From IMG/VR virus record IMGVR_UViG_3300038834_000178, positions 1-23,738 of that record: DNA of 23,738 bases. One strand, written 5' to 3'. This DNA comes from a virus. A model generated the notes under the pieces. The model saw only the letters and a list, made by a program, of their open reading frames with translations, had not been told where the DNA came from and did no database searches. A program made the position numbers and the translations under genes. Positions within the stretch are counted from its first letter, which is position 1. Each line of letters starts with the position of its first letter. This document shows, in pieces, positions 1 through 23,738 of this stretch.

Positions 1-1
1 C

Positions 2-32
2 TTGACTTTTTAAATTTTTTGTAGTAACTTTG
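2..32 (+). promoter_or_regulatory. Bacteroidota-type promoter with both boxes
   Basis: TTG lies at 2-4 and TAACTTTG at 25-32, a perfect match to the Bacteroidota housekeeping consensus TAnnTTTG with a 20-base spacer (17-23 is usual). Transcription should start near base 37. It would drive the four-gene unit that begins at 212. Unlike the other plus-strand promoters in the window it has a full TTG box, so the host polymerase should read it unaided. The match is seen in the sequence; activity is inferred. Confidence 0.72.
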
Positions 33-36
33 CTAC

Positions 37-211
37 GACTTTAGTCACAACCATACGGCCAAAGGTCTTGAGGACTTTGACCTGGGTTGTTCAGAGGGAG
101 GTTGCGTAAGTAACTTACAGGTCCTCCTACTACCGATTAGAGTTTACTATTACTTGTCTAGTATATGATAAGTAGTGACTAGGGCTAGCTATATACTTTA
201 ATTAAATACAT
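37..211 (+). promoter_or_regulatory. Long structured 5' leader without a gene
   Basis: About 175 bases lie between the predicted transcription start and the first start codon, with no convincing reading frame. A hairpin is visible at 97-127: GGAGG (97-101) pairs with CCTCC (123-127), then a 4x4 internal loop, then GTAAG (106-110) pairs with CTTAC (114-118). GACCT (79-83) can pair either with AGGTC at 63-67 or with AGGTC at 119-123, so two exclusive folds are possible. A second stem joins AGTATAT (160-166) and ATATACT (191-197). This could be an attenuator or translational control element, or an unprocessed small RNA. No known riboswitch or tRNA was recognised. Confidence 0.4.
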
Positions 212-490
212 ATGAATAAATACTTACTAGAGATCCTAGAAGACAATGAGTCTCTTGTCGCCACTGGGTTTGATGAAGCCATTATAGGTTTCACTTATGG
301 GTTAGAGACTAGAGCTGTCTATGATATAGATCAGGTTTTAGATATCCTTCAAAGAGATGATGGGATGACTCGTGAAGATGCTATGGAGCATTTTGATTAC
401 AACATTGCTGGTAGTTATGTAGGACCAAAGACACCGATCTTTGTTTACTGCACTGATCCAGCATTTACAATAGAGGGTAGCGATGAGTGA
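212..490 (+). CDS. Conserved small phage protein of unknown function
   Basis: A 92-residue acidic soluble protein without signal peptide or membrane segment. Its pattern (YLLEILEDN near the start, a YDIDQVLDIL stretch, then GMTREDAMEHFDYN and a VGPKTPIFVY end) resembles a small hypothetical protein I recall from several tailed marine phages; no biochemical role is known to me. It is the first gene of an operon in which the next start codon lies inside its 3' end (8-base overlap), so translation is probably coupled. The upstream sequence is A/T-rich with no Shine-Dalgarno, as usual in Bacteroidota. Gene reality is well supported; function is unknown. Confidence 0.85.
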   Translation: MNKYLLEILEDNESLVATGFDEAIIGFTYGLETRAVYDIDQVLDILQRDDGMTREDAMEHFDYNIAGSYVGPKTPIFVYCTDPAFTIEGSDE

Positions 491-734
491 TCAAGAGTTT
501 AAACTTAAAAACGTTTTAGAGAAAGATCAGATCAAAGCGTTACTTAAGGCACATACAAAAAGCCAGCTTCTAGAAAAAGCTATCGCTTGGGAGATCATGG
601 CTGGACAATACAAAAAACAATTAGACGATCTTCAAAAGGATCAAGAGTCTATAGATAAAGAGCGTGTTGAAGAATTTTTTAAATTAAATAAAGATGAGTT
701 ACAAAACGAACAAGACGACAAAAAAGAGGATTGA
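483..734 (+). CDS. Small charged helical protein, unknown function
   Basis: An 83-residue protein that is almost wholly predicted helix and very rich in Lys, Glu, Asp and Gln. Residues 25-80 look like a coiled coil (for example QYKKQLDDLQKDQ). There is no Cys, signal peptide or membrane segment. It overlaps the upstream gene by 8 bases and the downstream one by about 40, which fits a tightly packed phage operon. It could be a small assembly or regulatory protein acting as an oligomer, but nothing in the sequence fixes a role. Confidence 0.75.
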   Translation: MSDQEFKLKNVLEKDQIKALLKAHTKSQLLEKAIAWEIMAGQYKKQLDDLQKDQESIDKERVEEFFKLNKDELQNEQDDKKED

Positions 735-897
735 TTCTTTGCTTTCTAAAAATGCGTCATACCAGGCAGCTAATGTTTGTGTGACGAACTCTAAGACAAG
801 AAGGAAAGAAATAAATAGATATTGTAGGGTAAACTTTATCAACCCTATAAAAGATATCGACGAAGAATTTTACTCACGTATTAAAGATGCGAACTGA
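694..897 (+). CDS. Small basic protein, unknown function
   Basis: A 67-residue basic protein with a KTTKKRIDSLL start and a central SKTRRKEINRYCRVNF segment, then an acidic helix (DIDEEFYSRI). Lys/Arg clustering suggests nucleic-acid contact, but no named fold is recognised. The start overlaps the preceding gene by 41 bases. No later in-frame ATG exists in the frame, so either the long overlap is real or a non-ATG start is used. The stop overlaps the next ATG as TGATG (895-899), a sign of translational coupling. Confidence 0.68.
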   Translation: MSYKTNKTTKKRIDSLLSKNASYQAANVCVTNSKTRRKEINRYCRVNFINPIKDIDEEFYSRIKDAN

Positions 898-1217
898 TGG
901 CTAAGCTAAAAGCAAAAAGTATTAAGGATACTATTTCCGCTCTTCGTAACGGAAAGAGAGTTCGCCATATAGATCTTCAGACGTCATACTTAAATATGAA
1001 TGACACGGAGAGAAAGCTTCTTAAGTCTCTAGTTCAAAATAGGAGGAGGGAGCTTATGGATACGTTTGTAGAAACTAACGCTAACTCCTTATGGAGGCAG
1101 ATCTCTTTACTCGATAAGTTTATGTACCTTTTTACAAAAAATGAAGTGTATAATGTAAATAGATATTTTACCATTCATGGCGATTACGTGTCTGGTCATA
1201 TCTACTCTCCGCATTAA
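897..1217 (+). CDS. Hypothetical protein, last gene of first unit
   Basis: A 106-residue basic protein with a Lys/Arg-rich first half (KLKAKSIKDTISALRNGKRV) and an aromatic C-terminal half (LWRQISLLDKFMYLF, then YNVNRYFTIHGDY). No signal peptide or membrane segment is seen and I do not recognise the family. It is coupled to the preceding gene by a TGATG overlap. Its 3' end runs to within 11 bases of the next promoter element. No hairpin terminator is visible after it, so transcription may continue into the following unit. Confidence 0.75.
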   Translation: MAKLKAKSIKDTISALRNGKRVRHIDLQTSYLNMNDTERKLLKSLVQNRRRELMDTFVETNANSLWRQISLLDKFMYLFTKNEVYNVNRYFTIHGDYVSGHIYSPH

Positions 1218-1228
1218 TATTATATCAT

Positions 1229-1237
1229 TATATTTGC
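1229..1237 (+). promoter_or_regulatory. Putative phage late promoter, TATATTTGC copy 1
   Basis: TATATTTG at 1229-1236 matches the Bacteroidota -7 consensus exactly and is followed by C. There is no TTG in the 17-23 base window upstream. The same nine bases precede the genes at 4532, 8971 and 19724. The expected transcription start falls at about 1240-1242, right at the GTG start codon of the next gene. Confidence 0.55.
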
Positions 1238-1240
1238 GAT

Positions 1241-1714
1241 GTGGGTAAAAGAACACAGCCATATCGACTAGGTTTCCCTGAAAGATATTTTACAGAGGGG
1301 GATGATAGTGCTGGTTCTGATGAAACACATGCAAGAAAAATGAGAGCACGAAAAAAAGCATACGAAGAGGGTAAGAAGATAGACCTAAAAAAAGTAGCCA
1401 AGCTAGGCATGAAGGTTAGTAAGTCTCCTGCACAGCAGGCAGCTATAGCTATTTCTAAAAAAGAAAAGGCTGGGGAGATGAAGAAGGGTGGTAAGGTTGC
1501 ACGTAAAGCTTTGAGTGCTGCAGTAAAGAAAACATTAAGAGCTAAAGCTAAGAAGTCAGGTAAATCATATAGCACCTTAGTAAAGGTGTACCGCAGGGGC
1601 CAAGGAGCTTGGATGTCTGGCGGTAGCAGAAAAGGTATACCTATGGCTGCTTGGGCTATGGGTAGAGTGAATAGCTTTATTCGAGGATCTAAAAAACACG
1701 ATACAGACCTATAA
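1241..1714 (+). CDS. Basic DUF5824-like phage protein, GTG start
   Basis: A 157-residue strongly basic protein (pI clearly high from the Lys/Arg count). The first 40 residues contain LGFPERYF and a KMRARKKAYEEGKK helix; the C-terminal part has KVYRRGQGAWMSGGSRKG followed by AAWAMGRVNSFIRG. These two motifs recall DUF5824, a family found in phages and giant viruses; the assignment is from memory. GTG at 1241 is the only plausible start that keeps the conserved N-terminus; the ATG at 1239 is in another frame and stops after ten codons. Its role is unknown; a DNA-binding or virion-internal protein would fit the charge. It is followed after one base by the next gene. Confidence 0.8.
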   Translation: MGKRTQPYRLGFPERYFTEGDDSAGSDETHARKMRARKKAYEEGKKIDLKKVAKLGMKVSKSPAQQAAIAISKKEKAGEMKKGGKVARKALSAAVKKTLRAKAKKSGKSYSTLVKVYRRGQGAWMSGGSRKGIPMAAWAMGRVNSFIRGSKKHDTDL

Positions 1715-1715
1715 T

Positions 1716-2984
1716 ATGAAACACGGAAAATTAATGCCAGGTGGAGGACACCTAAAAATGCCAGGTGGTGGACGCCTTTACGATTACATGAAAAAAGGCG
1801 GAAAGCTAAAGATGGTAAAAAATGATAAGGGTGAAATGGTTCCCTTTTATGCTGCAGACGGTAAGGGTAAAATGGAGTACGGAGGTAAGACTATGGGGCA
1901 TGGAGGTGTGATGGAGGATGGTCCTATGCTTGTTATCAAACTAGGTAAGGATGGTATGAAATATATGGAAGAGGGAGGTAAAAATGGAGACGAAGAATCT
2001 AGCGATTCTTACGAAGGGTTTAGTGAAGACGATCCATATAATGAAAGAGCTAAAGGCACAAGAGATAACGAGTTACTCAATGACGACGGAAAGACTATGT
2101 TTAATTCAGGGATTGAAGGTTTTAATCCTAAAACATTAGGAGAATTCTCAAGTAGATTTTTTGTTCGTCAAAGTGAAGATGATCCCATGGCTGCTCCAAG
2201 AAGAGCTGTAAAGCTTGATGATGGAACTTTAAGACCTATATCTAAAGAAGAGTTTCTTTTTATGAATGAACAATTTAAAAATAATGATTACGGCGATTCT
2301 TCTGAAGGCGGAAAAAAAGTCCCTGAAAAAAGAACAATTCAATTTTATTTACCTGAATACACTCCTAACTATGATGATACGGGTAAGATAGAAAGTTATT
2401 CAAATAGAAGAGACGCACCAGGCACTGCTGAAGGAGCCAGAGAGGGTTTATCATTTAATTCTAGGTTTGATAATGAACTCGATAAATTCTATGATACTGA
2501 AGCTTTTGATGTAAGAGCAGCCGCAATGTTGTCAGATACAGAAAAAATAAAACTTGGTATTACATCACCAAGCGGACAACCTTTGATGAACGAAAAGGAA
2601 ATACAAGAAAAATTAAAACAACTTGCAAGCGAGTTTGGTGATGCGTTTAAAAGATCACAAGCTCATGTCAAAGGAAGTGATTTTGCTGCTAAAACATTTT
2701 TTGGTTTAGCTGGAGATAGTCAAGGTTTAGAGGCTTTAGAAAGCAAAGCTTCTAAAATTAGAACTAGTGTAGGAGGAATTGAGGAAGATCCAGTAGAAAC
2801 ATCTGGTGCTGGGATGGATACTGCAGGCATGCAGCGTGTTGAGTCTCCTGACTTTAGTACACCAGTACCAAGTTCATTGAGAGAAGAGACTGCTTCAACA
2901 ATGAATTTTGGGGGTAGACTTCGCATGGCTAATCAAGGCATGAAGACAGCTAGGCGTACTGTCTTTAGATTTCCAAGATCATAA
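1716..2984 (+). CDS. Large hypothetical protein with Gly/Lys/Met-rich N-terminus
   Basis: A 422-residue protein of two unlike parts. Residues 1-92 are rich in Gly, Lys and Met with short repeated GG motifs (MPGGGHLKMPGGGRL, MEYGGKTMGHGG, MEEGGK), a low-complexity type common next to structural genes in marine phages. Residues 93-422 are mixed and acidic, with many predicted helices (for example EKEIQEKLKQLASEFGDAF) and a basic tail ending in RTVFRFPRS. No enzyme motif, signal peptide or membrane span is visible. It may be a minor virion protein, by position and composition only. It ends five bases before a strong terminator, closing the unit that starts at 1241. Confidence 0.75.
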   Translation: MKHGKLMPGGGHLKMPGGGRLYDYMKKGGKLKMVKNDKGEMVPFYAADGKGKMEYGGKTMGHGGVMEDGPMLVIKLGKDGMKYMEEGGKNGDEESSDSYEGFSEDDPYNERAKGTRDNELLNDDGKTMFNSGIEGFNPKTLGEFSSRFFVRQSEDDPMAAPRRAVKLDDGTLRPISKEEFLFMNEQFKNNDYGDSSEGGKKVPEKRTIQFYLPEYTPNYDDTGKIESYSNRRDAPGTAEGAREGLSFNSRFDNELDKFYDTEAFDVRAAAMLSDTEKIKLGITSPSGQPLMNEKEIQEKLKQLASEFGDAFKRSQAHVKGSDFAAKTFFGLAGDSQGLEALESKASKIRTSVGGIEEDPVETSGAGMDTAGMQRVESPDFSTPVPSSLREETASTMNFGGRLRMANQGMKTARRTVFRFPRS

Positions 2985-2988
2985 TAAA

Positions 2989-3013
2989 AAAAGAGGGGCA
3001 TAACCCCTCTTTT
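2989..3013. terminator. Bidirectional intrinsic terminator
   Basis: A perfect 10-base-pair stem, AAAAGAGGGG (2989-2998) and CCCCTCTTTT (3004-3013), closes a CATAA loop. It lies between convergent genes: the plus-strand gene stops at 2984 and the minus-strand gene stops at 3018. On the minus strand the stem runs on into further Ts, giving a tract of seven; on the plus strand four Ts are followed by ATATTTA. Confidence 0.9.
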
Positions 3014-3017
3014 ATAT

Positions 3018-3494
3018 TTATAGCATTTTGTAAGTAGAGTATTGTTTCTTATGTAAAACTCTAATGCTTGTTGTTGTTTCAAGCACTCCATCTTTATTGA
3101 TTTTTGTTTTACCATTATCCTTGTATGTATTTACCCAATCATCGCTAATCACTAGGCTAGTGGCAATATTTATAGGCGTTTCGTCATACATGTGACCTTC
3201 TACTACATACACTCCTGGTCTGTCAAAGTAAACTTTCATCTGACTCTCTCCGTATTTGATCTTGTAAAGAGCTAACTGGATATCTTCATCACTTAAATCT
3301 GGTTTAGCAAATAAACTATCTACACTATCTAGATCATTTGCATCAACTGTAGTAATCTTCCATATCCATACTTCGTCAGGTACTACAGCACCTTTCTCGA
3401 TATTGATGTACTGAATAAATGGTTCTGATAAAAATTCTTGACAGAAAAGTGTGCCGCTAAATACTAGGGCGAGTGTTAAAAATAAATTCTTCAT
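3018..3494 (-). CDS. Secreted protein of unknown function, likely cargo gene
   Basis: A 158-residue protein on the opposite strand to its neighbours. Residues 1-19 form a signal peptide (MKNLFLTLALVFSGTLFCQ) of the Bacteroidota style in which the mature protein starts at or near Gln; the Cys lacks a good lipobox, so a lipoprotein is less likely. The mature part is acidic. The segment MKVYFDRPGVYVVEGHMYD looks like a strand pair of a PKD/Ig-like beta-sandwich, followed by TSLVISDDWV. It probably acts in the periplasm or at the cell surface. It has its own promoter (3521-3552) and terminator (2989-3013), the arrangement of a 'moron', expressed separately from virion genes. Confidence 0.85.
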   Translation of the reverse strand: MKNLFLTLALVFSGTLFCQEFLSEPFIQYINIEKGAVVPDEVWIWKITTVDANDLDSVDSLFAKPDLSDEDIQLALYKIKYGESQMKVYFDRPGVYVVEGHMYDETPINIATSLVISDDWVNTYKDNGKTKINKDGVLETTTSIRVLHKKQYSTYKML

Positions 3495-3502
3495 AGCTTT
3501 TA

Positions 3503-3510
3503 TATATTTG
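3503..3510 (+). promoter_or_regulatory. Possible promoter for the 3579 gene pair
   Basis: TATATTTG at 3503-3510 matches the -7 consensus on the plus strand and lies about 70 bases before the ATG at 3579. It has no TTG box upstream, and the next base is T rather than the C shared by the four TATATTTGC copies. It lies downstream of the minus-strand promoter here, inside that gene's short leader. An alternative is TTG at 3508-3510 with TAATTTTT at 3529-3536. The pair at 3579-4078 needs a promoter in this gap, since the terminator and a reversed gene separate it from the previous unit. Confidence 0.35.
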
Positions 3511-3520
3511 TTGTTTGATT

Positions 3521-3552
3521 CAAGTATATAATTTTTATTCGATACAAGTCAA
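3521..3552 (-). promoter_or_regulatory. Bacteroidota-type promoter for the secreted minus-strand gene
   Basis: Read on the minus strand, TTG (complement of 3550-3552), 21 bases, then TATACTTG (complement of 3521-3528). This matches TTG-N17-23-TAnnTTTG in all but one base. Predicted start of transcription is near 3516, giving a leader of about 20 bases before the ATG at 3494. It appears to be a host-type promoter, so the gene may be on regardless of phage stage. Confidence 0.65.
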
Positions 3553-3578
3553 GTTTTTTCAACTTTTTAACAAATAAC

Positions 3579-3878
3579 ATGAGGGCAGGTAAGAAGCGTG
3601 ATCCAAAAGTAGGTACGGGTAAAAAGCCTAAAGGCTCGGATAGACGCTTGTATACAGATGAAAACCCCAAGGATACAGTAAGCATCAAGTTTGCTACAGT
3701 ACAAGATGCAAAGGATACAGTAGCTAAGGTGATGCGTATCAACAAACCGTTTGCTAGAAAGATACAGATACTTACAGTAGGAGAACAAAGATCTAGATAT
3801 TCTAAGCCTAAGAAAGTAAAGCAGATGAATATATTTAAAAAAGCAAAAGAAGCGTTACGCAGAAAACATAACAAATGA
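3579..3878 (+). CDS. Small basic DUF5872-like phage protein
   Basis: A 99-residue very basic protein. Residues 7-30 contain RDPKVGTGKKPKGSDRRLY followed by TDENPKDTV, a signature I associate with DUF5872, seen in phages and giant viruses (from memory). The middle has NKPFARKIQILTVGEQR and the end is a Lys/Arg-rich helix. Such charge suggests binding to DNA or RNA, perhaps inside the capsid, but the function of the family is not known to me. The stop overlaps the next start (ATGA at 3875-3878), so the two genes are translationally coupled. Confidence 0.8.
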   Translation: MRAGKKRDPKVGTGKKPKGSDRRLYTDENPKDTVSIKFATVQDAKDTVAKVMRINKPFARKIQILTVGEQRSRYSKPKKVKQMNIFKKAKEALRRKHNK

Positions 3879-4078
3879 GGTACGGCAAAAAAAGAAAACT
3901 AAAGGAAGGTGGTAAGCTAACCATGACAAACAAAAGTGTTAAGGTAGATCCCCCTAAAGGATATCACTGGATGGAAGAGTCAGGAAGATTCTACCTTATG
4001 GAAGGAGAATATCAGCCTCATGACGGAGCTGTAGAAAAAGCTAAGTTCAAAGTTGTGACTCACCCAAAAGCTAAATAA
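3875..4078 (+). CDS. Small hypothetical protein, conserved-looking
   Basis: A 67-residue basic protein: a Lys-rich start (RYGKKRKLKEGGKL), then DPPKGYHWMEESGRFYLMEG and EYQPHDGAVEKAKF. The GYHWM...YLMEGEY...PH-GA layout looks like a small beta-rich fold I recall from other phage hypothetical proteins; no function is known. The KEGGK motif echoes the protein at 1716-2984. It overlaps the upstream gene by four bases and the convergent minus-strand gene by eight bases at its 3' end, with no terminator hairpin between them. Confidence 0.75.
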   Translation: MRYGKKRKLKEGGKLTMTNKSVKVDPPKGYHWMEESGRFYLMEGEYQPHDGAVEKAKFKVVTHPKAK

Positions 4079-4502
4079 CAATCTGCTCTAATCCCTCTAG
4101 CTTCCTATAGAACTTTTGTACTGTCAACCTAGCACGCTGTGTTATAGTGTATCTGTTTTTATAGTTTTTCCTTTCGTGGAATAGAGCTTCAGAAAAAGAC
4201 ATCTCATTGACTTTGGTTCTGTCGAAGGCTTTTTCTATCCACCCACGTTTCTGTAAAGGATACAGAACTTTTTGTTTGAACTTACGTGGGCTCTGATATA
4301 ACGCATCAGCCATATGGTCGGCTGTAAAAAACTCGTAGTCGTACATAAATATTAAGACGTTGATCTCGTTCATGGTAAGATCTGTACTGTTCGATATGTC
4401 ACGTATAGCGTGCTTATAGTACTTCATATAGTTCTTCCCGACATACCTATCATTAAGATAACTGAACTCTCGTATCTTACGTCCTTTATGATATCTACTC
4501 AT
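4071..4502 (-). CDS. Winged-helix DNA-binding protein, putative phage regulator
   Basis: A 143-residue basic protein read from the ATG at 4502. Residues 43-60 (LTMNEINVLIFMYDYEFF) match the first helix of MarR-like winged-helix domains; 60-70 (FTADHMADALY) and 71-90 (SPRKFKQKVLYPLQKRGWI) fit the helix-turn-helix, with the recognition helix followed by a short strand; 117-121 (RYTIT) fits the wing; a C-terminal helix TVQKFYRKLEG could dimerise. An upstream in-frame ATG would add 36 residues that are only the antisense of the fibre gene, so it was not used. It lies divergent from the late unit at 4532 with 29 bases between, so it may control that promoter or itself. It overlaps its convergent neighbour by eight bases. 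Confidence 0.75.
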   Translation of the reverse strand: MSRYHKGRKIREFSYLNDRYVGKNYMKYYKHAIRDISNSTDLTMNEINVLIFMYDYEFFTADHMADALYQSPRKFKQKVLYPLQKRGWIEKAFDRTKVNEMSFSEALFHERKNYKNRYTITQRARLTVQKFYRKLEGLEQIVI

Positions 4503-4507
4503 TTGAT

Positions 4508-4516
4508 TATATTTGC
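4508..4516 (+). promoter_or_regulatory. Putative phage late promoter, TATATTTGC copy 2
   Basis: TATATTTGC lies in the 29-base gap between the divergent regulator and the gene at 4532. There is no TTG at the usual distance upstream, which is inside the regulator gene. Transcription should start near 4520, leaving a leader of about 12 bases. It would drive the unit from 4532 to the terminase at 8933. Confidence 0.6.
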
Positions 4517-4531
4517 TGTAAAAATAAGAAC

Positions 4532-5404
4532 ATGGGAACTCTTTCTGGAAATGCAATAAAAAATACTTATCAGGGTTTATTAAAGACCTCTGATGCAGCT
4601 GCTCTAACATCCTCGTTAAAGGTTATAGAAGATGGCACTGGAGTAGATAGTGCTTTATCACTTTCTACAGCAGCTGTAAAGGTTGAAACTTTAGAAATAA
4701 ATACTGTAGCAAATGGATCGTCTAGTACTGTTTTAGTTTGGGATAGTTCTACTAAGTCAGTTTCTAAAAGACCACTTCCTATATTTGATCCTGTAACAAC
4801 TACAGTATCAGGTTCTCCGAATCCTGTAGTAACGATAGCTGACTCTGCAAATAATTCTACAGCAATTACTTTTAGTGGTGGCACAGGATTAGATGTAACA
4901 TCGTCAGGTAATACAATTACATTTGCTCAAACTGCGGCAACAAGAAGTACTATAACAGGAGCAGTTACATTAACAGCTGCAGATTCTCATAAAACTCATC
5001 TGCTAGATGCAAATGCAATAAATGGTGATACAATAACGTTACCTGCATGCGCAGATGGATTGTACTTTAAGTTTTTATTTATTACAACAAAAGGAACCGA
5101 GTTTAAAATTGTTACAGCTAACGCTGCAGGATCAGGAACAGTAGATAGGTTTATAGGTAAGGTGGTTGTAGGGAGTACTACTGACGATCAAGTGGCTGTT
5201 CAGCGTGTAACAAATACAGGAAATTCATTTGACAATGATACCTTGACCATTGACGGAGATTCTGCAACAAGTGGCGGAATCGAAGGTGATGTAATAGAAA
5301 TTTATGGAGCTACTATTTCTAGTATAGCGACATGGGTTGTTGATGCAAGGCTGACTACAACAAATTCTAACCCGTCTAGTATTGCAGTAATAGGTGCTTC
5401 ATAA
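4532..5404 (+). CDS. Virion appendage or fibre-like protein
   Basis: A 290-residue Thr/Ser/Gly/Ala-rich protein without Cys-rich or enzymatic motifs. The start (GTLSGNAIKNTYQGLLKTSD) followed by a KVIEDGTGVDSALSLSTAAV segment is a pattern I associate with the N-termini of phage fibre and appendage proteins, where it forms the attachment and trimer-starting part. Residues 75-140 are beta-rich repeats; the C-terminal half (ITLPACADGLYFKFLFI, DRFIGKVVVG, WVVDARLTTT) looks like a compact beta domain. It is probably a virion surface protein; whether head or tail is open. It is the first gene after the late-type promoter and overlaps the next gene as TAATG. Confidence 0.72.
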   Translation: MGTLSGNAIKNTYQGLLKTSDAAALTSSLKVIEDGTGVDSALSLSTAAVKVETLEINTVANGSSSTVLVWDSSTKSVSKRPLPIFDPVTTTVSGSPNPVVTIADSANNSTAITFSGGTGLDVTSSGNTITFAQTAATRSTITGAVTLTAADSHKTHLLDANAINGDTITLPACADGLYFKFLFITTKGTEFKIVTANAAGSGTVDRFIGKVVVGSTTDDQVAVQRVTNTGNSFDNDTLTIDGDSATSGGIEGDVIEIYGATISSIATWVVDARLTTTNSNPSSIAVIGAS

Positions 5405-5682
5405 TGAGCAGCAAGCACGACGCCATAGAAGAGATAGCTGAAGTATTAGAGACATTAAACGATATTATATCTAAGTACGAACTAGAAGATGACTTTGCAT
5501 ATGTCTTCTGTTGCGCTGTGCCTATAGGTGTCAATGTTTTTGAAACAGAATATACGGCAGGATACTCTTGGAGTACAATGGGTAGAACAGAGTTTAATGC
5601 TATACTTACTATACTAGAAAACGCTTACCACAAACGTGATGACGGAAAGTGGGAGCTATTGAATAACATATCACTAAATTAA
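5404..5682 (+). CDS. Small acidic hypothetical protein
   Basis: A 92-residue acidic protein. A helix at 4-27 (HDAIEEIAEVLETLNDIISK) is followed by a beta stretch with two adjacent Cys (VFCCAVPIGVNVF), a GYSWSTMGR segment, a second helix and a short tail. The layout helix-strands-helix suggests a small globular domain, but I do not recognise it. The start overlaps the stop of the fibre-like gene, so it is co-translated with a structural gene. Confidence 0.75.
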   Translation: MSSKHDAIEEIAEVLETLNDIISKYELEDDFAYVFCCAVPIGVNVFETEYTAGYSWSTMGRTEFNAILTILENAYHKRDDGKWELLNNISLN

Positions 5683-5694
5683 AATTAATTACAT

Positions 5695-5934
5695 ATGGCA
5701 AACATTATCAGAAAAATAGTTGTTGGCCCCAATCCTAAAGACGCAATGGCTTACTATCTAGGTATGCGTGCAGGAGACGGCAAGGTGTCAGCTATTATGG
5801 AAGACGAAAGGTCTTTATACAAATACAATGTTCGTAGATACGAAGTCTATATAGAAGACCAAGATTCTACTTACCTTTGGAAAACTGTTGAGAATCAACC
5901 AGTATTAATTGAATATGATTGTAAATTTGAATAG
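5695..5934 (+). CDS. Small conserved-looking phage protein, unknown function
   Basis: A 79-residue protein starting MANIIRKIVVGPNPKDAMAY, with a GMRAGDGKVSAIMEDE middle and a WKTVENQPVLIEYD end. It reminds me of a short protein found beside terminase genes in other marine phages; no role is known. It is mostly beta strand by pattern. The ATG is preceded by the A/T-rich run AATTAATTACAT, much like the sequence before the first gene at 212, and no Shine-Dalgarno is present. Two bases separate it from the GroES-like gene. Confidence 0.75.
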   Translation: MANIIRKIVVGPNPKDAMAYYLGMRAGDGKVSAIMEDERSLYKYNVRRYEVYIEDQDSTYLWKTVENQPVLIEYDCKFE

Positions 5935-5936
5935 AC

Positions 5937-6542
5937 ATGAAGGCCGTATATCATTTTATGATAAGTGTCCCAAAGAAATTTGAGGACACTTTAAAGCTTG
6001 GGGATAAAGAGATATTCCTAGAAAGTAAATTTAACGAGTTTGAGCATAGGATCTCCTATGGAGAAATTATATCTACACCGATGAAACATCCAGAGCTAAA
6101 GTGTAAGCCTGGTGACACCCTTATATTTCACCATCACGTAACAACAAATCCAGCGTTAGACTTAGGAGAAGACAAGTATCTTGTTCTTTACGATCCAGTA
6201 AACGGAAGGATGAGTCAAGCGATAGCATATAGAGATAAAGATTCTGGAGAGTTGCATATGCTTTCTGACTGGCTTTTCGTTTTACCTGTAGACGAAAGAG
6301 AAGATGAGATTTCTGAAAGCGGTATCATTATGGAGCTTGCTACACAGAAAGAACTTGCTGATGAGGCAGAAATATATATGCCTCATCCAGAGTTAGAAGC
6401 TCAAGGTGTAAAGCCAGGTGATATTGTAGGTTTTGATAAAAACTCTGACTATAAAATAAAGCTAGATAACGGCGATGTTGTTTATAGAATGAGAGTAGAC
6501 GATATAAGCTATGTCAAAGTTTACGACGGAGAGTGCAGCTAA
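5937..6542 (+). CDS. Tandem GroES-like co-chaperonin
   Basis: A 201-residue protein that looks like two fused GroES-like domains. Half 2 (about 108-197) has DWLFVLPVDE, a mobile-loop-like EISESGIIM (124-132; GroES has a GIVL-type loop that docks on GroEL), GVKPGDIVGF (157-166, GroES vGDiVlF) and VVYRMRVDDISYV (181-193, GroES final strand). Half 1 repeats the plan: EIFLES (25-30), YGEIISTPMKHPEL (41-54), KPGDTLIF (57-64), YLVLYD. The matching blocks EI..P..HPEL..KPGD in both halves point to duplication. Phage GroES analogues such as T4 gp31 team with host GroEL to fold capsid protein; the same role fits here. The 3' end overlaps the next gene by 32 bases. Family call is by eye. Confidence 0.72.
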   Translation: MKAVYHFMISVPKKFEDTLKLGDKEIFLESKFNEFEHRISYGEIISTPMKHPELKCKPGDTLIFHHHVTTNPALDLGEDKYLVLYDPVNGRMSQAIAYRDKDSGELHMLSDWLFVLPVDEREDEISESGIIMELATQKELADEAEIYMPHPELEAQGVKPGDIVGFDKNSDYKIKLDNGDVVYRMRVDDISYVKVYDGECS

Positions 6543-6795
6543 AAGGCTTATGTCTTCTATGGAGCAGGCCATAGACAATATGATCAGTGAAATAAAAAAA
6601 CCTGTTGATCAAGAAATCAATGGTAGCGCACGTAAAGCTGAGTTGCAGTCTATAAAGCAAACTGCTATTGATTGTAAAGAGCTTCTTATAGAACGTCAGA
6701 AGTTAGAGCAGATGTTAAAAGATCTTTCTAGTAACGGGCAAATAGAAGAAGAGGCTGATTACAGTAGCGGTTTTGCAGAACGTTTTTCTAAATAA
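6511..6795 (+). CDS. Helical protein before terminase, candidate small terminase subunit
   Basis: A 94-residue almost all-helical protein. Residues 1-40 (SAAKRLMSSMEQAIDNMI) and 40-72 (KAELQSIKQTAIDCKELLIERQKLEQML) suggest a helical hairpin or coiled coil, and the end is SSGFAERFSK. There is no recognisable helix-turn-helix. Small terminase subunits are often short, oligomeric and encoded directly before the large subunit, and this gene overlaps the terminase start by one base (TAATG). That makes the role plausible, but it rests on position alone. It also overlaps the GroES-like gene by 32 bases. Confidence 0.75.
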   Translation: MSKFTTESAAKRLMSSMEQAIDNMISEIKKPVDQEINGSARKAELQSIKQTAIDCKELLIERQKLEQMLKDLSSNGQIEEEADYSSGFAERFSK

Positions 6796-8933
6796 TGCTT
6801 ATCGATGTTAATGAATATGATGAGCAAGCTGTTGGCATATGCCCCGATGGTACGCAGGGTAAAGTTATCACAATTAGTGGTCTACACATTATGCTTCCCA
6901 AACAACCAGCCGATTCCGATATTGCCTTCTACGACCTTCCGCAGGAGGAGCAATATTGGAGGCGTCAAGAACTACCCAAAGAGTTGCTTAGGATTCGCAG
7001 TATGGACGAGTGGATGGAGGCGCCGAGCGAGTTTAGAAAAAGGTTTCGTCCGTATATCGAAGAAGAATTTAGACGTAGGCGTCAGGGTTTTTGGTTTTAT
7101 AATAACGGCACACCTGTCTATATATCGGGGCGTCATTACATGTTCCTACAGTGGTCTAGAATAGATATAGGCTATCCGTCGTATCTTTCTTACCAACGTG
7201 AAATCTATCTACACATGGCTGCATGCGAGTCTGATCCTCGCTGTATCGGTCAGCTATATACTAAGTGTCGTCGCTCTGGCTATACCAATATCTGTGCTTC
7301 TGTTCTTGTGGACGAAGCTACACAGGTTAAAGACAAGCTTTTGGGTATACAGTCGAAAACTGGTAAAGACGCTCAGGAAAATATTTTTATGAAAAAGGTA
7401 GTTCCGATTTTTAAATCGTACCCTTTCTTCTTTAAACCTATACAGGACGGTACTACAAACCCACGTATGGAACTAGCTTTTCGAGAGCCATCAAAACGTA
7501 TAACAAAAAACAATAAAACCTCTGCAAAAGGTGAGGCGTTAAATACGATCATCAATTGGAAGAATACCACTAACAATGCGTATGACGGAGAAAAGTTGCA
7601 TTTACTGTATCTCGATGAGGCAGGTAAGTGGGAAAAGCCAACCGATATAAAGGAGGCTTGGAGGATACAAAGGACTTGCCTTATTGTAGGTAGAAAGATA
7701 GTGGGTAAGTCCTTGGTTGGTAGTACAGTAAACCCCATGGACAAAGGTGGTAAGCAGTATAAAAAGTTATGGGAAGATTCTGATCCGTGTATGCGTAACG
7801 CTAACGGAAGAACTGTGTCTGGGTTGTATAGACTGTTCATACCAGCTTATGATGCGCTAGAAGGATTTTTTGATATTCACGGAAATCCCGTTATAGAAGA
7901 TCCTAAGTCTCCAGTCGAAGGTATCGATGGAGAGCTAGTAGCTTTTGGCTCTAAGACTTTTTTAAAAAACGAAAGGTCTGCTATGAAAACTGATGCTAGG
8001 GAACTTAATGAGTTTATACGTCAGTTCCCGTTTTCTCCTGAAGAAGCTTTTAGAGATAGTATAGAGGGTAGCCTGTTTAATATAGGAAAGATCTATGAGC
8101 AGATAGAGCACAATGACGGGCTGTACCCTAACCCTATAGTTCAAGGAAACTTTGTATGGGTAGCTGGAAAGCGTGATGGAAAGGTTGCTTTTAGGCCTAT
8201 GGCTGACGGTAGGTGGAGGGTAGCATGGATGCCTCCAGCGGAAATGCAAAACAAAAGGGTTTTAGAAAGGGGTAAGCTTATAGCGCCAAACGCTTCATTC
8301 GGCTGTGGGGGTGTCGACTCTTACGATCTTGATGCTACTGTTGACGGTAGAGGATCTAAGGGTGCATGTCATTTGTTTAACAAGTTCAATATGGTGCATC
8401 CCTCTAATATGTTTGTTGCAGAATATGTAAGTCGACCTCCTATGGCCAAGATTTTTTATGAGGATATACTTATGGCTTCTTTCTTTTACGGATATCCTTT
8501 ACTTATAGAAAATAATAAATATGGGATCGTTAGATATTTTGAAGAACGTGGTTATGACGGTTATGTATTGGATAGACCAGATCACTTAAAATCATCTAGT
8601 TACAGCAGTAACGTTAAAACAAAAGGCATCCCGTCTAACTCACAAGATGTACTCCAAGCTCATGCTCAAGCTGTAGAAGATTATATTCATCAACATGTGG
8701 GGTATAATGAAGAAGGGGATATGGGAAGGATGTATTTTAATCGCACGCTAGAAGACTGGATAGGTTTTAAAATAAATGATAGAACAAAGTATGACCTTAC
8801 GATAAGTTCTGGCCTGGCTTTGCTTGCTTCTCAAAAGGTAGAAAAGAAAATAAAAAAGAGTAATTTTGAAGAGAAAACTTTTTTCAGAAAATACAAATAC
8901 AACTCTTCAGGCCCCTCAATTCTAAAAAAGTGA
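6795..8933 (+). CDS. terL: Terminase large subunit
   Basis: A 712-residue DNA-packaging motor. ATPase part: a terminase-type Walker A, KCRRSGYT at 157-164; Walker B with catalytic Glu, LHLLYLDEAG at 268-277 (Asp274, Glu275); coupling motif GSTVNP at 309-314. Nuclease part (RNase H-like): VDSYD at 507-511, acidic Glu543 in VAEYVSRP, and late Asp667 in YDLTISSGLAL. PFSPEEAFRDS at 412-422 is a typical terminase linker region. It cuts concatemeric phage DNA and pumps it into the prohead through the portal encoded next. The N-terminal 150 residues are longer than in small terminases. The last 25 residues are Lys-rich. The stop (8933) lies 7 bases before the next late-type promoter. Confidence 0.93.
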   Translation: MLIDVNEYDEQAVGICPDGTQGKVITISGLHIMLPKQPADSDIAFYDLPQEEQYWRRQELPKELLRIRSMDEWMEAPSEFRKRFRPYIEEEFRRRRQGFWFYNNGTPVYISGRHYMFLQWSRIDIGYPSYLSYQREIYLHMAACESDPRCIGQLYTKCRRSGYTNICASVLVDEATQVKDKLLGIQSKTGKDAQENIFMKKVVPIFKSYPFFFKPIQDGTTNPRMELAFREPSKRITKNNKTSAKGEALNTIINWKNTTNNAYDGEKLHLLYLDEAGKWEKPTDIKEAWRIQRTCLIVGRKIVGKSLVGSTVNPMDKGGKQYKKLWEDSDPCMRNANGRTVSGLYRLFIPAYDALEGFFDIHGNPVIEDPKSPVEGIDGELVAFGSKTFLKNERSAMKTDARELNEFIRQFPFSPEEAFRDSIEGSLFNIGKIYEQIEHNDGLYPNPIVQGNFVWVAGKRDGKVAFRPMADGRWRVAWMPPAEMQNKRVLERGKLIAPNASFGCGGVDSYDLDATVDGRGSKGACHLFNKFNMVHPSNMFVAEYVSRPPMAKIFYEDILMASFFYGYPLLIENNKYGIVRYFEERGYDGYVLDRPDHLKSSSYSSNVKTKGIPSNSQDVLQAHAQAVEDYIHQHVGYNEEGDMGRMYFNRTLEDWIGFKINDRTKYDLTISSGLALLASQKVEKKIKKSNFEEKTFFRKYKYNSSGPSILKK

Positions 8934-8940
8934 AAAACAG

Positions 8941-8949
8941 TATATTTGC
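8941..8949 (+). promoter_or_regulatory. Putative phage late promoter, TATATTTGC copy 3
   Basis: TATATTTGC sits in the 37-base gap between terminase and portal. No TTG lies 17-23 bases upstream, which is inside the end of terL. Expected transcription start is near 8953, giving a leader of about 18 bases. It would drive the long portal-fibre-envelope unit to 19670. Confidence 0.6.
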
Positions 8950-8970
8950 AGATATGACAACTGAAGCATA

Positions 8971-11421
8971 ATGGAGTACGGACAAAGTAAAGGAACATAC
9001 GGCAACTTCCCAGATCCATTTGCAAGTCCCATAGAAAAGGCTTCAAATGAATACGGACTGAAATACGCTAAAGCTATCCACGGTCAGTGGGGCTCTGGCG
9101 AAGACTCTTCATCACTACTAAATCGTAGGATGTATGAGTTTGAAAAAAATAGAGACTACGCTAACGGAACGCAGGATACCTCTATTTATAAACAGATACT
9201 TAACTCTCTTGATCCTAACAATGGTGACGGAACGTTACTTAATATAGACTGGTCCCCTGTACCTATCGTACCTAAGTTTGTAAAGGTCGTTGTAAACAGA
9301 ATACTTTCCCGTAAGCCCTATCCTGCTGTTGAAGCTATAGATCCTATATCTAAGCAAGAAAAAGAAATGCAGAAGGCTAAAATAAACTCTACGATAAAAA
9401 ACAAAAAAGAGTTTACAGAGGCTAAGCAGCTTGGATTAACTATGGAGCTTGATCCAGAAAGCGTACCAGATACTACTGAGGAAGCAGAAATATTCTTAGA
9501 CGAAAACATAAAGACTAGTGCAGAGATGGCAGCACAGTTGGCTACGTCTCTTACTTTAGATTGGAATGATTTTGATGAGCATATATATAGACGTTGTGTC
9601 AATGATCTTGTTACATGTGGTATAGGTGTTGTTAAAAGAAACAACGATCCCAACTACGGTATTACAGAAGAGTATGTAGATCCTTCATTCTTCGTACATA
9701 GCTACACTGAAGATCCGAATATGAATGACATCGTTTATGCAGGTCATGTAAAGCGCATGTCTATTATGGATCTCAAGCGTATGGCTGGCGACGAGTTTAC
9801 AGAAAAGGAGTATGAAGAAATGGCTAGAAAGGTTATGCATAAAAGCTATAACGATTCTGGCAAGTTTGCTAGCGGAGGTTACGATAGGAGTGGCAGAAAG
9901 ATGACGTATGGATATGATGACTATCTTATCGACGTATTACAGTTTGAGTTTAAAAGCGTAGACGAAGTTTTCTATGAAAGTAAAGAATCTCAGTTTGGCA
10001 ATGTAGGATTTTATTTTAAGGGTAGCGAGTACAAACCAGTTACTGATTCTGTATACGAAAGGCGGCCATACAAGATGGATGTAGAGACAGTATATGGAGG
10101 GTGCTATATTGTAGATACTGGCAGGTTGTTTAACTACGGTCAACAAAAGAACATCCCTAAAAATGTTCATGATATATCTAAGTGTACACTTTCTTATAGT
10201 ATAGCCTGCACAAATATTAGAAGAATGATGCCTAAGTCTTTGGTAGGTAGCATTACTGGATTTGCTGATCAACTACAATTAACACACTGCAAGATTCAAC
10301 AAGCTATTGCTAAAGCTAAGCCTGATGGATTAATTATAGATATAGAAGGTTTAGAAAACGTGCAGCTAGGCAGGGGTGGCGAGCTAAGTCCTTTAGAGAT
10401 TCAAGATATATACGAGCAGACAGGTATTATGTACTATCGCTCTAAGAATCCAGAGGGAGGTTTCCAAAACCCACCGATACGTTCTATAGAAAATCAGATA
10501 AGAAACATAAACTCTTTTATTAGTTTATACAATCACTACCTACGTATGATTCGTGATGCCACTGGGGTTAACGAAGTTATGGATGCTTCTACTCCAAAAG
10601 GCGATGCTCTTGTGGGTGTGCAGCAGCAGGCTATCGCTGCAGGTAATAACGCATTGTACGATATCACTAATGCTTCTCTTGTTTTATACAAGAAGGTGTG
10701 CTCTGATATTGTTAAGTGTTTACAAATTATACCAGAGGACTCTATACTTTATAGCGTGTATGAAAAGGCTATAGGTAAACATAGCATGGAGATCCTTACG
10801 TCATTTAAAGATCTCCCTATGTACAACTTTGGAGTGAGGGTTGTTAAAACAATGTCTGATGATGACCGTATTTTCTTAGAGCAAAATCTTCAAGCTTCTT
10901 TGGCTCAGAAAGAAATAGATCTAGAGGATGCTATGGCTGTGCGTCAGCTGAAAGATATTGATCAAGCTCAAAAACTTCTTATCGTAAGAAGGAAGAGAAG
11001 GATAAAGATGCTTCAACAGCAGCAGCAGCAAAACATCCAGGCTCAGTCTCAAGCCAATGCTCAAGCAGCTCAAGCTGCTTCTCAAGCTAAGCAGCAAGAG
11101 ATGCAGATGGAAGCTCAACTCGAAGCACAAAAAATACAACTCAAGGGACAGGTAGACGTTCAGGTAGCTCAGGCTATGCATCAGATGAGTATGCAGCTAG
11201 AACAGCTAAAAGCTCAAATAGCTGGAGGAACTCGTTCTGGAGAACAGATGTTTAGAGAGAAACTCGAAACAATGAAGGACGATAGAAAAGACCAGAGGGT
11301 AAAGAAGCAAGCTGTAGAGCAGTCTAAACTTATCTCTCAAAGAAAAGGTGAGCGTGCTCCCTTAGCAGATGTAGAGTCTGACAATCAAGATATACAAAAC
11401 TTTTTACAATCAATGATATGA
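8971..11421 (+). CDS. Portal protein with long Gln/Ala-rich C-terminal tail
   Basis: An 816-residue protein directly after terminase. Residues 45-105 (RRMYEFEKNRDYANGTQD, then IVPKFVKVVVNRILSR) are the usual start of large phage portal/upper-collar proteins; 560-600 (ATGVNEVMDASTPKGDAL, then QQQAIAAGNNALYDI) corresponds to the helical crown-side region. Residues 670-780 form a long Gln/Ala-rich coiled coil that begins with a run of six Gln. The portal forms the dodecameric ring at one capsid vertex through which terminase drives DNA. The length is at the long end for portals, mainly from this tail, which could reach into the capsid or act in assembly. The stop overlaps the next start (ATGA). 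Confidence 0.85.
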   Translation: MEYGQSKGTYGNFPDPFASPIEKASNEYGLKYAKAIHGQWGSGEDSSSLLNRRMYEFEKNRDYANGTQDTSIYKQILNSLDPNNGDGTLLNIDWSPVPIVPKFVKVVVNRILSRKPYPAVEAIDPISKQEKEMQKAKINSTIKNKKEFTEAKQLGLTMELDPESVPDTTEEAEIFLDENIKTSAEMAAQLATSLTLDWNDFDEHIYRRCVNDLVTCGIGVVKRNNDPNYGITEEYVDPSFFVHSYTEDPNMNDIVYAGHVKRMSIMDLKRMAGDEFTEKEYEEMARKVMHKSYNDSGKFASGGYDRSGRKMTYGYDDYLIDVLQFEFKSVDEVFYESKESQFGNVGFYFKGSEYKPVTDSVYERRPYKMDVETVYGGCYIVDTGRLFNYGQQKNIPKNVHDISKCTLSYSIACTNIRRMMPKSLVGSITGFADQLQLTHCKIQQAIAKAKPDGLIIDIEGLENVQLGRGGELSPLEIQDIYEQTGIMYYRSKNPEGGFQNPPIRSIENQIRNINSFISLYNHYLRMIRDATGVNEVMDASTPKGDALVGVQQQAIAAGNNALYDITNASLVLYKKVCSDIVKCLQIIPEDSILYSVYEKAIGKHSMEILTSFKDLPMYNFGVRVVKTMSDDDRIFLEQNLQASLAQKEIDLEDAMAVRQLKDIDQAQKLLIVRRKRRIKMLQQQQQQNIQAQSQANAQAAQAASQAKQQEMQMEAQLEAQKIQLKGQVDVQVAQAMHQMSMQLEQLKAQIAGGTRSGEQMFREKLETMKDDRKDQRVKKQAVEQSKLISQRKGERAPLADVESDNQDIQNFLQSMI

Positions 11422-11777
11422 GTTCAGTAGTAAACCTCGATGTATCCAAAAGATTAGATATCACCTGCAGAAAGGGCGATACGTTTAATCTTGTTATAAA
11501 TGTTACTGACGCTGCTGGCACAGCAGTAGATCTTACTACATACTCTTTTAAAATGGAGGTGCGTGCTACAGATACCTCTGAGGATTCTGTTATAACAGAT
11601 GATCAGTTAACCATTACTGGAACATCTGGCGGTGTTATTACGATTACTATACCAGCAAACGTCATGGCTGGTATTACTAGCGGATTGTATACATACGATT
11701 TACAGACGATAGTATCTGGTGTAACTCAAACATGGCTTCAAGGCGTGTTGCAAGTAAATGAGGATGTTACAGTATGA
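11418..11777 (+). CDS. Ig-like phage neck or baseplate-type protein
   Basis: A 119-residue beta-rich protein. The start VVNLDVSKRLDITCRKGDTF and the pattern of strands (FNLVINVTDAAGTAVDLTTY, SFKMEVRA, GVITITIPANVM, GLYTYDLQTIV) match the Ig-like N-terminal domain of the BppU type of phage baseplate proteins. Here that domain stands alone. Such domains anchor fibres to the virion, and the next gene is a 963-residue fibre whose ATG overlaps this stop (ATGA, 11774-11777). A role as the adaptor for that fibre is an inference from position. Confidence 0.78.
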   Translation: MSSVVNLDVSKRLDITCRKGDTFNLVINVTDAAGTAVDLTTYSFKMEVRATDTSEDSVITDDQLTITGTSGGVITITIPANVMAGITSGLYTYDLQTIVSGVTQTWLQGVLQVNEDVTV

Positions 11778-14665
11778 GCGATATAAACTTAAGCATATCG
11801 ACAGGCACTAATGTGCTTACCCAGGCCGTAGGTAGTGATGAGGTAAACTTAGCTTTGTCTAGCACTACCAATGTGCATACTACAGCTATACAGACGCAGA
11901 ATAATATCTCTATAGATTTAGATGCTTCTGTAACTCCTACTAGTATACTAAACCTTACCGATGTAAACGCATCGTCTATAACAAATGGCCAGCTTTTACA
12001 GTTTGACTCTACTAGCGGTACGTTTTTAAATTCTGATATAAGTTTAAATGAGTTGTCTGATGTTGCCATAACATCAGTTTCTAACAATCAAGTGTTAGCT
12101 TATAATGCTACGTCAGGAAACTTTGTTAATGTAAGCTTAGACTCAGACTCTTTTAATATAGACGCATCACAAATAGCTGTAAATTTAGGTAGCGGCTTTG
12201 AAGGTAGGCTTGTTACAGTAAATAGTGACGGTACTTTAAACGCTGAAAATTTAGCGCTTTATGATACAGGAGGCTCTCAGGGTTTGCAATTAATAAGCAC
12301 CGATCAGGGTGAGCCTAGTATAATTTTAGACAATCGTAATTCATCATCTGCTAATCCTTCTTTTATTCAGTTTAGGAAAGACAAGGGTGCTGCTGGAGCT
12401 GATGGTGACGAAATAGGTAAAATAGATTTTGTATCGGACGATGCAGGGCAAACTATAACTTCGTTTGGTCAGATTCTAGCTGAGGTAGAAGAAGCAGACG
12501 ATAGTGATGAAGCTGGTAAGCTATCGCTAAAAGTTTCTAATGATGGCACACTAACAGACGGTATAGTAATAACAGGTGATAAAAGTACGGCAGGAGAGGT
12601 TGATGTTACAATAGGATCAGGTGCTGCTTCGCTTACTACGGTGGCAGGGGATCTTTCAGTAACAACAGGTCTAACATTAGGTACAGCTTTAACTGTAGCA
12701 AATGGTGGAACGGGAGCTACATCCTTAACAGATAACGCTTTCTTGATGGGTAACGGCACAGGAGCTATTGAAGCCAACCCTCATTTAAAATATAGTGATC
12801 CTGGTCCAAATGTAGATGTGTTTACTTTTGGTGATGACAATTCAGCATCAGTTACAATAACTACAGACAATCAAGCGCCTCTAAACTTAATCGCAAAAAA
12901 TGCTTCAGGAACCACTGATACTGATGGTGGTGATTTAACACTCAGAGCTGGAGGTTCTACTGGTGCTGGAGATCCAGGAGATATTATCTTCCAAGTTTCT
13001 CCAACAACTTCTACAGGTCCAGGTACAACTAACCAAAACATTCCTGTTGAAGTAATGAGGCTTGAGCAGGGATCTCTTACTCTTCAAAGTTCAATTAATA
13101 GTTCCCCATCTTTTATATTAAAAAGCACAGATAGTACTATGAATACTGGTCATAGTATTCAGTTTATTAGAGATGAAGGTGATGCAGGTCAATCTTTAGA
13201 TGTTCTAGGGATAATACAATTTACAGGCGATGATGCTGGTCAAAATCAAACTGACTATGCTAAATTTTTAGTAACTACTGATGTTGCTACTGATGGCCAG
13301 GAGTCTGGCAAGATAGAGCTACAAGTTGCAAGTCACGATGCTGAACTTGTAACAGGCTTGTCTTTGACTGGAGGTGATGCTGAAGATGAGATTGACGTAA
13401 CAATTGGTAGTGGATCTAATTCAGTTACTACTATATCTGGAGACTTAGATATTGATGGAGACAAAATAACAACTGCTGGTAATATAGAAATAGAAACAGG
13501 TGGTAGTGGTAATATAACTTTAGATGCAGCTGGGGATATAGCTTTAGAAGCAGGTGATGGAGACATTACTGCTAACGCTAATTCTTTTATATTAAGCAAT
13601 GATGTAGGCACAAGCTCAAATGAACCTAAACTTACAATACATTCTTTAGATAACACTAATAGCTCTGGTGTTTTAGAGTTTTTCTCCACAAGAGGCACTG
13701 CAGGCACTACTGATGCAAGTGATGGTGATGATCTTGGAAGAATAGATTTTAAAGGTCAAGATGACAGTACTCCTACAGAAAATACATATGCCTCAATACT
13801 TGGTCAAATTGTAGATGCTACTGCTAATAATGAAAAGGGAGAAATAAGATTTACAGTAAGTTCGGGTTATACTTTTACTTCGATTGCCGTTCAAGCTCTT
13901 TTGCTTACAGGAGGTAGTAATGGAAGAGCTGATGTAACTTTAGGTAACACTGTAAGTTCAATGACCACTACAACTGGTGACTTGACTGTTTCTGGTGGGG
14001 ATATTAATGGTCCTACAGATGGTAATTTAAATATTAGCTCTGACGACAACATCCTTTTAACTCTTGACGCAGATAGTGATAGTACTAGTTTTGTAAAAGT
14101 AGTTAGTGGAGCTAGTGATGTTGCTACAATATCTGAAACTGGAAGTATTTTTACGGCTGACACTATAGAGCTAGGGCACGCAACAGATACTACTATAGCT
14201 AGATCAGCTGCTGGCAAAGTTACTATTGAGGGTAACGAAATACAGACAACAAATGTTCACCATCATTTTCTTAATGCTGGATTTTTTATGAGTTTTCCTT
14301 TTTCGAGATTCATACCTTTAAATGGAAGTATTCTTGAACAAAATACATCTACAGCTTCACCAGAGTATACGCACTTTATTTTTCCTTATGATGGGTTTGT
14401 TAAAACTATGTGGTTAAGAAGTGAAACTGATATGGGAAGTACAGAGTTGAAATTGTTTGGAGGTACTGCTGGCAACCAGGTTACTACAGCTAAGGGAGCT
14501 GTTACAGCAACGGTTTCAGCTGAAGGTACGACAGAGTTTGATTTTACTTCTGTAACAAATACGTTTGTTCAAGGTGAATCTATGGCTGTCAGGATAGATC
14601 CAACTGACGATCCAGATGGCGGTCAAAATATTACTATAGAGTTAGTGTTTAACTTAACAACTTAA
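11774..14665 (+). CDS. Large modular tail or appendage fibre
   Basis: A 963-residue Thr/Ser/Gly/Asp-rich, Cys-free fibre. The N-terminal part has two short fibre repeats (near 58-92 and 91-121: ITNGQLLQFDSTSGTF, SNNQVLAYNATSGNF). Three related modules of about 120 residues follow (near 180-296, 444-560, 617-739), each with a G.I.F..DD core and ending in DVTIGSG..S.TT..GDL. A VANGGTGATSL segment at 308-318, typical of phage fibres, lies between modules 1 and 2. The end (826-963) starts HHHFLNAGFFMSF then RFIPLNGSILEQ and looks like a jelly-roll tip, probably the receptor-binding part. It forms a trimeric spike or fibre in the usual model. Confidence 0.82.
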   Translation: MSDINLSISTGTNVLTQAVGSDEVNLALSSTTNVHTTAIQTQNNISIDLDASVTPTSILNLTDVNASSITNGQLLQFDSTSGTFLNSDISLNELSDVAITSVSNNQVLAYNATSGNFVNVSLDSDSFNIDASQIAVNLGSGFEGRLVTVNSDGTLNAENLALYDTGGSQGLQLISTDQGEPSIILDNRNSSSANPSFIQFRKDKGAAGADGDEIGKIDFVSDDAGQTITSFGQILAEVEEADDSDEAGKLSLKVSNDGTLTDGIVITGDKSTAGEVDVTIGSGAASLTTVAGDLSVTTGLTLGTALTVANGGTGATSLTDNAFLMGNGTGAIEANPHLKYSDPGPNVDVFTFGDDNSASVTITTDNQAPLNLIAKNASGTTDTDGGDLTLRAGGSTGAGDPGDIIFQVSPTTSTGPGTTNQNIPVEVMRLEQGSLTLQSSINSSPSFILKSTDSTMNTGHSIQFIRDEGDAGQSLDVLGIIQFTGDDAGQNQTDYAKFLVTTDVATDGQESGKIELQVASHDAELVTGLSLTGGDAEDEIDVTIGSGSNSVTTISGDLDIDGDKITTAGNIEIETGGSGNITLDAAGDIALEAGDGDITANANSFILSNDVGTSSNEPKLTIHSLDNTNSSGVLEFFSTRGTAGTTDASDGDDLGRIDFKGQDDSTPTENTYASILGQIVDATANNEKGEIRFTVSSGYTFTSIAVQALLLTGGSNGRADVTLGNTVSSMTTTTGDLTVSGGDINGPTDGNLNISSDDNILLTLDADSDSTSFVKVVSGASDVATISETGSIFTADTIELGHATDTTIARSAAGKVTIEGNEIQTTNVHHHFLNAGFFMSFPFSRFIPLNGSILEQNTSTASPEYTHFIFPYDGFVKTMWLRSETDMGSTELKLFGGTAGNQVTTAKGAVTATVSAEGTTEFDFTSVTNTFVQGESMAVRIDPTDDPDGGQNITIELVFNLTT
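12311..13990 (+). repeat. Three diverged repeat modules inside the fibre gene
   Basis: The encoded blocks at about 12311-12661, 13103-13453 and 13622-13990 share the order P-S/K-F/L, GxIxF/GRIDF, DD-GQ or DDSTP, E-GKI or KGEI, LTGG, DVT-IGS, TT--GDL. They are diverged at the DNA level, so the duplication is old or the modules were acquired separately. Confidence 0.7.
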
Positions 14666-14669
14666 TACT

Positions 14670-15227
14670 ATGGCATTAGAAAACGCAAGATATACAGCAA
14701 TACATGATAAAACAGGTTCTGATAAAGACAAACTTAAAGATGAGTTTGACGCTGGACATGCCCAAAGACTAGCAGGAAGACCTGATAAAGAGCCTTTAAT
14801 TTCATCTATCATGTATCAGCTTGGATTAATGCAAGAAGAGCTCGATTATCTTAGAGGTATAATAAGTTCTAACAAAGACAAGACTGGTATAACAACAGCT
14901 CAAGCAAATGCTATTACAGCGAACACAGCTAAAACTTCTTTTCCAGGGTTCGGTACAACAAGTTCAACAGCGTTAGCAGGTGATACTACAACTATATCTA
15001 CAACTCAAGCGCAAGCTATAACAGCTAACTCAAAACTTGGGCAAAGGCTTCAAGCTTCAACGCAAGCTAGCCTCACTAAATCAACTGCTATTGAGTTTGG
15101 TGAGTTTACTACAACTGTTTCAGGCAAAACAACAACTTATAGTATACCTATAACAGTAACAGAAACTACTATTGGTGGGAAAGGTAATACTACTATAACT
15201 AAAACAGGATCAATAACATTAACGTAA
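14670..15227 (+). CDS. Small fibre-like protein with ITTAQA repeats
   Basis: A 185-residue protein. Residues 1-70 are charged and helical (DKDKLKDEFDAGHAQRL, then SIMYQLGLMQEELDYLRG). Two copies of a phage-fibre motif follow: GITTAQANAITANTAK (73-88) and ISTTQAQAITANSK (109-122), known from trimeric fibre stalks. Residues 135-185 are Thr-rich beta strands. It probably is a short virion spike or a partner of the 963-residue fibre; a fibre chaperone is also possible. It starts 5 bases after that gene and stops one base before the next one. Confidence 0.75.
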   Translation: MALENARYTAIHDKTGSDKDKLKDEFDAGHAQRLAGRPDKEPLISSIMYQLGLMQEELDYLRGIISSNKDKTGITTAQANAITANTAKTSFPGFGTTSSTALAGDTTTISTTQAQAITANSKLGQRLQASTQASLTKSTAIEFGEFTTTVSGKTTTYSIPITVTETTIGGKGNTTITKTGSITLT

Positions 15228-15228
15228 C

Positions 15229-17445
15229 ATGAAAAATAAATCTTACTTATTGGTTTTTTTATTTTGGGTGTTAGCATCATATGTGCTAGGTCAAGGAAGT
15301 TGGTTGGATGTGCAGGTTCAAACAGATCAGTATGCTGGGGAGACTTCTTGGGAAATACTTAATGAAGACTCTGAAGTTGTAGCAGCAAGCCCTCCATATC
15401 AAAACAATACCTTTCAAAATCACATGGTGTTTCTACCGTCTGGAGATTACGAGTTTGTAATGATGGATGCTTTTGGTGACGGTATATGCTGTCAATTTGG
15501 AGAGGGCTGGTATAGGATAAGCAATACATGTGGATTAGATACAGCAGTGTATGATTTTGATACAGCTTTAGACACTATACCTTTTACTTTAAACCCCTGC
15601 ATACCCCCTCTTCCTGGGTGTACTAATCCTGTTGCTAACAACTACAATCCATGGGCTAACATAGACAACGGAAGCTGTAATGTATTTGAGTGTGACTCTA
15701 CAGAAACTTTGGTTTCTATGGATCTTACTTTAGATACGTGGCCAGGAGAAACTGGATTTACGTTAGTAGATATAGCTACTGGTGAGTTTTATGATCAGGT
15801 AATACCAGGAGAGTTTGATTTTGGAGATCAATTAGTTACATACACTTATAACTTTTGTGTTAGTTTAGGTTTTGAATTAATATTAGTAGACGAGTTTGGT
15901 GACGGACTAAACGGTTATGCTTCAGGCGGCGAAGATGGAGCGTGTGTTATTACTGCTTGCGATAGTGTGTTATGGGAGTTAGAAGATTTAGCATTTACCA
16001 CATTTGATGATGGTAATACGATGTACTCTGGAGCTATCTTTACTGAGCCATGCCCTCCAACACCTCCTATCTATGGTTGTATGGATGACGATTATGTAGA
16101 CTATAATCCAGAGGCTACACTTCCAGATACTTGCGAAACTTTACACACTTGGGGTTGTACAAATCCAGATGCTTTGAATTACGATAGCACTGCAACTATA
16201 GCAGATCTTGTAGGACCTTGTACTATACAGATCGTTCTTGAAGATGACGCAGCTGACGGGTGGGGTAATTCTACTATAGGTATGGTGCAAGGAGAACAAC
16301 AGTGGATGTTTACCGTAGGTCCTGGCGAGTTCTTTCAGTCATGGGATATTGTGCTAGACTCTGATGAAGAAGTCGATATATACTATTTTCAAGCTGGTAA
16401 TCAACAGCAATCATCTCAAGAGCTAGCTTTCCAGACTTTACATAACTCTGTATATGTCCTTAACGAAGCTGGGGACACTTTATTGTCTGAAGGCAGTAAC
16501 CCATTTATAAACAACGGACAGGGTGCTCTTCAGCCATTTACAGGTCCTAACTGGACGGTATATCACTTTACGCCGTATTGCGGAGACAGTTGTATACCTT
16601 ATATATATGGTTGCATAGATGACGCTGCTTGCAACTACAATCCAGAAGCCAACACAAGCTCTGAGTGTAACTACCCAGTTCAGTATTATGATTGTGCAAA
16701 TATGTGTGTCAACGACGCTGATGGCGACGGTGTATGTGATGAGTTAGAAGTTATTGGCTGTCAAGATCCAACAGCATTTAATTACAACGCCTTAGCAACA
16801 GACGCTGGAGATTGTATTCCAGTAATATTTGGATGTACTGATCCAACTCAGTTTAATTATAATCCAGATGCTAATACAGAAAACGGAAGCTGCATACCTT
16901 ATATATACGGGTGTATGAATCCAGATGCATTTAACTACAACCCAGACGCTAACACAGAGCTTGAAGATTCTTGTATAGAGGTAGTAGCAGATTGTATGGA
17001 TCCTGATGCATATAACTACAATGAGTTAGCAAACACTCCAGATGAAGAATCTTGCTTATATGACGCAGGTTGTATTACAGGACCTGGCGAGCCTTACTGG
17101 CTTAACGATGGGTGTTATGCATGGATTATCGATATAGATCCTTACTGCTGCGAAGTAGCTTGGGATGAGGCATGTGTTGATCTATACTCTTACTGTGAGC
17201 AAGGCTGGCCGCAAGGTGTATATGATATACATGATGTATATGGTGTATACCCTAATCCAACAAACGGATTATTGTATATACAAGCTCCATCAACAGCTAT
17301 GATATCTTTGTATAACTATTTAGGTCAAGTTATTATACAAACTTCTGATAAAACAATAGACCTCTCACACCTTTCAAACGGTGTGTATGAGGTCGTTATA
17401 CAATACAACTCTAGAATTATTAAAAACAAAATTATTAAATCATGA
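15229..17445 (+). CDS. Secreted multidomain protein with type IX secretion sorting domain
   Basis: A 738-residue Cys-rich acidic protein with (i) a signal peptide, residues 1-22, ending VLGQ; (ii) a beta-domain with the Bacteroidota motif DAFGDGICCQFGEGWY (80-95); (iii) a second such domain with DEFGDGLNG (221-229) and a third starting TIQIVLEDDAADGWGNS; (iv) eight Cys repeats of the form GC.(D/N)P.A.NYNP.A....C at 130, 283, 309, 461, 510, 535, 561 and 588; (v) a DADGDGVCDE calcium-type motif (497-506); (vi) a CCEVAWDEACVDLYSYC block (640-656); (vii) a C-terminal T9SS sorting domain, 674-738 (YPNPTNGLLYI, LYNYLGQVI, LSNGVYEVVI, KIIKS). It should pass the Sec system, then the host type IX translocon, to the cell surface. 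It sits among fibre genes, so a virion part cannot be excluded. Its stop overlaps the next start. Confidence 0.88.
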   Translation: MKNKSYLLVFLFWVLASYVLGQGSWLDVQVQTDQYAGETSWEILNEDSEVVAASPPYQNNTFQNHMVFLPSGDYEFVMMDAFGDGICCQFGEGWYRISNTCGLDTAVYDFDTALDTIPFTLNPCIPPLPGCTNPVANNYNPWANIDNGSCNVFECDSTETLVSMDLTLDTWPGETGFTLVDIATGEFYDQVIPGEFDFGDQLVTYTYNFCVSLGFELILVDEFGDGLNGYASGGEDGACVITACDSVLWELEDLAFTTFDDGNTMYSGAIFTEPCPPTPPIYGCMDDDYVDYNPEATLPDTCETLHTWGCTNPDALNYDSTATIADLVGPCTIQIVLEDDAADGWGNSTIGMVQGEQQWMFTVGPGEFFQSWDIVLDSDEEVDIYYFQAGNQQQSSQELAFQTLHNSVYVLNEAGDTLLSEGSNPFINNGQGALQPFTGPNWTVYHFTPYCGDSCIPYIYGCIDDAACNYNPEANTSSECNYPVQYYDCANMCVNDADGDGVCDELEVIGCQDPTAFNYNALATDAGDCIPVIFGCTDPTQFNYNPDANTENGSCIPYIYGCMNPDAFNYNPDANTELEDSCIEVVADCMDPDAYNYNELANTPDEESCLYDAGCITGPGEPYWLNDGCYAWIIDIDPYCCEVAWDEACVDLYSYCEQGWPQGVYDIHDVYGVYPNPTNGLLYIQAPSTAMISLYNYLGQVIIQTSDKTIDLSHLSNGVYEVVIQYNSRIIKNKIIKS
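16606..17055 (+). repeat. Run of Cys/NYNP repeats in the secreted protein
   Basis: Five of the eight Cys repeats lie here (residues about 460-609), each about 20 residues with two Cys and an N-Y-N core, joined by PYIYGC or VIFGC linkers. A DGDG motif separates the first from the rest. In Bacteroidota surface proteins such repeats act as disulphide-held spacers. Confidence 0.75.
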
Positions 17446-17591
17446 AGGTTAATTGGATCAATAGCTGGAACGCTAACAACAAAAAAGAAAAGTATCATTT
17501 AGAATGGAGGTTAGGAACAATCACCATCCTAGAAATACGTTACGCAAAAAAGTTTAGATTTATGATTTTAAATGTAGGATTTGAAGTGTGA
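17442..17591 (+). CDS. 49-residue basic protein, unknown function
   Basis: A short frame from ATG at 17442 to TGA at 17591. The product starts MKVNWINSWN, has a KKEKYHLEWRLGTITILEI middle and ends MILNVGFEV; it has no signal peptide and looks like a small beta-strand protein. Support comes from coupling: its ATG overlaps the stop of the T9SS-type gene (ATGA), and its stop overlaps the next start (TGATG), and without it the 145-base gap would be the only large one in an otherwise packed unit. Trp/Tyr content and strand pattern look protein-like. Function unknown. Confidence 0.68.
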   Translation: MKVNWINSWNANNKKEKYHLEWRLGTITILEIRYAKKFRFMILNVGFEV

Positions 17592-18688
17592 TGTCACCAG
17601 ACCAATTAAATAACTGCCGTAAGTACAAAAGATTACAGTTCTTTCTTTACATGACAATAATGCTTGTCGTGTTTATTCTTGGTGCGTCTACAGAAGTAAA
17701 AGGACAAACGTTAAAAAAGACATTTAAGTTTGCTACCTTTTATGCCGCTGTTAGCGGTGGTAATTCTGTCGCTGACGACAATATCTACTCTGTAACAAAT
17801 GGCTTACAAACCGATGTTGTAGAAACACCTTTTGATTACTCCATGACTTTGGGTGTAAGAAAGATTGCTAGGTTTGGGTATGAGAATAGAGCAAATACTT
17901 TTTACAACGGTACTGAAAGATCGTATAGTGATGCTGCAAACATCGGTAAGGTAAAAGGCTTTGAGTTTTTGTTTGAAGCTGACTGGCGAAGACAGCAGGG
18001 TAGAAACTTTTTAGATCAAGATTACTTCCTTCGTTACGTTGCAAAAAACTGGATCGCTAAAGCTGAGTATTTGCAAGATGGTTTTGCTGATGTCGAATAC
18101 TTTGAGGGTTCTCAACGATTAAGGTTAAACGTCAATAGTAAGTTTAGTTTTAATGTAGGTATAGCTCAGCGTATATCAGAGCCATATGGTTACAATCCCT
18201 TAGACGAGTGGGTACTACCTAACGGGAATTTACACTACACAAGTTTAGCTATACAAGAAGGGTATACTGTTGACGTACAGGCAGAAGAATACTTTACTCC
18301 TAACGGAGAGCTTATTGCAAATAGTTCTGATGTATGGGAGCAGGTTGTTATCCCTCAAGTGATAGATGACTATGTAGATCGTAAGCGTAGCGAGCTACCT
18401 AATCAATGGAACTATTCTGTTGTTTTAGGTTATGACTATTACCACTTTACAAAAGATTACTGGCTGCACTCTTGGGTTAGTGTTATGCCATATCACTTAA
18501 AGACAGAAGGTGAGTACTCTTACTTTGAAACCACTGATGGAGCTCAATGGATCGATTACGGTGCAGGCCTTATCTTTGGGTGGAGATTAAATAAAAGTCT
18601 TGGTGTTTTCTTAGAAGGTAAATACAATAAGTATTGGAATAGAGAATGGCATGACTTTACTGTAGGACTTAATTATGTAATAATATAA
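17591..18688 (+). CDS. Phage-encoded outer-membrane beta-barrel protein
   Basis: A 365-residue protein from ATG at 17591 (a GTG at 17588 is also in frame, but the TGATG overlap favours the ATG). Residues 1-39 are a long signal sequence: basic start, hydrophobic core 16-33, end EVKGQ. The mature part has many alternating amphipathic strands rich in Tyr, Trp and Phe (WNYSVVLGYDYYHF, WLHSWVSVMPYHL, YGAGLIFGWRL, LGVFLEGKYNKYW) and ends with DFTVGLNYVII, like the last strand of outer-membrane barrels. RKIARFGYENRANTFYNG and EPYGYNPLDEW look like conserved loop motifs. It should insert in the host outer membrane; roles such as surface change, superinfection exclusion or exit are open. Similar proteins may exist in related phages; I could not check. 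Confidence 0.75.
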   Translation: MSPDQLNNCRKYKRLQFFLYMTIMLVVFILGASTEVKGQTLKKTFKFATFYAAVSGGNSVADDNIYSVTNGLQTDVVETPFDYSMTLGVRKIARFGYENRANTFYNGTERSYSDAANIGKVKGFEFLFEADWRRQQGRNFLDQDYFLRYVAKNWIAKAEYLQDGFADVEYFEGSQRLRLNVNSKFSFNVGIAQRISEPYGYNPLDEWVLPNGNLHYTSLAIQEGYTVDVQAEEYFTPNGELIANSSDVWEQVVIPQVIDDYVDRKRSELPNQWNYSVVLGYDYYHFTKDYWLHSWVSVMPYHLKTEGEYSYFETTDGAQWIDYGAGLIFGWRLNKSLGVFLEGKYNKYWNREWHDFTVGLNYVII

Positions 18689-18972
18689 TGGCAAAAGAAA
18701 TTGGAGAGGATACTAAAGTAACACTAGACCTAAAGACAATAGGTATGGGTGCAGCAGGGTTAGCAGCCCTTATTGGAATGTGGTTTGCTCTTCAAGCAGA
18801 TATAGCTTTAGCTATGAAGTTGCCAGAACCAGCAGATCCAGAAATTACACGCATGGAGTTTGATATGAAGGACCAGCTAGTGCGTCAAACAATAATGACA
18901 ACACAAGAAGATGTGTCAGAACTTAAAGAAGATCTTGACCGCATCGAAGAAAAGATAGATAAATTACAATGA
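18688..18972 (+). CDS. Membrane-anchored coiled-coil protein, holin- or spanin-like candidate
   Basis: A 94-residue protein with a short charged start (KEIGEDTKVTLDLK), one hydrophobic segment at 17-40 (TIGMGAAGLAALIGMWFALQ), then an acidic part with a coiled coil at 72-94 (EDVSELKEDLDRIEEKIDKL). One membrane span plus periplasmic or cytoplasmic coil fits a small holin-like or inner-membrane spanin-like protein, but no endolysin is in the window and the family is not proven. It overlaps the barrel gene as TAATG and is followed after six bases by an exported thioredoxin-like gene, so it belongs to the envelope block. Confidence 0.75.
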   Translation: MAKEIGEDTKVTLDLKTIGMGAAGLAALIGMWFALQADIALAMKLPEPADPEITRMEFDMKDQLVRQTIMTTQEDVSELKEDLDRIEEKIDKLQ

Positions 18973-18978
18973 TGAAAA

Positions 18979-19347
18979 ATGAAAACTGTTCTAGTATCTG
19001 TATTATCGCTTCTATCATTATTAATGGTGGCGCATGTATCTCCTCTGGAGAGTGCCCCAGAAATTAGTAAAGACGGCATATGTGTTGCAGAGTTTAACGC
19101 TTCGTTCAACTCTCAAAACAGTGTGCCATGGATAGAAAAGCTAAACGACTGCACAACAACCCGTGTAGACATTGCCGTTGCTCCAGAGTTACAAATCGAG
19201 CACAAGATCGTAGTGGTCCCAACAATCGTTGTATTCAACAACGGAGAGGAGGTGGATCGCTTCCAGGCGAATATTATGATGACAATGGAGGCGAGTAAGA
19301 GTGATGTGCAGGGTGCTATTGACGAAATTATAATGAGCGACTTCTAA
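18979..19347 (+). CDS. Exported thioredoxin-like protein lacking the CXXC site
   Basis: A 122-residue protein with a hydrophobic N-terminal export segment (1-22, SVLSLLSLLMVAHV). The rest follows thioredoxin order: strand with VAEFNASF (36-43), helix, second strand TRVDI, VVVPTIVVFNNGEEV (78-92) with the cis-proline at 81, then the last helix. At the place of the redox motif CGPC the sequence reads about NSQN, so it cannot be a normal dithiol oxidoreductase; Cys35 and Cys58 are not paired in that way. A periplasmic binding or structural role is more likely. An overlapping out-of-frame ATG at 18972 was not chosen. The stop overlaps the next start (TAATG). Confidence 0.78.
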   Translation: MKTVLVSVLSLLSLLMVAHVSPLESAPEISKDGICVAEFNASFNSQNSVPWIEKLNDCTTTRVDIAVAPELQIEHKIVVVPTIVVFNNGEEVDRFQANIMMTMEASKSDVQGAIDEIIMSDF

Positions 19348-19670
19348 TGGCTATAAAAGACAAATTAAAAAAGCTTGGTCTTAAAGGAGTTAACAAACCA
19401 AAGCTCACAAGAAACCACCCTACTAAAAAGGCTGTGGTTCTTTCTACGATAGGGCCTGGACAAGAGAAGGGTGTTGTCGTACGTTTTGGTGATCAGAAGA
19501 TGGGGAACAACTACAGCCCCGAAGCACGAAAAGCTTTTAAGAGTAGACACGCAAAAAATATTAAACGTAAAGGTAGTGCCGCATATTGGGCTAATAGATT
19601 TTTATGGAAAGCAGGAGGGCACAGTAAGCGTCCACCGAAGAGTCAGAAGAAGACATACGGTAAAAAATAA
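19347..19670 (+). CDS. Small very basic DUF6321-like protein
   Basis: A 107-residue strongly basic protein. GVNKPKLTRNHPTKKAVV (14-31), VVVRFGDQKMGNNYSPEAR and AFKSRHAKNIKRKG followed by SAAYWANRFLW recall DUF6321, seen in phages (name from memory). Together with the DUF5824- and DUF5872-like proteins it forms a set of small basic proteins in this genome. Charge and the RHAKN motif suggest nucleic-acid binding, perhaps within the capsid. It closes the long unit that begins at the portal; no hairpin terminator follows, and a new late-type promoter starts 17 bases later. Confidence 0.78.
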   Translation: MAIKDKLKKLGLKGVNKPKLTRNHPTKKAVVLSTIGPGQEKGVVVRFGDQKMGNNYSPEARKAFKSRHAKNIKRKGSAAYWANRFLWKAGGHSKRPPKSQKKTYGKK

Positions 19671-19686
19671 GATTTCCTAGATTCCC

Positions 19687-19695
19687 TATATTTGC
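19687..19695 (+). promoter_or_regulatory. Putative phage late promoter, TATATTTGC copy 4
   Basis: TATATTTGC lies in the 53-base gap between 19670 and 19724, with no TTG at the usual distance upstream. Transcription should start near 19699, leaving a 25-base A-rich leader. It would drive the head genes up to the terminator at 23647-23678, including the highly expressed capsid gene. Confidence 0.6.
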
Positions 19696-19723
19696 ACTAT
19701 ATAAAAGAAGAAATTAAAATAAG

Positions 19724-20086
19724 ATGGCGACATTAACACCGACTTTATCATTTTCAAGTTCAGATACTTCATCAGATACTCTGAGTTTTTCTGTGACTAC
19801 TAATTTAACTGTAACAGCCCCCACAGTTGATATTGCTAGAAAAAGTATTGCTACAGGCTCTGCGCAAGCATTGATTGATTCAAACAGCGCTTTTTCATAT
19901 GCATATATAAAAGTTGTTTCTGGTGCTAACAGCACGGACTTTTTACAAGTAAAGATTGATGGTAACGTAGTCTTTAAAATTAGAGTCGGAGAGTTTGCTT
20001 TCTTCCCACTGTATAACGCTTTAGCTATTACAGCTGAATCATACGGAGGAGCGACATCTGTAGAATACGGATTCTGGTCTGTTTAA
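19724..20086 (+). CDS. Small virion protein, possible head decoration
   Basis: A 120-residue Ser/Thr-rich beta protein with no charged clusters, Cys or export signal. The order ATLTPTLSFSSSDTSSDTL, SYAYIKVVSGANSTDFLQVK, then GEFAFFPLYNALAIT and a VEYGFWSV end is like small head or tail proteins I recall from marine phages. It is the first gene of the head unit, 639 bases ahead of the scaffold and next to another beta-rich protein. A capsid-decoration or fibre-tip role is possible; the sequence does not decide. Confidence 0.7.
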   Translation: MATLTPTLSFSSSDTSSDTLSFSVTTNLTVTAPTVDIARKSIATGSAQALIDSNSAFSYAYIKVVSGANSTDFLQVKIDGNVVFKIRVGEFAFFPLYNALAITAESYGGATSVEYGFWSV

Positions 20087-20099
20087 AAATTAAGAAACT

Positions 20100-20636
20100 A
20101 TGGGATTTGCAACAATAGAAATACAACCAACAGTAGTAGCAGGAGCGCACACGGCTAAAGATGTTGTTTTTAACTTAACAGCAATAAGTCTACCTGCCAA
20201 GCATTGTAAACTTTTAAGTGTCTTTGCTTACGTAGGTGATCAGGATGGAACGGCTGCTCCGACAACAGTTGATGGAGACTCAATGCATCTTTTGTTTTTT
20301 AAAGATAATAGTGGAGGTGATTTAGGAACAGCCCATGCGGCAGCAGATATTACTGCACCTAATTTTGTTAAAAATAAATTTTTAGGGTTATGCAAGCTTA
20401 CTGATGAGGCGGATGCAATGAATAATGAAATCCCTAAAGTAAGATTCATGATAGGCCACAGGGCAGAAAACACTTTGGCTGTAGGTAATATGAATATTGG
20501 AGATCTAGGAATTGTATTGCAAGGTGATATGAGTACAGGTGTAGGAAACACTTGCTATGTAGCAGGTTTAGATGTAGGTACTTTAAACTTTACTGCAACA
20601 GACGATCTTAGAATAGTATTCCACGTAGAGTACTAA
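20100..20636 (+). CDS. Virion-associated beta-rich protein
   Basis: A 178-residue protein starting GFATIEIQPTVVAGAHTAKD, with strands and turns throughout (LLSVFAYVGDQDGTAAP, NMNIGDLGIVLQGDMS, DDLRIVFHVEY). It has two to three isolated Cys and no enzyme motif. Position between the 120-residue virion protein and the scaffold, and its beta-sandwich look, suggest a minor capsid or decoration protein. I do not recognise a named family. The short gaps on both sides (13 and 27 bases) place it in the head operon. Confidence 0.7.
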   Translation: MGFATIEIQPTVVAGAHTAKDVVFNLTAISLPAKHCKLLSVFAYVGDQDGTAAPTTVDGDSMHLLFFKDNSGGDLGTAHAAADITAPNFVKNKFLGLCKLTDEADAMNNEIPKVRFMIGHRAENTLAVGNMNIGDLGIVLQGDMSTGVGNTCYVAGLDVGTLNFTATDDLRIVFHVEY

Positions 20637-20663
20637 AACGTATATAAATAAATTTAATGTAAT

Positions 20664-21746
20664 ATGAATAAAGAGTTAGAAGAAGCAATGGCGTCAGCTG
20701 GCTTCGCTATTAGCGATGAGCTACCTACGCAAGAAGCTCCTACGCAGGAGCCACAAGAAACCGAGGTTCAGGCACAACCTGACGCCGAGGTTTCAGCACC
20801 TACCCCAGAACCTCAACCAGAAGTTCAACAGGTAGAAACTCCACAGGCAGAACAGCCTGTGCAACAAGAAGCGAAAGCAGAAGATATAAATGTAGACCAA
20901 GAGGTTCTTCAATTCCTAAGCGAAAGGCTGGGTAAAGACTTCGATAGTTTTGATTCTATTTCTGAAGCTATTTCTTATAAACCCGTAGAAATTGATGAGC
21001 GTGTAGCAGCGATCAACAAGTTCGTCGTAGAAACTGGTAGATCACCAGAGGAGTGGTATAGATACCAATCATTAGATCCATCCGAAATGGATGAGATGTC
21101 CTTAGTGCGTTTGCAAGTTTCCGCTGAAAACCCTAGTCTTACATCTGACGATGTAGCTCTGTTACTTAAAAACAAGTACAAGCTAGACCAGGATTACCAC
21201 AGTGAAGATGAAATAAAGTTGTCTAAGCTTCAGCTTAAGATGGATGCGGAAAAAGCTCGTAAATCTATTACAGAATTAAGATCTTCATATGAAGCCCCTG
21301 TAGTAGAAACGAGCGACATGGATAGTCCTATCGACGAGGATTGGGTTAAGAACATGTCTGCTAGAACAAATAACTTCGGTTATCTAGAGTTTGATCTACC
21401 AGGAAACGAAACGTTTAAGTTTGGTATTGACGACAACTACAGAAAGCAGCTTGTACAAAAAAACTCAAAGCTTGATGAGTACTTCAACGATTACGTAAGT
21501 GATTCTGGAGATTGGAACTTTGATAAGCTAAATGCACACAGGGCTCTTGTAGACAACATAGATAGTATCGTATCGTCAATCTATAATCAAGGATTGAGTG
21601 ATGGGAGAAAAGGTGTTGTAGCACAAGCAGCTAATGTTGACGCAAGCAGACCAAATGTCAATCAACAACCAGATCAAAGAAATAAACTTGAAGAACAATT
21701 ATTAAACGCACTCGGAGGTAGTACTGGCATGACATTTAAAGTATAA
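20664..21746 (+). CDS. Capsid scaffolding protein
   Basis: A 360-residue acidic protein directly before the major capsid gene, the classic place of a scaffold. Residues 20-75 are Pro/Glu/Gln-rich and disordered (TQEAPTQEPQETEVQAQP and similar). Residues 76-300 are charged helices (VLQFLSERLGKDFDSF, EIKLSKLQLKMDAEKAR), and the end is a short basic/Gln-rich tail (NVNQQPDQRNKLEEQLLNAL). Scaffolds of this kind fill the prohead core, guide capsid assembly and leave or are cut. No protease motif (Ser/His/Asp or Ser-Lys dyad) stands out, so a fused protease is unlikely. Assignment rests on composition and position. Confidence 0.8.
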   Translation: MNKELEEAMASAGFAISDELPTQEAPTQEPQETEVQAQPDAEVSAPTPEPQPEVQQVETPQAEQPVQQEAKAEDINVDQEVLQFLSERLGKDFDSFDSISEAISYKPVEIDERVAAINKFVVETGRSPEEWYRYQSLDPSEMDEMSLVRLQVSAENPSLTSDDVALLLKNKYKLDQDYHSEDEIKLSKLQLKMDAEKARKSITELRSSYEAPVVETSDMDSPIDEDWVKNMSARTNNFGYLEFDLPGNETFKFGIDDNYRKQLVQKNSKLDEYFNDYVSDSGDWNFDKLNAHRALVDNIDSIVSSIYNQGLSDGRKGVVAQAANVDASRPNVNQQPDQRNKLEEQLLNALGGSTGMTFKV

Positions 21747-21764
21747 CTACAAAAATTGTAAATC

Positions 21765-23222
21765 ATGGCTATTACACAAAGCTCAGGTAGAGAGTTTACT
21801 TTTGGTAGTGCTCCTAAAGGTGTTAACTATAACGCTTACAACTTAGGAAGCCCTATAAAGTATACGTCTCTATACGACTTCATCAAAGAAGTTAACGCCC
21901 CAGACGTACGTGCTAAATTATCAAAGACTTTTGGTAATCAAGGCATTTCTGGATTTTTACAAATGACTGGAGCTATCAAGTCTAATGGGACTGCAGATAG
22001 TGTTCAGTATTTCGAGGAAGCTCGTCTACACCAAGTTCAAAGAGCAGTTCTTAACGGAGCTCTTTCTGTTGGTGATCACGACGTTCTTGATTTTGATGGT
22101 GTTCAAGACGTTGAAGCTTCTGGCGGATCTTTTACAGACGCTGACAATAGTTCTTCACTTCAAAAGGTTGTTCGTAATGGAGACATCCTTTTATTAAATG
22201 GTGTTGACCGTCTATTAGTTACTGACGCATCTCCTTCTGGTTCAGCAACTGCTTTTAAGTGCACACCATTAACTGCAGCAACTGTTGCTTTAGCTGACGA
22301 TGCTGTTGTTGACATGCCGATTATCGGTAATATGTTCGCTCAAGGAACAGATCAGCCTTCTAATTTCTTAGAGTCTAATGTTGTTAAGAGAACTAACCCT
22401 TACGCTATCGTAAAGGAGTCATACGAAGTTTCTGGATCACAAGCTACTAACATCGGCTATATCGATGTAGGTGGTGGAGATATGCGTTACTACATCAAAG
22501 GAGAGTCAGACACTCGTCAGCGTTTTATGGATAAGCGTGAGATGGTAATGCTTCTTGGACAAAAGGTAACTAACACTGGAGATATTACTGATATTGAAGG
22601 TACTGAGGGATACTTCTCAGCACTAGAAGATCGTGGTATGGTAACTTCAGATCTTCTTGGAAGCAACGGTCTTGCTGACCTAGATGCTCTAATTAAGGAG
22701 ATGGATAAGAACGGATGTCCTGCTGAATACGCTGTTTACTCAGCTACTCGCCAAGACCTTCTTCTTGACGATATGGTTGCTGGTGCTGGTGCTGGTGCTA
22801 ACGTTACTGCAGGTGTTGCTGCAAGCTTTGGAGCTTTCAACAACGACAGAGACATGGCTCTAAACCTTGGGTTTAAGTCTTTCTCTCGTGGCGGATACAC
22901 GTTCCACAAGAACAGCTTCAAGCTTCTTAACGATCCAACACTTCTTGGTAGCGACGACGTTCACAACAGACTAGCTGCTGGTGTGATGATTCCTCTTGCT
23001 AACGTAGTAGATCCACGTTCAGGTGAAAGAGCTCCTGCTCTAGAGATGAACTATAAGTCTGCTGGCGGTTATGATCGTGAGATGGAGCACTGGGTAACTG
23101 GTGGTGGCGTTCTTGGATTCACTAACGATACAACAGATATCGCTAAGTTCCACTACCGTTCAGAGTGTTGTCTAGTAACAAGAGCTGCTAACCAGCACGT
23201 TCTTATTCAAGGTACTGTTTAA
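21765..23222 (+). CDS. Major capsid protein
   Basis: A 485-residue protein right after the scaffold. It has mixed alpha/beta content with a large beta part, no Cys-rich or enzymatic motif, and a start (AITQSSGREFTFGSAPKG then NYNAYNLGSPIKYTSLY) that I associate with major capsid proteins of marine tailed phages, presumably HK97-fold. EEARLHQVQRAVLN and MDKREMVMLLGQKV fit the long helices of that fold. Codon use is strongly biased and the DNA is less AT-rich than its neighbours, as expected for the most highly made virion protein. The GCTGGT repeat near 22780 encodes an AGAGAG turn. The A-rich ATG context has no Shine-Dalgarno. Confidence 0.85.
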   Translation: MAITQSSGREFTFGSAPKGVNYNAYNLGSPIKYTSLYDFIKEVNAPDVRAKLSKTFGNQGISGFLQMTGAIKSNGTADSVQYFEEARLHQVQRAVLNGALSVGDHDVLDFDGVQDVEASGGSFTDADNSSSLQKVVRNGDILLLNGVDRLLVTDASPSGSATAFKCTPLTAATVALADDAVVDMPIIGNMFAQGTDQPSNFLESNVVKRTNPYAIVKESYEVSGSQATNIGYIDVGGGDMRYYIKGESDTRQRFMDKREMVMLLGQKVTNTGDITDIEGTEGYFSALEDRGMVTSDLLGSNGLADLDALIKEMDKNGCPAEYAVYSATRQDLLLDDMVAGAGAGANVTAGVAASFGAFNNDRDMALNLGFKSFSRGGYTFHKNSFKLLNDPTLLGSDDVHNRLAAGVMIPLANVVDPRSGERAPALEMNYKSAGGYDREMEHWVTGGGVLGFTNDTTDIAKFHYRSECCLVTRAANQHVLIQGTV

Positions 23223-23242
23223 TCTTTTAATTACTAGAAAAA

Positions 23243-23626
23243 ATGGAAAAATATCTATACTTTAGAACAGCGGATACAGCTGCTGATGATGATCAAGGGC
23301 AAGACTCTGTTTGTTATCCACTAAGCGCATTTAGAGGATTCTCTATGGGTACTGCTGGCGACATGGACGCTGCTGCAGATGAGGATGCATTTACTATGGT
23401 TTTTGAATCACTTCAAAACGACACCGCTGGTGACGATGCGAATTTTGATTTAATCTCTATTAACATTACAACAGACAATAATGCTAAAGATGTTTGGAAA
23501 GGAATTACTGAAGCCTTTGCAAAAGCTAGAACTCATTTTATTGTTGTTGGTGATGATGTTACTGGTGAATACGTACATTCTGATATTGAATCTGTAGGAG
23601 CAATCACATTGGTTGACGCAGGATAA
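23243..23626 (+). CDS. Acidic capsid-associated protein
   Basis: A 127-residue highly acidic protein (many Asp; AAADEDAFTMVFESL, DNNAKDVWKGITEAFAKART) placed 20 bases after the capsid gene. Alternating strands and one helix, no signal peptide. A small protein in this place is often a capsid decoration or head-completion protein, or a by-product of the head operon. Its start lies in a GAAAAAATGG context typical of Bacteroidota. It is the last gene before the terminator at 23647-23678. The family is not recognised. Confidence 0.75.
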   Translation: MEKYLYFRTADTAADDDQGQDSVCYPLSAFRGFSMGTAGDMDAAADEDAFTMVFESLQNDTAGDDANFDLISINITTDNNAKDVWKGITEAFAKARTHFIVVGDDVTGEYVHSDIESVGAITLVDAG

Positions 23627-23646
23627 TATCTTTTTATACTACATAA

Positions 23647-23678
23647 GAAAGGGGGAGGGAATTGCTCTCCCCACTTTC
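23647..23678 (+). terminator. Terminator after the head gene unit
   Basis: An 11-pair stem, GAAAGGGGGAG (23647-23657) with CTCCCC (23667-23672) and CTTTC (23674-23678), with one bulged A at 23673 and a nine-base loop. The 3' side is followed by CCTTCAATTT, only moderately U-rich, so termination may be partial and leave some read-through to the gene at 23703. Confidence 0.75.
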
Positions 23679-23702
23679 CCTTCAATTTAATACGATTTAA
23701 TT

Positions 23703-23738
23703 ATGACACAAGAAAAAACCACGGTACAGCGAGGCCGT
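23703..23738 (+). CDS. Start of a further gene, cut by the window end
   Basis: An ATG at 23703 opens a frame reading MTQEKTTVQRGR without a stop up to the last base. It lies 24 bases after the terminator stem in a TTTAATT-rich context like other starts here. Only 12 codons are visible, so no product can be named. Confidence 0.45.
   Translation, partial: MTQEKTTVQRGR

Follow-up and report, generated by a model that had tools for sequence, protein, structure and literature searches.

The question raised by this locus is what a virus of marine flavobacteria does with two predicted GroES-fold domains that are joined in a single chain and encoded beside its terminase. GroES heptamers cap GroEL by way of their mobile loops (PMC5780408). 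In phage T4, GroES is replaced by gp31, which is required to fold the capsid protein gp23 (PMC6318259). The classic example of tandem GroES domains comes from plastids. There, Cpn20 works as tetramers or in mixed seven-domain rings (PMC5780408, PMC3542282) and is the precedent for even-numbered domains acting on a seven-fold chaperonin (PMC5780408); how such a cap works has long been debated (PMC5780408, PMC3542282).

The gene, its neighbours and its family

The window is the whole stretch of viral DNA that was analysed, 23,738 nucleotides in length; judging from its named relatives, the host would be flavobacterial. The gene lies where the original prediction placed it, adjoining the terminase, and is directly upstream of a 94-residue open reading frame (ORF) and the gene for the terminase large subunit (TerL). 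The features of this region, together with a more distant head gene, are:

5695..5934, + strand: 79-residue upstream neighbour, found in the same place in MW202828 and matching the 75-residue ORF of that genome (BLASTP E 1e-6)
5937..6542, + strand: predicted tandem GroES-fold protein, 201 residues plus stop; PHROG 13932 'co-chaperonin GroES', E 8.9e-30
6511..6795, + strand: 94-residue ORF between the co-chaperonin gene and TerL, overlapping both
6795..8933, + strand: terminase large subunit; phrog_6681, E 3.9e-208
8971..11421, + strand: portal protein; phrog_6547, E 5.4e-196
21765..23222, + strand: virion structural protein; phrog_13704 'virion structural protein', E 5.8e-109

The ORF at 5937-6542 is under purifying selection, with a dN/dS of about 0.1-0.25 relative to its relatives. 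Its match to PHROG 13932 pairs residues 1-193 with positions 1-198 of a 200-position profile, and this profile matches all 52 sequences of the family alignment, which includes the relatives of the window protein. Named carriers are phi18:3 (gp096), with counterparts in phi46:3, phi13:2 and phi19:3, as well as elemoA (gp33) and Calle_1 (gp013); the member in MW202828 is unannotated. The window protein shows the same full-length match and the same terminase-side place as gp096, gp013 and gp33 and is a member of this family; the proteins of phi18:3, MW202828 and elemoA are 18-24% identical to it. Cellulophaga and Flavobacterium phages carry the gene adjoining the terminase, and in MW202828, phi18:3, elemo and Callevirus, as in the window, it is found a short way upstream of TerL and portal. 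At least several hundred related loci are present in IMG/VR; of the six matches in bacterial genomes, every one lies on a MAG contig.

The gene and its co-chaperonin label are thus already known, and 'chaperonin cpn10' is a listed core protein of the Pervagoviridae (PMC8776804). A search of the open-access literature for tandem, fused or double-domain phage GroES returned plastid work only. In the literature searched, the Cpn20-like tandem build and the loop asymmetry explained below appear to be undescribed.

Among the virion proteins of phi18:3 and phi40:1 that are marked by MS/MS, the tandem homologue is absent and its neighbours are present, which fits a non-structural role in assembly. 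The product of 21765..23222 is probably the major capsid protein and as such a candidate folding substrate; its counterpart in Callevirus is annotated as structural/major capsid. The 94-residue ORF may be a detached N-terminal part of the terminase, because the SGFAERFS motif in its C-terminal part is found again in the longer TerL of Callevirus, at residues 136-151. The window terminase itself is distantly like those of crAss-like phages (22-26% identity), whereas the families matched by the head genes are those of flavobacterial podoviruses.

Two predicted GroES-fold domains with unequal loops

The protein is predicted to consist of two GroES-fold domains in one chain, each with an element at the position of the GroES mobile loop:

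5937..6251, + strand: GroES-fold domain 1, residues about 1-105, assigned from an AlphaFold2 (AF2) model and a weak profile match
5988..6029, + strand: domain-1 element at the mobile-loop position, residues 18-31; triplet I26-F27-L28 at 6012-6020
6129..6134, + strand: His65-His66 pair of domain 1
6252..6539, + strand: GroES-fold domain 2, residues about 106-201, assigned from profile, Pfam and PDB-chain matches
6300..6350, + strand: domain-2 mobile loop, residues 122-138; S-G-I-I-M at 128-132, with GIIM at 6321-6332

Domain 2 is readily placed. It matches a profile of 47 cellular GroES sequences (hhalign probability 98%, E 2.5e-13) and is the part that is matched when the family profile is compared with PDB GroES chains (E 1.4e-5). 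A direct search of the PDB with the single window sequence gave no match. Pfam Cpn10 (PF00166) aligns with residues 109-190 at 21.0 bits, just below the curated cut-off of 21.1, and some relatives score above this cut-off. Domain 2 resembles cellular GroES/Cpn10 in fold, mobile-loop motif and profile; the window protein differs from it in its tandem build and in domain 1, which is strongly diverged and has an invariant histidine pair.

Domain 1 is nearly unrecognisable as GroES from its sequence, and its fold is seen through structure prediction. The hhalign match to cellular GroES is weak (probability 46%, E 2e-4), its score being 27.1 where the highest of 60 column shuffles was 17.3, and comparison with Pfam, single-domain PHROG and PDB sequences gave no usable match. 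Modelled alone with AF2 (residues 1-110), the domain reaches a pLDDT of 90.9, and the best 16 VIA rows are all co-chaperonins, the top one being 8wuc_a (3.1 Å over 82 residues) with a Z of 7.6, a value under 8 that calls for caution. The next row is an alcohol dehydrogenase with a Z of 5.2. The catalytic domain of alcohol dehydrogenase is itself called GroES-like. The original prediction had read the GroES order of strands in both halves: structure prediction agrees for both, while profile comparison agrees for half 2 and is marginal for half 1.

The model of the whole chain has a pLDDT of 87.9 and a pTM of 0.82. Its best VIA match is Cpn20 (7ekq_R), which aligns with model residues 3-195 over 163 residues at a Z of 9.5 and 5.0 Å, an rmsd and a Z range that call for caution. 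This Z exceeds that of every single-domain match (7.8 or less), and GroES, Cpn10 or gp31 fill the 15 rows that follow. The proposed likeness to the double-domain co-chaperonins of plastids is thereby upheld as a predicted fold match, which does not by itself show common descent. Pf-Cpn20, a plastid/apicoplast protein, likewise has two GroES-like domains head to tail and is about 16% identical to the window protein. Unlike Cpn20, the latter is phage-encoded, has no N-terminal extension or transit peptide, carries unequal loops and has one domain that is unrecognisable by sequence. As Cpn20 is plastid-targeted and nuclear-encoded and the window protein is neither, it is not filed as Cpn20. In addition, 7ekq is a ClpP complex, so that the fold match to Cpn20 does not prove a GroEL partner. 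T4 gp31 is also a phage-encoded GroES fold and both halves of the window protein match its structures (1g31, 2cgt), but gp31 is single-domain and heptameric, so the two-domain chain is not filed there either.

The repeated EI..P..HPEL..KPGD block that had been noticed in both halves is present in the window protein, with HPEL at residues 51 and 150 and KPGD at residues 57 and 159. The local score between the halves is 54, a value reached by 2 of 2000 shuffles. As a sign of ancestral duplication the paired HPEL was rejected, because half-1 HPEL occurs in just 3 of the 52 aligned sequences and is specific to one lineage; HP[ED] in half 2 is found in 7 of the 52. The features that the halves share family-wide are the GroES strand order and the GD turn. 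Bearing on duplication versus fusion, domain 2 is closer by hhalign to cellular GroES, as given above, than it is to domain 1 (E 1e-4).

The two loops differ in how well they are kept across the family. The original prediction held that a mobile loop was clear in half 2 alone, and for the window protein, with its SGIIM, this stands. Across the family the order is reversed: the half-1 triplet is constant and the half-2 GroES-like loop is found in about half of the relatives. In domain 1, the EIFLE at residues 25-29 corresponds to a family-wide pattern of [ILF][YFI][LIV] at 26-28, where the three columns are hydrophobic in 52, 50 and 48 of the 52 sequences, respectively, and without gaps. The length of this segment is constant at 30-32. 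From its position and composition it may be a mobile loop, although AF2 models it as an ordered hairpin and the GG/SG lead-in is missing. In domain 2, the loop has the lowest pLDDT of the folded part (63-76). It is GroES-like, with SGI, in 25 sequences and degenerate in 8; in the other 19 it is shortened or deleted, with 16-22 residues in place of 24-29. Outside the loops, His65-His66 and Tyr172 are invariant in all 52 sequences and Arg184 is nearly so. These are not GroES features and possibly form dome or inter-domain contacts.

Chaperonin genes in the relatives

A GroEL partner could come from the phage or from the host. The Cellulophaga phage phi38:1, for one, produces its GroEL in the course of infection (PMC13288928). 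Chaperonin genes were counted in records of at least 50 kb, a set in which the IMG/VR records are not certified complete; named tandem-bearing relatives of known length are 60-76 kb. In the window clade, neither GroEL nor a second GroES was found in any of the 11 records of this size (L003, L007, L034, L041, L042, L044, L073, L326, L362, L365 and L380). A groES match was present in 40 of 40 sampled genomes of the class Flavobacteriia, so that a phage of the window type would find chaperonins in its host.

The clade in which the half-2 loop is deleted presents a different picture. Here, GroEL and a single-domain GroES are both encoded in nine of the 10 records above 50 kb (MW202828, elemoA, G014, G015, G016, G113, G114, G116 and G117), and the separate single-domain GroES of the GroEL-bearing relatives is canonical, with its mobile loop intact. 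The exception is G115, a record of 54 kb (locus L256), where GroEL and separate GroES were not found although its nearest relatives have both; a recent loss and an incomplete record are the candidate reasons. Calle_1 also has both genes. The phi18:3 genome (L024) carries a single GroES at 1651-1905 and the tandem gene at 12001-12603, with GroEL not found, so that the two proteins could combine in a mixed ring on the GroEL of the host. In Gundel_1, neither GroEL or single GroES nor the tandem protein was found. Compared with the PHROG 13932 members of phi18:3, Calle_1 and elemoA, the window clade is thus set apart by its canonical domain-2 loop and by having no separate GroEL/GroES in the records searched. 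The idea that the tandem protein replaces groES does not hold simply and everywhere, since an ordinary GroEL/GroES pair is encoded by many relatives as well.

By count, the loss of the domain-2 loop is strongly associated with possession of GroEL. A dependence of the one on the other was rejected as a general rule. On the tandem-protein tree, the GroEL label and the loop trait each change only twice, independent pairs give no support, and the loop was lost in L380, which has no phage GroEL. For these reasons the association is reported as essentially one evolutionary split and not as a replicated correlation. The tree has long branches whose placement is unsure (L024, L226, L026, L073 and L380).

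A co-chaperonin for virion proteins and its alternatives

The explanation that we regard as probable is that the window protein is a two-domain co-chaperonin with the build of Cpn20 and the mode of action of gp31, which would fold virion proteins by capping the GroEL of the host. The tandem fold, the place next to the terminase, the lack of other chaperonins in the clade searched and the lack of detection in virions all fit a dedicated co-chaperonin. GroEL binding, ring stoichiometry and substrate are the steps that we infer. Each chain would present two GroES barrels, placed like the two domains of Cpn20. A dome over the GroEL ring would take three or four such chains, to which one single-domain GroES of host or phage might be added. 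In the lineage of the window, apparently without a GroEL or another GroES of its own, docking would most likely be on host GroEL and would take place through the hydrophobic triplets I26-F27-L28 of domain 1 and I130-I131-M132 of domain 2, both of which occupy the mobile-loop position. The resulting cage would be adapted to one of the virion proteins, for instance the capsid protein, in the manner of gp31 in T4.

Several observations speak against this explanation, among them the near-unrecognisable sequence of domain 1 and the ordered hairpin predicted in place of its mobile loop. In addition, the tandem protein persists in relatives with an ordinary GroEL/GroES pair, most often in a form from which the domain-2 loop is missing, and GroEL capping alone therefore does not explain its retention everywhere. 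L380 has lost that loop without a phage GroEL, and the invariant His65-His66 and Tyr172 are foreign to GroES. Some of this lends weight to the main rival, in which the GroES fold has been re-used, independently of GroEL, in a factor for head assembly or packaging whose target is terminase, portal or capsid and whose loops make other contacts. Linkage to the terminase, a canonical domain-2 loop that is absent or decayed in 27 of 52 sequences, invariant residues that canonical GroES does not need, a complete GroEL/GroES pair coexisting in one large clade and the ordered domain-1 hairpin all favour it. We nevertheless hold it to be unlikely: domain 2 of the window protein retains the canonical SGII loop and a clear similarity to GroES profiles, which is unexpected without GroEL contact, and the domain-1 triplet is hydrophobic in nearly all relatives.

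A mixed cap, in which tandem chains join a single-domain GroES to give seven domains (2+2+2+1) with loops of different strength alternating, overlaps the capping explanation and differs from it by needing a single-domain partner. This partner would be that of the host in the window clade and that of the phage in the GroEL-bearing clade. Plastid Cpn20 and Cpn10 form such hetero-oligomers with seven GroES-like domains (PMC5780408), tandem proteins without the domain-2 loop are nearly always accompanied by a single-domain GroES that is canonical and keeps its mobile loop, and phi18:3 has the single and tandem proteins with no GroEL. As the single-domain and tandem genes are far apart in the genome and no phage single-domain GroES is present in the window-clade records searched, we see a required partner as a somewhat more doubtful proposition than GroEL-independent re-use. 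It is very improbable that the protein is a decoy or inhibitor that poisons folding by host GroEL. Too few or uneven loops could indeed block GroEL; however, the gene sits in a structural operon beside terminase and portal and not among early takeover genes, and it is retained in phages with their own GroEL.

A bolder form of the capping explanation, which we put forward with about as much doubt as the mixed cap, is that of an independently evolved, Cpn20-like phage co-chaperonin forming an uneven GroEL cap, either as mixed 2+2+2+1 rings or as even-numbered rings in which strong and weak loops alternate. In the GroEL/GroES-bearing branch, the tandem subunit, without one of its two GroEL-binding loops, would then shape the dome to fit a large virion protein. 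A widespread and divergent family of bacterial viruses with the same build as the plastid protein would be a ready comparison set for the even-cap question, offering natural variants in which one loop is kept, decayed or deleted, in backgrounds that have or lack phage GroEL and single GroES. The family further suggests that a gene for a dedicated folding aid adjoins the packaging genes in many flavobacterial podoviruses.

Two further genes of the window encode proteins with signal-peptide-like N-termini. The one at 15229-17445 (+ strand) specifies a 738-residue protein that has about eight repeats of the type GC.[DN]P.A.NYN..A and carries a sorting domain for type IX secretion at its C-terminus (Por_Secre_tail, E 4e-10), and it looks like a phage gene made for export by the type IX system (T9SS) of the host. 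The other, at 18979-19347 (+ strand), encodes a thioredoxin-like protein of 122 residues (Pfam E 0.0016, below the cut-off).

Follow-up and report, generated by a model that had tools for sequence, protein, structure and literature searches.

A phage gene for a predicted type IX secretion cargo lies in a linked four-gene envelope cassette

The window analysed here, meaning the whole 23,738-base stretch of DNA that makes up the IMG/VR record IMGVR_UViG_3300038834_000178, carries a TerL gene (phrog_6681, E 4e-208), a portal gene (phrog_6547, E 5e-196) and a gene for a virion structural protein that is the major capsid candidate (phrog_13704, E 6e-109). The gene under study, P0001, is positioned between the portal and capsid genes. 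Among the matches listed for TerL, the relatives in named phages (40-48%) belong to Flavobacterium elemo, Cellulophaga, Tenacibaculum, Maribacter and Azobacteroides phages. Because these relatives infect Bacteroidota, a Bacteroidota host is likely, but it has not been shown, and as the host is unidentified the presence of a type IX secretion system (T9SS) in it is an inference. The features of the locus, based on mechanical calling of open reading frames, are collected in Table 1.

Table 1 Features of the P0001 locus and of the encoded protein.
Feature	Position	Strand	Remarks
Upstream gene pair encoding probable fibre or adhesion proteins (963 and 185 aa)	11774..15227	+	Function inferred
P0001, T9SS type A cargo gene	15229..17445	+	Intact ORF, 738 aa
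P0001 signal peptide	residues 1-22		Family alignment / inspection
P0001 N-terminal domain	residues 23-125		
P0001 central beta-rich domains	residues 126-455		
P0001 GC(T/M)D..A.NYNP cysteine-rich repeats	residues 456-609		
P0001 near-invariant Cys/Trp module, CITGPGEPYWLNDGCYAWIIDIDPYCCEVAWDEACVDLYSYC	residues 610-664		Followed by linker
P0001 sorting domain	residues 673-738		
Coding part of T9SS sorting domain (residues 672-738)	17242..17442	+	
Outer-membrane beta-barrel protein (OMP), 366 aa, ~12 strands, signal peptide	17588..18688	+	Start may be ATG 17591
TMcc, small inner-membrane protein, 94 aa	18688..18972	+	Sequence inspection
Exported thioredoxin-fold protein, 122 aa, signal peptide	18979..19347	+	Weak TIGR01068/PF00085 matches

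An earlier, sequence-only reading of this DNA had placed P0001 in a single overlapping operon with fibre genes on one side. The junctions are indeed tight (15227/15229, with positions 18688 and 19347 each shared between neighbours), but a 142-bp gap at 17446-17587 interrupts the series and no promoter evidence exceeding that of shuffled sequences was found around these genes, so that this description holds only approximately. Fibres remain the probable, inferred identity of the two upstream genes, which matched no curated model. Elsewhere in the window, the opposite strand carries at 3018-3494 a gene for a 158-aa product with a signal-peptide-like start, MKNLFLTLALVFSGTLFCQ, and no family match, which is possibly another exported phage protein.

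The P0001 protein starts with a Sec-type signal peptide, MKNKSYLLVFLFWVLASYVLGQ, ending in ...SYVLGQ, which was assigned by inspection without running SignalP. At its other end two curated models recognise a sorting domain: PF18962 (residues 673-736; bit score 40.3, cut-off 27; E 4e-10) and TIGR04183 (residues 673-737; bit score 40.4, cut-off 23; E 2.1e-10), with YPNP at residues 674-677 and the C-terminus NKIIKS at 738. The protein contains 37 Cys, 114 acidic and only 8 basic residues. The earlier description of a Sec signal peptide, a complete sorting domain running from YPNP at 674 to KIIKS at 738 and Cys-rich repeats between them is thereby borne out, well outside what chance would produce. 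No enzymatic or binding domain exceeded the Pfam cut-off in the body of 47 family members, nor did any known adhesin or carbohydrate-binding domain; we therefore ruled out the cargo being an enzyme of a kind that the Pfam search would have recognised.

The assignment of the tail is also supported at the level of the fold. A profile built from 47 relatives matched solved T9SS tails in the PDB (8glk, 8glj and gingipain 5hfs), the top match being the lipase 7pzj, aligned over the C-terminal stretch. In the AlphaFold model of the cargo (m288d90fcee4b) the tail has a pLDDT of 77-89 and superimposes by Foldseek on 8glk_D, the NucA tail inside a substrate-bound T9SS complex, with a TM score of 0.76 and an rmsd of 2.5 Å; the corresponding TM scores are 0.70 for 8glj_D and 0.62 for the RgpB tail 7pq4. 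The arrangement of the domains in the whole cargo is undetermined, because the overall pTM of the model is low (0.31). Lack of a match to any T9SS sorting-domain model had been named as the outcome that would refute the assignment, and it did not occur: curated cut-offs were passed and the modelled tail has the beta-sandwich fold of solved T9SS substrate tails.

Relatives of P0001 were found in at least 67 viral loci, mostly at 34-96% identity, and PF18962 is kept in 42 of 47 aligned relatives. A hydropathy scan combined with inspection (again without SignalP) gave a positive signal-peptide score for 121 of 130 unique complete tailed cargos, 111 having a Q after a small residue. In five of the nine exceptions the ORF continues an upstream basic gene without a change of frame, and a hydrophobic ...LLPILSLQAQ immediately precedes the cargo; L376 (loci are designated by L numbers) is similar to these five, and the remaining three have long n-regions preceding the hydrophobic stretch. 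The in-frame arrangement is found in L209, L217, L219, L222 and L227, where the upstream gene is small and basic (KKHGLKGVNK...) and the signal sequence internal, and represents either an alternative start or a fused precursor. The cargo gene is under purifying selection, with an NG86 dN/dS of ~0.06 overall and 0.04-0.08 in the body, and the T9SS tail (0.25) is itself maintained under selection; the signal peptide gives 0.57. Many of the synonymous distances are near saturation, the nearest pair having a dN of 0.020 and a dS of 0.165.

About a fifth of the cassettes described below carry, in place of the full T9SS domain, a short tail of ~45 residues (LIxVTDxLGRP...LLFFIYDDGTVEKKIIK) which TIGR04183 fails to recognise and which is possibly an undescribed T9SS signal. 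The pattern KKLIxVTDxLGRPxxxxxNxLLFFIYDDGTVEKKIIK marks a clade of other phages, and such C-termini are seen in cargos of L272, L277, L279, L283, L284, L287, L295, L298, L311 and L318. Two further phage proteins, L247:2-2590 (862 aa, cut at the 5' end) and L259:2105-6610 (1501 aa, with no signal peptide at its start), have the same cysteine-rich repeats without a sorting domain, from which we infer that this repeat type is common to presumed virion proteins and exported proteins.

Gene maps show that the 366-aa, 94-aa and 122-aa partners adjoin the cargo gene. The AlphaFold model of the barrel is of moderate confidence (pLDDT 71), and its Foldseek matches are to the barrels of NanC, NalP, EstA, EspP and FapF (E 1e-8 to 1e-6). 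As modelled, the barrel is nearest to NanC/KdgM, autotransporter and FapF barrels, and such matches indicate only the class of fold. It has no Pfam or NCBIfam assignment, and identification as a PorV or PorP homologue found no support in the NCBIfam search, where none of the 43 barrel members matched NF033709 (PorV_fam) at E 0.1. The best viral structural match of the barrel model was the BFVD entry A0A516LKJ4 (E 2.5e-22), which raises the possibility that a deposited phage carries a distant homologue. TMcc has one predicted transmembrane helix near residues 17-40, a C-terminal coiled coil and a weak match to phrog_1009; by inspection its topology fits that of an i-spanin (N-in/C-out), with the barrel and not an outer-membrane lipoprotein as its partner. 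In the thioredoxin-fold protein the CxxC site reads N..N (FNASFNSQN), and CxxC is absent from anywhere in 108 of 110 relatives, being present in only 2. An active thioredoxin was ruled out, since the redox motif is replaced.

In order to evaluate the association of these genes, we used the barrel family as bait in two scans, which gave 430 and 423 relatives, and took the best 80 of each. This yielded 129 loci with distinct barrel sequences, 70 of which have at least 3 kb of upstream and 5 kb of downstream sequence. All 70 had a cargo relative within 7 kb, with a full tail in 55, a short tail in 14 and a tail cut by the contig end in the last, while TMcc was present in 65 and the thioredoxin-fold gene in 68. 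Using TMcc as a second bait led back to the same cassette. The order of the genes is cargo, barrel, TMcc, thioredoxin in the window's type and barrel, TMcc, thioredoxin, cargo elsewhere. As the loci were selected by similarity and are partly related, these counts are not independent events. The cargo is a member of a linked four-gene envelope cassette, a membership that goes beyond what the sequence-only reading had proposed.

The association was also evident from the TerL side. Among 20 records of the TerL family, PF18962 exceeded its cut-off in seven of the eight that have the barrel and in none of the 12 without it (Fisher p 1.0e-4, computed by hand; many of the records are fragments). The eighth barrel-bearing record, L404, has a 175-aa mini-cargo with a signal peptide, an N-domain and a short tail-like C-terminus, for which Pfam gave no match, and is a natural minimal version of the system; its cassette (L404:5328-7630) is divergent, with the barrel at 30%, TMcc at 70% and the thioredoxin at 40%. 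Divergent barrel, TMcc and thioredoxin genes are also present at L371:4900-6657, in a 65.7-kb record within which no cargo or tail was detectable and whose barrel is strongly diverged.

The cassette is thus carried by many uncultured phages, predicted to infect Bacteroidota, and was not recovered elsewhere. No isolate in the collection searched carries it, and tblastn with each of the four cassette proteins found no homologue in 50,697 public phage records, a longer cargo giving only short repeat matches. A search of 84,980 bacterial and archaeal genomes, made with exact peptide patterns, found only weak local matches to the cargo, none of which spans the protein. A bacterial origin of the cassette is not excluded, because these genomes were searched with the cargo only and through such patterns.

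The cassette has been transferred between phage backbones. It is found on very different ones: in some, the portal is only ~60% identical to that of the window, and other cassette phages, with contigs of up to 165 kb, have no recognised portal relative nearby. Distances of the barrel, TMcc, thioredoxin and cargo Cys/Trp module are intercorrelated (Spearman rho 0.40-0.61, 0/500 permutations), most strongly for the barrel with the Cys/Trp module (rho 0.61), and are uncorrelated with those of the portal (rho -0.10 to 0.16, 17-21 loci). The cargo is exchanged too. L123 has a portal identical to that of the window and a barrel that is 96% identical, but its cargo is only 39% identical: the middle is swapped, and the signal peptide and last ~130 residues are alike, so that passengers are exchanged while the export signals stay. 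In L082 the same cargo stands beside fibre genes that are quite different, and together these two comparisons indicate that cargo and fibres can change separately. When the window was compared by sliding identity with the same-backbone loci L123, L082, L083 and L097, nucleotide identity in the hypervariable stretch of probable fibre genes upstream of the cargo (11800-15220) was about 45-50% over much of its length, as against mostly ≥95% in the flanks.

We consider it likely that the product of P0001 is a true T9SS type A cargo, which the phage makes as part of a four-gene cassette and exports via the T9SS of the host, a proposal limited by the absence of expression, proteomics or infection data. 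Export by this route is well supported by the sequence features, on which it rests, and export during infection is inferred. No PorV homologue was found with NF033709 in any of 40 cassette phage records (0/40), and for this reason export would depend on the host machine. A search of the phage records with SprA_N was likewise empty, but control genomes were equally silent, making it uninformative. A giant neighbour of 2300 aa, considered as a possible SprA, was rejected, as its end sequences resemble an internal virion protein; SprA_N did not match it, in a search in which the controls were silent.

In the mechanism that we propose, the host Sec pathway would take the cargo across the inner membrane late in infection, the host T9SS would recognise it through its C-terminal domain, and the cargo would then either be set free or stay anchored at the surface of the infected cell; removal of the tail by PorU and the surface location itself are inferred. 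The barrel, placed in the outer membrane, would probably partner or anchor the cargo at the surface, and the redox-dead periplasmic thioredoxin fold may help the cysteine-rich cargo to fold. Contact between cargo and barrel is suggested, not shown, by the near-constant presence of the barrel with tailed cargos and by its correlation with the Cys/Trp module.

Since a cysteine-rich protein is tagged for the host T9SS, the phage probably gives the infected cell a new surface coat. Coating the cell, blocking other phages, gluing cells together and being carried on the virion had all been suggested as roles from the sequence, and none of them is demonstrated. The leading, unproven possibility, which we put forward tentatively, is that the coat prevents competing phages or the phage's own progeny from adsorbing. 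Nothing points directly to masking of a receptor, because no enzymatic or binding domain in the body of the cargo exceeds the Pfam cut-off, and the idea of a fibre-specific mask is weakened by L082. More speculatively, the four genes may constitute a dedicated phage surface-display system, in which the phage's own barrel and trans-envelope helpers capture a cargo pushed through the host T9SS, as a mobile module shared by unrelated Bacteroidota phages that reprograms the outer surface of infected cells.

The exported cargo could instead be an adhesin that helps the phage to spread by sticking infected cells to neighbours, particles or new hosts. Its highly acidic, cysteine-rich repeats resemble Bacteroidota surface repeat proteins, and the same repeat type is present in the phage proteins of L247 and L259, which have no sorting domain; nevertheless, without a known adhesin or carbohydrate-binding domain over the cut-off, we regard this role as unlikely.

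Also unlikely is a function of the cassette in lysis or egress, where the barrel, the i-spanin-like TMcc and a pre-loaded surface cargo would weaken the outer envelope, or open it, as the infection ends. In its favour, 44 of 168 loci encode just upstream a 144-aa protein with a weak match to a 3TM holin (PF11351, E 0.005, below the cut-off), 21 have a peptidase M15 (PF08291) at a distance of up to ~6 kb and one has DUF5675; the topology of TMcc, judged by inspection, would also fit. However, in the window's family the cassette has probable fibre genes on one side and capsid genes on the other, and no lysis gene was recognised next to it. The cargo lacks a hydrolase domain, the barrel differs from an o-spanin in not being a lipoprotein, and export by the T9SS needs time and energy and cannot work after the membrane has collapsed. 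The 144-aa ORF, weakly GTA_holin_3TM-like (for example L189:3245-3685), hints at a link to lysis timing.

The location of the cargo gene among structural genes, and the similarity of its repeats to those of cyanophage virion structural proteins, would agree with the cargo and barrel being virion or virion-associated proteins and not modifiers of the host surface, but the signal peptides of cargo, barrel and thioredoxin take them away from the cytoplasm, the site of virion assembly, and the T9SS tail is maintained under selection, which makes this quite improbable. Although the repeats and tail are of host type and Bacteroidota commonly encode T9SS cargos, the idea of a host gene captured recently and without a phage role, whether boundary artefact or passenger, can hardly be maintained given the occurrence in at least 67 viral loci, the dN/dS of ~0.06, the linkage with three partner genes and the merely weak, non-spanning matches in cellular genomes (a pattern-limited search), and with TerL, portal and structural genes on the same contig P0001 is, as first read, a phage gene and not a host gene at a boundary.

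The preferred reading, a phage-made cargo for the host T9SS, can be compared with several known systems. P0001 shares the C-terminal domain, in both sequence and fold, and the Sec signal peptide with Bacteroidota T9SS type A cargos such as gingipain RgpB and NucA, from which it differs in being phage-encoded and in having a cysteine-rich repeat body without a protease or nuclease domain. Like the PorV/FadL-type shuttle of the T9SS, the barrel is an outer-membrane barrel hypothesised to partner a T9SS cargo; unlike it, it has no PorV_fam match and ~12 strands instead of 14. Phage-encoded outer-membrane proteins can alter receptors, an example being the Lc porin of phage PA-2. Both that porin and the window's barrel are phage-encoded outer-membrane barrels with a possible effect on superinfection (their sequences were not compared), but the latter matches no porin family and is found together with a T9SS cargo.

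Export of phage proteins via a dedicated outer-membrane secretion system of the host is not generally known, and such use had been called notable when this DNA was first read. It is not without precedent. Cryophage has T9SS type A sorting domains on proteins that vary between close relatives, as do those of the P0001 family, and was proposed to use the host T9SS, superinfection exclusion also being suggested (Bellas et al. 2020, PMC7468147). Its cargos are an endoglucanase, a GH39 protein and a PA14 protein in variable islands, whereas that of the window has no enzyme domain and belongs to a conserved four-gene cassette; no barrel, coiled-coil or thioredoxin partner is described in the portion of that report available (PMC7468147). 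The crAss-BACON ORF with a T9SS sorting domain similarly comes from a Bacteroidota phage, with sorting-domain proteins near the head genes, but consists of tandem BACON domain repeats, and the available text describes no cassette (de Jonge et al. 2019, PMC6949934). We found no description of the four-gene cassette in the open-access literature, whose silence is not proof. Phage-encoded T9SS cargo has already been reported, and what appears to be new is the conserved cassette.

The existence of a conserved, transferable module with fixed envelope partners would make use of the T9SS a real and testable phage strategy. It links to the T9SS a barrel family that has lacked a Pfam or NCBIfam assignment, and it offers a concrete starting point for studying how Bacteroidota phages change the surface of their hosts.
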